A DNA stretch of 64,000 nucleotides from Fidelibacterota bacterium (GTDB lineage Bacteria > Fidelibacterota > Marinisomatia > SCGC-AAA003-L08 > TS1B11), in NCBI GenBank assembly GCA_020354025.1, contig CP070638.1, positions 2,578,250 to 2,642,249 of the forward strand, read 5' to 3'. Made by a program: the position numbers and the translations under genes. Within the stretch, counting starts at the first letter, position 1, and each line of letters opens with the position of its first letter. Positions 1 through 64,000 of the stretch are shown here, one piece after another. The notes below the pieces were generated by a model. The model ran no database searches. It saw only the letters and a list, made by a program, of their open reading frames with translations, and was not told the origin of the DNA.

Positions 1-280
1 TGATAAACGGCCGGCTTACTCCCGTTTCGGTGGATACCACGTGCAGTTCGCTGTATCGGCCGCCGGGCTCGTCGGTCACCTCGCGTTGGACAGATACGGT
101 ATAGGCGATCCATTTCCCGTCGGGGCTGATTTCCGCCGTTTCGGCGTACTTGAGTCTGAAGACATCCTCGGGCTTGAACGCGTCCTTGGCCAGGGAGATG
201 CTCGTTAGACTGCCGAAAAGAAGCGTTGTTGCCAACACGGAACAGGTTGCTCCAAAGAAATTCGGTCTACTTTTTCGCAT
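1..280 (-). CDS. S9-type prolyl oligopeptidase-like protein, N-terminal part (runs off the left edge)
   Basis: Reading leftwards from an ATG at 280 gives 93 uninterrupted codons to the window edge. The protein opens with a basic n-region and a hydrophobic stretch ending near S-L-A-K-D, a typical Sec signal peptide, so it is probably exported. The mature part contains F-K-P-E-D-V-F-R-L-K and A-E-I-S-P-D-G-K-W-I-A-Y-T, the pattern of the first blades of the beta-propeller in dipeptidyl/acylaminoacyl peptidases (S9C type) and related TolB-like propellers. The catalytic alpha/beta-hydrolase domain would lie outside the window, so peptidase activity is inferred from the family. A propeller-only protein is the alternative. 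Confidence 0.72.
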   Translation of the reverse strand, partial: MRKSRPNFFGATCSVLATTLLFGSLTSISLAKDAFKPEDVFRLKYAETAEISPDGKWIAYTVSVQREVTDEPGGRYSELHVVSTETGVSRPFI

Positions 281-479
281 AGTGAGATATTCCTAACTTC
301 TGGGGATGGGTATTGACAAGCTGCTGGAAAGTGCTATCCTCGGATACCTGTCCGGAGACCAGCAGGGTTCAACGGACAATAAAGCCGGTACACGTGCTGC
401 CATCCTATCATTCCAGCTTAACGCGCGAGCGGCGTAAAAAGCAAGTTTGAAAGCGTGGCAATCGGGTCTAATTTGAATC

Positions 480-1031
480 ATGGGCTACCTGAAATACTGT
501 TCTAGCTGCGGTGCTCGCAATAAGATCCGCAAGCTGGAAGGACGCAGGCGGCGTGTCTGTCCAGAGTGCGGGACGGTACACTACGAGAATCCCCGTCCGG
601 CGGTAACGGTTGTAGCGGTGCGGGACGGGAAAATACTGTTGGTCAGGCGAGCAGTCGCCCCAGCGGAGGGGCAATGGTGCCTGCCGGGGGGCTTCATGGA
701 ACTGCGGGAAAGTGCCGAGGAAGCCGCCCGCCGGGAACTGAGGGAAGAGACCGGCCTTGCCGTGAGCAATCTCACCTTCATGGCAATATGCCCCTATCCG
801 GGGGGCATCAAAGAGAACCTGCTGGTGCTGGCCTTTGTTACTGAGAATTTTTCCGGGCAGCCCACTCCCGGTGACGATGCCCAGGAGACCCGCTTCTTCC
901 CGCTGGAACAGCTACCACCAGTGGCTTTTCGCTGCCACCGGGAAATTATCCGCACGTACATGGAATCACCGGTAAACCGCCGTGATAGGCCTGATGAATC
1001 TTCCGTAAAAGACCGGCCACCCGGCGAATGA
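480..1031 (+). CDS. Nudix hydrolase with N-terminal zinc ribbon
   Basis: A 183-residue protein. Cys7, Cys10, Cys27 and Cys30 form a CxxC...CxxC zinc ribbon of the NudC/ADP-ribose pyrophosphatase type. A complete Nudix box follows: G71, E77, then R85-E86-L87-R88-E89-E90-T91-G92 fits GX5EX7REUXEEXGU, so it should hydrolyse a nucleoside diphosphate linked to another group using Mg2+. The substrate (NADH, ADP-ribose or similar) cannot be told from sequence. The last ~25 residues are polar and look disordered. The ATG lies about 200 bp from the divergent peptidase gene, and the AroQ-like gene follows after 17 bp, so the two are probably co-transcribed. Confidence 0.93.
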   Translation: MGYLKYCSSCGARNKIRKLEGRRRRVCPECGTVHYENPRPAVTVVAVRDGKILLVRRAVAPAEGQWCLPGGFMELRESAEEAARRELREETGLAVSNLTFMAICPYPGGIKENLLVLAFVTENFSGQPTPGDDAQETRFFPLEQLPPVAFRCHREIIRTYMESPVNRRDRPDESSVKDRPPGE

Positions 1032-1048
1032 TGACTTAACTTTTAGCG

Positions 1049-1480
1049 ATGCAGATACTGGTCCTATATGGCCCCAACCTGAACCTGCTGGGCTTGGTAT
1101 CCCGGGGCGACACCCGCCTGACCCTTGACAGGCTTAACCAGGCTTTACGCCGTAAGGCTCAGGACCTTGGTGTGGAACTGAAAATATTCCAGAAGCAGGG
1201 GGATGCCGAGGCCAGTAAAATCATCCAACGGCAGCGCAACCGTGTAGAGGGGGTACTCCTCATTCCCGGTATCTGGGCCCGGACCGGTCATCTGATCCGG
1301 GAGACAGCGGCAGTTGCCCACCTGCCCCTGGCCGTCTTCCACCTGGAACCGTTGAAAGGGCCTTGGGACTATCATAAGGAGTCGATTTTCAAAGGATTGG
1401 CGGTCACAGAAGCAAATGGCATCACACCGGAAGACCTGGCCGATTTCCTGAAAAGCTTCGTAGCCAGCCTTACGTCCTAG
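1049..1480 (+). CDS. AroQ-like (type II dehydroquinase fold) protein lacking catalytic residues
   Basis: At 143 residues it has the length of type II 3-dehydroquinate dehydratase and opens with that family's signature (I-L-V-L-Y-G-P-N-L-N-L-L-G, residues 3-15). The catalytic positions have changed. The loop after LLG has no Tyr where the family has R...YG. The usual I-N-P-x-x-Y-T-H is I-P-G-I-W-A-R-T (residues 72-79), so the Asn and the following His are missing. The later H-L-S-N is H-L-E-P (98-101). The fold should persist, but dehydratase activity in the shikimate pathway is doubtful. It follows the Nudix gene by 17 bp and its end overlaps the convergent permease gene by 11 bp. A regulatory, binding or altered catalytic role is inference. 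Confidence 0.85.
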   Translation: MQILVLYGPNLNLLGLVSRGDTRLTLDRLNQALRRKAQDLGVELKIFQKQGDAEASKIIQRQRNRVEGVLLIPGIWARTGHLIRETAAVAHLPLAVFHLEPLKGPWDYHKESIFKGLAVTEANGITPEDLADFLKSFVASLTS

Positions 1481-2345
1481 ACCGGTTCCCCATCTCCGAC
1501 CAAGCGATCACACCTACGATAAGTGCGCCGCCCAGCCAGGCTACAGGGCCGAGAAACTCCCCGGCAATAGCCACGGCGAACAGGGCTCCGAAGACCGGCT
1601 CACTGGCGAGAATGAGGGCCGTGCGCGTGGGGGAGGTGCGCCGCTGGGCCCAGGTCATACCCAGAAACGCACCAGCCGTACCCAGCACGCCGGTGACTCC
1701 TAGTCCTATCCACAGCGTAGTGCCGGGGATCACCTCCCAGCCTGACACAATCAGGGTGGCCAGGGCGGCCAGGATCACTACTGTGGTGAGCTGTACCCAG
1801 AAATAGCGGAGAGTGCTGATGGTGGGGGCGTAGATGCCCAGGAGGATTATATGCCCGGCGAATGCAGCCGCGCAGGCCAGCGTGAGGAAGTCACCCTGAT
1901 TGATGCCGGCACCACTCTGGGGATTGGTGAGGAGGTACAGCCCCATTACCGCCAGCCCGGCCGCCGCCCAACGCCGAGGTCGGATCCGCTGGTAACCCAG
2001 ACCCCACAGCAGGAAGGGAACCAGTACCACATTCAGCCCCGTAATGAAAGCCGACTTACTGGCGGTCGTGTAAACCAAACCCCAGGTCTGGAAGGCAAAT
2101 CCGAAGAATAAAGCTCCCCCTGTTAAGACGCCTCCTACCAACTCCCGGCGGCTGAGCGCACCGAGCTGGTGAGCCACCACGGCGGTCATGATTACCAAAG
2201 CCAGGGTGAAACGCATGGTCATGAACATGAAGGGGGAGGTATAGTCCAGCGAGGCCTTGACTAGGGCGAAGGTGGTGCCCCAGACAAAGGCTGCTAGCAG
2301 GAGGACGAAGTCAGCCAGGAGGTGCTTTTGCCGGGTGGATTCCAT
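1470..2345 (-). CDS. EamA/DMT-family transporter
   Basis: A 291-residue, very hydrophobic protein with about ten predicted membrane segments arranged as two repeats of five, the architecture of the drug/metabolite transporter superfamily with two EamA domains. The N-terminal repeat begins L-L-A-A-F-V-W-G-T-T-F, the typical first helix, and the second half has the matching L-A-S-E-P-V-F-G-A-L-F-A element. It is an inner-membrane permease, probably exporting a small metabolite or amino acid; the substrate is not predictable. It converges with the AroQ-like gene, overlapping it by 11 bp, with no terminator between them. Confidence 0.92.
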   Translation of the reverse strand: MESTRQKHLLADFVLLLAAFVWGTTFALVKASLDYTSPFMFMTMRFTLALVIMTAVVAHQLGALSRRELVGGVLTGGALFFGFAFQTWGLVYTTASKSAFITGLNVVLVPFLLWGLGYQRIRPRRWAAAGLAVMGLYLLTNPQSGAGINQGDFLTLACAAAFAGHIILLGIYAPTISTLRYFWVQLTTVVILAALATLIVSGWEVIPGTTLWIGLGVTGVLGTAGAFLGMTWAQRRTSPTRTALILASEPVFGALFAVAIAGEFLGPVAWLGGALIVGVIAWSEMGNRSRT

Positions 2346-2402
2346 GATCGGTCTTCAATTGTGCTAGAAAATTTGCTTTGGTGTGTATTGATGCTGATAG
2401 GT

Positions 2403-2549
2403 TTAAGCCCTAATACTATATCCCGCCCCGGCCGCTAGGATTCCCCAGATGATAAAGCCCAGGCCTTTCTCTACCTGCCAGCGCAAGGTAATGGCCGCTG
2501 CGGCAAGGAGGATGAACACTATCCAGGCAACGGTCAGGGGACCGCTAAT
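2403..2549 (-). pseudogene. Remnant of a membrane-protein C-terminus
   Basis: A reading frame of 48 codons lies between two stops and has no ATG. It encodes two clear hydrophobic segments separated by a short R-W-Q-V-E-K loop and ends A-G-Y-S-I-R-A. It looks like the last two helices of a transporter; a chromate-transporter-like or permease origin is only a guess. The truncated start, position between two other minus-strand genes and lack of a ribosome-binding site make it most likely a decayed gene end. The rest of the 271-bp gap shows nothing I can assign. Confidence 0.35.
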
Positions 2550-2616
2550 TTAGGAATGTCAGCTAGACATACCACGGCTATTGCATGCGGGACAGACTGT
2601 CCGGACAAGATACTCG

Positions 2617-3888
2617 TTATTCTAGGGCGAAATCCAGCAGATTGTAGAATTCCCCAAGCCAGCCTATCAAATCCCCGTCCCGGTCAAAGCGGAGGATGCG
2701 CTGGGAATAGACTGATTGGGCTTGGCTAATCCAAAAACCTGTCTGCCCTTCGCCAGGCAGGACCTCGATTCCCGTGAGGTTGGAATAGTCCGCTTCAAGG
2801 ATTATATGCGGTTCGGGTTGACCAAAGAGACGGCCTGTCTGCCACTGCCAGCCCTGATGGGAGCGCCCGATATAGTAACAGTCACCGTTCGTCGGGTTGA
2901 GGCTGATATCCATAATTTTCAATTGTGGTAGGTACGTGGCAACCTGTCTGGCAGCATCAATTCGCACTACTCCCGAGTCAGTGGCTACCCAACATCCGCC
3001 CACTACGGGATCGGCCGCCACTTTTCTAGGATAGGGTACGCTGGCAGCAGGTTCCCAGCTGCCGCCGGGCACTGGCGGACGCAAGCAGTAGACCACACCG
3101 TCGCCAAACCCGGTGGGAGTACTTAGCCACAGGGAAGATGACTGTAGGTCAAGGGTGAAAGAGGCGTCAGGATCCAACACCACAGGAATTTTGTTTGTTA
3201 TGAGAGTAGTGCCCGCTGGAGTGGCATAGTAGATGGCATCTGGAGTGATCTGCAGGATGAAAACGCCGTCGGAGGAGGGATCAGCGGCTATGTCTATAGG
3301 CCGTCCGGTAAGGCCTGTCTGCCCGGTCCCGGTGAAGTTCACGCCCATGAAATAGACCGCCTGATCGTAATAATCAGCGACCCAAATTCGGTTCTCTCCG
3401 GACTGGTAGATTATGGCTTTAGGGGAGTTGAAATATTCGTAATCGCGTCCTAGCACATGAGACCCATCATAGCTGATGCGCCAAACACCGGAGTTGAAGT
3501 CGGCGACCCAGAAGTTGTAAGGTCCGGGGATCAGGGTATCCGTTGGTGAGAGGCGGCTTTCTCCCCATTCAGTGATCGCCTGGACGGCGTAGGTGTAGGT
3601 TGTGTCGTACATTAGATTCAGGTCCTGAAAGCTCGTGCTCTCGTCAGGTACACTCGCACGGAACCGTAATGAATCGCCCCCGACGCTACGATAGATACGA
3701 TATTCCTCCAGTCCTTTCACATCCATAGAGTCCCAGGTGAGTGTGGCTATATCGCGGTTAGCTGCGGCCTGGAAACCGGTCGGTGCGCCGTTGGTGGCGG
3801 GATTGTGGGGGTCCAGTGGATTAGCCCGCTCCCGGTCGGAACAAGCTATTGCCAACAGACAAGTCAGCATTAGTAGCGGGTATCTCAT
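2617..3888 (-). CDS. Lipoprotein with fibronectin III domain and beta-propeller-like region
   Basis: The chosen ATG (3886-3888) overlaps the upstream stop as ATGA and is followed at once by a signal peptide ending A-I-A-C (Cys16), a plausible lipobox; a start 21 codons further upstream would bury the signal. Residues ~35-115 form an FN3 domain (T-L-T-W-D, Y-R-I-Y-R, Y-T-Y-A-V-Q-A). The remainder has repeated W-V-A-D / I-W-V-A-D / C-W-V-A-T-D elements, like NHL or two-component-sensor-type propeller blades. No catalytic motif is seen. As the last gene of a four-gene envelope operon it is probably anchored in an outer-layer membrane and binds protein or carbohydrate; that role is inference. Confidence 0.8.
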   Translation of the reverse strand: MRYPLLMLTCLLAIACSDRERANPLDPHNPATNGAPTGFQAAANRDIATLTWDSMDVKGLEEYRIYRSVGGDSLRFRASVPDESTSFQDLNLMYDTTYTYAVQAITEWGESRLSPTDTLIPGPYNFWVADFNSGVWRISYDGSHVLGRDYEYFNSPKAIIYQSGENRIWVADYYDQAVYFMGVNFTGTGQTGLTGRPIDIAADPSSDGVFILQITPDAIYYATPAGTTLITNKIPVVLDPDASFTLDLQSSSLWLSTPTGFGDGVVYCLRPPVPGGSWEPAASVPYPRKVAADPVVGGCWVATDSGVVRIDAARQVATYLPQLKIMDISLNPTNGDCYYIGRSHQGWQWQTGRLFGQPEPHIILEADYSNLTGIEVLPGEGQTGFWISQAQSVYSQRILRFDRDGDLIGWLGEFYNLLDFALE

Positions 3889-4343
3889 GGGCTTAGGATA
3901 AAGGAAACAGCCACCAGCAGCAGGCCGGTTTCCGCTCCCAGGTAGCACCATCCCGCCCGGCGGTCCAGATATAGGGTCCTCTCGTAAAGGTCATCCAGCC
4001 GGGCTGGATCACCCGAAGCAAGATAGGTCTGATAAGCTGCTTCGGCTTCTTGATGATAGTAGTATGAGAGTGCACCGGATACGACCAGCATGGCTAGGCC
4101 CAGCCAGCGTTGACGTTTCAACCAGACGTTGCGGGGGGGCAACGGGGGGCGAGGTTCCAGGGATAAGGTATCCGGGACGGCTCCGCCGGCTGAAGCGTCT
4201 TCAGGCGGGATCCATAATGGAAGCACTACAGTTGCGGGTAGAGCGGCAGCATTGCTGGTGCTGTCTTGCTGCACGCCGGGTAGTTGCGCGGACAGGGGCA
4301 CTGACAGCATGAGCAGGGACAACAGAACGAGCCGGGGTATCAC
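3885..4343 (-). CDS. Small exported/membrane protein of unknown function
   Basis: The 152-residue protein begins with a signal peptide ending L-S-A-Q, followed by a Pro-rich linker. Two hydrophobic segments (about residues 80-95 and 132-150) flank a helical region rich in Tyr and acidic residues (Y-Y-Y-H-Q-E-A-E-A-A-Y). I do not recognise a family. It overlaps both neighbours by 4 bp (ATGA), which argues for co-translation with the propeller lipoproteins on either side. A structural or anchoring part in the same envelope assembly is the simplest reading. Confidence 0.65.
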   Translation of the reverse strand: MIPRLVLLSLLMLSVPLSAQLPGVQQDSTSNAAALPATVVLPLWIPPEDASAGGAVPDTLSLEPRPPLPPRNVWLKRQRWLGLAMLVVSGALSYYYHQEAEAAYQTYLASGDPARLDDLYERTLYLDRRAGWCYLGAETGLLLVAVSFILSP

Positions 4344-5611
4344 TCCGGTTCCCCGGCGGTGGAATCAGCAATTCGCAGGTGAAAGAGATGATTTTGCCTG
4401 TCCGCAACTACCAGGCCATCAGGGGTCAGGCTCGCAATATCGAGGGGCTTTTCCAGATCATATCGCCAAAGCTCCTGCCCGGTAGCCAGGTCCAATGCCA
4501 GCAGACCACCGCGGGCGAATGCTACCAGAACCGCCCGGGGCTGTGGAGATCCTATTAACAGAAGGGGATGATTAACTAATCCGTCCTCCCGAACGCGCCA
4601 GACCGGGAAGCCGTCACTGCCCTTGAGGGCGACGATCTCACCCGCTGCCGTTGCTGCCACCACGAGGCCGCCGGTAATCAACGGACGGCTATAGATAGGG
4701 GCAGCCATCTGGATCTGAAATACCGTCTCACCTACGGCTGGATCGACCACCAACAGGCGTCCATCCGTGTCCCCGATAACCAGCCTGCCTTCTCCAGACC
4801 CTACAACGGCATTGGGAGTCACCGGCAGCTGCCGTTTCCACAGGTGGGCATAATCCTCAACAGTTTCAGTCGCTTGATTGGTTTCCGGCAGAAGTATATC
4901 CGAAGGTTTTCGCAAGGGTAAAGCGTAGAGGATTCCGCCGTCATTCAGCACTAGAATCCGATCATCCAGCACCCGGACACCCCGGTAGCAGCGGCCGGGG
5001 AGTTGTCTGTGCCAGATGAGGCGCCCATCATGGATATCATACGCCGCGACTTCCCCTGAAATTGAAGCTGCCAACAGTAGGTCGTCGGCCAGCCCCAGGT
5101 GCCCGGTAATACCCGCAACCTGCTGCTTCCAGAGGGTCCTGCCTTGTGTCAGTTCGTAAGCGAGTAGCTCCGTGTCCTGAGAAGAGGTGATGAAAAGGTA
5201 CGGTCCTTCGCGATAGACCAGCTGGCCTGTAAGGGATTTGCGCAGAGGACGCCGGATGCGGCCATCCCGTCGGCCGGTTTTCAGGTCAAGGCGATATAAT
5301 TCACCACGATGGGTAGCAACTAGTAGTATGTCAGCTCCCATTGGAAGCAGAGCGGTCGGAGGAGAGGGCAGCTTTGTTTGCCAAGCCAGTTCCGGTTTTG
5401 CGACCAAAGCCCGGGAATAGTCCAGTTCCGCCAATTCATCAGGTAGAATCCTGGGCACCCCCCTGCAGCCCTCGCTGGTCAGGCCTATTAATGCGCAACA
5501 CAGAATCAATACGCCACTTCTGATCAGATGTGTGGTGAATCTTTTTCGGACTCGGGATTCGGGATTTGGGATCTGGGATCTGGAACTTGGAGATTGAAAC
5601 TTGAAACTCAA
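4340..5611 (-). CDS. PQQ-like beta-propeller protein (BamB-like), probably a lipoprotein
   Basis: Repeats of the form G-x-L-Y-R-L-D-L-K-T-G-R, A-A-Y-D-I-H-D-G-R-L-I-W and L-A-L-D-L-A-T-G-Q-E-L-W mark an outer-membrane-assembly BamB/PQQ-dehydrogenase type propeller of about seven to eight blades. No PQQ dehydrogenase catalytic part is present, so it is likely a binding scaffold. A hydrophobic signal near residues 30-45 precedes a Cys (S-E-G-C), so lipidation is possible. The start is odd: translation must begin at the TTG at 5611 or a nearby non-ATG codon, because the ATG just upstream hits a stop after two codons, and the first ~20 residues come from a short-period intergenic repeat. It follows the large upstream gene by 12 bp. 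Confidence 0.82.
   Translation of the reverse strand: MSFKFQSPSSRSQIPNPESRVRKRFTTHLIRSGVLILCCALIGLTSEGCRGVPRILPDELAELDYSRALVAKPELAWQTKLPSPPTALLPMGADILLVATHRGELYRLDLKTGRRDGRIRRPLRKSLTGQLVYREGPYLFITSSQDTELLAYELTQGRTLWKQQVAGITGHLGLADDLLLAASISGEVAAYDIHDGRLIWHRQLPGRCYRGVRVLDDRILVLNDGGILYALPLRKPSDILLPETNQATETVEDYAHLWKRQLPVTPNAVVGSGEGRLVIGDTDGRLLVVDPAVGETVFQIQMAAPIYSRPLITGGLVVAATAAGEIVALKGSDGFPVWRVREDGLVNHPLLLIGSPQPRAVLVAFARGGLLALDLATGQELWRYDLEKPLDIASLTPDGLVVADRQNHLFHLRIADSTAGEPE
5551..5610. repeat. Degenerate short-period GGGATTY repeat
   Basis: About 60 bp of drifting copies of GGGATTC / GGGATTT / GGGATCT / GGAACTT and then TTGAAAC, with a six- to seven-base period. It lies exactly at the junction between two co-directional genes. 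On the minus strand it is read as part of the propeller gene, giving a Ser/Pro/Asn-rich N-terminus before the signal peptide. Similar short-period runs occur between genes in many large bacterial genomes; their origin is not known to me. Confidence 0.75.
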
Positions 5612-5623
5612 AACATATCGTCC

Positions 5624-8524
5624 TTAATAGTCCCAGCCGAAAAAGAGCTGGGTGAACCAGGGGCTGTCCTTGGAACGGAAATTGGTCCGTCTCCCGATGT
5701 CCAGGCGTAGCACCAGCCCTCCCATAAACAAGCCCCTGAAACCGAAGCCGTAGCTACCGATAACGCCGCGAGGATCAGCTTCCCAGGCCTCCTCCCAGGC
5801 CTTGCCTACATCTAGGAACAGCGCGCCCCGGATGGGTGCCATTCCAAGGGCAACGGATCTAAGGTTCAGCATTAAGCTCCGGGCAAACGGAAAGCGGAGC
5901 TCCTGGTTGAGCATGAAGTATTTGCGTCCGAAGACTTGATAGATGCCGTAGCCTCGTAATCCCCAGCTGCCGCCGATATAGAACCGACGGATGTCCGTTC
6001 CGGTATTATACCATATCATGGTGCGCTGGGCGAATGTTAACCTGCGGGTGAAGCGCAAGTAGAGCCGGTTATCGAATAGGGCTGAGTAGTTGTGAATCTG
6101 AGACCTGGCAAAGTTGAAAGTGAGCCCACCGGTGATCCGCATGCGCCAACCGTCAATCGGACCGGTAAGCTGCCAGAGAGAATTATCGTGAACCACGGAA
6201 AAGTAATTGGATAAGAGTAGGGCTTCCTCCTCCCCCTCCTTGATGCCGTGGAATTTCTTCCGGGACTGCCACAGACTACCGCTGAGCTCCACCCGCCGAA
6301 AGACATTGAGGGGATAATTCATGGCTGCCCTGATACCAAGAGATTGTTCAAAAAAGATCCCTTGATACGGGTCCCAGTAGTAATCATTAGCAAACCGAAA
6401 TATGCCCCAGGAACGGTTGATGCGGCGGGTCAGGTTTACGGCGGTAACGGCAAGATTCATGTGACTCAGGAACTCCGAGCTGACCTGGGCTGTGTTGGCC
6501 AGGAGGAAGTGGTAATATCGGTCACCTAGCATGTCGGAGATACCCAGCTGTGCTCCGCCAAGGAAGCCGTAAATGGGATCGTGAGCCACGGCTGTCTGGG
6601 CGATGTCAAGACTGTATTTAAGACGGTATGGGCGGGAATCAGTCGCGACTTTTCCTTTGTGATGGGGAAGAGACCAGCTGCTGATGGCAGCGGTTGCACC
6701 GACGATTCCGCTCTGATCCCGGACACTATCCAGGTCCGACAGCATCAAATGAAGCTGAAAGCTGTAGTCCTGGAAAGCGGTGATAAGCAGACTGTCACCT
6801 GGCAGGGGAAGGACATCTACGGCACCCGTGTGCAGGTCGGTTAGCGGTGACGGGAGCAGGGAGTTGTGTGCGGCATTCGACAGGAGCGCTAGGCGCCAGA
6901 TGTTGGGGGTGCCGGAACGGTCGGAAACGAAGTGAATCGCTCCCGGATCATGGGAAGACCATCGCGGCCGCTGGTCCTGATAGGGCCCGAAGGTGACCAT
7001 GCGGATCTGGTTATCTGCCAGGTCCAATAGAAACAGGTTAGTAGCACCGTCCAATTCCGGTCGCCCCCGGTCGGAGCTGAAAATGATCGCCCTGCCATCG
7101 GGACTGAAACACGGCTCACGGTCGAGGTAGATGTCATTTGTGAGGCGTAACGCTTCAGGCTCGCCGCTCGACGAAGACCCCAGGGGGAAGCTCCACAGAT
7201 AGATGTCCGTCTTTCCGCTCCGGTCCTGGGCGGAAAAAACAATCCGGCTACCATCGTGGGACCATACTGGGGAACGGATAGTGATTAGGTCGGGGTGCGA
7301 GAATTCTAAAAACGGTTCAATGCTCCGGCTGCCTGCCTCTACCAGGGGATGCAGATTTACCAGCCGGATCACGTCATGCTCATGAGATTTAGCTACAAAA
7401 GCCAGTACACCGTCGGAGGACACGCTTAGACCACTCTGAAGAAAGTGCAGAGACTCCATTTCCGGGCTGCGCTCGCCGTGTATCATCACCTGCTCTTTCG
7501 GTTTTTCCAACGCCTGACGGTAGATATTGGTATACCCATCCCGGGAGGAGAGGTAGATCGCATGGGCCTTACCGGCGGAGTCCCAGTAGATTGCCGGAGC
7601 CACATTGGCCCCCAGACGGGTGAGCGGACGCGCTTTCCCGCCAGGCAGGGATTGCTCGGCGAGGGTTTTAGCAGCTACCTGCTTAAGGATAAGCCGCCAG
7701 TTCCGGGTCAACTCGCTGTACGAGACGCCGGTGACGGCAGCTAGTGCCTCTTCGAAGGTATCATGCTGGTAGTATTCCTCCATGACCTGTCGAATACGGT
7801 CCCTGCCGTATTCAGTCTCCAGGAATTGCAGGAAGGATTGGCCTTCTTTATATAGTAGGAAGCCTGCGCTGGCCAGGGACATACTTCCCAGGGAAAGTAG
7901 GTGATCGTGCAGTAGGGCGTCCCGAATTACCATTTCCGCTTCCGTATCCCACCCGGTGGACCACCACTCTGCCAAACCTTCGGTAAACCATAACGGCGGG
8001 TGGCGGTAATTCCAGATACCGGCTTGCTGGGCTTTGGTGTTAATCTTAGCGTACATGAATACGTGCACCAACTCGTGACGGATAACCTTGCGGAAATCGT
8101 ACATGGAGCCGTTGTTGGGTAGCACTACCCGCCCTTTAACAAATTCAAAAAAGCCGCCCACCCCCTCTGGCAACAGGTAAGAGGTTGTATTGGTCTGCTG
8201 AAAATGGAGGTGGTTGCTGTAGATCACCAGCGGTATTCGTCGGGCAAGAGTATGGTTGAACTTCTGCTCAAGTTCACCGTAGGCTTCCTCCGCCCAATAG
8301 GCTGCTGCCTTGGCCAGGGTCTCCTCAACTGGGTAATAGAATATCTGGAAGTGGGCCGTAGTGAGTACCTGCCAATCGAACTGCTCGTATTGGATCTTGT
8401 TACGGCCGAAATAGAATTGGCCATGAAGGGGGCCTAGTAAAAGCATGAACACCCATACGATCCCGCCTATCCTGAAAATGTTCTCCCAGTGGATTCTATT
8501 CACGGAATGAAGGTGAGATATCAT
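5624..8524 (-). CDS. Peptidase MA-like metalloprotease / TolB-like propeller / Omp85-like barrel fusion
   Basis: Counted from the ATG at 8522-8524 this is 966 residues. A signal peptide ends near L-H-G-Q. An HExxH zinc site (H-E-L-V-H, ~150-154) with a downstream W-F-T-E-G-L-A-E-W (third ligand Glu ~182) marks a gluzincin of the peptidase MA type. The centre has WD40/TolB-like blades (S-P-V-W-S-H-D-G-S-R-I-V-F-S, C-F-S-P-D-G-R-A-I-I-F-S-S-D-R-G). The last ~300 residues look like an outer-membrane barrel with the Omp85 R-G-Y element (G-L-R-G-Y-G) and F-L-D-V-G-K-A-W near the end. The frame stays open 63 codons further upstream, but that extension precedes the signal peptide. First gene of the four-gene envelope operon. 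Surface-anchored or periplasmic proteolysis is inferred. Confidence 0.85.
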   Translation of the reverse strand: MISHLHSVNRIHWENIFRIGGIVWVFMLLLGPLHGQFYFGRNKIQYEQFDWQVLTTAHFQIFYYPVEETLAKAAAYWAEEAYGELEQKFNHTLARRIPLVIYSNHLHFQQTNTTSYLLPEGVGGFFEFVKGRVVLPNNGSMYDFRKVIRHELVHVFMYAKINTKAQQAGIWNYRHPPLWFTEGLAEWWSTGWDTEAEMVIRDALLHDHLLSLGSMSLASAGFLLYKEGQSFLQFLETEYGRDRIRQVMEEYYQHDTFEEALAAVTGVSYSELTRNWRLILKQVAAKTLAEQSLPGGKARPLTRLGANVAPAIYWDSAGKAHAIYLSSRDGYTNIYRQALEKPKEQVMIHGERSPEMESLHFLQSGLSVSSDGVLAFVAKSHEHDVIRLVNLHPLVEAGSRSIEPFLEFSHPDLITIRSPVWSHDGSRIVFSAQDRSGKTDIYLWSFPLGSSSSGEPEALRLTNDIYLDREPCFSPDGRAIIFSSDRGRPELDGATNLFLLDLADNQIRMVTFGPYQDQRPRWSSHDPGAIHFVSDRSGTPNIWRLALLSNAAHNSLLPSPLTDLHTGAVDVLPLPGDSLLITAFQDYSFQLHLMLSDLDSVRDQSGIVGATAAISSWSLPHHKGKVATDSRPYRLKYSLDIAQTAVAHDPIYGFLGGAQLGISDMLGDRYYHFLLANTAQVSSEFLSHMNLAVTAVNLTRRINRSWGIFRFANDYYWDPYQGIFFEQSLGIRAAMNYPLNVFRRVELSGSLWQSRKKFHGIKEGEEEALLLSNYFSVVHDNSLWQLTGPIDGWRMRITGGLTFNFARSQIHNYSALFDNRLYLRFTRRLTFAQRTMIWYNTGTDIRRFYIGGSWGLRGYGIYQVFGRKYFMLNQELRFPFARSLMLNLRSVALGMAPIRGALFLDVGKAWEEAWEADPRGVIGSYGFGFRGLFMGGLVLRLDIGRRTNFRSKDSPWFTQLFFGWDY

Positions 8525-8760
8525 TTTGAGAACGTCAGCTGCTCCATGCCGGAAAATAGACATTGGCTGCCGGGAAATCCACACTTGCCGGTAATAATAT
8601 CTGGATTTTATTGCGATCGTGAAGACCGTTTTCTCTTGTGGACGGTTAGGGAGTAGTACATGATTGCTTGGATGTGTTAAGCTGCAAGAGATAAGTTCCC
8701 ACTTATCAGGCACTCAAGCCAGGACATGTACAAGATTCCTTTCACAGGATACAGGATCTG

Positions 8761-9486
8761 ATGGCCAGCTGGGAGAAATGGCTCTGGGGTGGTCTGGGCT
8801 GGGCTATGCTGGGACCCATCGGCGGGATTGTAGGCTTTGCCTTGGGGGCCATGCGGGATCAGACCCAGAATGGGGCCTATAATAGAACGACTTTTCCCCG
8901 TACCCGCCCCGGCGATTTCGGCGTGTCGCTGCTGGTCCTGTTTGCTGCCGTTATAAGGGCTGATGAGGATTTCAGCGAGTCCGAGCTGAATTTCGTCAAG
9001 GACTTCTTTATCCGGAACTTCGGCGAGGCCTACGCCCGGGAGCGCATGATTCTGTTCAAAGACATCCTGAAGCAGGATTATCCCCTGCGGGATGTATGCC
9101 GCCAAATACGCCGCCATATGGACCACCCCTCCCGCCTGGAGCTGATCCACCTCCTCTTCGGACTGGCCCAAGCCGATAGCCGGGTGCATAAGGCCGAGAG
9201 CCACATCATTGGCGAGATCGGCGGCTATCTAGGCCTCTCACACGCCGATTACCAGTCCATCAAGGCGATGTTCGTTAAGGATACTACCAGCGCCTACCGT
9301 ATTCTGGAGATTGAGCCCGGTGCCAGCGAGGAAACGGTCAAGAAAGCCTATCGCCGCATGGCTAACAGGTACCACCCAGATAAGGTTAACCATTTGGGCG
9401 AAGACTTCCTGAAAGTGGCTGAGGATAAGTTCAAGGCCATTAATGAGGCTTACCAGGACATTAGGCGGGAGCGGGGCTGGGCATAA
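8761..9486 (+). CDS. djlA: DjlA-like membrane-anchored J-domain co-chaperone
   Basis: A 241-residue protein with the DjlA layout: a Gly-rich N-terminal membrane segment (residues 8-30), a TerB-like helical domain (~52-165, A-D-E-D-F-S-E-S-E and [11 protein letters not shown]), and a C-terminal J domain (~176-241) with HPD at 205-207. The J domain should stimulate the ATPase of DnaK at the inner membrane. It is transcribed away from the metalloprotease operon with ~235 bp between starts, which must hold both promoters. E. coli DjlA is slightly longer (271 residues) but built the same way. Confidence 0.9.
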
Positions 9487-9590
9487 GACCAACCGTAAAG
9501 TATGCTGAGAGCGCAGAGCATGAATACATCAGGGCAGAAGGATAATCCGTTCTCAGGCAGGGAGAATAGCCGAGAGGAAAAAAGTATTAG

Positions 9591-9620
9591 GCTCTCTCCG
9601 CGACCTCCGTGCTCTCTACG
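9591..9620. repeat. Short-period CTCTCCGCGACCTCCGTG-type repeat
   Basis: A C/T-rich run in which CTCTC and CCTCCGTG-like units recur, sitting between djlA and the next gene. It belongs with the degenerate intergenic runs at 5551-5610, 12211-12243 and 25384-25410. Confidence 0.45.
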
Positions 9621-9650
9621 ATAAATAGGTTTTGAGGGGGGATTTTACCC

Positions 9651-10058
9651 ATGACGCAATATATCATAATTAGCGTCGTCAGCGGCATCCTTTTCGGTAT
9701 CCTCGACGGCCTGATGAACGCCAATCCCCTGGCCAGAAGGCTATTTGAGGTCTACAAGCCGATTTCAAGGACTTCCGTCAATATCCCTGCGGGCATCGTG
9801 ATCGACTTGGTTTACGGCTTCGCAATGGCGGGGACATTCTTGCTCCTGTACAGCAGCCTGCCCGGTCAGGCTGGCTGGATGAAGGGAGTGAGTTTTGCCG
9901 TAATGATCTGGTTCTTCAGAGTAGTCATGTATGCCGCCTCACAGTGGATGACCCTCAAGGTGCCGGTGGGGACGGTGCTCTACATCGTTAAGGCCGGATT
10001 CGTTGAAATGCTTATTCTGGGCCTGCTTTACGGGTTGACCCTGGAGCCTGCCGTGTAA
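9651..10058 (+). CDS. Four-helix membrane protein of unknown function
   Basis: 135 residues with four predicted transmembrane helices (about 4-20, 45-68, 78-97 and 108-130) and a short basic loop (N-P-L-A-R-R-L-F-E-V-Y-K-P). A GAGGGGGGA ribosome-binding site precedes the ATG. No family was recognised. It heads a plus-strand run of five genes (9651-12176) dominated by small membrane proteins, ending in an ICMT-like methyltransferase. Confidence 0.75.
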   Translation: MTQYIIISVVSGILFGILDGLMNANPLARRLFEVYKPISRTSVNIPAGIVIDLVYGFAMAGTFLLLYSSLPGQAGWMKGVSFAVMIWFFRVVMYAASQWMTLKVPVGTVLYIVKAGFVEMLILGLLYGLTLEPAV

Positions 10059-10109
10059 AACGATGCGCCCCGTGCTGAAAACCAGGTATTTGATAGGAGC
10101 TATAGCGCT

Positions 10110-10754
10110 ATGAAAGACCGCCTGCCGCTTATGAGCATCAAAATCGACACCACGCCGGAGGAGTTCCTGCGCCGCATTGAAGCCATGGCCCGGCAGATCG
10201 GCGAGTTCGTCGTGGAGTCGGAGCGCGACCTGGCTGGTGACGGCGAGGTCAACGCTTTGCGCCTCAAGCCCATCCTGGTGACCCATCACCGCGAGTTGAC
10301 CGGTCGAATTATCATAATACCGGCATCCCATGATCGCGTGAATGTGGAGGTCAACGCCGCTCGCTGGCACCCCGATCCGCCCACTTTCCGGGCTTACGTT
10401 ACCGCCGCCCGTGAGATCTTCAAACCCCTACTGCACCAGTACAACCTGAAGTTCCACAGCAACCGCAAGCTGCAGATCCAATCCCAGGCCGCCACCGAGC
10501 CGCGTCTGCCTGCCATAGCCTCTCAAGTGTTCAACCGCTTCGTAGACCGGGCTAACAAGAGTGCCTTGCGCAACCGGGATTGGCAACGCTTCTACCACTT
10601 CATCTGGCACTGCGCCGCTTATAACATAAACCTAAATCGGGATGATGTGCATCGCCTGCTGGTTAACGCGGGCTTTACCATTGAACACGCGGCCGACTTG
10701 GCCGACATCTTCGAACACGGGCGTGCACTGCTCAAGCGCGATTGGAAGGACTAG
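10110..10754 (+). CDS. Soluble protein of unknown function
   Basis: A 214-residue, charged, soluble protein starting at an ATG preceded by GGAG. The N-terminal half looks alpha/beta with a strand I-I-I-I-P-A-S; the C-terminal third is helical with several aromatic and His residues (R-F-Y-H-F-I-W-H-C-A-A-Y) and ends R-D-W-K-D. I recognise no catalytic motif. It lies 51 bp after the four-helix membrane protein and 29 bp before another membrane protein, so a shared transcript is likely. Confidence 0.7.
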   Translation: MKDRLPLMSIKIDTTPEEFLRRIEAMARQIGEFVVESERDLAGDGEVNALRLKPILVTHHRELTGRIIIIPASHDRVNVEVNAARWHPDPPTFRAYVTAAREIFKPLLHQYNLKFHSNRKLQIQSQAATEPRLPAIASQVFNRFVDRANKSALRNRDWQRFYHFIWHCAAYNINLNRDDVHRLLVNAGFTIEHAADLADIFEHGRALLKRDWKD

Positions 10755-10783
10755 GCCGGGGATCAGTAAGGGAGGGTACGGTC

Positions 10784-11161
10784 ATGGAGATCTATCTCAG
10801 CATCGGGGCGGTGCTGGCCCTAGGCATCGGGCTGGCCCACTCCTACCTTGGGGAACGCTATGTCCTGATCCGCCTGCTCCGGCGAAGCAACCTGCCCCAC
10901 CTGTTCGGTAGCGATGATTTCACCAAGCGCACCCTGCGGTTCGTCTGGCACGCATTGACCATAGCCTGGTGGGGCCTGGGTGCGGTGATGGTCGTGTATG
11001 CCGCCAGCCAGGTCGATCAGCCGGGTCGGATGGCGCTCGCGGTCGTTTCTCTCATATTTCTGGTCACCGCGGCCATCACCCTCATACATACCCGGGGGCG
11101 GCATCTCTCCTGGGTGGTATTCCTGGCTATTGCCGTTCTTTGCTGGCTCGGGAGCCAGTGA
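10784..11161 (+). CDS. Four-helix membrane protein of unknown function
   Basis: The ATG at 10784 is preceded by GGGAGGG and begins directly with a hydrophobic helix; an in-frame upstream extension of 14 codons overlaps the previous gene and is unlikely. The 125-residue product has four predicted membrane helices (roughly 2-20, 45-68, 75-95 and 102-122) with a basic loop L-I-R-L-L-R-R-S after the first. Family unknown. It is part of the small plus-strand cluster; its partners suggest an envelope role but do not identify it. Confidence 0.72.
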   Translation: MEIYLSIGAVLALGIGLAHSYLGERYVLIRLLRRSNLPHLFGSDDFTKRTLRFVWHALTIAWWGLGAVMVVYAASQVDQPGRMALAVVSLIFLVTAAITLIHTRGRHLSWVVFLAIAVLCWLGSQ

Positions 11162-11241
11162 TGGGCGAGAGCAGCTGGGGGAATGTCCAGTGTCGATTCT
11201 CTTTGTATTTAAGTTTGAAATCACCAAAGTAGGGTAGACCG

Positions 11242-11589
11242 ATGACCTTGCCACGCTACAAAGACATAGTTGACCTCATCAAGCAGGGCAATACCGCCGA
11301 AGCCCAGAAGCAGATTCTGGCCCTGCGGGAGGCGGCCTTGGAGCTGCAGGAGGAGAACGCCGAGCTCAAGGAGAAGATTGGCCGGCTGGAGGAGGAGCTC
11401 AAAGACCGGCTGGTCTTCGAAAAAGGTGTCTATTACCTCGAGGACAGTGGTTCCAAAGAAGGCCCCTACTGCCAGCGCTGCTACGATAAGGATACCAAGC
11501 TGGTGCGGTTGCAGGACGACGGCGATCACTGGTTCTGCTACGGCTGCAGCCACGGTTACCCCAAGGTTCCCTATTCGCCGCCCGTCTGA
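11242..11589 (+). CDS. Coiled-coil protein with C-terminal zinc ribbon
   Basis: 115 residues. Residues ~15-58 form an acidic/basic heptad coiled coil (E-L-Q-E-E-N-A-E-L-K-E-K-I-G-R-L-E-E-E-L). A short beta segment (Y-Y-L-E-D) leads into a zinc ribbon with Cys77, Cys80, Cys99 and Cys102 (P-Y-C-Q-R-C-Y-D and F-C-Y-G-C). Dimerisation through the coil plus a metal-stabilised module suggests a nucleic-acid-binding or adaptor protein, without direct evidence. Its stop overlaps the start of the methyltransferase gene by one base (TGATG), so the two are translationally coupled. Confidence 0.78.
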   Translation: MTLPRYKDIVDLIKQGNTAEAQKQILALREAALELQEENAELKEKIGRLEEELKDRLVFEKGVYYLEDSGSKEGPYCQRCYDKDTKLVRLQDDGDHWFCYGCSHGYPKVPYSPPV

Positions 11590-12176
11590 TGATTCCTTGG
11601 ATAAACCTCGCCAGCCTGGTCGTTGCCACCAAGCTATTCCTCTATTTCTACCTCCTCAGCGTCAGTCCCGCCCGCATGGAGCAGCGGGTCGGCGATAAGG
11701 CCTGGCGCAGGTGCACGATCTACCGCTTCGTGTCTGGATTCTTTGAGGCGGTAATCACGGCCAATTACGTGCTCTACGTTTTCTACCCGCTGCCCATCGG
11801 CCTACCGGAACACTTCCCCTGGTCCTGGTGGGGGTCAATTATGATCGGGCTGGTGATCGGTATCCCGTGCGGCTACCTCATGTATCGGGGACTTAAAGAT
11901 GCAGGAGAAGAGACTGCGATCGTCAGGAAGGAACATACCCTGTACGGCGGGATATACGAACGGATACGGCACCCGCAGGCCGTGGGTGAGATGCCCCTCT
12001 TCTGGGCTATCGCCTTCCTGTTACACTCGCCCTTCCTGGTGCTCTGGTCGTTCGTCTACGTTCCCGTTTTCATCGTTATGTGCTGGGGCGAAGAACGCGA
12101 CCTGCTCCTGCGCTATGGGGAGGCGTACGAGCAGTACCGGCGGCGGGTAGGGCAGTTCTTCCCGAAGCAACCGTAA
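11589..12176 (+). CDS. ICMT/PEMT-like integral membrane methyltransferase
   Basis: 195 residues with about five membrane helices and the C-terminal signature of the isoprenylcysteine carboxyl methyltransferase / phospholipid methyltransferase superfamily: Y-E-R-I-R-H-P-Q (RHP at 127-129) and G-E-E-R-D-L-L-L-R-Y-G-E-A-Y-E-Q-Y near the end, which bind S-adenosylmethionine in characterised relatives. It probably methylates a lipid or lipid-linked acceptor; substrate unknown. It starts on the last base of the preceding zinc-ribbon gene. A second member of the superfamily lies at 27081-27587. Confidence 0.85.
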   Translation: MIPWINLASLVVATKLFLYFYLLSVSPARMEQRVGDKAWRRCTIYRFVSGFFEAVITANYVLYVFYPLPIGLPEHFPWSWWGSIMIGLVIGIPCGYLMYRGLKDAGEETAIVRKEHTLYGGIYERIRHPQAVGEMPLFWAIAFLLHSPFLVLWSFVYVPVFIVMCWGEERDLLLRYGEAYEQYRRRVGQFFPKQP

Positions 12177-12210
12177 GCTGTGGGTCATGCGGCTCTTCGT
12201 CTGTTCTCCA

Positions 12211-12243
12211 CTCCCTTGGCGTCCTTTGCGCCTCGGTGGTTAG
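12211..12243. repeat. Short-period CTTGGCGTCCTTTGCGCC repeat
   Basis: A run of about 33 bp in which a T-T-G-G-C-G / T-T-T-G-C-G / C-T-C-G-G-T unit recurs, in the 97-bp gap between two convergent genes. It matches the style of the other degenerate short-period runs in this window. Confidence 0.6.
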
Positions 12244-12273
12244 AAATCCGCGATGTAGCTCAAATAGTATTGC

Positions 12274-12663
12274 TCATCTCAGGGGAACCAGGTTCCCAAT
12301 AATGTAGCCGATAACGATACCTACCAAAAGGATGATGGTAAGTACCCGATGGCTGACAACCTCAGAACCGTAGCCTTTCTTGATGGCCAGTATCGAGAGC
12401 AGGTAGCCTAAGGCATTGAACAGGTAGAAGACGGGGATGGAGAGTACCTTTATGAGCAATGGCCCCACGACAGGAATAAGTGAAATAAGGGTCGCCAGTG
12501 CTACAAAGCCGTTTGTGACAAAGCCGGCCACTAGGGCAAACAGTGCCAGGATTTTGGCGTCTACTCTGAAGTAGAGGCCTACCGCTACCGCGGCGGCGAT
12601 CCCCCCTACGACTACTAGCGCTTTCCAATAAGACTGGAAAAATCCTCTTATAGCAGATAACAT
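12274..12663 (-). CDS. Small integral membrane protein of unknown function
   Basis: 129 residues with four predicted membrane helices (about 15-31, 36-60, 66-92 and 106-124) and a short charged loop (I-K-K-G-Y-G-S-E). No family was recognised. It is the last gene of the minus-strand operon that starts with the CPBP protease at 18062, following the DUF3108 gene by 28 bp. No intrinsic terminator is evident in the 97-bp gap beyond it. Confidence 0.72.
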   Translation of the reverse strand: MLSAIRGFFQSYWKALVVVGGIAAAVAVGLYFRVDAKILALFALVAGFVTNGFVALATLISLIPVVGPLLIKVLSIPVFYLFNALGYLLSILAIKKGYGSEVVSHRVLTIILLVGIVIGYIIGNLVPLR

Positions 12664-12691
12664 ACCGGCTTCCCCAAGTATTTAATCTACG

Positions 12692-13471
12692 TCAGTGATG
12701 TTCTGGAAGGGAATTCAATTCTGCCCGCACCAGGAATGGTATTGACCCGAACTCAATCCACATGACTTCATTGCGCTCTATGTCCAGGCTGAACCGAAGC
12801 TGGTGTCCCTCACCCGGCAGCATATGGGTCAGAATGTCGGTTGTACTCAAGATCGGTTCGCCATATAATTGCCGTTCAAAGCGTGCCCGCATTTCCATCA
12901 CCGCACCCCCTTCATCCCTGGTACCGATAACTCCGGAGCATGCAGCGGAGACCTCCCAGACCACGCCCTCGACTTCCACTTGCAGGATTTGCTCTTCCCC
13001 GGCGGTCCAGTCATATCGCTGGACCCACAGCAGGGCACTGAACAGGGAATGGGCGCCCTCCTGCCAGGGACGCATCAGACCGTTGGCATAAACCACCTTC
13101 TGAGGATTCTGATTATAACTGGCCCAGAGAGAGTCCACCTGACCGTGCTCATGGATCAATTTCTCATAGCGCAGGGGATAGCCTTCTACAGGATCCACCC
13201 AGATACTGTGCCGGTTGTCCACGAAGTACAAGTTGTTAAACCACGGACGGGTTTGCGCGTGGTACTCGGCATGGCAACTGGAGTCGCTCTCCGTCAGAGT
13301 TATGGTTACATCAACCACCGGAATTCCCAACCACGATACGGTATATGAAAGCGGCTGGGCCGAAAGCAGTATGGGTAGGTACAGCATCCCTAGCACAGCC
13401 CAAATCCTGGGGGGGGCTTGATTGCATAAGGTTGAGAATGCCTGCCTGTTTAGCATAAGAAGCGGGTTCAA
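12692..13471 (-). CDS. DUF3108 domain-containing exported protein
   Basis: A 259-residue protein with a signal peptide (hydrophobic segment ending L-L-S-A-Q near residue 39) followed by an all-beta domain: Y-T-V-S-W-L-G-I-P-V-V-D-V-T-I is the typical opening of DUF3108, with later beta strands such as W-V-D-P-V-E-G-Y-P-L-R-Y-E. Members are periplasmic and of unknown function, often near envelope genes. An earlier cleavage site is possible because the N-terminus before the hydrophobic core is long. It follows the glycosyltransferase gene by 13 bp. Confidence 0.78.
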   Translation of the reverse strand: MNPLLMLNRQAFSTLCNQAPPRIWAVLGMLYLPILLSAQPLSYTVSWLGIPVVDVTITLTESDSSCHAEYHAQTRPWFNNLYFVDNRHSIWVDPVEGYPLRYEKLIHEHGQVDSLWASYNQNPQKVVYANGLMRPWQEGAHSLFSALLWVQRYDWTAGEEQILQVEVEGVVWEVSAACSGVIGTRDEGGAVMEMRARFERQLYGEPILSTTDILTHMLPGEGHQLRFSLDIERNEVMWIEFGSIPFLVRAELNSLPEHH

Positions 13472-13484
13472 GTATTACTTCTAG

Positions 13485-14681
13485 TTATTCCTGGCCGGTT
13501 TTCCGCTTCCCGGAGACCGGTCGGCGCCAGGGCAAACGATTACCCCAGAAGCTGGCCAGACCGACAAGCGTCACGTAAGGTATTTGCATCAGGAACCACA
13601 GCGGGAAATGCTGCCGCAAGCCACCTAGAGAAAGCTTTGTGCTGCCGACTAAGAGGAACGTCGCTTCAACTAATGCTTTAAGTAAAATACCCGGAATCAG
13701 CACCGGTAGAACCGTGGTGGAATCGGCCAGGGCGGCCAGGACCAGGACAATGATCAGGGCGTTGACGCCGAAAGTGGCGACGGGGATGGGGAAGAAGACC
13801 GGATTGAACCGCCACATGGCCACCGCGTCCCCGGACCACCGGATGCGCTGGTAGATGAGCTGTACCAGGGATTCGGCGGAATCCGTCACTATCCGGGCGT
13901 CAGGATCGGTAGCGTATGTGATCCGGGCCTTTGCCCGTCGGCGTGCCACCTGGAGGAACAGCGAGTCGTCCCCCTGAAGGCGGTGTGCCAGCTTCTGAAA
14001 GCCTCCCGCCCGTTCATAAACCGACCGCCGGTAAGCCTGGTTCTGCCCGGAACTAGCCCAGGGAGTACCCATCATGGTAGCACCCCTGGCAGCCAGCATC
14101 AGCATGGCGAAGTCCAGCCGCTCAAAAACCTTGAACGGAGCTGTTGGTCCTGTCAGCTCCACGTCGTCTACCCCGCTCAAACCTGCTGCTACTTGCGACC
14201 AACCAACCACGTAGTCGGTCCCAGGGGTAAAGTAACTGGTCATGCTCCGAACCCAGGCGGGTTCCATCTGGCAGTCTACGTCGGTGAAGAGAAGTACCTC
14301 TCCACGGCTGTGACGGATTCCGGCATCGAGAGCCCGTTTCTTGTGGGTAAGCCGCTGGTCGCCGGAGGCGGAGTCAACCACCTTGATGCGTTGATCCCTG
14401 CTGGTCGCCTCATCGAGGGAAGCTTTTGAAACCTCAGAGAGACCGTCATTGACTATGACTATCTCCAGTTTGTCCTCGGGATAATCCTGATCCATAAGAC
14501 ACGCTAGGAGTCGTGAGAGGTGGAGATCACCGTTACGGGCGGCCACGATAACCGATACCGGGGGCTGGTCGTGGGTTCGGGGTGGGTCGGGCCGTAACAG
14601 CCCCAGTAGAAACCAGAGCAGGGCCAGTAAGTAGACTACCAGACAGCCCTGGAAGATTATCAGGACAAGATTCATGAACAA
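13485..14681 (-). CDS. Family 2 membrane glycosyltransferase
   Basis: 398 residues. One N-terminal membrane helix (5-29), then a GT2 domain: V-S-V-I-V-A-A-R-N (42-50), D-V-D at 134-136 as the nucleotide-sugar metal site, G-D-D at 237-239, and the processive-type Q-R-I-R-W motif at 278-282. Two or three C-terminal membrane helices follow. It should transfer sugars from a nucleotide donor to a membrane-bound acceptor at the cytoplasmic face, resembling synthases of polysaccharides or glycolipids. The product is not predictable. It lies 8 bp downstream of mgtE in the same operon. Confidence 0.9.
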   Translation of the reverse strand: MFMNLVLIIFQGCLVVYLLALLWFLLGLLRPDPPRTHDQPPVSVIVAARNGDLHLSRLLACLMDQDYPEDKLEIVIVNDGLSEVSKASLDEATSRDQRIKVVDSASGDQRLTHKKRALDAGIRHSRGEVLLFTDVDCQMEPAWVRSMTSYFTPGTDYVVGWSQVAAGLSGVDDVELTGPTAPFKVFERLDFAMLMLAARGATMMGTPWASSGQNQAYRRSVYERAGGFQKLAHRLQGDDSLFLQVARRRAKARITYATDPDARIVTDSAESLVQLIYQRIRWSGDAVAMWRFNPVFFPIPVATFGVNALIIVLVLAALADSTTVLPVLIPGILLKALVEATFLLVGSTKLSLGGLRQHFPLWFLMQIPYVTLVGLASFWGNRLPWRRPVSGKRKTGQE

Positions 14682-14689
14682 CCGGTTGC

Positions 14690-16057
14690 CTACAGCGCAA
14701 GCAGGCCCTTGGCCAGCAGGAAGTAAATTAGAACACCCAGGACGTCGGCGCTGGTGGTGACAAAAGGACCCGTTGCCACCGCCGGATCCACATCCAGACG
14801 ACGGAGAAAGATGGGGACTATGGTTCCCAGTAGCGTGGACAGCACCATAGCCGAGCTAATGGCAAGCCCGACAACTATTCCCAGCCAGGGATCTTCATTA
14901 AAAACCCAGGCCAATAGACCCAGCAGGAGCCCGAAGAAAATCCCAAGAATAACTCCGATCCACAGCTGCTTGCCGATGAAGTTCCAGGCACGCTTGATGT
15001 TAACTCGACCCGTTACCAATCCACGGATGGTAATGGTGCTGCTCTGAGTGCCGATATTACCCCCCATGCCGATAATCACCGGGATAAAGCCCGCCAGGAC
15101 AATGACGCTTTTTAATTCGGCCTCGAAGGCTCTAATAACACCTAGGGCTAGCAGACCTCCTACCCAGCTGGCTACGAGCCATGGTAGGCGTGTCAGAGCG
15201 TTTTGTAGTACGGGCTTTAGCAGTATTTCGCGGTCCTTGCCGGCTCCCACCATCTGCAGGAAGTCCTCGGTGGCCTCTTCCCGGATCACGTCTACAATAT
15301 CATCAACGGTAACAATCCCCAGAATGGTGCCGTCGTTGTCAACCACCGGCACGGCCATTATGTTGTACCGGGATACTATGTGGGCCACTTCCTCTTGGTC
15401 GGTCTTAGGCGCTACAGCGACTACGTCGGTCTCCATGATATTGGCCAGCTGCTTGCCTGCGGTATTCATAAGCAGCTGCCTGAGCGAGAGGACCCCTTTC
15501 AGTTTGTTCTCTTCATCCACCACGTAAATGTAAAATGCCATTTCTGCCTCTTCACTCAGCTGCTGAACCTTCTGGATCGCCTCGCTCACCTTCAGATTCT
15601 TTTCCATCGCCAGGAAATCAGGCGACATGATACCGCCGGCGGTGTCCGGCTCGTACTGTAGCAATTCCTCAACTTCCGCGGCGTCCTCCTTTTTCATGAA
15701 GGCCAGGACCTGTTCACGCAGCTCATCGGGCAGTTCATCCAGCAGATCAGCCTGGTCATCGGTGGACATGGCGGTGATGATCTCGGCAATTCGCTGGGAC
15801 TGGAGTGTAGAGACGAGCTCCATTCGGATGCTGTCATCCAACTCGCTAAGGAAATCCCCGACCTGCCCGGGTTCCTTGAGCATTTCGAATACGTCGTGGC
15901 GCTCCCTGGTGGTCAGGTGGCGGAATATCCATGCCAGCTCCGCGGGATGGATCTTTCTCAGAACTTTGCCAAGGGCGGAGCGGGCTTTGCGCCGATTGAG
16001 ACGCCGGACCGCATCCAACAGAACCAGGCCTTCTGTGCCGATAAATTCGTGTTTCAT
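14690..16057 (-). CDS. mgtE: MgtE magnesium transporter
   Basis: 455 residues with the full MgtE layout: an N-terminal helical MgtE_N domain (~20-125, D-D-Q-A-D-L-L-D-E-L-P), two CBS domains (~130-260, e.g. G-I-V-T-V-D-D-I-V-D-V), and a C-terminal five-helix channel domain (~280-455). CBS and N domains bind Mg2+ and gate the channel in known homologues. The start overlaps the stop of an upstream 58-codon ORF as ATGA. No M-box-like leader is visible because the gene is internal to an operon. The CBS and channel domains are intact, so it is probably functional. Confidence 0.96.
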   Translation of the reverse strand: MKHEFIGTEGLVLLDAVRRLNRRKARSALGKVLRKIHPAELAWIFRHLTTRERHDVFEMLKEPGQVGDFLSELDDSIRMELVSTLQSQRIAEIITAMSTDDQADLLDELPDELREQVLAFMKKEDAAEVEELLQYEPDTAGGIMSPDFLAMEKNLKVSEAIQKVQQLSEEAEMAFYIYVVDEENKLKGVLSLRQLLMNTAGKQLANIMETDVVAVAPKTDQEEVAHIVSRYNIMAVPVVDNDGTILGIVTVDDIVDVIREEATEDFLQMVGAGKDREILLKPVLQNALTRLPWLVASWVGGLLALGVIRAFEAELKSVIVLAGFIPVIIGMGGNIGTQSSTITIRGLVTGRVNIKRAWNFIGKQLWIGVILGIFFGLLLGLLAWVFNEDPWLGIVVGLAISSAMVLSTLLGTIVPIFLRRLDVDPAVATGPFVTTSADVLGVLIYFLLAKGLLAL

Positions 16058-16230
16058 TGGATGTCCATATATTTGATAATGTCGTGCATAGTAACGAAAC
16101 CTGCCGGTTGGCTATACCTGGGGCGGATCACTCGGTGATGCTTGAAGAGTAATTGAAAAAAGCTGGCCATGTTCGTGATATCGAGCAGCTCGCGGCTTTT
16201 CATCTGGTGTAATTGATGGTGAGTAATCAT
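16054..16230 (-). CDS. 58-codon ORF between the PLP synthase and mgtE
   Basis: The ATG at 16228-16230 follows directly on the TAG of the PLP enzyme gene, in the same reading frame, and the stop overlaps the mgtE start as ATGA. The product is rich in His, Met and aromatics and ends G-F-V-T-M-H-D-I-I-K-Y-M, which resembles the end of a CBS domain (G-x-V-T-x-x-D-I). Options are a small coupled protein, the relic of a CBS-type tail once fused to the synthase, or a UAG readthrough extension. The exact junctions on both sides argue that the frame is kept, but no homologue is known to me. Confidence 0.5.
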   Translation of the reverse strand: MITHHQLHQMKSRELLDITNMASFFQLLFKHHRVIRPRYSQPAGFVTMHDIIKYMDIQ

Positions 16231-17208
16231 CTACTGGTCCGACATGCCCTGCTCGAGCATCCATTCATCGGAATAGAGCTTGGACAGGTAACGCTCACCC
16301 GTGTCCGGCAGTAGGGTTACCACTACTTGGTCGGGGCGCATGGCCGCAGCCACATCCACAGCTACCTTCATATTGGTGCCTGTTGACCCCCCGCCAAGAA
16401 TCCCCTCCTGGAGCGCCAGTCGTCTGGCCATGTTGAAGGATTCCTTATCAGTGACGTTGACAATCTCATCAACCAGGTCAATATCCAGGTTCCCGGGTAC
16501 CATATCTTCACCGATGCCTTCAACAAGGTAGGGGCACCCTTCGGTGATCTCGCCGGTCTCCTTATAGGTCTTCAGAATGCTGCCAAGCGGATCAGCGGCC
16601 CAGACCTTGATATCGGGATTCTTTTCCTTGAGATAGTGTGCTGCCCCGGTAATAGTGCCGCCGGTACCTATAGAAGCCACAAAGGCGTGAATCCTGCCCT
16701 CCATCTGTTCCCAGATCTCCGGACCGGTAGCCTCGTAGTGGGCTTGAGTATTGGAGAGATTATGATACTGGTTGCATAGGACGGCGCCCTCAGTCTCCTC
16801 GGCGATGCGAATGGCTACCGAGTAATAGGAGCGGGGGTCGTCTGCTGGGACGTCGGCGGGGCAGATGACCACCTCAGCACCCATGGCCTGCACCAAGCGC
16901 CGCTTCTCATCACTCGCCTTATCGAACATGACGAGAATGGCCTTGTATCCCCGGACTGCGCACGCCATTGCCAGCCCAACACCCATATTGCCACTGGTCG
17001 CCTCTACCACTGTTCCACCCGGTTTCAGCAGACCCTCTCTCTCGAAATCTTCCAGAATGCGCAGCGCGATCCGGTCTTTGACACTGCCGCTGGGATTAAG
17101 ATACTCCACCTTCGCCCACAATTCCGCCCCTTCCGGGGCGGCCAGCTTGTTAATACGCACCATGGGAGTACGGCCAATTAACTGGAGAATATTGTCAACC
17201 TTATTCAC
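16231..17208 (-). CDS. PLP-dependent cysteine synthase / cystathionine beta-synthase
   Basis: 325 residues of the fold-type II beta family. Lys44 in S-V-K-D-R is the Schiff-base lysine; G-T-G-G-T at 181-185 binds the PLP phosphate. The substrate-carboxylate loop is T-S-G-N-M-G (71-76) instead of the usual T-S-G-N-T-G. The C-terminal L-P-D-T-G-E-R-Y-L-S-K-L-Y-S-D-E-W and the N-Q-Y-H-N-L-S-N region are closer to bacterial cystathionine beta-synthases than to CysK, but the usual C-terminal CBS-domain pair is absent. It should join O-acetylserine or serine with sulfide or homocysteine. Its start overlaps the CPBP gene stop by 4 bp. Confidence 0.9.
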   Translation of the reverse strand: MNKVDNILQLIGRTPMVRINKLAAPEGAELWAKVEYLNPSGSVKDRIALRILEDFEREGLLKPGGTVVEATSGNMGVGLAMACAVRGYKAILVMFDKASDEKRRLVQAMGAEVVICPADVPADDPRSYYSVAIRIAEETEGAVLCNQYHNLSNTQAHYEATGPEIWEQMEGRIHAFVASIGTGGTITGAAHYLKEKNPDIKVWAADPLGSILKTYKETGEITEGCPYLVEGIGEDMVPGNLDIDLVDEIVNVTDKESFNMARRLALQEGILGGGSTGTNMKVAVDVAAAMRPDQVVVTLLPDTGERYLSKLYSDEWMLEQGMSDQ

Positions 17209-18062
17209 GTGATGTCTCTCCCCGAATAGTCACTCAGCAATGGCTCCGAGGTCTGTACCAGCAGCGACCTGAATCCTATGTAGGTTATCATGGCAGCTGC
17301 TCCCAGCCACAAGGGGGAAACATGCCCACCGGGTGCGTACCAGGATAAAGAGCCTTCGGCCGCATTCGCAAACCAGAGGCTAAGGCTGTTGTTGAGGGCA
17401 TGTACCACGAAGGATGGCCAGATACTGCCGGTGCGCCAAGCCAAGTAGCCCAGGACCATTCCCAAAAAATAGATCTGGAGGCTCCACCAGGGATTGAAAT
17501 GCAAGACGGTAAATAGGAGCGACGAGAGCAGCACAGCCTTGGTGACGTCCCGATACCCCTTCTCGAGCTGCCCCTGGAAAAAACCCCGGAAAACGATCTC
17601 TTCTACCAGTGGAGCGATCACCACTACTCCCGCTGCCACAAGCAAGACCTCTGAGCCGGTGGAAAAGGTGAGAAATTCCATGCCCCGCGTGATATAGTCC
17701 GGTAGGGGAAATACAAGGGCTAGCAACCGATCGAGTTCATCAATCAGGACGGAAACGCCCAGTCCGATTAATAAGGTGTTCCTTAGTGTTACGAGAGAGA
17801 CGCCCTGGAGGCGGAAGGTGGCCTTTAGTGACAGTCGACGCCTCTGGATAACGAAAATCAGGGGCAGGAGTATGAGCGATTCGCTCAGAACGATGGTCCA
17901 GCGGGGCAGGTCGAGGTCGGGACTGCTGGGATTAATGAATGTCAGAGTAATGACAGCGCCAATTAAGCCACCGATGAACATGGAGCCTATGGTGGCCAGG
18001 AAAGCAAACCGTACTTGCCGCCGTCCGTTCTGCTCCTCAATATGTCGGTGGTCTCCGTTCAT
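17205..18062 (-). CDS. CPBP-family intramembrane metalloprotease
   Basis: 285 residues, about eight membrane helices. The CPBP (CAAX protease/bacteriocin-processing, Rce1-like) motifs are present: E154-E155 and R159 in V-E-E-I-V-F-R-G, F184...H188, and H221...N224 in V-V-H-A-L-N-N. These residues bind the catalytic metal in characterised relatives. It is likely an inner-membrane protease; substrate unknown. It is the first gene of a seven-gene minus-strand operon and faces the 430-bp gap shared with the divergent Hpt gene, so the operon promoter should lie there. Confidence 0.9.
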   Translation of the reverse strand: MNGDHRHIEEQNGRRQVRFAFLATIGSMFIGGLIGAVITLTFINPSSPDLDLPRWTIVLSESLILLPLIFVIQRRRLSLKATFRLQGVSLVTLRNTLLIGLGVSVLIDELDRLLALVFPLPDYITRGMEFLTFSTGSEVLLVAAGVVVIAPLVEEIVFRGFFQGQLEKGYRDVTKAVLLSSLLFTVLHFNPWWSLQIYFLGMVLGYLAWRTGSIWPSFVVHALNNSLSLWFANAAEGSLSWYAPGGHVSPLWLGAAAMITYIGFRSLLVQTSEPLLSDYSGRDIT

Positions 18063-18495
18063 AGCGGGGGAATTTAGACACTGGGTCGAGATACATCAAA
18101 ACTAAAGCATGCATGCGTTCTTGCACAGATGGGACCTTGGGGTTTTGAGCTCATCTGTTAGTTAGATGGCGGATTGATCGCACCAGCTATCAAGAATCGG
18201 GGGGAACTGTTTTTCCAAATGGAATTCCCTGGAAAAAGATACTTTTCGCGGGGGGAAAGAGGCGAGTCTATGATGTAAAAATATGTTCCTTAATCTCTTC
18301 TGATAATCTAGGAGGAATCCCTAAAATGTTATGCGCCTTGACATGATGGGAGTATCGTTGTTATTTTGTCCGGTACCGAAAATAATCAATTTATTCTATA
18401 ACGTGCCCGCCTGATAGGGTACAAAATAATGATCCAGTAGAGCGAGACTGATGGTATCATGATACTAAGACTGGGTTATATTTCGCGACAGAACC
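18063..18495. other. 433-bp divergent intergenic region with two overlapping mini-ORFs
   Basis: This AT-richer gap separates the CPBP operon (leftward) and the Hpt gene (rightward) and must hold promoters for both. On the plus strand AGGAGGAA at 18310-18317 is followed by an ATG at 18326 and a six-codon ORF (M-L-C-A-L-T, stop 18344-18346). Its stop overlaps a second ATG at 18343 that opens 23 codons ending at 18414. The strong ribosome-binding site suggests a translated leader. No clear terminator follows. No conserved RNA motif was recognised. Confidence 0.45.
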
Positions 18496-18768
18496 ATGAA
18501 AGAATTAGTACGCCGTTACCATGAAGCCCTGGTCAAACATATTGATGCCTTGGAGCTTGCCAAGGCGGACCTAATGGCCGGTATGCCTGGAGCAGCCGAT
18601 ACTATCCGGCACATCGTACACCAATTGAAAGGCTCCGGCGGTACTTATGGTTACCAGGAGATAACGGCGGCCGCTGAAGCTCTGCAGGATGCACAGGAAA
18701 AAGAAATTCCAGCCCGCCTGGAGGTACTACTTGTGATCCTGCGCAAGATTGCTTTCGAAGGAGAGTAG
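18496..18768 (+). CDS. Stand-alone Hpt (histidine phosphotransfer) domain protein
   Basis: 90 residues, all helical, with the Hpt signature H-Q-L-K-G-S-G-G (His42 the phospho-acceptor, K45 and G46 conserved). Such proteins shuttle phosphate between receiver domains and histidine kinases. Next to it, after a 190-bp gap, is an NtrC-type regulator with its own receiver domain, the obvious partner. No histidine kinase is in the window, so the phosphate source must be encoded elsewhere. The gap to the regulator holds no recognisable gene. Confidence 0.85.
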   Translation: MKELVRRYHEALVKHIDALELAKADLMAGMPGAADTIRHIVHQLKGSGGTYGYQEITAAAEALQDAQEKEIPARLEVLLVILRKIAFEGE

Positions 18769-18958
18769 TAAATTGCCCTATCTGCAGGGAGTAATATTCT
18801 AGATGGATGCCGACTTTATATTCTAATTTCATCTTGCATGGGGCAATTGGCTTGGTCTTCACCGGGAACCGGCAGTATTAAAATGGCAAAACAACAATCC
18901 AGATTGAACGTTTCTCCAGATCCTCTGACAATGGCACAGTTGGGGCAGAAAGACTGAT

Positions 18959-20356
18959 ATGCGTATCGCCATTATTGACGATGATCAGGACATTATCAAC
19001 TGGTTAAAACACCATCTGGACCAAAAGGGCTATGAGATCATCGCAGCTCTTGATGGTAGAAAGGGATTGGACCTTATTCTTGAGAATGAGCCGGATGTAT
19101 CCCTGGTTGACCTGAAAATGCCGTCAATGGACGGGCTGGAGGTTATCAAGCAAGTCCTGGAAACATATCCACAGGCCTTGGTGGTCATGATGACGGCCCA
19201 TGCCTCCATCCAGACAGCGGTAGAGGCCATGAAGCTGGGTGCCTTTGACTACTTGACTAAGCCCCTGCACATGGAAGAAGTGTTAATGATGTTGGCCAAG
19301 TGCAGGGAGAAGATATCGCTGTTGAAGGAAAACCGCTTGCTGAAGGTGCAGGTGGAGCAAATGAGCCGGGGCGATATCTATATAACCCAGAATGAGAATA
19401 TTCAGCGGCTGTTGGATCAGGCCGGGAACGTGGCAGCAACTGACTCGACGGTGCTGATCACCGGGGAGAGTGGCACGGGCAAGGAAGTGTTCGCCAAGTA
19501 TATCCACAAGAATAGCCAGCGGGCTGGCAAACAGTTTGTGGTAGTGAACTGCGCGGCCCTCTCCGAGCAGCTGCTGGAAAGTGAATTGTTCGGCCACGTA
19601 AAGGGTTCGTTCACCGGGGCATATACTGATCATGCCGGGTACTTCGAGGTCGCCGACGGAGGTACTATCTTCCTTGACGAGGCCGGTGAGCTCAGCCCTA
19701 CTATGCAGGTCAAGCTGCTGCGCGTGCTGCAAGAGAAGGAATTCTCCCGGGTGGGTGAAACCAAGGCTCGGCGGACGGATGTGCGGATAATCGCTGCCAC
19801 CAACCGGGATCTGCAGCAGCTCATGGCGGAAGGCAAAATCCGGGAGGATTTCTACTACCGCATAAACGTGTTTGAGTTCCTACTTCTGCCGCTACGGGAG
19901 CGACCCGAAGATATCATGTTCTATTATGAGCGTTTCATAGAGGAGTACGCTATCCAGATGAACAAGACTATCTCTGGGATTGATCCTAATGTGCGCGACC
20001 TTCTACTCAGCTATGACTGGCCCGGTAACATCCGGGAACTAAAGAACGTGGCCGAGCGGACCTCAATCCTCTGCAATCCCGCCACCGGCATCATCTCCAG
20101 TGACCTCATCCCCGACCGCCTGGCATGGAGCGTGGGAGGGGAGGCACCCTATCAGAACGACGACTTCAAGCAGGCCAAAGAGATATTGGTGAAAGAGTTC
20201 GAGGTCAACTTCATCACTCAGCACCTGCGCCAGCATAATGGCAACATCGCCGCCACTGCCCGGAAGATAGGCGTGCACCCGGTGTTCCTGCGGCAGAAAA
20301 TCGCTATCCTGGGCATCGACGCCAAACACATCAAGGACGAAAGCGCCAAAGCGTAA
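18959..20356 (+). CDS. NtrC-family sigma54-dependent response regulator
   Basis: 465 residues in three parts. Receiver domain 1-115: D8/D9, phospho-acceptor D51, T79 and K101. AAA+ domain ~145-375: Walker A G-E-S-G-T-G-K-E (169-176), Walker B G-T-I-F-L-D-E-A (235-242), and the sigma54-contact loop as G-S-F-T-G-A (216-221), with Ser in place of the usual second-position Ala. A Fis-type helix-turn-helix ends the protein (~420-456, N-G-N-I-A-A-T-A-R-K-I-G-V). It should activate sigma54 promoters when phosphorylated. Targets are unknown. The Hpt protein encoded upstream is a likely phosphorelay partner. Confidence 0.95.
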   Translation: MRIAIIDDDQDIINWLKHHLDQKGYEIIAALDGRKGLDLILENEPDVSLVDLKMPSMDGLEVIKQVLETYPQALVVMMTAHASIQTAVEAMKLGAFDYLTKPLHMEEVLMMLAKCREKISLLKENRLLKVQVEQMSRGDIYITQNENIQRLLDQAGNVAATDSTVLITGESGTGKEVFAKYIHKNSQRAGKQFVVVNCAALSEQLLESELFGHVKGSFTGAYTDHAGYFEVADGGTIFLDEAGELSPTMQVKLLRVLQEKEFSRVGETKARRTDVRIIAATNRDLQQLMAEGKIREDFYYRINVFEFLLLPLRERPEDIMFYYERFIEEYAIQMNKTISGIDPNVRDLLLSYDWPGNIRELKNVAERTSILCNPATGIISSDLIPDRLAWSVGGEAPYQNDDFKQAKEILVKEFEVNFITQHLRQHNGNIAATARKIGVHPVFLRQKIAILGIDAKHIKDESAKA

Positions 20357-20557
20357 CTCTCTGTGCTAGGGGCTGATTGTTTTTCACCTCTAGTCTACCT
20401 CTGAGTAATTAAAGAAGGGCATATGCAAAAGGAGCCCGGTAGCTGGTAGCTACCGACACCACGGTGCTGCTCTCCGATTGAGGCTAGCGTATTTTGGTAG
20501 CAGGGCAATATACTCTGCCGGAGAAGGCAGTGGCACTACCCTGCAGAAGGTTAATAG

Positions 20558-20594
20558 AAAAGCGCCTTAGTTTGTGTTCCTCAAAGGCGCTTTT
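20558..20594. terminator. Bidirectional intrinsic terminator
   Basis: A perfect 11-bp inverted repeat, AAAAGCGCCTT and AAGGCGCTTTT, encloses a 15-nt loop, with T-runs on both strands. It lies between the convergent NtrC-type regulator and PLD-like genes and can end transcription from either side. The 200 bp before it contain another short palindrome (GGTAGCTACC near 20445) but no gene. Confidence 0.85.
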
Positions 20595-20646
20595 CCTTAT
20601 GGAAAATGTCCGGGGATCAGCTCTGATGAAACCGGACCTATTATGA

Positions 20647-21723
20647 TTAAAGCTCGTATCGATGGCCATGCTCCCGGATGATGCGATCTATCTCTTCCAG
20701 GGCATACCCACCTAGACGCCGCTGCTTGGCTACTACCGCCGGATTGGCTTCCCCCAAATCGCCTAGGATGATGATGTTTTCGTCATTCAGGCGGGTAGCG
20801 GGGCCGGTGTAATTAAAGCTCCCGGCAATGATCACTTGTCCGTCAATGACCATCAGCTTGTGGTGCAGCTTATTAAGCGGTGCCTTGTGGGGCACCGCGT
20901 AGAGTTCACCACCAGCTGCGGCTATATCCCGGGCCGCAGCCCACTTCTGCCTGGCAGCCGGTCCGTCCATAGCGCCGCGGATTTTAATTGCCCCGCTGCG
21001 GAGCAGGGCGATCATAGTGTCGTCGATACCCGATGATTCGGAGAAGGTGAAGATAGCGAAATCTATGCGCTCGCGGGCCTTGGTCATCTGCTTCATGATC
21101 TCCATCTCCGGATTGTGATCCGGCGCGAAAAGCACCTTGACCCGCACACCGGACACGGATTCCTCCGGCGGAAACGGATCGTGTCCTTCGTTCAACTTGC
21201 CGAAGTGGCCCTGCATGATCTCCTTGAACTCCCGCCAGTACACCCGGGCTATGGCCTTGTTGCGGATAATCACCAAGTGGTTGAGGTTCTGAGATACACC
21301 AGTGGGAGTAAAGTTGGTAGAGCCGGTGAGCACCGCCGCGTCGTCGTCGGAAACGTCCCGAACCATGAACTTCTGGTGGAAAATGTGGGGATTGTAATCG
21401 GTGTGCACCCGCACATTAGCCCGCAGTAGGGCGTCGTGGATGCCGCGGTTCGGCTCGTTGGAGCCCCCAGGACTGAAGGGAGTGGAAATTGCCCGGGTGA
21501 CACTTAAATAGTCCCATTCGATGACTATCCGGACCACCATTCTGCGCTGACGAGCCCTGATAAGGGCTTCGGCGATTGACACAGATTCCAGCTCCTGGAC
21601 TGCAACGTCCAGCCTCTTCCTGGCGCCGTCAATGAATTGAACTATAACCTCTTCCAGGTTGTCTTGGGCTCCTAGCTCCGAGGGGCCCATGTAGAGTTCA
21701 AGGTTACCTGTTTTCACGCCCAT
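20647..21723 (-). CDS. Phospholipase D-like protein with two HKD motifs
   Basis: The ATG at 21721-21723 has GGAGG seven bases upstream, so the 11-codon in-frame extension is not used. The 358-residue product has two PLD active-site motifs: H-Q-K-F-M-V-R-D followed by G-S-T-N-F-T, and H-H-K-L-M-V-I-D followed by G-S-F-N-Y-T. The two HxK(x)4D halves form one catalytic site in this superfamily (phospholipases, cardiolipin synthases, nucleases). There is no signal peptide or membrane helix, so a cytosolic nuclease or phosphodiesterase is more likely than a lipid synthase; substrate uncertain. Confidence 0.9.
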   Translation of the reverse strand: MGVKTGNLELYMGPSELGAQDNLEEVIVQFIDGARKRLDVAVQELESVSIAEALIRARQRRMVVRIVIEWDYLSVTRAISTPFSPGGSNEPNRGIHDALLRANVRVHTDYNPHIFHQKFMVRDVSDDDAAVLTGSTNFTPTGVSQNLNHLVIIRNKAIARVYWREFKEIMQGHFGKLNEGHDPFPPEESVSGVRVKVLFAPDHNPEMEIMKQMTKARERIDFAIFTFSESSGIDDTMIALLRSGAIKIRGAMDGPAARQKWAAARDIAAAGGELYAVPHKAPLNKLHHKLMVIDGQVIIAGSFNYTGPATRLNDENIIILGDLGEANPAVVAKQRRLGGYALEEIDRIIREHGHRYEL

Positions 21724-22086
21724 ACCACCCTCCTTTTTACGTAAGGAAAATAACATACGCCTATGTAATGTACAAAGTATTTGTTGTCCGGTATTATATT
21801 AAATACTTCACGGCACCGCTTGTGCTGCGTGGAGAACAATGCTCTGCTCACCATCATTGGCACGAAATTTCTTGCGAGCTTATTCCTGGCTGGATGATCC
21901 CGGTCGGAATCGGACATATTACCGTTATGGGGGTAAACTGCCTAGTGTGTGCTGGGTTGATATCCGGAGATGAAAGCAGTCAATGTTGTCCTGTTCCAGG
22001 TACACGACTGCGAAATCCTGGCATGCCTGGATGTTTTATTGACGATTCTGGATTGGGCACTAGATATTTTTATTCAGGGCACAATT
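21724..22086. other. 363-bp gap with no supported gene
   Basis: AT-richer than its surroundings and placed between two minus-strand genes. Two plus-strand frames pass through it and into the next gene, but they have no ribosome-binding site and a composition unlike protein. It should contain the promoter of the PLD-like gene and the 3' end of the arabinofuranosidase transcript. I see no clear hairpin-plus-T terminator. Confidence 0.5.
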
Positions 22087-24015
22087 TTATTTTATTTCCA
22101 AACGGTACATAACGATAGAAAAAGAGGGGATATTAAACTCATTCTTCGCAAGAATGATATCTTCCTCTTGTATACTTACATTCGGTTTTTCCCCCGGTTT
22201 ATTATAGATTTCAGGATCAGAATGCCTGATCGTCCACTTTTCACCTCTTTCATTGAAAACCGCTTTTCCTAAGTCGATCACAACCCGCTCTGCGCCTGAC
22301 GTTGGATTGACAATTGCGAGCGTAATGGCTTTCCGGTCTTTGGTCCAAGCCGCTGAGACGTCTAGGTTGCCCGTCCCTTCGGGAATCGCAATAGGTATAG
22401 TGCCGAAATGTCTGCGATAGAGTTTTAATGGCAGACCGGTCGTGGCAAAACCAGCTGCCGTAGGAGTGGTCTTAATGCAGCCAATGACATTTACTGTCTG
22501 GGCGTAATTCGCCATGAAATAGAGATCACTGTTTCTGAAAAATTCATGTAGGCCGATAGCGACACCAAGGGCATCTTTGAGATGATAGCGGACTCCCAGT
22601 TCGCCGTATAGGTAGTCACCATACCAGAAATTCCATTCATCCATTGCAATCCGAATGTCTTTGCCTGCTAGTCCTTCGATTTCTTCATGGTATTTTCTAT
22701 GTGCGTTTACCTTCCGTTTGATCTGTTGAGATAGTTGTCTTGTATGTTCGGTAACATCCGGTCTTTCTCTACAGTAGATGTGTTCACTGATGAGGTTCAT
22801 GTGATCTGAGCACACTTTCAGCATGGTCTCGCTCCACTCGCCAGCCTCGCCGACCCCTACGAGTTGTATGCTCGGATCGACATTCCACATCGCCACAGCC
22901 ACGCGGTTATGTTTTTTTACATATTCTTCCAGGGGCATGTGCCCCAGCTGCCATGAACCATACATTTCGTTACCCACAGCCCACCATTTAACGTTGAATG
23001 GTTCTGAATGACCGTTTAGGGCTCGAAGTTTTCCCATCGGCGTATCGGCTGCTCCATTACAATATTCTACCTCCTCGGCTACTTCCTCAACAGTGCCTAG
23101 GCCTGTATTAACCGCGATAAACGGTTCTGCGGCTATCAGTTCCATTAATTCCATATACTCATGGATACCGACGTCATTGTGTTCTACCCCTTTCCAGGCT
23201 GGATTTTTCCGTGGAGGTCTTTTATCACGATTACCGATTCCGTCCCGCCAGTTGTAGCCGCTTACGAAATTTCCACCCGGCCAGCGGTATATAGGGGAGT
23301 CAAGTTCTTTCAACAAGGCAATAACATCTGCACGCCATCCCTTGATATTGTCGGTCGGCATTAGCGAGAGCGTTCCTATTTTGAATTTTCCTTTCCCTTT
23401 GCTGGTAATTTCGATTTTCACCTTATCGCTCGATGACGGGGCCGTAAATCCTAAGGGGTATGTCTGAAAATCAGAGGAGATTTTCTTGATTTCCTGGCTT
23501 AGGGCCTTGCCGTTATCCAGGACTAGTCGGACCGATATGGGCAAGGTCCCGCTGTCCCCGGCGAGAACGATCCTGCCGGTATAGTTCTTACCCTCTACCG
23601 TAGCGAGCCCGTCCTGGCGTATTCCTGCGATTGTCCCGTCTCCGGGCAGGTGGATTACCGGTGTATGTTCCCCAACGAATACATTTGTGGAGTCCATCGT
23701 GACGGTTCCGGCCGATCCTATCACCTGCCAGGGAGATGCATTCAAATACTTGTATGGCCCCGTTCCCCAATATTCATCACTGTCTGCGCCCCAGGGATTA
23801 AAATAGTCGGTTATCGGGTAGTAAAACTTGCGATCCTCCAGCATCTCCGCCCATATCCCACCATATATACATTTCCCGAGATGTTCGATAAACTGCCCAT
23901 AGATATACTTTGAGATCGGCTCTTTAGTTTTTTCAGTATTAATGGTAATTGATACACTGGCTGCAAGGCCGTTCACTAAGAAAATAACTAAAGCAAGACT
24001 AATAATTGATCTCAT
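22087..24015 (-). CDS. Exported GH51 alpha-L-arabinofuranosidase
   Basis: From the ATG at 24013-24015 the 642-residue product starts with a Sec signal peptide (R-S-I-I-S-L-A-L-V-I-F-L-V-N-G-L-A-A-S). The family 51 hallmarks are present: N-terminal G-Q-F-I-E-H-L-G, R-W-P-G-G-N-F-V, the acid/base Glu350 in A-V-G-N-E-M-Y, and the nucleophile Glu460 in M-D-E-W-N-F-W-Y. An inserted carbohydrate-binding-like beta region sits at ~95-220. It should release arabinose from plant- or algal-type polysaccharide side chains in the periplasm or outside. The gene is visibly AT-richer than its neighbours, suggesting acquisition. No arabinose-uptake genes are adjacent. Confidence 0.92.
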   Translation of the reverse strand: MRSIISLALVIFLVNGLAASVSITINTEKTKEPISKYIYGQFIEHLGKCIYGGIWAEMLEDRKFYYPITDYFNPWGADSDEYWGTGPYKYLNASPWQVIGSAGTVTMDSTNVFVGEHTPVIHLPGDGTIAGIRQDGLATVEGKNYTGRIVLAGDSGTLPISVRLVLDNGKALSQEIKKISSDFQTYPLGFTAPSSSDKVKIEITSKGKGKFKIGTLSLMPTDNIKGWRADVIALLKELDSPIYRWPGGNFVSGYNWRDGIGNRDKRPPRKNPAWKGVEHNDVGIHEYMELMELIAAEPFIAVNTGLGTVEEVAEEVEYCNGAADTPMGKLRALNGHSEPFNVKWWAVGNEMYGSWQLGHMPLEEYVKKHNRVAVAMWNVDPSIQLVGVGEAGEWSETMLKVCSDHMNLISEHIYCRERPDVTEHTRQLSQQIKRKVNAHRKYHEEIEGLAGKDIRIAMDEWNFWYGDYLYGELGVRYHLKDALGVAIGLHEFFRNSDLYFMANYAQTVNVIGCIKTTPTAAGFATTGLPLKLYRRHFGTIPIAIPEGTGNLDVSAAWTKDRKAITLAIVNPTSGAERVVIDLGKAVFNERGEKWTIRHSDPEIYNKPGEKPNVSIQEEDIILAKNEFNIPSFSIVMYRLEIK

Positions 24016-24182
24016 ATCCCTGCCTTTCACGTTCCTTTTTTGACCCACCTCGTTAGGTTTCATTTCTAGCCTCTGGGTGAATTGGCTTTACTCGCAAAAA
24101 AAGTAACGGGATTAAATATTCTGTGTCAAGCGTCTTTGTATTGTCCTCTATCACCCTCGCGACAGCCCCTTTGAACAGTTAA

Positions 24183-25223
24183 TCAGCCTTGCTTCCGGAT
24201 ATGCACTAGAAAGGCCTGTTGTGAATTGGTCACTGTCAGCTGGCTGATCTCATCTGTGGTGAAGCCGATCTCCCGTAGGGCTGGTATGAACTCGGTGAAC
24301 AGAGTATCAAAGGGCCGGAAGTCACCACCCCCTGTCTCCCCCGGCCGGGACCAGCCGGCATCGTGGGACAGAAGCACCTTGTGCAGCAGACCTAGCCGTT
24401 TCATTTCCGTTACTAGTGTCAGGTGCCGCTCAAGGGATTCGTGGCTGATCCCGTCGAACGATAGCCACGCCCCCTGCCGAGCAGCCCAGGCGTGGTGTTC
24501 ACTGTCGGGCTCGCTCTGAGCATGTACCCAGATCCAGGCACTGGGGTGTACTCCCTCCTCGGCCAGGATGGCCAGCTGTTCCCGGGCTGGGACGGCATAA
24601 CCGGTATGAGAGGCGATGGACAGTCCGGTTTCTAGATGGGTGAGAGCCGCCGCCCGCACCAACTTAGCGTCAATCGCCGATAGGGCGCCATTATCCACCC
24701 CGGTCTTGATGAATCCCGGCCGGATATCGGTGCCGTCAATACCTTCGCGCCACTCGCGTGTCCAGCGCGCCGCCAGCTGATGGGCGGTCTCCTGGTAGGC
24801 GTGGGCGGGGATATACTCATCATCAACAGCTCCGTAATAGCCGGTGTTGGTAACTATGGCGAGGCCGCTGGCCTGGGAAAGTCGCCTGAGCAGGGCGGCA
24901 TCCCGCCCAAGATAGGCCGGTGTGCATTCAATCAATGTTTGGCAGCCCAGCTCCCGGGCTTGCTGAAGGTATGGCAGAACGACAGTCAGCACATCGTCAG
25001 CGTCGTAACGGTCAGGATTCACCCGATCAGCACCGATGAAGTCTACCAGCACATGTTCGTGTGTCAAGGTCAATCCGAGCGTTTCCGGCGTTACCGGTCC
25101 CTGGACGGTCATGACCAAACCGGTTTCTTTATCAGCCGGGCGGCACGCGTTAAAGGTGGAGATTGGCAATGCCCCGGCACCCAGGGCTAGAGCACTGGTT
25201 CGGATAAATTCACTGCGCTTCAT
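24183..25223 (-). CDS. Phosphotriesterase-family metal-dependent hydrolase
   Basis: 346 residues. All six metal ligands of the binuclear site can be placed: His55 and His57 (T-H-E-H), Lys173 (F-I-K-T-G), His206 (A-S-H-T-G), His234 (W-V-H-A-Q) and Asp288 (L-S-H-D-A-G). The N-terminus has a Tat-like or lipoprotein-like signal (K-R-S-E-F-I-R-T-S-A-L-A-L-G-A-G ... N-A-C), so it is exported or lipid-anchored. Family members are lactonases, phosphotriesterases or resiniferatoxin-binding-like enzymes; lactone hydrolysis is the most common native activity. It precedes the arabinofuranosidase gene on the same strand with a 167-bp gap. Confidence 0.9.
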   Translation of the reverse strand: MKRSEFIRTSALALGAGALPISTFNACRPADKETGLVMTVQGPVTPETLGLTLTHEHVLVDFIGADRVNPDRYDADDVLTVVLPYLQQARELGCQTLIECTPAYLGRDAALLRRLSQASGLAIVTNTGYYGAVDDEYIPAHAYQETAHQLAARWTREWREGIDGTDIRPGFIKTGVDNGALSAIDAKLVRAAALTHLETGLSIASHTGYAVPAREQLAILAEEGVHPSAWIWVHAQSEPDSEHHAWAARQGAWLSFDGISHESLERHLTLVTEMKRLGLLHKVLLSHDAGWSRPGETGGGDFRPFDTLFTEFIPALREIGFTTDEISQLTVTNSQQAFLVHIRKQG

Positions 25224-25383
25224 AGTGTCCTCGTTACGTTATGGAAATAACCTCGATTCAGGTGCCGTAAAGGTGCACCTAACGGAACTGGAAACGCAAG
25301 GATAAACGGGTTGGTATATCGACGAAAAGCGTGATTCCTGCCGCCATGCCGGCTATGCGAAATCCAATAATGCCATTCCTTCC

Positions 25384-25410
25384 GATTCGTGACAATTCGT
25401 GGTGAATATA
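25384..25410. repeat. Short-period ATTCGTGACAATTCGTGGTG repeat
   Basis: Two near-identical ten-base units (ATTCGTGACA, ATTCGTGGTG) followed by AATATA, inside the 289-bp divergent gap between the phosphotriesterase-like and aldo/keto reductase genes. It is one of four degenerate short-period intergenic runs in the window. Confidence 0.6.
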
Positions 25411-25512
25411 AAACCTGGGCAGAAAAATAGACAATATCGCCAGCTGATTTGGCTAAAAATAGTTCGTAGATTTCAAGCAGAATAGCACGTTACTTCAACG
25501 CAGCAGGAAAGA

Positions 25513-26460
25513 ATGCAATATCGCCACTTAGGCCGCAGCGGTCTAAAGGTCTCGGAGATATCCCTGGGAGGTTGGCTCAACCTTGGCGACTGGGTGGATG
25601 AGAGAAATGCCATCGCCCTGATCCACCAGGCCTTCGCCGCCGGGGTAAACTTATTTGACGTAGCCGACGTATACGCGGAGGGCCGGGCGGAGGTCGTCCT
25701 GGGCAAAGCGCTTAAGGAACTGCCCCGGGAGCAGGCAGTGGTCGCCACCAAGTGCCGGTGGTGCATGTGGCCGGGCCCGCTAGGCGAGGGTCTCTCAAAG
25801 AAGCACATTATCGAGGCCTGCCACGCTTCACTGAAGCGCCTGGATATTGACTACATCGACCTGTACCAGGTCCACTCTCCCGATCCCGATACCCCTATAG
25901 AGGAAACCATGGCCGCTCTGGACCTGCTGGTGCGCCAGGGCAAGGTGCTCTACCTGGGGTGCTCGAATTTCACTGCGGATCGGCTGCGGAAAGCCCAGAG
26001 TGCTGCCGATTCACAGAGAGGGACGCGATTCATATCCAACCAGCCGCAATATAGCATGCTCTGGCGCGAGCCTGAAAAAGAACTGTTCCCTGCCTGCTTG
26101 GAGCTGGGAGTTGGCAATATTGTCTATTCGCCTCTAGCCCAGGGCGTCCTCACCGGCAAATACCAGCGGGGAGTCATCCCGGAAGGCAGCCGACAGTCGT
26201 ATAGCGAACACGATATTCCGTTTATCAACGAGGAAAATTTGGCTACCGTTGATCGGTTGAACTCCTTGGCGGAGCAGTTGGGGATGACCGTAGCCCAACT
26301 TGCCTTGCGTTGGTGTCTGCGCCGGGAGGAGGTAGCATCTGCCATTGTAGGTGCGACCCGGCCGGAGCAGTTGGATGAGACGCTGAGGGCCGGGAGTATG
26401 ACCCTTGGTCAGGACCAGACAAAGGCCATAGATGAGGTCCTGGATCAACAGGGACAGTAG
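25513..26460 (+). CDS. Aldo/keto reductase
   Basis: 315 residues with the (beta/alpha)8 fold of the AKR superfamily, closest in style to the voltage-gated K+-channel beta/YghZ group (opening M-Q-Y-R-H-L-G-R-S-G-L-K-V-S-E). The catalytic tetrad can be placed: Asp49 (F-D-V-A), Tyr54, Lys80 (A-T-K) and His121 (Y-Q-V-H-S). C-terminal I-V-G-A-T-R-P-E-Q-L binds the NADP(H) phosphate side in relatives. It should reduce carbonyls with NADPH; substrate unknown. AGGAAAG precedes the ATG. The next gene has its own strong promoter. Confidence 0.93.
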   Translation: MQYRHLGRSGLKVSEISLGGWLNLGDWVDERNAIALIHQAFAAGVNLFDVADVYAEGRAEVVLGKALKELPREQAVVATKCRWCMWPGPLGEGLSKKHIIEACHASLKRLDIDYIDLYQVHSPDPDTPIEETMAALDLLVRQGKVLYLGCSNFTADRLRKAQSAADSQRGTRFISNQPQYSMLWREPEKELFPACLELGVGNIVYSPLAQGVLTGKYQRGVIPEGSRQSYSEHDIPFINEENLATVDRLNSLAEQLGMTVAQLALRWCLRREEVASAIVGATRPEQLDETLRAGSMTLGQDQTKAIDEVLDQQGQ

Positions 26461-26496
26461 CCCAATCCTATCTTTTGTGAGTCGTTACGAATTCTC

Positions 26497-26526
26497 TTGA
26501 AAACATAACCAGAATGGGTGTATAAT
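26497..26526 (+). promoter_or_regulatory. Strong sigma70-type promoter giving a near-leaderless mRNA
   Basis: TTGAAA at 26497-26502 and a perfect TATAAT at 26521-26526 are spaced by 18 bp. The peroxiredoxin ATG starts only 10 bases after the -10 box, so transcription would begin about four bases before the start codon. No Shine-Dalgarno sequence is present. Confidence 0.7.
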
Positions 26527-26536
26527 TATCACGGAC

Positions 26537-27073
26537 ATGCGCCGTCTTAAACAAACTGGGCTGCTGATAGTTGTTGGCATAGTAATAATGTCTGGTTCAC
26601 TGCTAGGATCGCAAAACTCCTTGAAAGAAGGAGATTTAGCGCCGGACTTTTCATTACCTGACCAGGATGGTGTGAGCCACAGTCTCTCAGATTACAGTGG
26701 ACGGAAGGTACTGGTATATTTCTACCCCAAGGATGATACGCCGGGCTGCACCAAGGAGGCCTGCGGCCTCAGAGATGACTTCGAAGACTACCAAGCTGCC
26801 GATATCGTTATTCTGGGAATAAGCTATGATTCTCCCGAATCACACGATCAGTTCCGAGAGAAATATAACCTTCCATTTACACTACTAAGCGACGGCAAGA
26901 AGGAAGTCGCGGCATCCTACGGCACAAAGGGGATCTATCCCTTGGCTATCCGCCGCTCCTTTCTAATTGACGAAGAGGGGCGTATCCTGAAGATCATCAA
27001 GGATGTGGATATTACTACCCACAGTCAGGATGTCCTGGAATTCTTCCGCGAAGCAGCGTCCCAGTCCCAATAA
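26537..27073 (+). CDS. bcp: Exported BCP/PrxQ-type peroxiredoxin
   Basis: 178 residues. An N-terminal signal sequence or anchor (residues 7-25) precedes a thioredoxin-fold peroxiredoxin domain. The peroxidatic Cys71 lies in D-D-T-P-G-C-T-K-E-A-C with the resolving-type Cys76 five residues later, the atypical two-Cys arrangement of the bacterioferritin comigratory protein group. It should reduce peroxides in the periplasm using a thiol reductant, whereas most BCP proteins are cytoplasmic. It is read from its own promoter with almost no 5' leader. The methyltransferase gene follows after 7 bp. Confidence 0.92.
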   Translation: MRRLKQTGLLIVVGIVIMSGSLLGSQNSLKEGDLAPDFSLPDQDGVSHSLSDYSGRKVLVYFYPKDDTPGCTKEACGLRDDFEDYQAADIVILGISYDSPESHDQFREKYNLPFTLLSDGKKEVAASYGTKGIYPLAIRRSFLIDEEGRILKIIKDVDITTHSQDVLEFFREAASQSQ

Positions 27074-27080
27074 CCAGTGG

Positions 27081-27587
27081 ATGGCAGCGAACCGGCCTAC
27101 CACGGGCATCGGTTTCATCGGCGTGGCGGCAGCCATTGCCATATGGACGTTTTGCCTGTATCTACAGCGCCGCCTTCCCCTTCCACAGATGCACCTTTCA
27201 CCAGGTTGGCGCTGGGGGGTGAGCCTGCTGTTCTTTGCCGATGGCCTAGGGACGTTCATATGGAGCGCCATAACCCTGGTCAAGGCCAACCGGGAAAAAA
27301 GGCTGGCCAGCTCCGGACCCTATGCGCTGGTGCGCCATCCAATGTACGGGACCGTTTTATGGAGCGGTACCGCTGCGGTTGCTTTTTTCTTTCAATCCTG
27401 GCTCGTACTCCTGGGAGTTTTGCCACTCCACTTAGTCTGGATATGGCTGGTCCAGAAAGAAGAACAGGAGCTGCTGCAACGGTTCGGTGATACCTACCTG
27501 GAATATATAGAGGTGACGGGTCAATTCCTGCCCCGGATGGCAAGCCTGAAGAAAGTGGCCCAAGATCCGAGCGATACGGACGGATAG
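27081..27587 (+). CDS. ICMT-like isoprenylcysteine/phospholipid methyltransferase
   Basis: The ATG at 27081, just after the peroxiredoxin stop, starts a 168-residue protein with four to five membrane helices. The superfamily signature is present: L-A-S-S-G-P-Y-A-L-V-R-H-P-M-Y and E-E-Q-E-L-L-Q-R-F-G-D-T-Y-L-E-Y. An extended frame overlapping the peroxiredoxin gene by 70 bp is unlikely to be the start. It probably methylates a lipid-linked or hydrophobic acceptor with S-adenosylmethionine at the inner membrane. It is distinct from the other ICMT-like protein at 11589-12176. Confidence 0.85.
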   Translation: MAANRPTTGIGFIGVAAAIAIWTFCLYLQRRLPLPQMHLSPGWRWGVSLLFFADGLGTFIWSAITLVKANREKRLASSGPYALVRHPMYGTVLWSGTAAVAFFFQSWLVLLGVLPLHLVWIWLVQKEEQELLQRFGDTYLEYIEVTGQFLPRMASLKKVAQDPSDTDG

Positions 27588-27666
27588 CAGCCGCCGTTTC
27601 ACTTCCGGCCCTGTTAAATTCACAACAACTCGCTGATTATTGAAGCTACCGGCAGGAGATATCCTT

Positions 27667-29019
27667 ATGATACCGCCGCCAGATATTCAATCACATGAGC
27701 TGGCCCGAAAGGTCCTGAGGCTGGCGGTGCCGATCATGCTGGCGAGTCTTTCCCAGACCTTAATGAGTCTTATCGACATTGCCATGGTGGGCCGGCTGGG
27801 GGCCGCAGCCGTGGCTGCTGTTGGATTAGGAGGCATGCTCACCTACGCCTTCAGCTCATTCCTCAACGCTATTCAGGCCGGAGTCCAGACAGTAGTTGCC
27901 CGCCGGGTGGGGGAAGGTCGGCATAGTGAAGCGGTCGCGGCGTTGCGGAGTACCCTGTACTTTGCCCTGCTTACCGGTTCCGTTTTCGCCGGCCTGTACA
28001 TCTGGGCAGCCCGGCAGCTGCTGCCCATAATCAACGCTGACCAGGAAGTAGTGGTCTTAAGCACCGCTTACGTACAGCTACGGGGTATCAGTCTGGGACC
28101 GGTAATGGCAGGGTACGTTTTCTATGCCTTCTACAACGGTATCAGCCAGCCACGTATTCACCTAGTTGTATCAGTCCTGGCGAACACATTAAACGTGGTT
28201 CTGAATTATGGTCTGATCTTCGGCCGACTGGGCTTCCCAGAAATGGGTGCACCCGGAGCAGGATTGGCCACCACCCTATCGACCACCACGGCCTTCGTGC
28301 TCTATGCCCTCCTTACACGTACTGCCCGCATCCGTCACCAATACCCTGGCATCTGGACCTGGCCACATGAGATGAAGACTTTGATCAGGATTCTAAAGCT
28401 CTCACTGCCGATCAGCGTACAGAATTTCGGGGTTATGATCGGTTTCGCCGTGTTCATGGTGCTGATGGGTTGGGTGAGTACCGTGGCTCTGGCCGCCACC
28501 GAGATCATCATCAATATTCTCTCGTTCTCATTCATGCCGGCAATGGGTTTCCTCTATGCGACTCAGACTCTGGTGAGCGAGAATATCGGTCAGGGGCGGC
28601 ACCACCTCGCCGAGGGCGCTACCCGCGTAGCCACCTTGCTTTGCTTAATACTCATGGGAGCGATGGGCATTCTGTTTATATTATTCCCCCGGCCCATACT
28701 GCATATCTTTACACCGGATGAGGCCATAGTTACAGCTGGCGTATTGCCACTACAGATTCTGGGATTGGTCCAGTTTTTCGATGCCGTGGGCATGGTCCAT
28801 CACGGGGCCCTGGTAGGAGCTGGGGACAACACTTTTCAGGCTATAGGTGAAATGATAATCATGTGGCTGCTCTTTCTACCGGCCACTTATGTCACCAGCA
28901 TCCTGATGGACTGGGGCATTACAGGGGGCTGGGTCGCCCTGGCATTCTATATCGTCGCTTATGCGACAATGGCCTACCTGCGTTTCCGGTACGGACCATG
29001 GAAGCGAATCGTGGTCTGA
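27667..29019 (+). CDS. MATE-family efflux transporter
   Basis: The ATG at 27667 is preceded by AGGAGA at a normal distance; a TTG nine codons upstream lies before that site. The 450-residue protein has twelve predicted helices in two six-helix halves and MATE (NorM/DinF-like) sequence, e.g. L-A-V-P-I-M-L-A-S-L-S-Q-T-L-M-S-L-I-D in helix 1 and the equivalent L-S-L-P-I-S-V-Q-N in helix 7. It should expel cationic drugs or metabolites using Na+ or H+. It lies 79 bp after the methyltransferase gene. Confidence 0.93.
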   Translation: MIPPPDIQSHELARKVLRLAVPIMLASLSQTLMSLIDIAMVGRLGAAAVAAVGLGGMLTYAFSSFLNAIQAGVQTVVARRVGEGRHSEAVAALRSTLYFALLTGSVFAGLYIWAARQLLPIINADQEVVVLSTAYVQLRGISLGPVMAGYVFYAFYNGISQPRIHLVVSVLANTLNVVLNYGLIFGRLGFPEMGAPGAGLATTLSTTTAFVLYALLTRTARIRHQYPGIWTWPHEMKTLIRILKLSLPISVQNFGVMIGFAVFMVLMGWVSTVALAATEIIINILSFSFMPAMGFLYATQTLVSENIGQGRHHLAEGATRVATLLCLILMGAMGILFILFPRPILHIFTPDEAIVTAGVLPLQILGLVQFFDAVGMVHHGALVGAGDNTFQAIGEMIIMWLLFLPATYVTSILMDWGITGGWVALAFYIVAYATMAYLRFRYGPWKRIVV

Positions 29020-29148
29020 CACTGAAAGTTGGCATTGTTTCGACGGATTAAAATCGTTATGTTCCCGGCAGGATCTTTATTCTGGTAAAAGTAATGTAAT
29101 ATCTTATCAACCCTATGACGGGACGCATACGACTAAAAAGGGGGACGC

Positions 29149-29562
29149 ATGCAAAGAAGAAGTGTGAACAAGGTCATTCTAGTTGGGCACGTGGGGGCTG
29201 ATCCGGAACCGCGCTATACCTCTGCCGGTACGGCCGTAGTTAACCTGCGGATGGCGACTAACGAAGTATGGCGGGATCCCGAAGGAAAAGACCAGGAGTC
29301 CACCGAGTGGCACCGGGTCGTACTCTGGGGGAAGCAGGCCGAGTTTGCCGCCAATTATATCAAGAAGGGCCAGCTTATCTATGTGGAGGGGCGGCTTCAG
29401 ACGCGCACCTGGGAAGACCGTGACAAGGTTGAACGGCGCACCACTGAAGTGAGAGCCAATGTGATTACCCCCCTGGGTGGCCTGAAAGCCGGGGAGGGTG
29501 AAGTGGAGGATATCCAAGCCGTGAGCGAAGAACCTCCCGGCGACGATGATATTCCCTTCTAG
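29149..29562 (+). CDS. ssb: Single-stranded DNA-binding protein
   Basis: 137 residues. OB-fold core (~4-110) with [17 protein letters not shown] and [12 protein letters not shown], a short linker, and the acidic D-D-D-I-P-F tip that recruits partner proteins. It binds ssDNA as a tetramer in replication and repair. The linker is short compared with E. coli SSB (178 residues). AAGGGGGA precedes the ATG. The gene stands alone rather than between rpsF and rpsR, so it may be a second copy or the only one; this cannot be decided here. Confidence 0.95.
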
Positions 29563-29598
29563 GATCAACACCAAGATTGAAGACATCCGCGTTGATCC
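29562..29598. repeat. Inverted repeat after ssb
   Basis: GGATCAAC and GTTGATCC form a perfect 8-bp stem with a 21-nt loop immediately after the ssb stop. There is no T-run, so it is a weak candidate for a terminator or a 3' mRNA stabiliser. Confidence 0.4.
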
Positions 29599-29685
29599 GC
29601 CTGTCCCACCAATGTAGGGGTCAGCCTACGGATTGATATACTGCGATTTAACCGTGTAATTCTAGTTAGGCGGGAGACAAGTAAA

Positions 29686-29712
29686 ATGTTCAAGACAAAA
29701 AGGAGTGCATAA
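29686..29712 (+). CDS. Eight-codon leader ORF overlapping the RRM gene
   Basis: ATG at 29686, preceded by GGGAGA, opens an eight-codon frame (M-F-K-T-K-R-S-A) whose TAA shares its last base with the ATG of the RRM gene (TAATG). The A-A-A-A-A-G-G-A-G ribosome-binding site of the RRM gene lies inside it. The arrangement would couple translation of the two. No independent evidence of expression. Confidence 0.35.
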   Translation: MFKTKRSA

Positions 29713-29996
29713 TGAATATCTACATAGGGAATATGTCCCACGAGGTGACCGAGGAAGATTTGCAGCAGGCTTTTGAAGCCTTTGGGCAGGTCGAATCCGT
29801 CACTATTCTAAAAGACAGGTTCACCGGGGAATCAAGAGGATTCGGATTTGTGGAAATGCCCGTTAAGGAGGAAGCCCAGGCAGCGATCGAAGGCCTGAAT
29901 GCTCAGGAGATGAAGGGACAAGCTGTTAATGTTAATGAGGCTCGCCCTCGTGAAGATCGTAGGGGAGGAAGACGAGGTGGAGGGCGGCGTTTCTAG
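29712..29996 (+). CDS. RRM-domain RNA-binding protein
   Basis: 94 residues: a single RNA recognition motif with RNP2 I-Y-I-G-N-M (3-8) and RNP1 R-G-F-G-F-V-E-M (42-49), then a short Arg/Gly-rich tail (R-R-G-G-R-R-G-G-G-R-R-F). It matches the bacterial glycine-rich RRM proteins known from cyanobacteria and Bacteroidetes, often cold-responsive RNA chaperones. AAGGAG precedes the ATG. The 211-bp gap that follows holds no recognisable gene. Confidence 0.94.
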   Translation: MNIYIGNMSHEVTEEDLQQAFEAFGQVESVTILKDRFTGESRGFGFVEMPVKEEAQAAIEGLNAQEMKGQAVNVNEARPREDRRGGRRGGGRRF

Positions 29997-30207
29997 GAGG
30001 TAGCACCCGGAAAAATAGGGTCGGAGCAGGACTTCGCCTACCTCACGTGGGCAGGAGCGGAGGCTTGCCTTTGCTGCTGCGGCGTTCAGATGCTCATACA
30101 ATGCAATATCGCAGCGCCACAAATGAAAGTGCCTGTACGCTGATACCAGAAAATATTTTCGCATAATACCGGCCGGTCGAAAGGCTGGGCTTTTATAGGA
30201 GAACAAA

Positions 30208-30444
30208 ATGATTCAGTTACTCGACAAGGAAACGGGTGCACTTCTAGGTACGATCTCGGAAGAGGACCTGCAGTTTCTGATCGACAATCTTGAGGAAGAA
30301 TCTATAGATGACACTGATTACTATCTCAATCGCGTGACTCTGGAGATGTTGAAGGAAAAAGATGTAGGCCAGACGCTCATAGATCTCCTGGAAAGCGCCC
30401 TCGGGGATCGTGAAGACTTGGAGATTGAGTGGTCCCAGGATTAA
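30208..30444 (+). CDS. Small acidic protein of unknown function
   Basis: 78 residues with many Glu and Asp (I-S-E-E-D-L-Q-F-L-I-D-N-L-E-E-E). It resembles a family of short bacterial acidic proteins with D-Y-Y-L-N/I-N-R and a terminal A-L-G-D-R-E; I know no proven function for it. AGGAGAAC gives a good ribosome-binding site. It lies between the RRM gene and the HEAT-like gene, each with substantial gaps, so it may be its own transcription unit. Confidence 0.72.
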   Translation: MIQLLDKETGALLGTISEEDLQFLIDNLEEESIDDTDYYLNRVTLEMLKEKDVGQTLIDLLESALGDREDLEIEWSQD

Positions 30445-30484
30445 AAGCGATATCCGCCTGACCCGCGCAGGCAGCCGGCCGCGC

Positions 30485-30517
30485 TGATGCACAACAGCTA
30501 GCGCGTCGATCCGTTGG
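30485..30517. repeat. attC-like segment A
   Basis: T-G-A-T-G-C-A-C-A-A-C-A-G followed, 10 bases later, by G-A-T-C-C-G-T-T-G-G. The same order and nearly the same spacing recur at 31765-31799. The 3' part resembles the right half of integron attC sites, but the expected matching left half is not found, so the identification is weak. Confidence 0.3.
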
Positions 30518-30578
30518 CCGCGTCTGATAAGTGCAATAATACTAGTTACATACCGCAACCACACAGGGGAGGTATATC

Positions 30579-31232
30579 ATGCCTGATGTGCTCGATTTGA
30601 GCAAGGAAGGTCTCGATGCAGCCAGCATTGCCAGGCAGGCGCTTGCAGATGACAAGGTCTTCGAAGAATTGATTTACGGCATCTCTCCTGATAGAAAGAA
30701 GATCACCATCCGAGAAAATAGCTTCAGGGCTTTGATGCTCCTGTGCGAGAAGCACCCGGACCGGCTGTTGCCTCACTGGGAGTATCTCGTCGGGCTGCTA
30801 CAAAGCAACAACAGCTATTCCAAGTACGCCGCCATTCACATCATCGCTGCCATAGTGCCAGCCGATAAGCATGGATTGTTCGATAAGGCATTCGACATTT
30901 ACTACGACTTGCTCGACGACCGGAGCATCATGGTAGCAGCGCATGCAGCGGGCAGGTCTGGCAAGATCGCCCGGGCCAAGCCTGCACTACAGCCAAAGAT
31001 AACTGGGCGGCTGCTGAATATTGAGCAGACGCACTTCGATCAGGGCCGCCAGGACCTGATCAAGCCTTTTATCATTGAGTCCTTCGAGGAGTATTTTGAG
31101 CGGTCGCAGGATAAAGCGCAGATCCTTGCCTTTGTAAGGCAGCAGGTCAACTGCAGAAGTCCCAAAGCCAGGAAGCTGGCGAAAGCATTTCTTTATAAGT
31201 GGGAAGGGGCAGAGGGGACGGAAGGCACCTGA
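30579..31232 (+). CDS. HEAT-like alpha-solenoid protein
   Basis: 217 residues, predicted all-helical, with repeated helix pairs of HEAT/Armadillo character (N-S-F-R-A-L-M-L-L-C-E-K-H-P, Y-A-A-I-H-I-I-A-A-I-V, V-A-A-H-A-A-G-R-S-G-K-I-A). Such solenoids usually bind proteins. A GGGGAGG site precedes the ATG. The last few residues (A-E-G-T-E-G-T) are low complexity. No enzyme motif is visible and the function is unknown. Confidence 0.75.
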   Translation: MPDVLDLSKEGLDAASIARQALADDKVFEELIYGISPDRKKITIRENSFRALMLLCEKHPDRLLPHWEYLVGLLQSNNSYSKYAAIHIIAAIVPADKHGLFDKAFDIYYDLLDDRSIMVAAHAAGRSGKIARAKPALQPKITGRLLNIEQTHFDQGRQDLIKPFIIESFEEYFERSQDKAQILAFVRQQVNCRSPKARKLAKAFLYKWEGAEGTEGT

Positions 31233-31273
31233 AGATGATCTAGACTGTTAGTTGCCAATAGGAGATCGAGGAA

Positions 31274-31744
31274 ATGATTGAAAATATTCCATCCCTGCTG
31301 AAAGCATTAGGGTCAGCTGGCCCGGCACTCGAGGCTTTCACCAATTGGCGCGCAAAGGCGAGAGGTGGGGCAAGATCCTTAGTTGAAGAGTTAAAAGAAA
31401 ATTCACGCTACTTTTGGCTGTTTTTAGAGCAGGATGTAGAGCTAAAGGAGATAATTCCTCAACTCTCCACTTCTGAGTACGATCGCCTTTGCAGAGAAGG
31501 TTTCAATTTCAATGCTTTAAAAAGGAAGAAAATCCCCAATAATATTTCATTGGAAGGTACTGATTTATCGTCATGGCAAGGGAAAACCACAAATGACTTA
31601 GTATCAAGTATATATGACAAGATTAAGGATTTGAAAACGATATATCCATATACAGCTAAGAGTAAGAATGTTCAATGGAAAAGGCGGATTAAAAATATTC
31701 AAAAAAGAATCCTATTACTTCAAACACATGTCAGCAGCAAATAA
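31274..31744 (+). CDS. Hypothetical protein, AT-rich gene
   Basis: 156 residues, Lys/Ser/Asn-rich and helical, with a Gly/Ala-rich start (S-A-G-P-A-L-E-A-F) and a basic C-terminus (W-K-R-R-I-K-N-I-Q-K-R). No family was recognised. Codon use is strongly AT-biased compared with its neighbours, a sign of recent acquisition. It lies between two similar attC-like segments together with the HEAT-like gene, so it could be a cassette-borne gene. GGAGATCGAGGAA precedes the ATG. Confidence 0.65.
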   Translation: MIENIPSLLKALGSAGPALEAFTNWRAKARGGARSLVEELKENSRYFWLFLEQDVELKEIIPQLSTSEYDRLCREGFNFNALKRKKIPNNISLEGTDLSSWQGKTTNDLVSSIYDKIKDLKTIYPYTAKSKNVQWKRRIKNIQKRILLLQTHVSSK

Positions 31745-31764
31745 GCCCCTGCGGCAGACGATGC

Positions 31765-31799
31765 TAATGCACGGCAGTCGAGCCGCTTAATCCGTTAGG
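31765..31799. repeat. attC-like segment B
   Basis: T-A-A-T-G-C-A-C-G-G-C-A-G, then A-A-T-C-C-G-T-T-A-G-G-T. GTTAGGT fits the GTTRRRY core of integron attC sites, and G-C-G-G-C at 31751 pairs with G-C-C-G-C at 31782. The complementary ACCTAAC left core is missing. It starts just after the AT-rich gene. Confidence 0.35.
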
Positions 31800-31894
31800 T
31801 AACAGTTACACAGCCTGTCAACGAGCTGACGGGCTATAAAGTCCTCCTCCCTTCGGTGCCAAAACCCAATCGTATCTTCCCCCAGCCGCAAGCC

Positions 31895-32422
31895 TTATTG
31901 GAACTGACTGAAGTCAAAGTGGGGGACATATGATTCCGCCACCAGGACGCCGTTAACTGCCAGACCCTCGGTATGTGCCAGGATAGCGGCGTCCTGGAGG
32001 TAGCCGCAGACAGGTCGGCCTCGTGAGTCAGGCAGCGGGTTGTCCTCTGCTGCGTCATAACGCGCTCCCAGTGAAACTACTTCCAGGCCGAGCTCGCCGG
32101 TGGGAACGTTGTAGAGCTGGCTCACGTCGATAAACGGTTCCCGCATAACCGCTCCCAGTCCCCGTAGAGGATTCGCCCCCGACCGGTTCACTCCATCGGT
32201 GACATAGGACCACTCGCGCCCATCCGGGAAACGGGCAAGATCGAAAACCGTGACCGGTTGATCCCCCACATCCTCCCTGATACGGCGGAATAAGAGGAGC
32301 ATTTTTTCGGGATCGGCCTGATCGAAATGGATGATCCTGATGCCAGGATTCGATTTGAGTCTCGCTGCTGCCGTGGCCCGGGAAAAATGGGGCGTCCAGA
32401 CCCAGACCGGGGAACTCGACAT
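31895..32422 (-). CDS. Hypothetical protein with a PNP-like motif
   Basis: 175 residues. A segment at ~75-107 reads D-G-V-N-R-S-G-A-N-P-L-R-G ... F-I-D-V-S-Q-L-Y, the pattern of purine nucleoside phosphorylases (D-H-I-N-x-x-G-x-N-P-L-x-G ... F-x-D-x-x-x-x-Y). The protein is much shorter than PNP (~270 residues) and lacks the N-terminal phosphate-binding glycine loop, so it is either a diverged truncated relative or a chance resemblance. Its ATG overlaps the yggT stop by one base (TGATG), showing coupled translation. Confidence 0.6.
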   Translation of the reverse strand: MSSSPVWVWTPHFSRATAAARLKSNPGIRIIHFDQADPEKMLLLFRRIREDVGDQPVTVFDLARFPDGREWSYVTDGVNRSGANPLRGLGAVMREPFIDVSQLYNVPTGELGLEVVSLGARYDAAEDNPLPDSRGRPVCGYLQDAAILAHTEGLAVNGVLVAESYVPHFDFSQFQ

Positions 32423-32727
32423 CAGCCTGACAGCTGGTAGCCGAACCGGATGATACTGCTGATCAACCAGCGATCAATAATATATAGCCCTGCCAAAGCG
32501 ATAAAGGGGGAGAAGTCAAGACCCCCTAACATGGTAGGGATAATCGCCCGGATGGGCCGGTAGATGGCTTCAGTGATGGAATATAAAATGCGTGTTAGCT
32601 GGTTAAGCGGCAGGCTGATATTTAACCAGGACAGAACCACTTGGACAATAATGAGCAGCTCCAGGATCCCGACAGCGAAATGTATCAGCTGACCAAGCGC
32701 TACCAGCAGGTTGCCAAGGAAATACAT
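32422..32727 (-). CDS. YggT-family membrane protein
   Basis: 101 residues from the ATG at 32725-32727; an in-frame GTG at 32760 is an alternative start. Two pairs of hydrophobic helices and the YggT signature: V-V-L-S-W-L-N after helix 1 and I-Y-R-P-I-R-A-I-I-P in the centre. YggT proteins are inner-membrane proteins linked to osmotic resistance and, in chloroplasts, to cofactor assembly; in bacteria they often sit near septation genes, which is not so here. Confidence 0.88.
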   Translation of the reverse strand: MYFLGNLLVALGQLIHFAVGILELLIIVQVVLSWLNISLPLNQLTRILYSITEAIYRPIRAIIPTMLGGLDFSPFIALAGLYIIDRWLISSIIRFGYQLSG

Positions 32728-32771
32728 CAGAAATGGATGATTGTCGTCATGAGAAATCACAAATACCAGAA

Positions 32772-32984
32772 TTATGGCCCATAGTCAGCCGTTGTAAGGT
32801 GCCAAGATAAAGCGTCAATTGCAACAGGATTTTCCGGTATGGTAAGAGCACCTGCCGTCCGGTTAAGAAACTCACTTACTCCGGTACGAAAATTTGTATT
32901 TTCAGGAAAGTCAAGGAGCTGTTTTATTGCTGTGATAGATGATAGCAGGGGCATTTTTTCCGGCAAGTCTACGGGGTGTTGCAT
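32772..32984 (-). CDS. Possible small protein upstream of yggT
   Basis: An open frame of 70 codons, ATG at 32982-32984, co-directional with yggT and ending shortly before it. It has no ribosome-binding site and no recognisable domain, and it covers most of the region that should carry the promoter of the divergent subtilase gene. It may be spurious. Confidence 0.28.
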   Translation of the reverse strand: MQHPVDLPEKMPLLSSITAIKQLLDFPENTNFRTGVSEFLNRTAGALTIPENPVAIDALSWHLTTADYGP

Positions 32985-33003
32985 TAATGGGTGATTCTAC
33001 CTG

Positions 33004-34728
33004 ATGACGGTAATCTCACTGGCACTGGTGATAATCACCACAGCAGTACCGGTTGCGGGTAAGATTCACCCGGCCACCCGCGAGCTGGGATTGCGGGACA
33101 ATGGGCATATCCACGCCTGGGTGTTCTTCAGTCACAAGCCCCGAGGTCTCGCCCGCTCCGCCGTCGCTCACCGGGCCTCTGATAAAGCCCTGGAGCGCCG
33201 GAGATTACGGGGAAACGTACCAGAGGAACAGGTAGAGGATCTGGACCGCACGGTTTCCCCCGGATTTCTGCAAGAGGTGCAGAATACCGGAGCCACCATC
33301 CGTCAGGTTAGCCGGTGGTTGAACGCGGTCAGCGTCAGTGCCACGCGGAGACAGCTTGAGTTGCTGACGCAGCTGTCCTTTGTTAGCCGAATTGAACCTG
33401 TGCGGCGTGTGGTACGACCGCCGCTGCTCGCTGCCACTCCATTCGATAGCCCCCCAACAATGCTGAAAAGTAACACTCATTTGCTGGATTACGGTCCTGC
33501 TTACAACCAGCTGGCCCAGATGAATGTCCCTGCGGTGCACGAAATGGGCTATTCCGGGAAAGATATCATAGTCCTCATGCTCGATACCGGTTTTTACCAG
33601 GATCACGAGTCCATCCAACCTGGGCGGATACTTGCTGAGTATGATTTTCTGTATGGCGATGGTGAAACCCAGAATGAGACCGCCGCGGAAGACTCGTCCG
33701 GTCAGCACAACCACGGCACGCATACCTACACGGCACTCGGGGGCTACAGCCCCGGACAGCTCATAGGTCCGGCCTACCAGTGCAACTTCCTGTTGGCCAA
33801 AACGGAATCGGCGCGTGAGGAATTCCAGGGCGAGGAGGACAATTATGTGGCCGGCCTTGAGTGGGGCGAGGCTCTGGGCGCTGACATCGTATCCAGCTCC
33901 CTGGGCTACGTTAACTGGTACACATATGAAGATCTGAACGGACTCACCGCAGTAACTACCAGGGCCGTGCTGTGGGCTGCTCGGCTGGGGATGCTGGTGG
34001 TGACAGCCGCCGGGAACCGGCGTCAGGATTTGACATGGGGCGGGTATATTATCGCCCCGGCTGACGCAGACAGCATCATTGCCGTTGGCGCAGTAGACGA
34101 AAATGGAACATTGACCAGCTTCAGCAGCCACGGGCCGACTGCTGACGGCCGCACCAAGCCCGACGTGGTAGCCCAGGGAGTGAATGTACGTTGTGGATCC
34201 CCTATGGCCGCTAATGCGTATACATCGGCTAACGGCACCTCCCTGTCAACGCCGCTGGTGGTCGGCTGCGCGGCGCTGCTGCTGGAGGCTCACCCGGATT
34301 GGCAGCCTGAAGACGTCAGAAATGCGCTCAGAGCCACCGCCAGCCGCGTAGACAGACCGGATTATGATTACGGCTATGGCCTGATAAACGTCCTGGAAGC
34401 AATGAATTACTACGGCCGAAAACCTTCCAGCCAGCACATAATTGGGATCGGAAATATCTACCCCAATCCATTTCCCGCCGGCAACAAAGCTTTTATGCTC
34501 ATCCCATTGCAGGTTCCCGCGGAGAATCCCGTGAGCCTGGACATGGTTAATATCCTTGGACGCCACGTGGCTCATTTATACCGGCGAAATGCCTATGGAA
34601 GCAAGCCGCCTTTTGCAGTATGGGATGGATTTGACGACCAGGGATTTCGGGTGCCGTCCGGCTTATACTTCGTGAAGCTGTCTGCCGGTAGCGAGACTAT
34701 CGCCCGGAAAATAATCGTACGACACTAG
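33004..34728 (+). CDS. Secreted subtilisin-like protease (S8) with FlgD/T9SS-like tail
   Basis: 574 residues. Signal peptide ends near P-V-A-G-K. An inhibitor-I9-like prodomain follows (~35-140). The catalytic triad is Asp194 (L-M-L-D-T-G), His237 (N-H-G-T-H) and Ser413 (G-T-S-L-S-T-P), with Asn338 (A-A-G-N) as the oxyanion-hole residue. The C-terminal ~90 residues carry Y-P-N-P-F, a beta-sandwich with V-N-I-L-G-R-H-V, and G-L-Y-F-V-K-L, as in FlgD-like domains that act as type IX-type sorting signals in FCB-group bacteria. It should be exported to the surface or outside. No ribosome-binding site is obvious. Confidence 0.93.
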   Translation: MTVISLALVIITTAVPVAGKIHPATRELGLRDNGHIHAWVFFSHKPRGLARSAVAHRASDKALERRRLRGNVPEEQVEDLDRTVSPGFLQEVQNTGATIRQVSRWLNAVSVSATRRQLELLTQLSFVSRIEPVRRVVRPPLLAATPFDSPPTMLKSNTHLLDYGPAYNQLAQMNVPAVHEMGYSGKDIIVLMLDTGFYQDHESIQPGRILAEYDFLYGDGETQNETAAEDSSGQHNHGTHTYTALGGYSPGQLIGPAYQCNFLLAKTESAREEFQGEEDNYVAGLEWGEALGADIVSSSLGYVNWYTYEDLNGLTAVTTRAVLWAARLGMLVVTAAGNRRQDLTWGGYIIAPADADSIIAVGAVDENGTLTSFSSHGPTADGRTKPDVVAQGVNVRCGSPMAANAYTSANGTSLSTPLVVGCAALLLEAHPDWQPEDVRNALRATASRVDRPDYDYGYGLINVLEAMNYYGRKPSSQHIIGIGNIYPNPFPAGNKAFMLIPLQVPAENPVSLDMVNILGRHVAHLYRRNAYGSKPPFAVWDGFDDQGFRVPSGLYFVKLSAGSETIARKIIVRH

Positions 34729-34758
34729 TTGTAGAAAACCAAGTGAGAGGAGCTGACC

Positions 34759-35112
34759 ATGGCCGAAGAGACCTGGCATGAACTGGAAGTAGTGCCGAAC
34801 AAATACCGGGATCGTGACTACAATGTTAATATTTCTATCCCGGAATTCACCTGCGTGTGTCCCAGGACTGGGCTGCCTGATTTTGCCACGATCGTAATTA
34901 ACTACGTACCCGATAAGTACATCGTAGAGTTGAAATCACTCAAATATTACATTTTGAACTATCGCAACCTGGGCATTTTCCACGAGGAGGTGGCTAACCG
35001 TATCCTTGAGGATATCAAGCGCATTGTGAAGCCGCGGAAGATTGAGGTGACCGGGGACTTCCATCCCCGCGGCGGCATCCAGACCGTGGTAACCGCACGC
35101 TGGCCGGAATAA
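34759..35112 (+). CDS. queF: NADPH-dependent preQ0 reductase QueF
   Basis: 117 residues, the unimodular form of QueF. The active-site Cys34 lies in F-T-C-V-C-P-R-T-G-L-P-D-F-A; Asp41 is the general acid of that motif. The QueF signature E-L-K-S-L-K-Y-Y (57-64) and the C-terminal F-H-E motif follow. It reduces 7-cyano-7-deazaguanine to preQ1 for queuosine in tRNA. GAGGAG precedes the ATG. No other queuosine gene is present in the window, and no preQ1 riboswitch is evident in the 30-bp leader. Confidence 0.95.
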   Translation: MAEETWHELEVVPNKYRDRDYNVNISIPEFTCVCPRTGLPDFATIVINYVPDKYIVELKSLKYYILNYRNLGIFHEEVANRILEDIKRIVKPRKIEVTGDFHPRGGIQTVVTARWPE

Positions 35113-35322
35113 TTTCTTGAACTCAAAGTCCCTGACCGGGCGGAATCTTCTTTCCTGCCTGGCTATCTGGTTGATCAGCCCTGGCATACATTGCTATTGC
35201 CCCCCCATCAGCAGTAGATTCGGTCAGAATCCCTGGGCATGTCCTGCTGTCTGCGGGCAAAGCGTTTGCGATTCCCTTACTGCAGCGTTTTTCATCCCCT
35301 CGGAACCATTTAGGAGGGTGTC

Positions 35323-35949
35323 ATGAACAGACAACCAAACACCGGTCCGAAACAACCGGAAAAGCCTACCAAACCTCAGGCAACAACGAAGGCAGGTAAG
35401 CCGCGCTCCTCACGAATAGGAGCTTTTTTCACTATGCTCCGTCACAAGCTGTTTCTGGTGATTATTTCGGGAGTGGTCGTATTCGCGGCGGCGGCAGCTG
35501 GTGCCGTGATCACTTACAATGTCCAGCACGATGTGTGGGAACAGAAGCTCCGGCGCGAAGACCAGCAACGGCTGCTGGACAAGCGCATTGAGCTCATCGA
35601 GCGGACGGTCAACCTAATGGGCAAAAGCACCGCGGTGATCGGGCAAGATAGGGACTACACCCGCAGCTTCCTTACGGCCATGGCCAGAACGGCACAGGAC
35701 CCCACCAAAGCGGTGGGCATCATCAGTAAGATGCTCAAGGAATCCTCTGAGGCCCGCTGCGACATTGCCCAGGTCCATGCCAACTTCATCAGTCTACTGG
35801 CCCTTAACGATATTTTCTTCGGGGAGCGGACCAGGACCGCGGTGCGGGCTCTGCAGGAAGTGGATCCCTGGTGGGAGGCCGATTCGGCCCTCAAGGCGGA
35901 CCTGATCGAGGCCATAAAAACCGATTTTTACGACGAGCGGCTACCCTGA
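35323..35949 (+). CDS. Single-pass membrane protein of unknown function
   Basis: 208 residues. A Pro/Lys/Thr-rich cytosolic tail (1-30) precedes one membrane helix (~43-66, L-V-I-I-S-G-V-V-V-F-A-A-A-A-A-G-A) and a mainly helical extracytoplasmic domain rich in charged residues. A good AGGAGGG site precedes the ATG. A terminator-like hairpin lies inside the first 36 codons. No family recognised. The MBL-fold gene follows after 15 bp, so they may share a transcript. Confidence 0.7.
   Translation: MNRQPNTGPKQPEKPTKPQATTKAGKPRSSRIGAFFTMLRHKLFLVIISGVVVFAAAAAGAVITYNVQHDVWEQKLRREDQQRLLDKRIELIERTVNLMGKSTAVIGQDRDYTRSFLTAMARTAQDPTKAVGIISKMLKESSEARCDIAQVHANFISLLALNDIFFGERTRTAVRALQEVDPWWEADSALKADLIEAIKTDFYDERLP
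35405..35429 (+). terminator. Terminator-like hairpin inside a coding region
   Basis: GCTCCT and AGGAGC flank a 7-nt loop and are followed directly by six T residues, a small intrinsic-terminator shape. It lies at codons ~28-36 of the membrane protein gene. It may be chance, or may attenuate the gene when translation is slow. Confidence 0.35.
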
Positions 35950-35964
35950 GATCGCAGCTTCCCC

Positions 35965-37041
35965 GTGACTAAGGGTATTCTCGCCGCGGCTGCATTTATA
36001 GCGTTGACGGTGCTCCTGACCCTTGCCGGTCCGCCCGGTCCGTCCCGGCATTCCACCCGCGGGATATCAACGATGACACGTCCCTCTCACCATACGGACA
36101 AAGGCTTCCGCAACCCGTGGCCGGATGAGCGCGACTATGGATCACGGGACTTCCTGAGATGGCGCAGGGAACGGAAGTACTCCGGCAGACCGCGATTTGC
36201 GGAGGTGGTTGGCACTTTGCCGCTGGTGGCCACCAACTGGCCGGCCATCGACTCGCCGGGTGACAGCCTGGTGCTAACCTGGATCGGTCACGCCACCTTC
36301 CTGCTACAAATGAACGGCCTGAACATCCTTACCGACCCGGTTTTCGGCGAGCGGAGTTCCCCGGTCCCGTTCGGCGGTCCCGGACGCGTCACGGATATGC
36401 CCTTGGATCAGGACCGGCTGCCGCAGATCGACTATGTTGTCATCTCCCACAATCATTACGACCACCTGGACAAGGGCGTCGTCCGGCTGCTGGGCGACGG
36501 CCCCACTTGGCTGGTGCCCCTAGGGTTAGGGGCATGGTTTGCCCGGCAGGGAGTCAACAAGGTAGTCGAATTGGACTGGTGGGATCGGGAAGGACTGGTG
36601 AATCGAGGAGAGGTGATCTGTGTGCCCGCCAGGCACTTCTCCAGTCGTTCGATCTGGGACCGGAATAAGACCCTGTGGGCGGGTTGGGTATTGGCGACTG
36701 CCGGACGCAGGGTCTACTTTGCCGGCGATACGGGCTACGGGCCTCATTTTGCTGAGATCGGTGAGCGGATCGGCCACCCGGACCTGGCCTTGCTGCCCAT
36801 CGGTGCCTATCGACCAGAGTGGTTTATGCTCCCCATACATCTTAATCCTCGTCAGGCGGTGCAGGCCCATCTGGACCTACGCGCCGAGCGCACCGTCGGC
36901 ATGCACTGGGGAACCTTTATCCTATCCGACGAACCGCTAATGGAGCCGCCGCGACTCTTCCGGCACTCCGCCCGCCAGGAGGGACTCTCCGATGAGGAGA
37001 TCATCGTCCTCCGTCACGGCCAGACCATCATTGTTCCCTAG
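35965..37041 (+). CDS. Exported MBL-fold hydrolase (NAPE-PLD/UlaG-like)
   Basis: 358 residues from a GTG start. An N-terminal hydrophobic segment (4-21) is a signal peptide or anchor. The metallo-beta-lactamase motif H-N-H-Y-D-H (H162, H164, D166, H167) is followed by a His near R-H-F-S, F-A-G-D-T-G and M-H-W-G-T, completing the binuclear metal site. The W-I-G-H-A-T-F-L and D-P-V-F-G-E-R patterns match the N-acyl-phosphatidylethanolamine phospholipase D-like group. A lipid or phosphodiester substrate in the periplasm is plausible but unproven. It converges with the TRAP operon, with ~100 bp between. Confidence 0.9.
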   Translation: MTKGILAAAAFIALTVLLTLAGPPGPSRHSTRGISTMTRPSHHTDKGFRNPWPDERDYGSRDFLRWRRERKYSGRPRFAEVVGTLPLVATNWPAIDSPGDSLVLTWIGHATFLLQMNGLNILTDPVFGERSSPVPFGGPGRVTDMPLDQDRLPQIDYVVISHNHYDHLDKGVVRLLGDGPTWLVPLGLGAWFARQGVNKVVELDWWDREGLVNRGEVICVPARHFSSRSIWDRNKTLWAGWVLATAGRRVYFAGDTGYGPHFAEIGERIGHPDLALLPIGAYRPEWFMLPIHLNPRQAVQAHLDLRAERTVGMHWGTFILSDEPLMEPPRLFRHSARQEGLSDEEIIVLRHGQTIIVP

Positions 37042-37140
37042 ATCCCTTCTCGACTGATCTGCGGCTCATCACAGCCCGGTGCTGGCTGGGTGCCAGTTCC
37101 GGGAAAAGAAGTCTATTGCGGCTGGGGGACTACCCGGTTT

Positions 37141-38964
37141 TTACTTGCCGAACAGGGCGGGAATGGTGAGTGTGATCGCCGGGACGTAGGTGATGACCAG
37201 CACGCCGATAGCCAGGATAATCAGATAGGGGATGACCGATAGGTAGACCCTGGGCAGTGAGGTGTCGAAACGGTAGCTGGATAAGAACAAGTTCATTCCT
37301 ACCGGCGGCGTGAGGTAACCCAGCTCCAGGTTGACCAGGAAGATAATACCCAGGTGCACCGGGTCTATTCCAAAGGCCGCTCCCATCGGGGCAATGAGGG
37401 GCACCACCACGATGATGGCGGAGAAGATATCCATGAGGGCCCCCACAATGAGTAGGGCGCCATTGAGGGCCAGGAGGAAGACAAGTTTGGAATGGATGTG
37501 GGCCTGGACCCAGTGTAGGGCCCGGGAAGGTATCTGGGCGTCCACCAGGTAGCTGGTCAGGCCCATGGCCACGCCCAGGATGATGAGCACACCCCCTATC
37601 AGCGTGGCGCATTTGATCACGGTGGGGATGACATCCCGAGTCAGTTTCAGATCGCGATAGACAAAGACCTGGATGATGAAGGCGTATACAGCGGTAATGG
37701 CTGCCGTTTCAACCAGAGTGGCAACACCGCCGAAAAGGCCCCCGAGGACGATGATCGGCGTGAGGACCTCCCATTTAGCCTCCCAGAAGGACTCCCACGC
37801 TTCCCGCCAGTGGAAATGGGTCCTTTGGGATTTTCCCACGATGCCCTGGCGGATGCCCCACAAGGCCACAATAGCCACCAGAAAAATGCCGGGGAGTATT
37901 CCCGCCAGGAACAGGCGGTCAATTCCAACCTGGGCGCGGATGCCATAGAGGATCACGGGCAGGCTGGGAGGAAATAGAAGGCCGATTGAGCCGGATGCCG
38001 TCAACAGTCCCGTTGAAAACTTCCGGGTATACAGGTCCTTCAGGAGCATGGGGAACAACAGGCCCCCCAGGGCTAGGATGGTCACCCCGGAGCCGCCGGT
38101 AAACGAGGTGAAAAAGGCGCACACGAGCACAGTTACCAGGGCCGTGCCGCCGGGGATCCAGCCGAACCAGGCCCGGAATACCCGCACCAGTCTATGTGAG
38201 GAGCCCCCCTCGGCGAAAAAGTAGCCCGCCAGGGTGAACAGGGGCAGAGTTGGCAGCATGGGATGGACCACGATGCGATAGGTTTCCGCCGGGATGGCGG
38301 CCATGACGCCCCATTCGTTCCAGAACAGGAGTACGGCGGCGCCACCCAGTACGACGAAGATAGGCGCGCCTAGGATGACCGCAACGAACAACCCGGCGAA
38401 TCCGGCGTAGACCGCCCAGCCCCCCTGAAGCTCCATCCCGATTCCCAGGTAACCCAATATGGCGACCCCGACCAGAACGAGCAGCCGGTAGCGCCACTGC
38501 GCACTGCTGCGTATCAGGAGTCGCCAGGCCATAACCCCGAAGCCTATGGGCATCACCAATTGGGCCATCCATATCTGGATGGAACCGAATACGCTGCGTG
38601 GGAAGGTTCGCTCCACTGAAACGAGATGGTAGCTGGCCACCATCAGGGTGAGGGTGATTCCAACCGAAGCGATACCGGCCGCTGCTCCAGGCCAGCTGCC
38701 CCAACGGTCCTGCAGCCAGGTGGTCTCACCGGTGAGTGATAGTAACCGTCCCTCCCGGGCGGCCAGCATGGCGCCCACAAAGCCGATCCAGAGGGTCAGG
38801 TGTTGAACGGTAACGATAGAGTTGGTGATGCTGGTCTTGAAAAATTCACGGGCGAAAACTTCAACTACCGGAAGCACAGCCATCACCGCCAGAATGATTA
38901 TGACGGCTAGGTTTTCTATGGCATGGATCTTCGCCCTGATCGATGCGAAAATCCTGTTAAACAA
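37141..38964 (-). CDS. Fused TRAP transporter permease (DctQ-DctM)
   Basis: A single polypeptide joins a four-helix DctQ-type small permease (~1-200, with T-V-Q-H-L-T-L-W-I-G-F-V-G-A) to a twelve-helix DctM large permease (~210-605, with T-L-A-G-Y-F-F-A-E-G and F-T-G-G-S-G-V-T). The likely start is the TTG at 38962-38964, just past the dctP stop; an ATG at 39048 would overlap dctP by 80 bp. With the DctP gene upstream it imports an organic acid or similar solute using the Na+ gradient. The fused form is well known in marine and FCB bacteria. Confidence 0.9.
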   Translation of the reverse strand: MFNRIFASIRAKIHAIENLAVIIILAVMAVLPVVEVFAREFFKTSITNSIVTVQHLTLWIGFVGAMLAAREGRLLSLTGETTWLQDRWGSWPGAAAGIASVGITLTLMVASYHLVSVERTFPRSVFGSIQIWMAQLVMPIGFGVMAWRLLIRSSAQWRYRLLVLVGVAILGYLGIGMELQGGWAVYAGFAGLFVAVILGAPIFVVLGGAAVLLFWNEWGVMAAIPAETYRIVVHPMLPTLPLFTLAGYFFAEGGSSHRLVRVFRAWFGWIPGGTALVTVLVCAFFTSFTGGSGVTILALGGLLFPMLLKDLYTRKFSTGLLTASGSIGLLFPPSLPVILYGIRAQVGIDRLFLAGILPGIFLVAIVALWGIRQGIVGKSQRTHFHWREAWESFWEAKWEVLTPIIVLGGLFGGVATLVETAAITAVYAFIIQVFVYRDLKLTRDVIPTVIKCATLIGGVLIILGVAMGLTSYLVDAQIPSRALHWVQAHIHSKLVFLLALNGALLIVGALMDIFSAIIVVVPLIAPMGAAFGIDPVHLGIIFLVNLELGYLTPPVGMNLFLSSYRFDTSLPRVYLSVIPYLIILAIGVLVITYVPAITLTIPALFGK

Positions 38965-38968
38965 AAGA

Positions 38969-40057
38969 CTATTGATTGCCTGATCCTTCCTCGGGTAGGG
39001 TGAAATCGGGGCGGTCCATCTCTCTCCTGAGCGCCTGAATCTGGTCATACATGGCGGTATCCACCAGGGTGCCTCTCAGGATGGGGCCGTACCTGTCGAC
39101 AAATTGCTGCCACTGAGCCCGCTCATCTTCGGTGATATCAACTATTTCGAGTCCGTGTTCCTGCATTACCGCAACTGCTTCATCATCGGTATATCGGATC
39201 TGGTTCTTGATGCGGAGTGTCCGCTTTCTCACTGCTGCCCGGAGCCTGGGGCGGAGATTCTCAGGAATGCGGTTCCAGGACTTACTATTTATAATGAGAC
39301 CGCCGGTCATGGCTGCCCAGGGGAGGTTGGTCATGTACTTGATGATACCGAACCACTGGAAAGAGGCCACAGTCAGCGGGGAACTCTGGACGGCATCGAT
39401 GAGGCCCGTTTGCAAACCAGGCAAGACATCCATTGCCGAGAGGGATACCGCCTGGAATCCGGCCGTCTTCCACAGGCGCGGTGAGTGGGGATCGCCGGCC
39501 CAGGTGAAAATACGCTGTTTGCGTAGATCGTCAGGGGTTTTTGTCGGTTTCCTGGTGAACCAGTAGGCCCAGCCTACATCGGCCCACGCCAGGACTATGA
39601 ACTCTTTTTCTTCATATCTGCGGCGCAGCTCCGGCTCTAGTTGGGCCCGGAGCCAGTCCAGCTCAGCGTAATTATCAACCAGCAGGGGCAGGGACAGACC
39701 GTATATCCCTTTATCAATATAGCTGAGCCCTTCGGCGGTGAGTGCGGCGGCCTGAACCTGACTCAGGCGCATTTTCCGGACCATATCGCTCTCGTCACCG
39801 ATAACACCGCCGGCATAGATCTGTAAGCGCACCTGATTATTTGACAGGTCCCGCCAGTCCTGGGCGATTTCCTGTAGGACCTGGTGCCAGGGAGAGCCTT
39901 CCGGGGCCAGAGAGGCCATCTTGATGTTTACCGGCCTCTGTCCGGCCTGCAGGCTGGACTGGATCAAAAGGCCAGCCGACAACGCAATTACTAGCCACTT
40001 CCGGTAACCTGATCTATGATGGTAAAGAAGGTTTGTATTGAAGCTTTTTTTCATCAT
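38969..40057 (-). CDS. TRAP transporter periplasmic solute receptor (DctP family)
   Basis: 362 residues. A signal peptide (~20-39, ending S-L-Q-A-G) is followed by the DctP fold: I-K-M-A-S-L-A-P-E-G-S-P-W, Q-I-Y-A-G-G-V-I-G-D-E, the conserved-type R-x-M-R substrate region (M-V-R-K-M-R-L-S) and W-A-A-M-T-G-G. It binds the solute and delivers it to the fused permease encoded 4 bp downstream. Ligand not predictable; carboxylates are most common. A TatT-like lipoprotein gene lies 56 bp upstream, as in TatPT-containing TRAP systems of spirochaetes. Confidence 0.9.
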   Translation of the reverse strand: MMKKSFNTNLLYHHRSGYRKWLVIALSAGLLIQSSLQAGQRPVNIKMASLAPEGSPWHQVLQEIAQDWRDLSNNQVRLQIYAGGVIGDESDMVRKMRLSQVQAAALTAEGLSYIDKGIYGLSLPLLVDNYAELDWLRAQLEPELRRRYEEKEFIVLAWADVGWAYWFTRKPTKTPDDLRKQRIFTWAGDPHSPRLWKTAGFQAVSLSAMDVLPGLQTGLIDAVQSSPLTVASFQWFGIIKYMTNLPWAAMTGGLIINSKSWNRIPENLRPRLRAAVRKRTLRIKNQIRYTDDEAVAVMQEHGLEIVDITEDERAQWQQFVDRYGPILRGTLVDTAMYDQIQALRREMDRPDFTLPEEGSGNQ

Positions 40058-40113
40058 CGCATCTTGCAGATCGAAGCTAAGATGTGGTGATGTAGGGGCA
40101 CCTGTTTAGGGCC

Positions 40114-40869
40114 CTATATGAAAAGGTCATCGATCCGCATAAGGAGCCACCGGGCGCGCTTTCTAGCCATACGATTCATGACGCCACCCGTCTTCACCGA
40201 CAAGGCCCGCTCCATCATGGCCACGAACCCCTCACGGTCCTGCTCCTGCACGCAGATACTCTCGCCGTAGCTTACAAACAGCCCGGCACTGTTTCCTTGA
40301 GAGTGGGAAAGGGCTATCTCGTAATAGTGCTTGGCCAGACTCAGGGATCCGCCCATCATTGCCGGACGGCTTGCTTCGTAAATCATGAGCAGCTCGTAAG
40401 CGGCGCCGTCCATATAGTCTGGATGGAGCTCGGTCACACGGTTGGCCAGTGCTCCTACCTGTGGCATGCGGATTATCATCTCCGGTTTGTCCTTGGATAG
40501 GCTGATAGCCGAGCCGAGGGCGGCTGCGGTCCAATAGAGCAGCGGCACGTCCTCCGCTGTGGTTGAGGCAACGGCTTCGCCGGGATTCCTGGCCAGAGCA
40601 GCGGTGAAGCCGGGATGACGCTCGTCTAGGCGTACCAGTCCTGCCTGGTAGGCTTTGATATAATGCTTCCGGGCCCGGGCGAAGATCTTTCGCGCCCGCT
40701 GTAGGTTGTTCTCCTGGATACGTTCAGCCCGTTTGGCCAGAAAAACATAGGCGTAGCCGGTATGCACAGCCGTTTTCCGGTGGGCGGCTTTGGGACCCGC
40801 GCAACCGCTTGCCAGGACGGAAATAATAAGAAATGAGCAGGCGAGTGAGCGCTGTAGGGCCGGTTTCAT
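40114..40869 (-). CDS. TatT-like TPR lipoprotein of a TRAP system
   Basis: 251 residues. Signal peptide with lipobox L-A-S-G-C, so an acylated protein. The rest is helical with TPR-like repeats (A-R-K-I-F-A-R-A-R-K-H-Y-I-K-A-Y, A-K-H-Y-Y-E-I-A-L), matching the T-component (TatT) lipoproteins that associate with the DctP-type receptor in Treponema. In that model it may feed hydrophobic ligand to the receptor at the outer-membrane side. First gene of the TatT-DctP-DctQM operon. Confidence 0.85.
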   Translation of the reverse strand: MKPALQRSLACSFLIISVLASGCAGPKAAHRKTAVHTGYAYVFLAKRAERIQENNLQRARKIFARARKHYIKAYQAGLVRLDERHPGFTAALARNPGEAVASTTAEDVPLLYWTAAALGSAISLSKDKPEMIIRMPQVGALANRVTELHPDYMDGAAYELLMIYEASRPAMMGGSLSLAKHYYEIALSHSQGNSAGLFVSYGESICVQEQDREGFVAMMERALSVKTGGVMNRMARKRARWLLMRIDDLFI

Positions 40870-40987
40870 ACGGGCACGAATGTAGGCTTTAAAGTGGGAC
40901 GGGGAAAAGGAAAAGCTGGAAAGATGATTTTTAGATAGGATTCAACACTACTACCCATTGCGTTCCTGTTCCTGTAACTTTCATTTT

Positions 40988-42115
40988 ATGAGCCGATGCC
41001 TGGCCTTTATGATGGTATCTTCCCTGGCGTGGGGGCAGGTGCAGTACGTGCGCCATGACGCCCTGGCCTTCAAGGCCACCTACCACCCACCCCTGGATAC
41101 GCTGACAATGGCCCGGTTCTGGCAGACCACCGCTGTCCACAGCGAAGCCATGTATAACGGTGATGGCAGCTGGGGTTTAGGCTATGCGGACTGGCCTACC
41201 CGGCCCTACCCTGCGGACCACCCCTTGGTAAGGGTGGCGGCCCGGCACGTATTGGGACTGCTGGTCCTTATCGAGGCCGGGATGGGCGACTCGACCATGA
41301 TCCACCGGGCGAAGATGGGACTCAACTGGCTAATGGAGCGTCAGACCGAGGAAGGGGCCTGGCCCCTGTATACCATGAACCGGGGTACGGTGACGGCCAA
41401 GAGTGTTTATCCCACTGCGCTTGCCGGCAGGGCAATGAACCGGGGCTACCGGGTCCTGGCAAATCCTCGCTACCTGCTGGCCGCATCCAGAGCCCAGGTA
41501 TGGCAGGAGGTCTGGCCTCAGGATGATTCCCCCTTGCATCATGGACTGGTACTGGCAGGTATCCTGGAGCATTACCGGACAATCCATGAAATTGGCCTTG
41601 TCGAGAGGGCCGTAAAGGAGGGACTGATCATACTCAATCGCCAGCTTCCCAACGGCAGCTGGAACGATCCGGCTCCGCTTTCAACTGATGATCATGCTAC
41701 TATCACCGAGGCCTTGCTGATGTTGGAGGAGGCCCTGGTGGACGGCCATCCCCACCAGCGCCGGGTTCGGGGTGGAGCGAATGCTGCCCTGAACTTTCTG
41801 CTGGAGAATCAGCTGGATGATGGGAATTTCACCAGCGGGCAGGCCGAGTTGTCGGCATACCAGGTCCCAACGTTTGAATTAGTAACTCTGATAAAAGCCC
41901 GGCAGACACGGCGGATGGGGGAATTTGACTTGGCCATCACTGGCGCTGTCCAGGCGCTTGGAACCCATCCCTCGAATGCTGGTGCGCTCTGGCGGGGCAA
42001 TCAGGACGGCCGCTTCCTGGCGATGGCCTACGCTTTAGTATGGTTCACCAGGACCCACGGTGACATTCAAGTATTGGAAGGATTATCCAGATCGTCTGCT
42101 GAAGACTCCCCCTGA
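40988..42115 (+). CDS. Exported alpha/alpha-toroid protein
   Basis: The ATG at 40988 gives a good signal peptide (S-R-C-L-A-F-M-M-V-S-S-L-A-W-G-Q). The 375-residue product is helical with repeated G-L-N-W-L-M-E-R-Q-T-E-E-G-A-W / L-N-F-L-L-E-N-Q-L-D-D-G-N-F segments, the Q-x-x-D/E-G-x-W pattern of (alpha/alpha)6 toroids as in prenyltransferase, pectate-lyase and unsaturated-glycosidase folds. No catalytic residues can be named. The downstream rarA gene starts 7 bp after its stop. Confidence 0.72.
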   Translation: MSRCLAFMMVSSLAWGQVQYVRHDALAFKATYHPPLDTLTMARFWQTTAVHSEAMYNGDGSWGLGYADWPTRPYPADHPLVRVAARHVLGLLVLIEAGMGDSTMIHRAKMGLNWLMERQTEEGAWPLYTMNRGTVTAKSVYPTALAGRAMNRGYRVLANPRYLLAASRAQVWQEVWPQDDSPLHHGLVLAGILEHYRTIHEIGLVERAVKEGLIILNRQLPNGSWNDPAPLSTDDHATITEALLMLEEALVDGHPHQRRVRGGANAALNFLLENQLDDGNFTSGQAELSAYQVPTFELVTLIKARQTRRMGEFDLAITGAVQALGTHPSNAGALWRGNQDGRFLAMAYALVWFTRTHGDIQVLEGLSRSSAEDSP

Positions 42116-42122
42116 TTTAGTC

Positions 42123-43448
42123 ATGACCTCCCGGAAAAAGGACCATACTCTATTTTCGCAGTCTGGCGGGCGCAACCTGCCGCCGCTGGCAGACCGGGTC
42201 CGTCCTGTAACCCTGGCCGATTTCGTGGGTCACGAGGAGCTGGTGGGATCGGGGCACATCCTGCAGAAGGCCTTGGAAACGGATAGCCTCTTTTCCATGA
42301 TATTCTGGGGACCGCCGGGCTCCGGCAAGACCACCCTGGCCAAACTCCTGGCAAGTCACTCCCAGGCTGCCTTCCACGAGATATCCGCGGTTGCTGCCGG
42401 TGTCAAGGAGGTGAGGACTGTCCTGAAGACCGGGGGGAGCAATCGTGAGATGGGGCGAAAGACCATCCTGTTCATTGATGAAATCCACCGGTTCAATAAA
42501 GCCCAGCAGGACGCTCTGCTCCATGCCGTGGAAGACGGTACTATTATCCTGATTGGTGCCACTACCGAGAATCCCAGCTTCGAGGTTATCGGACCCCTGC
42601 TGTCGCGCTGCCGGGTGATCCGCTTGCCGCCATACACCAGCGAGCAGCTGGCGGCTATGCTGGACCGGGCGCTGGTTGAGGATATTGTCCTTTCACGGCG
42701 TGATATTACCCTAACAGACGATGTGCGGCACCTGCTCATCGAGTCCGCCGGTGGTGACGCCCGGAAGATGTTCAACGCCTTGGACATCGCTACCGGTCAG
42801 TATGGGAAGCAGGAGTCGTTTACGCTGACTAGGGAGAACGTCAAGGAGGCGCTGCAGCAGCGTGGTCTGCTCTACGACCGGGCTGGTGATTACCACTACG
42901 ATACCATCTCCGCCTTTATAAAGTCGGTCCGGGGCAGCGACCCCGACGCGGCGGTCTACTGGCTGGTGGTGATGCTGGAGGGCGGCGAGAAGCCGGAGTT
43001 CATTGCCCGGCGGCTGGTGATCCTGGCATCGGAGGATATCGGGAACGCCGATCCCCAGGCCTTGGTGCTGGCTTCCAGCGGTTTCCAGGCGGTGCATATG
43101 GTGGGGCTGCCCGAGTCTGGTTTGATACTGGCTCAGGTGACGACCTACCTGGCAGCAGCGCCTAAGAGTAATGCCGCTTATCTGGCTCTAAAGGGAGCGA
43201 CTAGTCGGGTGCAGGACGAAGGCGCCCAGACGGTCCCGCTGCACTTGCGCAACCCCGCTACGGGTCTCATGGCATCCTTTGATTACGGCAAGGACTACGC
43301 TTATCCCCACGATGAACCGGAGCACTTTATCAGGGTCGACTACTTCCCCGAGGACATGGCGGCAGAGGCGTTTTACCGGCCTACGGACCAGGGACACGAG
43401 AAATTCATCCGCCAACGGCTGGAGAAGCTGTGGTCCGACCGCTACTGA
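42123..43448 (+). CDS. rarA: Replication-associated recombination protein RarA (MgsA)
   Basis: 441 residues from the ATG at 42123; an upstream in-frame ATG lies inside the previous gene. AAA+ ATPase with Walker A G-P-P-G-S-G-K-T and Walker B L-F-I-D-E-I-H-R-F, sensor-1 T-T-E-N-P-S and the RarA/WRNIP1 C-terminal tetramerisation domain (A-V-Y-W-L-V-V-M-L-E-G-G-E, I-A-R-R-L-V-I-L-A-S-E-D-I-G). It acts at stalled replication forks. It overlaps the start of lptD by 19 bp, an unusual pairing. Confidence 0.95.
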   Translation: MTSRKKDHTLFSQSGGRNLPPLADRVRPVTLADFVGHEELVGSGHILQKALETDSLFSMIFWGPPGSGKTTLAKLLASHSQAAFHEISAVAAGVKEVRTVLKTGGSNREMGRKTILFIDEIHRFNKAQQDALLHAVEDGTIILIGATTENPSFEVIGPLLSRCRVIRLPPYTSEQLAAMLDRALVEDIVLSRRDITLTDDVRHLLIESAGGDARKMFNALDIATGQYGKQESFTLTRENVKEALQQRGLLYDRAGDYHYDTISAFIKSVRGSDPDAAVYWLVVMLEGGEKPEFIARRLVILASEDIGNADPQALVLASSGFQAVHMVGLPESGLILAQVTTYLAAAPKSNAAYLALKGATSRVQDEGAQTVPLHLRNPATGLMASFDYGKDYAYPHDEPEHFIRVDYFPEDMAAEAFYRPTDQGHEKFIRQRLEKLWSDRY

Positions 43449-46400
43449 TCATTCTCGCCCACGGTTTCTTTGTGGGGATAATCATGGCTGGTCCACCCGA
43501 TGAGCGCCTGCGCTGGACCGCAGACGTTCAAGAGCATGTTTCCCGTAATGGTCAGTCGGTAGAGGTCCTCTCTGGCAACGTAAGATTCTTGAAAGGCGAG
43601 TTGGAGCTTACTACCGGGCATGCCAAGTATTATCGAGGTTATGAGCGTGTTTATTTCTCGGGTCCGGTAGAAATGGTGCGCCCCGGGCAACAGCTTACCT
43701 GCGATTCCCTTATTTATTTCAACTCCGAAGATAAGATCCATGCCTGGGGTGACACCGTCAGGTTTGAAACGGAAAACGACACGATCACTTGCCGGGAATT
43801 CGTCTATTGGACGGAACTGGACTCCGGGATCGCCCGGCGGAATGTGGTCATGACCCAAGCGGCCCGTCAGCTTACCACGGAGGAATTCCACTATCATAAG
43901 ACCGGGGGACAGCGCGGCAGTTCGTTCTGGTCTGAGGGGACCGTTGAGATTATAGAGGGTGATCGGCATGTGTCCGGTCAGCGCATGACGTACGACGACA
44001 CCACCGGTATATTGGATCTGATCGGCGACGCTGCCATCAGGGAAAACAATCGGGAATTGCGTGGCAAAAGGATTCATCTGGTATACGATGGTGATGACCT
44101 GCGGTCGGGGCTGGTGGAGGAAGAGGCCAGAGGCACAGCCCAGATTCAGGCCCGGCTCTCGAACGAACAGCGCGACTTTCAGCCCTTTACTGATGAACTC
44201 ACCAGCCGTAGGATGGAAGCTAGCTTTGTCGACAACCGCCTGGCCACCCTGAACCTGCTGGGTATGGCAACGTCCAAATACAACGTTGTTGAGGACTCGA
44301 TCCGCCAGGGTCTGAACCACGCCACCGGGGATACGCTCACCATGGACTTTGACAGTACCAGCCAGCTGATTCGCATTCGCGTTCGGGGAGGAGCGCGGGG
44401 GCGTTTTGAACCGGAACCGGGCAATGCTGATGTGGACACGGTGGTCATTTACAAAGCGGATTACATCGACTACCAGATCCCCCAGGAGATAACCTATCTG
44501 GAGCGGGGAGCCCGGGTTGACTACCAGGAGAACGGACTGGCCGCCGGACACATTATGGTCACCTGGCAAGATAACCTCGTGCGCGCTGGGATAGCCTTCC
44601 AGGAACGGCCTACCCTCTATCAGGCAGGCCGCGATCCCATGTACGGCCAGCTGATGGAGTTCGACATGGTGGAAGAGAGAGGACGGATTGTCAGGGGGAG
44701 GACTAGACTTGAGAAGGGTCACTACCACGGCGAACTGATCCACCGCTATCCGGAGAATGTGTACTATGTGCGCCGCAGCCTATACACCACCTGTGAGCTG
44801 GATACGCCCCACTTTTACTTCGCCTCGCAGCGGATGAAAATGCTCCAGGGCGATAAAGTAATCGCTAAACCCATTATCCTCTACCTCATGGACATACCGC
44901 TTCTGGGATTGCCGTTTATTGTCTTTCCCAACGAATCGGGTGGGCGCCGCGCAGGATGGATAATGCCCAACTACGGCAACAGTGACCACCACGGGCGCTA
45001 TCTTGAGGGACTGGGTTATTTCTGGGTTATCAGCGACTATACTGACGCCACCACTTGGCTGGACTTTTTTGATAAACGCGGGATTCAGGCGCGGGGGCGT
45101 TTCAGGTATAACCGGCGATATAAATACAGCGGCCAGTTTAGCGCTACCCTATTCAAACTCGTTGAAGGAGGGAATATCGCCAACCTGTTTACGACGGCAA
45201 AGACGGGCAACAAGTGGAGCGGTTCCTGGAGCCATCGCCAGACCATTGATCCTACCCAGCGGCTGAATGTGAACGCCCGGTACACGTCAGATCCCAAGAT
45301 GTTCCGGGATCATGGTCTTGACCGGCGCACTAGGTTGAATCAGCAGATTGTCTCCAATGCCAGCTACAGCAAGAGCTGGCCCGGTACCTCGAACCGATTC
45401 AACCTGGCTCTTCAGGAGAAATATGATTTGCAGGCCGTTGACCGGCTGGGAATCCCCCCTGTCCGCCTGGGCCAACGAATTGAGGAAAAATCCCGCACCT
45501 TGCCTAAGATCACCTTCGGTCGTGCCAGCACTGCCCTGCTCAAGCCCGCCAGGGGTCAGACACCCAGATGGTATCACGATATCCGCTGGTCGCTCAATAG
45601 CAGCCTGAACAACCACCAGACCGTTTTTTGGGAAGCATATTTGGATACGGCCGACTCGTCTCTCGTCTGGCCGAATAAAAAGGATTTGGATACATACAAC
45701 CGCACCTGGGCAAAGAACAGCTTCAACTTCCAGGCCCAGCAGAACATTCTCAGGTATCTGACAATGAGGCTTAGCCTGGGTATCACCCAGGACTGGACGC
45801 CCAGTTATCGGAAAGCGTACATGGATACGGCTGGAGCCATCGATTACGATACGGTTGAGGACTTTATCGCCAGACATACCGGACGAATTTCCCTCACCGC
45901 AAATACCAAGCTATACGGGCTGTTTCCATTGCGCATGGGCTCCCTTGAGGCAGTGCGACACGTGATAACACCATCTATCAGCTATAGCTACACCCCTGAC
46001 TTTTCTAAACCCATTCTCGGTTATGATCTCGGTTACTTTCCGGTGGGGCCGGATGGTGAAGCCTATGACAAGTTCGCTGGCTCCCCTATAGGCGGGACCC
46101 CCAACAGGGAGAGCCAGGTTATGAGCGTCTCGGTATCCAACCTGTTTCAAGCCAAGCGCGAAGTCGAGGGCAAGGAGGTCAAGACCCACCTCCTTACGTG
46201 GAATATGAGTACCAGCTACAATTTCACGGCCGACAGCCTGCGGCTCAGCCCAATCCGATCCAGTTTCCGGTCACCGTTCCTGCGAATGCTGAATCTGGAC
46301 ATTTCCATGGAGCACGATTTCTACGAGTGGGACAAGACCGCCGGGCGCCGGGTTAACCGGGTTAGGACCATTCCCCGGCTCTCACGAATGAATGCCAGCA

Positions 46401-46894
46401 GCAACCTGCGGTTGGCTGGCAAACGGCTAGTCCCGCTACCGAAGGCGGTACCGGGTGAAGCGGAAGCACTGACTGATACGCTTATAGTTGACGAGGAAGA
46501 AGAACCGGACGACCGGGCGTCATTACGCCGGGAGGTCGTAAAACCTACTATCGCTCGGGACAACATCTGGGAAGCCACACTGGCTCTACGATACAGCCTG
46601 ATCCCCTACCCTGAGCGGCGTGAGACCTTCTGGCTGAATGGGAATTTCAAGCTGAGTATCGGGCCCGGCTGGAATGTGGGCTACTCCGCCCGTTTCGACA
46701 TGCTCACCCAGAGCTTGGTGAGCCATGATTTGCAGCTATATCGTCAGCTGCACTGCTGGGAGTTCTCGTTCAGCTGGAGTCCCTCCGGCGCCTTCCGGGG
46801 TTTCATGCTGCGCATTAACGTGAGAGACATGGATCTGCAGGATATCAAGTACGAATCAAGGGGAGGCCGGCAGAACTTTCTGGGAGTTTACTGA
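43430..46894 (+). CDS. lptD: LPS assembly outer-membrane protein LptD
   Basis: 1154 residues from a GTG start inside the end of rarA; the signal peptide (L-L-I-I-L-A-H-G-F-F-V-G-I-I-M-A-G) begins at once, supporting that start. An OstA/LptA-like beta-jellyroll (~30-480, e.g. L-S-G-N-V-R-F-L-K-G) is followed by the LptD hallmark Y-T-T-C-E-L-D-T-P-H-F-Y-F and F-P-N-E-S-G-G-R-R-A-G-W, then a long C-terminal beta-barrel. It inserts lipopolysaccharide into the outer leaflet. It is longer than E. coli LptD (784). No lptE or lptA gene is adjacent. Confidence 0.92.
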   Translation: MVRPLLIILAHGFFVGIIMAGPPDERLRWTADVQEHVSRNGQSVEVLSGNVRFLKGELELTTGHAKYYRGYERVYFSGPVEMVRPGQQLTCDSLIYFNSEDKIHAWGDTVRFETENDTITCREFVYWTELDSGIARRNVVMTQAARQLTTEEFHYHKTGGQRGSSFWSEGTVEIIEGDRHVSGQRMTYDDTTGILDLIGDAAIRENNRELRGKRIHLVYDGDDLRSGLVEEEARGTAQIQARLSNEQRDFQPFTDELTSRRMEASFVDNRLATLNLLGMATSKYNVVEDSIRQGLNHATGDTLTMDFDSTSQLIRIRVRGGARGRFEPEPGNADVDTVVIYKADYIDYQIPQEITYLERGARVDYQENGLAAGHIMVTWQDNLVRAGIAFQERPTLYQAGRDPMYGQLMEFDMVEERGRIVRGRTRLEKGHYHGELIHRYPENVYYVRRSLYTTCELDTPHFYFASQRMKMLQGDKVIAKPIILYLMDIPLLGLPFIVFPNESGGRRAGWIMPNYGNSDHHGRYLEGLGYFWVISDYTDATTWLDFFDKRGIQARGRFRYNRRYKYSGQFSATLFKLVEGGNIANLFTTAKTGNKWSGSWSHRQTIDPTQRLNVNARYTSDPKMFRDHGLDRRTRLNQQIVSNASYSKSWPGTSNRFNLALQEKYDLQAVDRLGIPPVRLGQRIEEKSRTLPKITFGRASTALLKPARGQTPRWYHDIRWSLNSSLNNHQTVFWEAYLDTADSSLVWPNKKDLDTYNRTWAKNSFNFQAQQNILRYLTMRLSLGITQDWTPSYRKAYMDTAGAIDYDTVEDFIARHTGRISLTANTKLYGLFPLRMGSLEAVRHVITPSISYSYTPDFSKPILGYDLGYFPVGPDGEAYDKFAGSPIGGTPNRESQVMSVSVSNLFQAKREVEGKEVKTHLLTWNMSTSYNFTADSLRLSPIRSSFRSPFLRMLNLDISMEHDFYEWDKTAGRRVNRVRTIPRLSRMNASSNLRLAGKRLVPLPKAVPGEAEALTDTLIVDEEEEPDDRASLRREVVKPTIARDNIWEATLALRYSLIPYPERRETFWLNGNFKLSIGPGWNVGYSARFDMLTQSLVSHDLQLYRQLHCWEFSFSWSPSGAFRGFMLRINVRDMDLQDIKYESRGGRQNFLGVY

Positions 46895-46975
46895 TCCCTC
46901 TTTGCCGGTGATTCTGCCTTTCAGGTTAAAAAACCTTGTAATCACCTTATATTGGAACAAAATTTGCTCGCTCAC

Positions 46976-47455
46976 ATGAGTAGTTTTTCCTCCCTGCTTG
47001 CCAAGCAGTTCATCATTCTGCCCATGCGTGCCACTGACAGGAGCTCTGCTGTTCAGGAGCTGCTGATCCCGTTGGCTCAGAACCACATTATTACGTCCCG
47101 TGACGAATGCCTGGAGAGCATCCTGAAACGTGAGCGGCGCATGAGTACTGGCGTTGGGAAAGGTGTAGCCCTGCCCCACGGACTCAGCGATAGCGTGAAG
47201 GAAGTGGCGATGGTCATGGGTATTTCCCCCAACGGCCTCGACTTCAAGGCCGTTGATGGGGCCCTGTGCCATATTTTCGTCCTGCTCATCAGTCCCGCCA
47301 GCGAGCCGGATAAACACCTGAAACTCCTCAGCCGCATCACAAAGTTGCTCAGTGATGGGGAACTGCGCAGCGCACTGCTGGAGACTGGCACGCCGGAGGA
47401 AGTACTTGATACACTGAAAAAATGGGAAACTCAGGAAGAGGATGTCCTCCTCTGA
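46976..47455 (+). CDS. ptsN: PTS IIA-like protein (EIIA-Ntr, PtsN)
   Basis: The ATG at 46976 is favoured over an upstream TTG; the product has 159 residues. It has the PTS EIIA type-2 fold with the phospho-acceptor His68 in G-K-G-V-A-L-P-H-G. V-F-V-L-L-I-S-P-type and L-S-R-I-T-K-L-L-S-D motifs fit the nitrogen-PTS group, which regulates K+ and nitrogen metabolism rather than sugar uptake. No EI or HPr gene is nearby. It lies 81 bp after lptD and 107 bp before hisS. Confidence 0.92.
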   Translation: MSSFSSLLAKQFIILPMRATDRSSAVQELLIPLAQNHIITSRDECLESILKRERRMSTGVGKGVALPHGLSDSVKEVAMVMGISPNGLDFKAVDGALCHIFVLLISPASEPDKHLKLLSRITKLLSDGELRSALLETGTPEEVLDTLKKWETQEEDVLL

Positions 47456-47562
47456 AGCCATCATCACCAGCTTGCCCGGATCGGCGCTTCGCTCTCCACC
47501 GGCGCTGAAAAGCTTAACCTTGCACCTCCAACGATACCCCTAGGCCGGAAAGTAACACCAGC

Positions 47563-48855
47563 GTGGGTGAACCCGTAAAGCGCATCAGAGGAGTTCGGGA
47601 TATCCTTCCCGAAGAGACTCACCTCTGGCGCTTCATGGAATGGATCGTCCATGCCGTGATGTCCACCTATGGCTACCAGGAAATCCGCACACCGGCCTTT
47701 GAGCCCACCGAGCTGTTCGTCCGGGGCGTTGGACTGGAGACCGACATCGTCCACAAGGAGATGTACACCTTCACCGACAAGGGTGGCAAGAGCCTCACTC
47801 TCAAGCCGGAGCTCACCGCACCGGTCGTCAGGGCCTACATCCAGAACCACCTCGATCGGGAAGCCCCCATCACCCGACTGTACTACCTTGATGAGCTCTA
47901 TCGCCAAGAACGCCCCCAGAAGGGACGCCTGCGCCAGTTCAACCAGTTTGGCGTGGAGGCCATCGGCTCGCCCCACCCGGAGCAGGACGTTGAGATCATC
48001 GCCCTGGCCTATGATTTATGTAGCCTTTTCGTGCCCCAAGGCCTGACCGTTCGTCTGAACAGCATCGGCAGTCCGGAGCAGCGCGGCGAGTACCTCAAGC
48101 AGCTAAGGGAGGTTTTCCAACCATACGCCGCAGACCTGGACCAGCTGGACCGGCAGCGCCTGAAAAACAATCCTCTGCGCCTCTTTGACAGCAAGAATCC
48201 CGAAACCCAGGCCCTTCTGGAGCAGCACGCCCCGCTCATCTCTGACCATATCTCCAGCGAGGACCGGCAGCACTACGAAGAAGTACAAGCGGGCCTTAAG
48301 GCGCTGGAGGTTCCCTTCGAGCATGATCCCAGGCAGGTACGGGGATTGGACTATTATACCCGCACCACCTTCGAGATCACGTCCGGAAAGCTGGGGGCGC
48401 AGGATGCCCTCTGCGGCGGCGGTCGCTATGATAACTTAGTGCAGCAGCTGGGCGGCCCGGATATCCCGGCGATAGGCTTTGCGGCGGGTGTGGAGCGGCT
48501 GCTGTTGGTGGCCGGTGAGAGTCTGAAAGAGAAGGTTACACTCCGGAAGCTGGACGTCTACCTGGCGGTCTTGGCCGAGGAGGCCCGCGCCCCGGCTCTT
48601 GTCCGCGCCCAGGAGCTGCGGGCAGCTGGCTATACCGTGATACTGGAGACCCTGCGCCGCAGCGCCAAAGCCCAGCTCCGGGAGGCCAACCGCTCCGAGG
48701 CTCGCGCAGCGGTGATCATGGGTGAGGAGGAGGTAAAGAAGGGCACCTGCACCGTCAAACGCATGGACAACGGCGAGCAGGAGGAAGTCGCAGTAGACCA
48801 ACTGGCGACGCACTTGGACGGAATTCTGCATCCCGTCCCGTCGACAGACAAATAA
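47563..48855 (+). CDS. hisS: Histidyl-tRNA synthetase
   Basis: 430 residues from a GTG start. Class II synthetase: motif 1 near 25-50, motif 2 Y-R-Q-E-R-P-Q-K-G-R-L-R-Q-F, the histidine-specific V-R-G-L-D-Y-Y-T-R-T-T-F-E, motif 3 with G-G-G-R-Y-D-N-L-V and G-F-A-A-G-V-E-R-L, and a C-terminal anticodon-binding domain (~335-420). It charges tRNA-His. A T-box or other leader is not visible upstream. Length matches the bacterial family (~420-430). Confidence 0.97.
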   Translation: MGEPVKRIRGVRDILPEETHLWRFMEWIVHAVMSTYGYQEIRTPAFEPTELFVRGVGLETDIVHKEMYTFTDKGGKSLTLKPELTAPVVRAYIQNHLDREAPITRLYYLDELYRQERPQKGRLRQFNQFGVEAIGSPHPEQDVEIIALAYDLCSLFVPQGLTVRLNSIGSPEQRGEYLKQLREVFQPYAADLDQLDRQRLKNNPLRLFDSKNPETQALLEQHAPLISDHISSEDRQHYEEVQAGLKALEVPFEHDPRQVRGLDYYTRTTFEITSGKLGAQDALCGGGRYDNLVQQLGGPDIPAIGFAAGVERLLLVAGESLKEKVTLRKLDVYLAVLAEEARAPALVRAQELRAAGYTVILETLRRSAKAQLREANRSEARAAVIMGEEEVKKGTCTVKRMDNGEQEEVAVDQLATHLDGILHPVPSTDK

Positions 48856-49015
48856 TTAATCAGTCGAGACGCATCACACGGGCCGAAGAGGCTGCAGCGG
48901 GTGAGTCCGGGCAGTCTGACCGGCGCGAAGTTGGGGGCATCTCAGCATGAGTCCGTCAGGTCTGCTACTGGCGGAATCAGGCGTCGGATCGTAATAGCGT
49001 AGATATAAACAGGGA

Positions 49016-49513
49016 ATGAGAGTAATGTTTATGAATTATAAAAAGATACTTTTCCCATTATTTTGTGTCGGCCTGTTTGCCTGTGCGACGAATCAGAGAA
49101 TGACTCCTGAGCGACGGACGGCGATAGCGTTAACGGTCGGTCAGCGGTTCACTGAGATCGCTGAGGCAACCAACGCTTTGGAATTCGATCGCCTGCTAGG
49201 TCAATACCGGGAGAGTGAAGACCTGACCTATGTTGCGGGTGGCCGGGTGACGCGCTCCCATGAAGCCTTCTCAGACATTATGGACGCACAGTTTGGAGGC
49301 GTGACCAACGCCGACCTGCGATGGCGGGATATATTCGTGGATGTACTCAGCCCCGAAGTGGCGGTTGTAACGGCGACGTTTGAGTTCAATGCCACTCTGG
49401 AAAGCGGGGATGTGGCACGGTCGTCGGGGACGTATATGTGCATCTATGTTCTGCATGATGGCCGTTGGCAGATCCAGTACTCGGCGCACTCATTCCCGAT
49501 GAATAGTGGATAG
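49016..49513 (+). CDS. NTF2/SnoaL-like (DUF4440) lipoprotein
   Basis: Up to 165 residues; the ATGs at 49016, 49025 and 49031 are all possible. The signal peptide ends C-V-G-L-F-A-C, a lipobox, so it is membrane-anchored. The mature part has the cone-like NTF2 fold of the DUF4440/SnoaL superfamily: helix, Y-V-A-G-G-R-V-T, then strands V-A-V-V-T-A-T-F-E-F and a terminal D-G-R-W-Q-I-Q-Y-S-A-H-S. Proteins of this type bind or turn over small molecules. Function unknown. Confidence 0.8.
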   Translation: MRVMFMNYKKILFPLFCVGLFACATNQRMTPERRTAIALTVGQRFTEIAEATNALEFDRLLGQYRESEDLTYVAGGRVTRSHEAFSDIMDAQFGGVTNADLRWRDIFVDVLSPEVAVVTATFEFNATLESGDVARSSGTYMCIYVLHDGRWQIQYSAHSFPMNSG

Positions 49514-49560
49514 CTACTCCAGCCGGGGATTGGGTGACTATTCATCAGGGGATAAGAGAC

Positions 49561-49923
49561 ATGAGCGAGGCATTAGCCTACTGCGGTCTGATCTGTGAAA
49601 CGTGCCCGATTTATACTGCGACGAGGGAGGAAAGCAAAGCCGAACAGCGGAGGATGAGAACCGAGATCGCCCGGCTTTGCAGGGAGCAGTATGGGATGGA
49701 GTATGGACCGGAGGATATCACCGACTGCGACGGCTGCTTGACTGAAGGCGACAGACTGTTCTCAGCGTGTTATAACTGTCATATTCGGAGCTGTGCGAGG
49801 CAGAGAGGGCTTGAGAACTGTGCCTTCTGTAGCGAGTATGTCTGCGATAGCCTTGAAGAATTCTTTTCCACCGATCCTGCTGCTAAGACACGTTTAGACG
49901 AGATAAGGACCGGCATTCAGTAA
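49561..49923 (+). CDS. DUF3795 cysteine-rich protein
   Basis: The ATG at 49561 has GGGGATAAGAG upstream; an earlier ATG lies nearer the preceding stop. 120 residues with about ten Cys in paired motifs (A-Y-C-G-L-I-C-E-T-C-P-I-Y, D-C-D-G-C, C-Y-N-C-H-I-R-S-C, C-A-F-C-S-E-Y-V-C), the layout of DUF3795, presumed to bind zinc or an iron-sulfur centre. Cytosolic. Function unproven in the family. Confidence 0.88.
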   Translation: MSEALAYCGLICETCPIYTATREESKAEQRRMRTEIARLCREQYGMEYGPEDITDCDGCLTEGDRLFSACYNCHIRSCARQRGLENCAFCSEYVCDSLEEFFSTDPAAKTRLDEIRTGIQ

Positions 49924-50211
49924 ATCGTCGAGAGCGGCGACTCCTCAAATACGCTATCGCCTCCGCAAACCGCGGGTCGTTGCTAGCCGGGGAAAAGCGC
50001 GCTCCACTCCCACCTGATATAAGATAGCTACTCTGCAGGGTTTGATGCAGCCTGACAGGCGCATGAAGCTATTGGGTGCAGTGCGCATTGGCCGCCTAAA
50101 GGAAAGGAGGTGCCTTTAATAATAGCTTGAATAAATGCGACAAGTATAACAAATTTGAATCCACCACCGATTTGAGACACAACATGAAACTCTAACGAAG
50201 GAGGGTTTCTA

Positions 50212-51723
50212 ATGGCAAAGAAAAAACGGACCTTAACGACGAATTTCGGGACGCCGGTTGACGACGACCAGAACACCGTAACGGCCGGCAGCAGCGGTCC
50301 CGCCCTGATCCAAGATGTGCACTTGATCGAGAAGCTGGCGCATTTCGACCGGGAGCGGATCCCCGAACGGGTAGTGCACGCCAAGGGAGCGGGTGCTTAT
50401 GGCTACTTTGAGGTCACCCACGACGTAATCCGGTACACCATGGCACAGTTCCTCTCCAAGATCGGCAAGCGCACGGAGGTTTTTGTACGCTTCTCCACCG
50501 TAGGCGGTGAGAGGGGATCGGCCGATTCGGCGCGTGATCCCCGCGGATTTGCGGTGAAGTTCTACACCGAAGAGGGGAACTACGACTTGGTAGGCAACAA
50601 CACGCCGGTCTTTTTCATACGGGACCCGCTCAAGTTCCCTGACTTCATTCACACTCAGAAGCGGCTGGCAGCGTCCAACCTCAAGGACCCGGACATGTTC
50701 TGGGACTTTCTATCGCTAACACCTGAGTCGGTTCATCAGGTCACAATCCTGTTCTCCAACCGCGGCACGCCCCGGTCCTACCGGCACATGAACGGCTACA
50801 GCGGGCATACCTTCAAGAGGTACAACGATAAGGGTGAGTACTACTGGGTTAAGATCCACCTTATCACTGACCAGGGCATTCAGAATCTGTCCCGGGAAGA
50901 GGCTACCCGCCTTGCCGGAGAGGATCCCGACCACGCTACTCGCGACCTGTATGAGGCAATCGAGCGGGGGGATCACCCTTCCTGGACGGTGAGTGTGCAG
51001 ATCATGACCGCAGAGCAAGCCGGGGATTACCATTTCAATCCGTTCGATATAACCAAGGTACTGCCGCATGGGGATTTCCCGCTGATTCCGGTGGGTCGCA
51101 TGGTGCTTGACCGGAATCCGGAGAATTACTTCGCTGAGGTGGAGCAATCTGCCTTTTCCCCCGGCAACTTTGTGCCGGGAATTGCCGCCTCGCCGGACAA
51201 ACTGCTTCAAGGGCGCCTGTTCAGCTATCACGACACCCATCGCCATCGCCTGGGGCCGAACTATCATCTGATCCCGGTGAACCGGTCTAAGGGTACGGCA
51301 GCGGATAATTACCAGCGGGACGCCGCCATGTTGACCGATGAAAGGACTGGCGGCGATCCGAATTACTATCCCAACACGTTTGCCGGTCCCGAGCCAAGGC
51401 CGGAAGTGGCCGAGCCGCCGTTCGAAGTAACCGGTATGGCCGCCCGGCAGACGTACACCCATCCCAACGATGATTTCGTGCAGGCGGGGGATCTGTACCG
51501 CAAGGTGATGACTGATGAGGATCGAGATCACCTGATCGGCAACATCGTGGATCACCTGGGCGGGGCCCAGAAGCGCATCCAGCTGCGGCAGACGGCTCTG
51601 TTCTACAAGGCCGATCCCGAATACGGCCGACACGTGGCGGAGGGGATAGGGCTTGACGTGAAAAAGGTCGAGCACCTGGCAGGGCTATCCCAGGAGGAAC
51701 GCGTTAAGGCCACGATGGAATAA
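50212..51723 (+). CDS. katA: Monofunctional haem catalase
   Basis: 503 residues, small-subunit clade. Catalytic His56 ([10 protein letters not shown]) and Asn129 (V-G-N-N-T-P-V) lie on the distal side; the proximal haem ligand Tyr339 is in [13 protein letters not shown]. It converts hydrogen peroxide to water and oxygen; no signal peptide, so cytosolic. A strong GGAGGG site precedes the ATG. The 288-bp leader region contains no recognised regulator site, and no Fur/PerR-type gene is adjacent. Confidence 0.97.
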
Positions 51724-52124
51724 GCCTGATTTCCCAGGTTCTAGGGCAGGGAATAGGCGAGTGATTGCATGACCCATGCAAGGACCGCGGCGAACGGGAG
51801 CAGGCGGCGTTGGAGAAACCGGGAGGAAACCGGATAGGATTCGGCGTCCTGCACCGCTAAAGTCTAAATTAGAATCCTGACCTGACAAGCGGTCTCGAAC
51901 GGCCGCTCAGGCCGCCTTGTAGCCCCAGCCTCATAGCGGGCTTTCAGTCCCACCGTCGGACCCGCTTCCAGCGAGACTTATAATAGAGCTATAACGAAGT
52001 ATAGCCAGGCCATACGGTTGGTGTGGAGTTTTGAAAAAAGTTTAAATAATTTACATCACTTGAGTGTATGCCCTGTGGCAGCTGATACCCCCCGGGATAG
52101 CAGTCATCAAAAGTGGAGGATAAC
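51724..52124. other. 401-bp gap with no supported gene
   Basis: Between the catalase and the isomerase-like gene, both rightward. It holds several GC-rich partial inverted repeats (e.g. AGCGGG ... CCCGCT at 51935-51970) without T-runs and an AT-rich stretch at 52035-52060 (TTTAAATAATTT) that could be part of the downstream promoter. A tRNA-like TCGAAC string at 51895 does not fit a T-arm. Confidence 0.5.
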
Positions 52125-53564
52125 ATGCAAGGTCGAATGGAGCGGAAAAAGTTTCTTCAACTGACAGCGGCTGGCAGTGTGTTCTGTCTTGGCGGTCCGG
52201 GCATTTTAGCGTTCGGTGCAAATCAAAGAGGATCCGAGCTGATAAGTCCGGGCTGCCGCGGGACAAAGGTCAAAGTCGCCAGGGTATACCTGGGCACTTC
52301 CCACGGCCTCTGGCCCAAGCCTGACCTGGACTTTGATAAGGAGATCAGGTTCTATAAGTCAGAGTTCGCCAAGCTGAAAGACGAACTGGCCGATGTTGAT
52401 TTTGTTGTTGATGAATTGGTCACCTCTTCTGATCAGGTTGCCGGACTCAAAGACAGGTTGAAAGAAGTTGACGGTGTCCTGGCAATACATTTTAATATTG
52501 GAATAAGGCCGATTCTGAATGAACTGCTCGGCGTAGGCAAACCCACCGTTGTTTTTGCGGTTCCCTATTCCGGGCATGGCTGGACCGGATTCGGCGCCCT
52601 GCAAAAACAGGAACTGGGAGCCAGGATGGAATGCATGCTCACCAGTGATTACAAGCAGTTAGCGGTCGCCATAAGGCCTTTCCGTGCGATTCATCATTTG
52701 AGAGAAGCGAAGGTCCTGAACGTCACAACCCGGTCATTTGCTGAATACGCCGATGGAATTAAAAATAAATTCGGTACCGAGATCAAACAGATTGACCTGA
52801 AGCAGGTGGTGGACGCCTATGACAGTGTCAGCGACAGGCAGGCAAGGGCGGAAGCTGAGCGCTGGATAAAAGGGGCCGAAAAAGTTGTCGAGCCTTCCAG
52901 GGAAGATGTGATCAAGTCCTGTAAACTGGCATTGGCTCTTGAAAATTTGCTGGAACGGGAAAACGCGACAGTGATGACTGTAGACTGCTACGGTAGCATG
53001 TGGGACCAGACCATCAAACTGCCAGCTTACCCCTGTCTCGGCTTTTCAAGACTCAATAATATAGGACTAGGCGGAATCTGTGAATCGGATTTACGATCTG
53101 CAATGACTCACATATTATTCCAGGGTTTGGTGGGGAAGCCCGGTTTTATCAGCGATCCTACGGTGGATGAGTCCAGGGACAGTATCATCTTGGCTCATTG
53201 CATGGGATCGGCGAAAATGGAGGGCCCGGATGGGCCAGCTGCTCCCTACAAGCTGCGGACGGTTATGGAACGAAGAGAAGGCGTTGTCCCGCAGGTAAAA
53301 ATGCGCTCTGGCCAGAAAGTCACCCAGGCGTTTTTAATCGGTACGGACCTTTTACTATACTTCACCGGTGAGATCGTCGACGCACCCGAAACGGATAGGG
53401 GCTGCCGCACCAAGATAACCGTCAAAGTGGACGGCGATACGAAAAAACTGTGGAAGAACTGGTCACACGGATTGCATCGGCAAACGTGTTACGGAGATAT
53501 AACCAGAGAACTGGAGCATTTCTGCAGATATCAAGGTATCAAAATGGTCAATGAGGCGGCGTGA
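52125..53564 (+). CDS. Exported L-fucose/L-arabinose isomerase-like protein
   Basis: 479 residues from the ATG at 52125, which has GGAGG just upstream. The N-terminus (M-E-R-K-K-F-L-Q-L-T-A-A-G-S-V) looks like a Tat-type or Sec export signal. The body resembles the FucI/AraA-like sugar isomerase fold, with a central D-C-Y-G-S-M and G-G-I-C-E-S-D-L region and C-terminal beta strands. Metal ligands cannot be assigned with confidence. Exported isomerases of this fold are unusual and the substrate is unknown. It is somewhat AT-richer than the catalase gene. Confidence 0.72.
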   Translation: MQGRMERKKFLQLTAAGSVFCLGGPGILAFGANQRGSELISPGCRGTKVKVARVYLGTSHGLWPKPDLDFDKEIRFYKSEFAKLKDELADVDFVVDELVTSSDQVAGLKDRLKEVDGVLAIHFNIGIRPILNELLGVGKPTVVFAVPYSGHGWTGFGALQKQELGARMECMLTSDYKQLAVAIRPFRAIHHLREAKVLNVTTRSFAEYADGIKNKFGTEIKQIDLKQVVDAYDSVSDRQARAEAERWIKGAEKVVEPSREDVIKSCKLALALENLLERENATVMTVDCYGSMWDQTIKLPAYPCLGFSRLNNIGLGGICESDLRSAMTHILFQGLVGKPGFISDPTVDESRDSIILAHCMGSAKMEGPDGPAAPYKLRTVMERREGVVPQVKMRSGQKVTQAFLIGTDLLLYFTGEIVDAPETDRGCRTKITVKVDGDTKKLWKNWSHGLHRQTCYGDITRELEHFCRYQGIKMVNEAA

Positions 53565-53631
53565 TAGAACACCCCGAATGCATTGCCCTGCCGGAAGGAG
53601 CGTTATTATGAGTCAGTGGGGAGTAGCGCCG

Positions 53632-54396
53632 TCACTTCCTCAGTGCCGCCTTGGCGAACTGCGCTTCGGGGATCGGCTGGTTAAAAGCGATCTCGTCGAT
53701 GATCCACTCGGTGCCTTTGCTGTTGCGCTTGAGTTCATCCTTGAACACCCACACCTTGGGATACCAGCGGCCTTCCACCTGCATGACCTCTTCCGCGTAG
53801 GACGATTTCAGCAGCTTGCCGCTCTTGGCAAATAACTCTTCCCGCATCGGGAGCAGCCATTCCTTATCGATCCAGGCCTTGCGCCTGTGGTAGGCTAAGC
53901 CTTCCTTCTTGGCAGTCAGGGTCATGACCCAGCTGTCACGGCCGTTGAGCAGTTCTGAGCCCTCCACCACACCATCGTAGACATCTTCCAGCGACTGGTC
54001 CTCCATCATGTCCTGGTAGGAGAGGTCCGAGCCCATGAGGGACTGGCGCAGCATGTGGCCGGAGATCTGGATGATGCGGTCCGTCTGGGGGCTGTAGGTC
54101 CAGAGCTGGTCTTCGAGCTTGAGCATCTTGGTACCGGCTTCCCGGGGTGGCGCCAGGTACTCGGTGAACGCCTTCTCAGCACCCTCTACCCAGCTTTTGG
54201 ACGTGATTGTCCGACTGGCGCGCCGCCCGTGTACCACCATCCGACTGGTGACAATGGAGGTCTTGGCCGTGAGATTGGCATCCATGGCCGCGATGAGTTC
54301 GCTGGCCGTGGGAACCTTCTCCGACTGGGCAGATAAGGCCAGCGGCCAGATTAAGCTTAGCATTAAGATAATAACTGAACGTCTGAGTAGGTTCAT
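53632..54396 (-). CDS. LolA-like outer-membrane lipoprotein-sorting protein
   Basis: 254 residues. Signal peptide (L-I-W-P-L-A-L-S-A-Q) then the LolA_like beta-barrel-like fold: S-R-M-V-V-H-G-R-R-A-S-R-T, F-T-E-Y-L-A-P-P-R-E-A-G-T-K-M-L, L-W-T-Y-S-P-Q-T-D-R-I-I-Q, G-S-D-L-S-Y-Q-D-M-M-E. These periplasmic proteins bind lipid or lipoprotein acyl chains and usually sit beside RND or FtsX-type exporters. Here it is the last gene of the TetR-ABC operon, overlapping the previous permease gene by 4 bp (ATGA). No cargo is known. Confidence 0.9.
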   Translation of the reverse strand: MNLLRRSVIILMLSLIWPLALSAQSEKVPTASELIAAMDANLTAKTSIVTSRMVVHGRRASRTITSKSWVEGAEKAFTEYLAPPREAGTKMLKLEDQLWTYSPQTDRIIQISGHMLRQSLMGSDLSYQDMMEDQSLEDVYDGVVEGSELLNGRDSWVMTLTAKKEGLAYHRRKAWIDKEWLLPMREELFAKSGKLLKSSYAEEVMQVEGRWYPKVWVFKDELKRNSKGTEWIIDEIAFNQPIPEAQFAKAALRK

Positions 54397-55673
54397 GCTT
54401 CCAGCTCCAATTCCTTGAATAGTTGTGATAATTGCCTTTTGTAAATCCCTCTCCCCGCGAGTATCGTACCTAACATGGTAGCGAATACCCCAGGGATAAA
54501 TCCGATAAACCAGCAGTCGGGGGTAACCTTAGCCCGCATCACCAGGGTCATGGGAAAATCGTAGCCCTCCATCATGCTGGAGTAGTCGATGCCCACCTCC
54601 TGTACCAGATAGGTCAGCAATAAACCAACAGCTGTTCCAACGACACTGGCTCCCAGACCGATGACTGCCGATTCACCCAGAGTGGTTCGGAAAACATGGC
54701 CTTGGGTTTCGCCCATGGCCAGGCGCATGCCGAACTCGCCGTACCTCCTCAGGCCACTCATCAGGCCCAGGTTCCACAGAACGATCGTCACCACGGTCAT
54801 GAAGATCAGGATAATTACCCACATTTCGATCTGGGCAATGTCTACTATCTGACCCATTTGGTTCTGATCTCTTAACGCCTGCATGAAGGGACTGTATGCA
54901 TCATCCGCCCGTTTGTGTATTCTGTTGAATCCGGCCGTCAAGGCAACGGCTGCCGGATCATCATAATACATGTCCTTATAGAAGCCGAATATTTCCGAAG
55001 CGGTACCTTCCATATCCAACGCTTGTCGGGCGCCCTCCAGGTCCGCCAGAATAAAATAATCCCCTATACCGCTAACACCTAATGACACCATACCCGCCAC
55101 CCGGAAATTGTAGGTGGTGAAGCCACCATGCATAGTGGCACCAATAAAGGTAGCAGTCTCACCAGGCTCCACTTCCAGGCGGCTAGCAAATTCTTCCCCG
55201 AGCAGTACCTCATCCGGCTCTCGGGGTAGACGCCCACGGGTGATCTTGGGAGCCAGATCCCACAGCTCCGGCTGACGGGTGTCCTCCGAAAGCAAATCAA
55301 CGGCAATGCCCATCATCGGACTCTGGGTGCGGGTCTCTCCGTTCTCATCAGGGATATCCAGCAATCCGGCAAAAGTGATGCGGGGGGACCAGAACAGGTC
55401 CGGGTATTCTGCCGACAACACCGTGAGCAGGGAGTCCACCTCCAGGATCGCCAGGTCGTTCGGTAGGAGATCGGCTTCCTCAGCGTAAGCCCGGGTGGTC
55501 ACCTTCACATGCCCGGTGAGCAAGACAGCACTCTGGCGAAGCATGTCGTCAAGGAAACCCACAAAGAAGCCACGCAGGAACACCGTGAGAGTCACACACC
55601 CGCCGATTATGAGAAAGCTTAACAGGCTGCGGGAGCGATCTCTGAGAACGCCCTTGATCAGGAAGCGAACCAT
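54393..55673 (-). CDS. FtsX/LolC-like ABC permease, type A copy 1
   Basis: 426 residues: one N-terminal helix (~15-35), a large periplasmic MacB-PCD-like domain (~40-275), and three C-terminal helices containing the FtsX signature (L-R-R-Y-G-E-F-G-M-R-L-A-M-G-E-T). It pairs with the type B permease encoded just upstream, the stop and start overlapping by one base. It is a clear paralogue of 56890-58170; both end M/L-S-Q-L-F-K-E-L-E-L-E-A. With the LolD-like ATPase it should move a lipid or lipoprotein out of the inner membrane. Confidence 0.92.
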   Translation of the reverse strand: MVRFLIKGVLRDRSRSLLSFLIIGGCVTLTVFLRGFFVGFLDDMLRQSAVLLTGHVKVTTRAYAEEADLLPNDLAILEVDSLLTVLSAEYPDLFWSPRITFAGLLDIPDENGETRTQSPMMGIAVDLLSEDTRQPELWDLAPKITRGRLPREPDEVLLGEEFASRLEVEPGETATFIGATMHGGFTTYNFRVAGMVSLGVSGIGDYFILADLEGARQALDMEGTASEIFGFYKDMYYDDPAAVALTAGFNRIHKRADDAYSPFMQALRDQNQMGQIVDIAQIEMWVIILIFMTVVTIVLWNLGLMSGLRRYGEFGMRLAMGETQGHVFRTTLGESAVIGLGASVVGTAVGLLLTYLVQEVGIDYSSMMEGYDFPMTLVMRAKVTPDCWFIGFIPGVFATMLGTILAGRGIYKRQLSQLFKELELEA

Positions 55674-56848
55674 CAGTTAATCCTCCCGGTTATTGCTTCT
55701 GTGGGCTTCATTTTCGCGATCTTGCGCGCGGGTAGGTAGCTTACGATAGTAACTATCAAGGTCACCAGCAAGGTGGTGCTTACAAACAGTCCGGCCGGGT
55801 AGACCGATACCATCCGCGGGCTGATGAGCATACCTATCTCGGCATAGTCAAAGGGCAGGGGAATCCCATTCGTAGCTGTCCAATACATGAACGGACCCCC
55901 GTAGAGTGCAGCAAGGACCAGAGCCAGCAGACTGTGGAGGCCTCCTTCGGTTGTGAAAAGCCCGATCACCCGGCCGCGGGGCATGCCCAGGGCCATGAGG
56001 GTGCCGATCTCCTTACGACGCCGGAAAATGGACAGTACCTGGGAATTGAAAATACCCATGGCTGCCAGAGCTAGAAAGATGAGATACATCATGCTCATCA
56101 TAGCTTGTCCCGTCAGCATTATCCGTCGGAAATCTTCAGTCAGAGCATCTACACTCATCGTGCGCCAACTACCGGGGTTGGCAAGCAGGTTTGTCTCCTG
56201 GGAAGCGACAACAAAGGTTGCCTCTCCGGGCATATCCAGCATCTGCTGCAACCGCTCCAGGGGCACCCATATCTGGCCCTGGTCGACCTGGAAGTTCTCC
56301 ACGTTCATGATGGATATCACCTCCACCTCATCGGCATCATAGGTGCCGTGGGCATCCCGCCACCTGACTGTGAAGGTATCACCAACCTTGAGTTTGGTGG
56401 TCTTGGCCATGCCGGCACCGATGAGCACTGGAACAGCTTCACCGGCATAGCCGGACAGGGTGCTGGTGGGCAGAGCAACAACTTGCTGCTCAGGAAGAAT
56501 GCCCTTGATCAGAACCGGCCTCAGGCGGCCTTCCGGATAGATCGAACCCTGAGTGATCAGAATGGGTGTCGCAACACCCACCGTCACTTGATCGGCGATC
56601 GCATCCGGTAAAAGCCCATGACTGGCTTCCAGGGTGAAGGGATCCTGGGGATCGTAGGCCGGGTGCCAGTATTCCCCGCCGCCGATCTCGGTCTCGATCA
56701 TGATCCGCTTATTGGATTCGAACATCCCCTGATACAATCCGCTCATGAAGATGATCAAGACAAATGTAATGGAGGTGACGAACACATTCAGCCAGGTTCG
56801 CGTCCCGGCACCGATCAGGTTTCTCAAGGCCAGTTTGAATAACATCAT
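55673..56848 (-). CDS. FtsX/LolE-like ABC permease, type B copy 1
   Basis: 391 residues with the same four-helix FtsX plan; N-terminal G-A-G-T-R-T-W-L-N-V, periplasmic Y-W-H-P-A-Y-D-P-Q-D-P-F and C-terminal F-R-R-R-K-E-I-G-T-L-M-A-L-G. It is the paralogue of 58170-59345. Its ATG comes shortly after a 12-codon mini-ORF that follows the first unit. It is likely a heterodimer partner of the type A permease encoded directly after it. Confidence 0.92.
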   Translation of the reverse strand: MMLFKLALRNLIGAGTRTWLNVFVTSITFVLIIFMSGLYQGMFESNKRIMIETEIGGGEYWHPAYDPQDPFTLEASHGLLPDAIADQVTVGVATPILITQGSIYPEGRLRPVLIKGILPEQQVVALPTSTLSGYAGEAVPVLIGAGMAKTTKLKVGDTFTVRWRDAHGTYDADEVEVISIMNVENFQVDQGQIWVPLERLQQMLDMPGEATFVVASQETNLLANPGSWRTMSVDALTEDFRRIMLTGQAMMSMMYLIFLALAAMGIFNSQVLSIFRRRKEIGTLMALGMPRGRVIGLFTTEGGLHSLLALVLAALYGGPFMYWTATNGIPLPFDYAEIGMLISPRMVSVYPAGLFVSTTLLVTLIVTIVSYLPARKIAKMKPTEAITGRIN

Positions 56849-56854
56849 GTGAGG

Positions 56855-56893
56855 TCAACCTTTCAGGTCGCTGAAGCTAGGACATTGCTTCAT
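56855..56893 (-). CDS. Vestigial 12-codon ORF between the duplicated permease units
   Basis: At the end of the second type A gene the stop overlaps an ATG as ATGA, just as copy 1 overlaps the start of the LolA-like gene. Here the frame reads 12 codons (M-K-Q-C-P-S-F-S-D-L-K-G) and stops six bases before the next permease ATG. It looks like a relic of the start of a downstream gene that was copied with the unit. It may still help ribosomes reach the next gene. Confidence 0.4.
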   Translation of the reverse strand: MKQCPSFSDLKG

Positions 56894-58170
56894 GCTTCCA
56901 GCTCCAATTCCTTGAACAGTTGGGACATTTCCCGCTTGTAGATTCCGCGCCCGGAAAGCATGGTTCCGGCTACCGTCGCCAGAACGCCGGGAATGAAACC
57001 CAGATAGTAGCAATCCGGGGTAATCCTGGCGCGGATGATACTGGACAAGACGAAGGTCATGCCCTCAAAAAGTCCGGTATAGTCCAGGCCGATCTCCTGG
57101 AGATACCACACCAGGGGCAGGGCCACCGCAGTGCCGATGAAGCTCCCGGCAATGCCGATGACCACCGCTTCTCCCAGCGTGGTGCGGTAGACGTGGCCTT
57201 TGGTCTCACCCATGGCGAGGCGCATGCCGAATTCACCATAGCGCCGCAATCCGTTCATCAAGCCCATATTCCACAGCACGACGACCGTGACCGCCATGAA
57301 GATGAAGAGTACAAGCCCAATTGCATACTCGCTGATGTCCACCATGGCCCCCATCTGGGTGTGATCGCGTAGGGCTTGCATCACGAGGCTGAACTCGTTC
57401 TCCGGATTGGGCACGTGTTCGTTGAAGTTCACAGCCAGCGCGACACTGCCCTCATCGTCATAGAACATGTCATGGCTGTAACCCACGATCTCACCGGCGG
57501 CGTCCTGCATATCCAGAGCCATGCGGACACCACGAAGGTCCGCGATCAGCATGTTCTTGTCGATGCCGGTGATACCCAGGGATACGGTCCCGGCCACATG
57601 AAAATTGTAGGTTACAAAACCGCCGTACATGCTGGCCCCGATAAAGGTGGCAACATCACCCGGTTCAACCCCTAACCGATGGGCATATGTTTCACCCAAC
57701 AGAACCTCAGCCGGGCGTTCCGGCAAGCGTCCTCTGGTCAGTTTTCGTTCCAGCTCCCAGATCTCGACCATCCTGGACCCGGGGGAATGGAGGTCAAGGC
57801 CAAAGCCCATCATCGGTCCCTGTTCCTTGGTCTCACCTTGTTCATCGGGGATATCCAGCAGGCCGGCGAAGAGGATGCGCGGGGTCCAGAACATGTCAGG
57901 GTACTCTTCCGACAAGGCCGCAACCAGAGAATCGCTTCCCAGGATCGCCAGGTCGTTAGGCAGCAGGTCGGATTCCTCGGCATAGGCCCGCGTGGTGACC
58001 TTCACGTGGCCGGCGAAGATCACGGCGCTCTGGCGGAACACGTCATCAAAGATGCCCGCCATGAAGCCCCGGATAAGCACGGTGAGGGCAACGATCAGGG
58101 TGATGACGATAATACTGAACAGGCTGCGGGAGCGGTCCCGGAATACTCCCTTAATTAGGAAACGCAGCAT
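56890..58170 (-). CDS. FtsX/LolC-like ABC permease, type A copy 2
   Basis: 426 residues from the ATG at 58168-58170 (one-base overlap with the upstream stop, TGATG, as in copy 1). Same architecture and ending as 54393-55673, with shared blocks such as G-H-V-K-V-T-T-R-A-Y-A-E-E, L-L-P-N-D-L-A-I-L, F-A-G-L-L-D-I-P-D-E and R-R-Y-G-E-F-G-M-R-L-A-M-G-E-T. The divergence between copies is substantial in the periplasmic domain, suggesting different cargo or an older duplication. Confidence 0.92.
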   Translation of the reverse strand: MLRFLIKGVFRDRSRSLFSIIVITLIVALTVLIRGFMAGIFDDVFRQSAVIFAGHVKVTTRAYAEESDLLPNDLAILGSDSLVAALSEEYPDMFWTPRILFAGLLDIPDEQGETKEQGPMMGFGLDLHSPGSRMVEIWELERKLTRGRLPERPAEVLLGETYAHRLGVEPGDVATFIGASMYGGFVTYNFHVAGTVSLGITGIDKNMLIADLRGVRMALDMQDAAGEIVGYSHDMFYDDEGSVALAVNFNEHVPNPENEFSLVMQALRDHTQMGAMVDISEYAIGLVLFIFMAVTVVVLWNMGLMNGLRRYGEFGMRLAMGETKGHVYRTTLGEAVVIGIAGSFIGTAVALPLVWYLQEIGLDYTGLFEGMTFVLSSIIRARITPDCYYLGFIPGVLATVAGTMLSGRGIYKREMSQLFKELELEA

Positions 58171-59345
58171 CAATTGCTCCTGCCCGTTAAGGCCTCCGTA
58201 GGCTTCAGCTTGGCAATCTTACGGGCGGGGATATAGCTCACCACCGTCACAATGACCGCCACCAGGAGGGTTGTCCCGAGAATCATGCCGATCCCGTATA
58301 CACCAATCAGCCGCGGTGCCATGATGACCCCGAACTCGGTGGGATCGTAAGGCAAGGGTATGCCCTTTGTCGCGACGAAAAACAGGAGGGGCCCGCCCCA
58401 GATCGCGCCCAGGATAAATGCCAGAATGCTGTGCATCCCGCCTTCAGCGGTGAACAGGGCTACCACCCGGCTGCGGATCATTCCCAGGGCCATGAGGGTG
58501 CCGATTTCCTTCCGGCGGCGGAAAATGGACAGTACCTGGGAATTGAAAATGCCCATGGCGGCCATTGCCAGGAGAACGGCGTAGAGTATCTTGGCGTTGG
58601 ACGACTTCATTTCGATGACATCTAGGTATTCCTGCATGAAGAACATCACTGGCTTAGGCTGCCACTCGCCGATATCTGCCAGGAGTTCGGCACCGGAGGC
58701 TGCCACGACGTAGGTCGCTTCGCCCGGCATTTCCAGCATGTCCTGAAGCTTCCCCAAGGGCAGCCAAAGCTGGCCCATATCTACCCCCGGATTTTCCACC
58801 CTCATGATGCTTACGATTTCCGCCTCGTTGGCATCGTAAGTGCCGTGTGCGTCACGCCAGCGGACGGTGAAGACATCGCCCTCCTCCAGCTGGGCGGAGT
58901 GAGCCATACCAGCACCAATCAGGACGGGGATCGCGGAACCGGTGTATTCACCCAGTACCTCTGTGGGAAGGGTAACGATATTCTGATTCGGGGGGATACC
59001 CTTGACCATCACCGGCATCATCCGGCCTTCGGGATAGATGGAGCCCTGGGTCAGCAGGATAGGCATGGCCTTTCCGGCTGCTAGCTGCTCGCTGACGGGA
59101 CCGGGAGGAATGCCGTGGGCGTCATCCAGGGTGAAGGGATCGTCAGGATCATAGGCGGGATGCCAGTACGCGCCCCCGGCAACCTCCGTTTCCAGGGTTA
59201 CCTGCTGGGCGTACTCCAGAAAACCCTGATAGAAACCGCTCATGAAGACAATCAGCACGAATGAAAAAGAGGTTACGGCCACGTTCAGCCAGGTGCGGGT
59301 GCCGGCCCCCAACAAGTTTTTTAGCGCCAGCTTGAGGAGCAGCAT
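58170..59345 (-). CDS. FtsX/LolE-like ABC permease, type B copy 2
   Basis: 391 residues from the ATG at 59343-59345, overlapping the ATPase stop by one base; a GTG one codon earlier is less likely. It is the paralogue of 55673-56848, sharing G-A-G-T-R-T-W-L-N-V, Y-W-H-P-A-Y-D-P-D-D-P-F and F-R-R-R-K-E-I-G-T-L-M-A-L-G-M. It is the first permease after the ATPase and probably forms a heterodimer with the type A copy 2 protein. Confidence 0.92.
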   Translation of the reverse strand: MLLLKLALKNLLGAGTRTWLNVAVTSFSFVLIVFMSGFYQGFLEYAQQVTLETEVAGGAYWHPAYDPDDPFTLDDAHGIPPGPVSEQLAAGKAMPILLTQGSIYPEGRMMPVMVKGIPPNQNIVTLPTEVLGEYTGSAIPVLIGAGMAHSAQLEEGDVFTVRWRDAHGTYDANEAEIVSIMRVENPGVDMGQLWLPLGKLQDMLEMPGEATYVVAASGAELLADIGEWQPKPVMFFMQEYLDVIEMKSSNAKILYAVLLAMAAMGIFNSQVLSIFRRRKEIGTLMALGMIRSRVVALFTAEGGMHSILAFILGAIWGGPLLFFVATKGIPLPYDPTEFGVIMAPRLIGVYGIGMILGTTLLVAVIVTVVSYIPARKIAKLKPTEALTGRSN

Positions 59346-60064
59346 CACTTCCCCTCCCTGTATTTGGGTTTGGAGACTTGTTCATCCTCGTCGATCCGTC
59401 CATCGATTAGATGGATGATCCGTGTCAGGTAACCCATCACCTTCTCGTCGTGGGTGGCGAACATGAACGAGGTGGACAGCTCCCGGTTCAGGTTCACCAT
59501 CAGGCCCATAACGTTGTGGGAATTCTCGGCGTCCAGGTTGGCGGTGGGTTCGTCGGCGATTATGAGCTTCGGTTTCTTGACGATAGCCCGGGCGATGGCC
59601 ACCCGCTGGCACTCACCGCCGCTCAGCTGGGCCGGTCGGGATTTCACCTTATCCATGAGGTCTACCCACTCCAGGGCCTGGTTGACTGCGCTTCGGCGAT
59701 CCTCACCGTTCATTCCCATCAGAAGCAGCGGGAACTCAACATTCTCGAACACGGTGTAGACGGGGAGCAGGTTAAAGGTCTGGAAAATGAATCCGATCCC
59801 CTCCCGGCGCAGGTGGGCCAGCTCCTTGTGGTTCTTGCCACCCAGGGGCATATCCAGCACCGTGACAGACCCCTCCGAGGGGGCATCCAGCCCGCCGATG
59901 ATGTTCAGCAGCGTGGTCTTGCCCGAACCGGAAGGCCCCACCAGCCCGGTAAACTCACCGACAACTACGTCCGTGGTGACGTCCCGCAGGGCGGTAAAAT
60001 GGCCGCCGCCCACTGGATAGCGTTTAACGAGTTCACGAATTTCAACGATATGATTGTCATCCAT
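59345..60064 (-). CDS. LolD/MacB-type ABC transporter ATPase
   Basis: 239 residues with Walker A G-P-S-G-S-G-K-T (43-50), Q-loop [10 protein letters not shown], signature L-S-G-G-E (147-151) and Walker B L-I-I-A-D-E-P (167-173), plus the LolD-group T-A-N-L-D that follows. It is the only ATPase in the operon and must drive both permease pairs, if both are active. AAGAAAGAG lies upstream. The gene before it is the C-terminal part of the interrupted barrel protein. Confidence 0.94.
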
Positions 60065-60079
60065 TGGTATTGCTCTTTC

Positions 60080-60364
60080 TTAGTGATTAAAAACGACCAT
60101 GAATTGTATGCCATTGCCTGAACCCATCAGGGTCTCAGGCAGACGCAACTGGAATTCTATAGGGTAATCAACCCTCTTCGGATTGGCGTAGAGGATGGCG
60201 TGCAGGCTGAAGTTATCATATGCGCGCTGCCACATGAGAAAATTACTGAGGCGCTCGTTTTTCCAGTCGTAGCTCACGAGCCCCATCACGCTATCGAACA
60301 TTCCCCAGGGGATGCTTATCATCATGACAGTGAGCTGCTCTTCCCGGAGCATCCGCACATAGCT
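60080..60364 (-). pseudogene. C-terminal part of the interrupted barrel protein
   Basis: The same reading frame as the upstream barrel gene continues for 94 codons after its TGA, to a stop at 60080. The text is typical outer-membrane strand and turn sequence (L-V-S-Y-D-W-K-N-E-R-L, A-I-L-Y-A-N-P-K-R, P-I-E-F-Q-L-R-L-P-E) and ends G-I-Q-F-M-V-V-F-N-H, a plausible last strand. A GTG at 60358 could restart translation, but no ribosome-binding site is seen. One substitution (for example CGA to TGA) would explain the split; readthrough or a sequencing error are alternatives. Confidence 0.7.
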
Positions 60365-61249
60365 TCATGAAAAGGGATTGGGGAGTCCAAAGGAGTCATA
60401 GCGGCTCCAGAGGTGCTCAACTGTCACGTAGACCCCATCCCCCCAGGGTAAGGTGTAGTCTCCTCCTACCATCACTTGTAGCAGATCGTTCTTCATGCTA
60501 TCCATGGATTCCTCGGTAGCCTGGGCAAACACTACCTCGGACCACAGCCCCACCTTCCAATCCAGGCGGGTATCAATGGCCAGCCGATTCTCCGCCTCGT
60601 CCAAGGGCAGCAGCTGCCTTCCTGCAAAGTCCAGGCTGGTGCGCTGCTGGTAGTGGTATGTCAAGGCTACTTCACCGGGGCCCAAGGTATATTCCGCCCG
60701 GCCGCCCGCACTGGCCTCGTCCGGGTGGTCAGGGCGGATCGCCCAGCCCCACAGGGCCAGGTCAGGCCATGGATACCATTTCAAGCGCAGGGCACCCACA
60801 CCCTCGGTCTGGCCGGTGGGGTCCCGCAGGTCCAGGGTGTCAAACCACATCAGGGGCCGTAGCACCATTCCCGGCCCGAAGGCGATCTTCTGCAGGCCTA
60901 GCCGCACCTCAAGTCGCTCGGTGGCCACCCGCGTCCAGAGACGGTACCATTTCTCCGTATCAATACTACCTGTGCCGGAGGTGTCAAAGGGTCCGTCCGT
61001 GACTCGACCCCAATAATAGGCCGCCTCTACGTCCACTAGGGACATGGATCCCAACTGTCGGGCCAGGGAGACAGTGGGGATATACCCAAATGTGGTTTCC
61101 AGATGGGTATGAGTGGGAGCCGGATCGTCGCCATAAGTCGCGCTGCCCCACAGCTGGCCTTTCAGGTGCAGTCCCTGTCCCTGGAGGGGGGTTAAAGCGA
61201 GGATAACGGCTGCCAGCGGAACCAGGACTATGGCTACTTCCTTTTTCAT
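60365..61249 (-). CDS. Outer-membrane beta-barrel-like protein, N-terminal part
   Basis: 294 residues starting with a signal peptide (I-V-L-V-P-L-A-A-V-I-L-A-L-T-P-L-Q-G-Q-G) followed by alternating strands with aromatic belts (V-D-V-E-A-A-Y-Y-W-G-R-V, Y-R-L-W-T-R-V-A-T-E-R-L-E-V-R-L-G, L-K-W-Y-P-W-P-D-L-A-L-W-G-W). It resembles the DUF1302-style and other porin-like barrels that accompany LolA-like exporters, but I cannot name the family. It stops at an in-frame TGA (60365-60367) before the last strands. The ATG overlaps the TetR stop by 4 bp. Confidence 0.82.
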   Translation of the reverse strand: MKKEVAIVLVPLAAVILALTPLQGQGLHLKGQLWGSATYGDDPAPTHTHLETTFGYIPTVSLARQLGSMSLVDVEAAYYWGRVTDGPFDTSGTGSIDTEKWYRLWTRVATERLEVRLGLQKIAFGPGMVLRPLMWFDTLDLRDPTGQTEGVGALRLKWYPWPDLALWGWAIRPDHPDEASAGGRAEYTLGPGEVALTYHYQQRTSLDFAGRQLLPLDEAENRLAIDTRLDWKVGLWSEVVFAQATEESMDSMKNDLLQVMVGGDYTLPWGDGVYVTVEHLWSRYDSFGLPNPFS

Positions 61250-61923
61250 ACCAGGAAATCCCTGAGATTCAACTGCTCATGGAATCGGATCGATCCTTCA
61301 GGCGCCGCGAGCATACGGGTGATAGCGTCTTCGTATTGATCGATAAGCTGCTTGGCCAGCGAGATGTTTTCGGGCTTTTCATCCAGCTCCAGGAATAACC
61401 GGGCATAAATATCTTTCAGCTCACCGCCCAGCATGAGGATCATCTCGGCAGTTCTCTCCGGGTAGGGAACATTGAAGGTCCCTTCCTGGACTCCCTGGGC
61501 GATGATCTTGCCCAGTTCGGGGACGACCAACTCCATACTGCGGACTCGGGCTTTGTGGCGCAAAAGGATATTTTCATCCTCATACATCACCCGTAGTACG
61601 GCTTTAGCAATATCCTCGCTTTTCTCAATGAGGCCGCGGGATCCGGCAAAATACCCGTTGAATTTTTCGAGCGCACTCAGTTTGCGGTCTTCGACAATGG
61701 AATGAAGCTGTTCCAGCCTCTGCCTGGCCACCCGTTCGGCCAACGCATCCAGCAGGTCTTCTTTGGATTTAAAGTAGTGGTAGAAGGTTCCCTTGGAAAC
61801 GCCGACATAGTCGATGATAGTATTTACCGAGGTCTGGTCGTAGCCCTGCTCGTAGAACAGCTTCTGGGCAGCATCGAGGAATTCCTGCTTCCTCACGTCG
61901 TAGTCTTTGGAGATCCTGATCAC
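61246..61923 (-). CDS. TetR-family transcriptional regulator
   Basis: 225 residues with a canonical TetR N-terminal helix-turn-helix (~14-60: F-L-D-A-A-Q-K-L-F-Y-E-Q-G-Y-D-Q-T-S-V, G-V-S-K-G-T-F-Y-H-Y-F-K-S-K-E-D-L-L). The C-terminal ligand domain is divergent. Two adjacent 17-bp palindromes sit immediately upstream and overlap the promoter, so it most likely represses its own operon until a ligand, perhaps a lipid or an exported compound, binds. First gene of the export operon. Confidence 0.95.
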   Translation of the reverse strand: MIRISKDYDVRKQEFLDAAQKLFYEQGYDQTSVNTIIDYVGVSKGTFYHYFKSKEDLLDALAERVARQRLEQLHSIVEDRKLSALEKFNGYFAGSRGLIEKSEDIAKAVLRVMYEDENILLRHKARVRSMELVVPELGKIIAQGVQEGTFNVPYPERTAEMILMLGGELKDIYARLFLELDEKPENISLAKQLIDQYEDAITRMLAAPEGSIRFHEQLNLRDFLV

Positions 61924-61939
61924 GCGACGGGCCTTCTTC

Positions 61940-61973
61940 AGACTGACGGTCAGTCTAGACCGACGGTCGGTCT
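61940..61973. promoter_or_regulatory. Two abutting 17-bp TetR operators
   Basis: AGACTGACGGTCAGTCT (61940-61956) and AGACCGACGGTCGGTCT (61957-61973) are each perfect inverted repeats about a central G and touch without a spacer. Half-sites AGACYGAC are the kind bound by TetR-type dimers. They lie 16 bp before the tetR start and directly after the -10 box, so binding would block transcription initiation. Confidence 0.85.
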
Positions 61974-62002
61974 AATTTAGGCCTGTTACCATAAAATGGC
62001 AA
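61974..62002 (-). promoter_or_regulatory. Predicted sigma70 promoter of the tetR-export operon
   Basis: On the minus strand, TTGCCA (61997-62002) and TAAATT (61974-61979) are spaced by 17 bp. The -10 box abuts the first operator, so the start site would fall inside it. Matches are 5/6 and 4/6 to consensus. Confidence 0.6.
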
Positions 62003-62360
62003 GTCCTTTTCAACCGTGGAATTACCCTGAGATAGCTGGCTGGAACTGTATATTAACAGATTACAAGCAATCTATTGGAATCGCTCCCGGTACTGGCCCC
62101 AGACATTAAATCCCACTACTGAAGCTGAGGGTTGCCCTGATCAATCCAGTAGAGCCCGCGGATTCAAACCTTGGGATTGGGGCTTGTCCGATAAAAGATT
62201 GAGGCTTTATATTTGTTACTGCTATAGAACCCTATTTTATCACATTCTAACCCTGGACGTGCTACACTTGACTCATACCCTGCCGGAATGCTCGATCTTG
62301 GAAAATGACTTTAGAAAAGAAACCACTAGTCAGGAAGGCTGAAACCTTTCCTCTTGCCTG
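62003..62360. other. 358-bp gap with no supported gene
   Basis: Lies between the divergent tetR operon and the DUF1883 gene. AT-rich stretches near 62055 and 62200-62240 could hold the rightward promoter. No terminator, RNA gene or repeat is recognised; a GATTCAAAC string near 62161 does not form a tRNA T-arm. Confidence 0.5.
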
Positions 62361-62666
62361 ATGCAATACCTGCATTACTCTCTCAACCTTGGAGTTCATG
62401 ATGTGGTTCAAGTGGACCTTAAGTCCCCGGCCTATGTGAGGCTCTTGACCGAGGAACATTACCTGGCCTATCGAGAAGGGAAAAACTACCGCTATTTTGG
62501 TGGGCTGGCGGAAAGCTTGCTAGCCAATATCAAACCACCCTACCAGGGACTGTGGCACCTATGTATTGACATGGGAAATAAGGAAGGCGAGCTCGGCGCC
62601 AACGTCCACATCATTCAGGAAGTTATTCCCGACCAGAAACAAAGTAAGGGCAAAAAAAAGAAGTAG
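62361..62666 (+). CDS. DUF1883 domain protein
   Basis: 101 residues. It fits DUF1883 along its whole length: M-Q-Y-L-H-Y-S-L-N-L at the start, V-V-Q-V-D-L, the Y-R-E-G-K-N-Y-R-Y-F-G-G core and G-L-W-H-L-C-I-D-M-G, with a Lys-rich tail. DUF1883 is often fused or adjacent to TIR domains, but here it stands alone. It is a small beta-sandwich with no proven function. No strong ribosome-binding site precedes the ATG. Confidence 0.82.
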   Translation: MQYLHYSLNLGVHDVVQVDLKSPAYVRLLTEEHYLAYREGKNYRYFGGLAESLLANIKPPYQGLWHLCIDMGNKEGELGANVHIIQEVIPDQKQSKGKKKK

Positions 62667-62770
62667 CTATTCCCCGCAGCTCCACACCCTGGTAGATCCA
62701 ATAAGCATCTTTAATATTGCCTGCTCCCCGAGTGCGAGTCTATCGCCAGGGCAAGGAATGGGTTCCGTTC

Positions 62771-63586
62771 TTAAGCTGATTCCTCCCCATTGCGATAGCG
62801 GTTCCAGATCTCATCCATTTCTTCCAGGGTGGCATCCTCGGGAGTCTTGCCTCGCTTTTGCAGCTCCTTCTCAATGTTTCGGAAACGGTATTCGAACTTT
62901 GCGATGGTGCGTCGGAGGGCCTCTTCGGCACTCACACCCAGGAAGCGGCCCAGGTTCACCAGGCTGAATAACAGGTCACCCAGCTCATCTTCGAGAGAAT
63001 CGAGATCATCCGCCAGGTGGGCATCCCGTAGCTCGTCCAGCTCTTCCTGGACTTTGTTCCATACCGGCTCTATCTCGTTCCAGTCAAAACCGGCGTAGGC
63101 GGCCTTCTCCTGGATACGGCGGGCCCGGGTGAGAGCCGGCAGGTGCCGCGGCACCCCGTCCATACGAGACCCCCGTTCCTTCTCCCGCTGTTTTGCCGCC
63201 TCCCAATTCTGCTTGGCGTGAAAAGCGGCCTCGGTATGTGTTTCACCAAAAACATGAGGGTGCCGGTCGATGAGCTTCCGGGTCAGAGCTGCCATGCATT
63301 CCTCCAGGGTGAACCAATCCTTATCCTCGGCAATGGCGCCCTGAAACAGCACATGGAGTAGAAGGTCACCCAACTCCTCCTTCATGGCTTGGCGGTCCTC
63401 ACCTTCTATGCTCTCGATCACCTCGTAGGTTTCCTCCAGCAGATAGGGAATTAGGCTGCGGGAGGTCTGCTCCCGGTCCCAGGGGCAGCCATCCGGGGCG
63501 CGGAGTCTGTCTAGGACACTCAGCAGCTCAGTCAGACGCTCGCCAATCGCCGGTGGGCGTGTCCGGGGTAGGTCTTCAATTTTCAT
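62771..63586 (-). CDS. mazG: Nucleoside triphosphate pyrophosphohydrolase MazG
   Basis: From the ATG at 63584-63586 (GAGG nine bases upstream) the product has 271 residues, close to E. coli MazG (263). Two MazG domains in tandem carry the metal-binding acidic motifs: E-E-T-Y-E-V-I-E and E-E-L-G-D-L-L in the first, E-E-L-D-E-L-R and D-E-L-G-D-L-L in the second. It hydrolyses (d)NTPs to monophosphates and pyrophosphate. It overlaps the CorC-like gene by 11 bp; an in-frame extension 63 codons upstream lies fully inside that gene. Confidence 0.95.
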   Translation of the reverse strand: MKIEDLPRTRPPAIGERLTELLSVLDRLRAPDGCPWDREQTSRSLIPYLLEETYEVIESIEGEDRQAMKEELGDLLLHVLFQGAIAEDKDWFTLEECMAALTRKLIDRHPHVFGETHTEAAFHAKQNWEAAKQREKERGSRMDGVPRHLPALTRARRIQEKAAYAGFDWNEIEPVWNKVQEELDELRDAHLADDLDSLEDELGDLLFSLVNLGRFLGVSAEEALRRTIAKFEYRFRNIEKELQKRGKTPEDATLEEMDEIWNRYRNGEESA

Positions 63587-64000
63587 GGGTATCATCCTCA
63601 GCTTCGGCCTTCCGGGCACTGATCTGGACTTTCGCGATGCGGTTGCCCTCCAGGGTCTTGACAGTAAATCGCCGCCCGCGGTCAGTGATCCATTGCCCGA
63701 CGGAGGGTATCCTGTCAAAGCGGTCGAATAGGAATCCTCCGAGCGTATCGTAGTCCCGGTCATCGGGGAAAACATGCGGCAGTCGGTATCCTAGGTCATC
63801 CAGGGCTACTCCGGCGTCAACCAGGAACTCGTCCCGGCCAAGCGGCCTGATTTCCGCCTCTTCAAGGTCGAAGGGGTCCCGCAGCTCCCCTAAAACCTCC
63901 TCGACTACGTCTTCCAGTGTAACCAGTCCCGCTGTGCCGCCGAACTCGTCCACCACGATGGCCACGCTCGTACGGCGGTCCTTGAAGTCCTGGAGCAGAG
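63576..64000 (-). CDS. CorC/HlyC-family CBS-domain protein, C-terminal part (runs off the right edge)
   Basis: The frame is open to the window edge; 140 residues are visible. They contain the end of the CBS pair (S-V-A-I-V-V-D-E-F-G-G-T-A-G-L-V-T-L-E-D-V-V-E-E-V-L-G-E, quoted in parts) and the CorC_HlyC transporter-associated domain (F-L-V-D-A-G-V-A-L-D-D-L-G, D-Y-D-T-L-G-G-F-L-F). Such proteins are linked to Mg2+/Co2+ efflux, often with an N-terminal DUF21 membrane domain, which would be outside the window. Confidence 0.9.
   Translation of the reverse strand, partial: LLQDFKDRRTSVAIVVDEFGGTAGLVTLEDVVEEVLGELRDPFDLEEAEIRPLGRDEFLVDAGVALDDLGYRLPHVFPDDRDYDTLGGFLFDRFDRIPSVGQWITDRGRRFTVKTLEGNRIAKVQISARKAEAEDDTHEN

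Follow-up and report, generated by a model that had tools for sequence, protein, structure and literature searches.

What does a protein do that joins a zinc peptidase, a beta-propeller and an outer-membrane barrel in a single chain? The question is raised by a gene within a 64,000-nucleotide stretch of DNA (the window) from a Fidelibacterota bacterium whose genome consists of one contig of 3.40 Mb. That protease, propeller and barrel share one chain had been proposed in a preliminary description of this DNA, and is borne out by three Pfam families that exceed their gathering cut-offs (PD40, E = 2.4e-14; Peptidase_MA_2, 6.5e-11; Omp85, 3.2e-9) and by AlphaFold models that agree with them. No match to the fusion at E up to 1 was obtained for the M48 family in Pfam or NCBIfam, nor for the POTRA family in Pfam. 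The single open frame has no internal stops, which excludes a pseudogene or a frame artefact. It extends upstream of the ATG at 8524 as far as a GTG at 8713 (1029 residues from the GTG); we consider the ATG the likelier start because it leads directly into what appears, by eye, to be a signal peptide. The features of the locus and of its paralogs are collected in Table 1.

Table 1. Features of the fusion gene, its operon and its paralogs (window positions, unless a locus is named)
Feature	Positions	Strand	Remarks
Triple-fusion gene (peptidase, propeller, Omp85 barrel)	5624..8524	minus	966 codons from ATG 8524
Probable signal peptide	8420..8524	minus	judged by eye
Gluzincin-type zinc peptidase domain	7652..8377	minus	mature residues 14-255; Pfam, model, fold match
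HELVH zinc motif	8063..8077	minus	sequence position, conservation
E146, presumed third zinc ligand	7979..7981	minus	invariant Glu
Y189, invariant Tyr	7850..7852	minus	conservation
TolB-like beta-propeller (PD40 repeats)	6725..7633	minus	Pfam, model, fold search
Omp85 16-stranded barrel	5627..6616	minus	Pfam, model, fold search
RGY motif, loop between strands 11 and 12	5948..5956	minus	model, sequence position
BamB-like (PQQ_2) propeller gene, probable lipoprotein	4340..5611	minus	next in operon
Third gene, 152-aa membrane protein by eye	3885..4343	minus	in 25/101 loci, duplicates counted
Fourth gene, fn3-like, probable lipoprotein by eye	2617..3951	minus	in 25/101 loci, duplicates counted; fn3 under cut-off
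U paralog, 1141-aa frame	L042:5749-9171 (own genome about 1.741-1.744 Mb)		all three domains over cut-off
Paralog, 979-aa frame	L043:5471-8407		strong PD40; HExxH; Omp85 under cut-off
Paralog, 999-aa frame	L044:5934-8930		HExxH; peptidase match under cut-off; weak PD40; Omp85 not listed

A conserved gluzincin-type peptidase domain

Eight residues (H114, E115, H118, E146, G147, D166, Y189 and G192) are invariant in 73 of 73 rows of alignment A2 and in 41 of 41 rows of alignment A1, which takes in the sister subfamily U described below. The 73-row set came from a scan in which loci were selected by two peptide patterns other than HExxH, so that the invariance of this motif was not imposed by the search. 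A chance occurrence of HExxH is ruled out, since both histidines, the motif glutamate and the downstream glutamate are found in every row of both alignments. As judged from sequence, HExxH with its downstream glutamate places the domain among the gluzincins (clan MA), and it would be expected to bind zinc and to be active. Y189 is a candidate transition-state residue, an assignment that we assume by analogy with M1 peptidases.

We ran AlphaFold2 on the 930-residue mature part with 72 relatives (A2) and obtained a model of the fusion with a pLDDT of 85.1 and a pTM of 0.83; the peptidase domain, also folded alone (alignment A3), reached a pLDDT of 83.9. In the model, HExxH and the downstream glutamate lie on two neighbouring helices of a gluzincin-like domain. 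The MA-type zinc site that had been read from HELVH and a downstream Glu is a prediction with which both residue conservation and the modelled fold agree. The lone peptidase model has its best matches in Vibrio-type M9 collagenases (Z 16.5), lugdulysin (Z 16.0) and M1 aminopeptidases (Z about 14), scores that lie within about 3 Z of one another and so do not single out one nearest family. These enzymes share the peptidase fold of the fusion (Z 13-16.5), but their identity to it is only 11-17%, and none of the matched structures is fused to a barrel. A sequence-only profile of the peptidase, compared with the PDB, gave just a weak collagenase match (E = 0.0097).

Predicted barrel and topology

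Model residues 283-564 resemble TolB (Z 25.1 over 242 residues, 2.5 A), and the sixteen strands that follow from residue 601 onward resemble the BamA barrel 8xnb (residues 601-930; Z 23.8 over 305 residues, 3.5 A). Structure prediction, which had been suggested as the way to find out whether the C-terminal part was something other than a barrel, thus returned a BamA-like barrel. The RGY motif sits in the loop of about 25 residues that joins strands 11 and 12, which we take to be the place of the conserved loop-6 motif in Omp85 proteins. Between the propeller and the barrel the model shows no POTRA domain; in the fold search, however, which is not a means of excluding one, the rows starting near model residue 71 align a short stretch at the N-terminus to the BamA POTRA region.

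The model also suggests on which side of the membrane the peptidase lies. Strand 1 is reached from the N-terminal side, and most of the longer connections of the barrel (about 25 residues at strands 11-12; about 16, 11, 11 and 8 elsewhere) lie across from it. Barrels of the BamA type have a periplasmic N-terminus. Because entry side and long connections are disposed as in BamA, the protease is predicted to face the periplasm, and both peptidase and propeller should be periplasmic. The earlier idea that the barrel of this protein anchors its protease in the outer membrane, while the propeller might choose the substrate, agrees in its first part with the Pfam match and with this model, and the predicted topology answers the accompanying question of orientation in favour of the periplasm.

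The Omp85 superfamily has been defined by the membrane-embedded Omp85 barrel domain, with POTRA domains not required (PMC4104836); another paper gives at least one POTRA domain as an Omp85 characteristic (PMC11116518). By the barrel definition the fusion belongs to the superfamily, on its Pfam match, its BamA-like fold and its strand number.

Two subfamilies in several phyla

The fusion is a member of an old family present in several bacterial phyla. We call W the subfamily of the window protein and U a sister subfamily that shares its architecture, with members mostly of about 1030-1080 residues. A FastTree tree built from 108 rows separates W (87) from U (21) by a branch with support 100. 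W forms one clade across Fidelibacterota (Marinimicrobia), Ignavibacteriota/Bacteroidota, Calditrichota and KSB1, and broadly tracks the host phylum; the nearest named loci to the window protein are Candidatus Neomarinimicrobiota/Marinimicrobia records (Fidelibacterota). Records named Melioribacter roseus (L160) and Ignavibacterium sp. (L137 and L143) also have the gene. One W gene nested inside Fidelibacterota comes from a record titled SAR202 cluster bacterium (Chloroflexota; locus L096), which is probably a mislabelled or mixed bin.

Some match was obtained in all 149 genomes searched in the phylum of the window, with E < 1e-50 in 146 of them. W itself is present in 29/149 and, being missing from most genomes there, is not essential in Fidelibacterota (this count and that at E < 1e-50 were made by eye). 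U, to which the remaining strong matches belong, is nearly universal in the phylum and is kept by all 12 listed g13 genomes of 0.7-1.0 Mb; this persistence, even in such small genomes, hints at a basic envelope role. In the phylum of Candidatus Chrysopegis kryptomonas, 178 of 198 genomes gave some match, and at least 45 of the 198 carry W (E < 1e-150, counted by eye). A scan of a genome collection retrieved at least 528 relatives, the best 80 of which were taken further; these 80 belong to Fidelibacterota, Ignavibacteriota, records labelled Bacteroidetes, Calditrichota, KSB1 and Kryptonia. When the 41 members of A1 were compared with Pfam (E up to 0.001), Peptidase_MA_2 was found in 41, PD40 in 40 and Omp85 in 22, so that the barrel often lies outside the reach of Pfam.

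A BamB-like partner gene

Directly downstream of the fusion lies a gene whose product has BamB as its best PDB matches and is itself the best BamB match in the genome. It scores 104 bits against NCBIfam TIGR03300, below the curated cut-off of 285.2, and for this reason we call it BamB-like only. Its conservation was assessed in 101 W loci, namely the window, 20 loci from the phylum search and the best 80 of the at least 528 scan relatives. Five were removed as identical copies and 17 of the remaining 96 for having less than 1.5 kb of downstream sequence, which left 79 distinct loci with room for a partner. In 77 of these 79, a profile finds a BamB-like gene as the next gene downstream of the fusion, in the same orientation; 34 of these 77 have an in-frame ATG that either overlaps the fusion's stop codon or starts at most 4 bases from it. 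A stricter distance rule had first given 70/79; the wider rule recovered seven of the nine misses, in which the stop-to-stop reading of the partner frame started far upstream. Of the two left, one (L089) meets a stretch of N at the partner position, and the other (L164) is a true absence. L164, downstream of position 12760, is the sole judged locus with a fusion and no BamB-like gene in the available sequence, and its protein is on a long branch.

The profile is partly circular, having been trained on 60 of these neighbours. A BLAST search with the single partner sequence of the window is not, and it found a match in 77/101 loci, each close to the fusion and on the same strand. At the 21 U loci the partner profile found none. 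Of 88 partners, 87 have a hydrophobic stretch ending at a cysteine, as a lipoprotein would; the home-made rule behind this count is loose and makes it weak evidence. The coupling of the W fusion to a BamB-like gene is new here, and it is from this adjacency that we suppose a partnership of the two products.

The two further genes downstream (Table 1) have a narrower distribution, nearly all of their carriers being Fidelibacterota. On the other side, the divergent neighbour at 8761-9486 has by eye the look of a TerB-DnaJ (DjlA-type) protein; it stands beside the fusion in 4/101 loci, in near relatives only.

Comparison with known Omp85 proteins

The closest described architecture is the WD40-Omp85 subfamily, named in 2014 by Heinz and Lithgow and likened by them to a BamA-BamB fusion (PMC4104836). 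Like our protein, in which a TolB-like propeller precedes an Omp85 barrel, its members have an N-terminal TolB-like propeller and an Omp85 barrel lacking POTRA sequences; in contrast, the passages of that paper on the subfamily mention neither a peptidase nor a BamB-like partner gene. A literature search, with most subscription papers outside its coverage, returned no paper on Omp85 proteins with Peptidase_MA, with PD40 or in Marinimicrobia, and none on WD40-Omp85 beyond PMC4104836. In that search and in those passages of PMC4104836 we found no statement on a gluzincin peptidase or a BamB-like neighbour for the propeller-Omp85 class. The class is already known; a gluzincin peptidase in such a protein may be new, as is apparently its BamB-like neighbour.

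An Omp85-'metalloprotease' class in the same paper also has an enzyme domain before the barrel, but resembles the fusion in name only: its domain is given there as PF00149 (PMC4104836), the Metallophos family of Pfam (calcineurin-like phosphoesterase), and is no gluzincin peptidase. The published label rests on a phosphoesterase domain; the conserved metallopeptidase residues belong instead to the family of the fusion. Later papers repeat the protease label for the PF00149 class.

In PlpD, a patatin-like enzyme is fused to an Omp85 barrel and is periplasmic, as we propose for the peptidase; as described in PMC11116518, however, PlpD carries a lipase domain and one POTRA domain, and no propeller. 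Functionally, the nearest parallel is BepA with the BAM complex, where a periplasmic zinc protease works beside an Omp85 barrel and BamB (PMC8423444, PMC13067283). BepA makes contact with substrates that are bound at the seam of BamA (PMC8423444) and degrades stalled substrates on BAM (PMC13067283). These are separate proteins, and BepA is an M48 peptidase (PMC7950410), whereas the fusion is one chain. BamB is said to have arisen within Proteobacteria (PMC13067283).

Possible functions

Barrel, periplasmic zinc peptidase and BamB-like partner together recall BAM with BepA. By this analogy the fusion would be an Omp85 protein that apparently lacks POTRA and brings along a protease, partnering a BamB-like protein in the assembly or quality control of outer-membrane proteins, a reading to which we give about an even chance. 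The protein would be exported and its C-terminal third would form an outer-membrane Omp85 barrel of 16 strands, with the zinc peptidase and the TolB-like propeller hanging in the periplasm where BamA has its POTRA domains. It would cooperate, perhaps in a complex, with the BamB-like protein encoded next to it; the propellers and the barrel would hold unfolded or stalled outer-membrane chains, and the fused protease would cut those that fail, presumably in the manner of BepA on the E. coli BAM complex. Several points speak against this role. The fusion apparently has no POTRA, the domain on which BamB usually docks in E. coli (PMC13067283). The partner stays below the BamB cut-off, and propellers readily match each other. 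L164 retains the fusion without a BamB-like gene, and W is missing from most genomes of the window's phylum. Omp85-type barrels may also serve unrelated jobs, as PlpD illustrates.

Could the barrel be a mere anchor? The peptidase would then mature particular envelope or secreted proteins, while the propellers dock substrates or other envelope parts. The presence of several paralogs per genome, suggestive of specialised substrates, the TolB-like character of the propeller and the additional lineage-specific genes downstream in Fidelibacterota are consistent with such a processing protease, which we nevertheless consider unlikely, as the partner conserved across phyla is BamB-like and no conserved dedicated substrate gene accompanies the fusion. 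Still less probable is a barrel assembly factor whose peptidase domain serves chiefly for holding, with cleavage rare or tightly gated. The Omp85 barrel and the BamB-like partner would suit it, and BepA likewise has a non-proteolytic role in the maturation of LptD (PMC8423444), but the strict invariance of the catalytic residues speaks against it. Transport of the peptidase through the barrel to the cell surface, as once proposed for PlpD under the name of type Vd secretion (PMC4104836), is very improbable given that the enzyme domain of PlpD was later shown to be periplasmic (PMC11116518), that the model topology points the same way and that the partner gene is of the periplasmic BamB type.

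What is known of outer-membrane quality control comes mainly from Proteobacteria, in which BepA, BamA and BamB are separate proteins. If the assembly and quality-control reading is true, the fusion may provide the outer membrane with a built-in quality control: a protease and a barrel in one chain, coupled to a BamB-like gene, would be a different answer to the same problem, in several phyla of mostly uncultured bacteria. A broader version is possible but rather doubtful. Fidelibacterota, Calditrichota, KSB1 and Ignavibacteriota/Bacteroidota would share an ancient second outer-membrane machine that both assists outer-membrane proteins and destroys the failed ones; its parts would be a protease-Omp85 without POTRA and a BamB-like lipoprotein dedicated to it. 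U may do likewise for LPS-export barrels.

Paralogs and the surroundings of U

The link of U with LPS export is drawn from its adjacency to an LpxH-like gene. A divergent gene of one cluster stands beside U in 17 of 21 loci, and the example in the window's genome, from which the U paralog L042 is divergent, is LpxH-like (106 bits, cut-off 134). Beyond it lies a HEAT-repeat gene in 14/21 loci; downstream of U are a Tgt-like gene (15/21) and a RadA-like gene (12/21), all three named from examples. An LptB gene, over its cut-off, is found near U at L085. For the two other paralogs, L043 and L044, RG motifs seen by eye suggest that the C-termini may also form barrels. A stand-alone MA-type peptidase (L045:5329-6627, 433-aa frame) matches neither propeller nor barrel and carries a hydrophobic stretch close to its C-terminal end; it is possibly a cousin of the fused domain, either soluble or anchored in a membrane.
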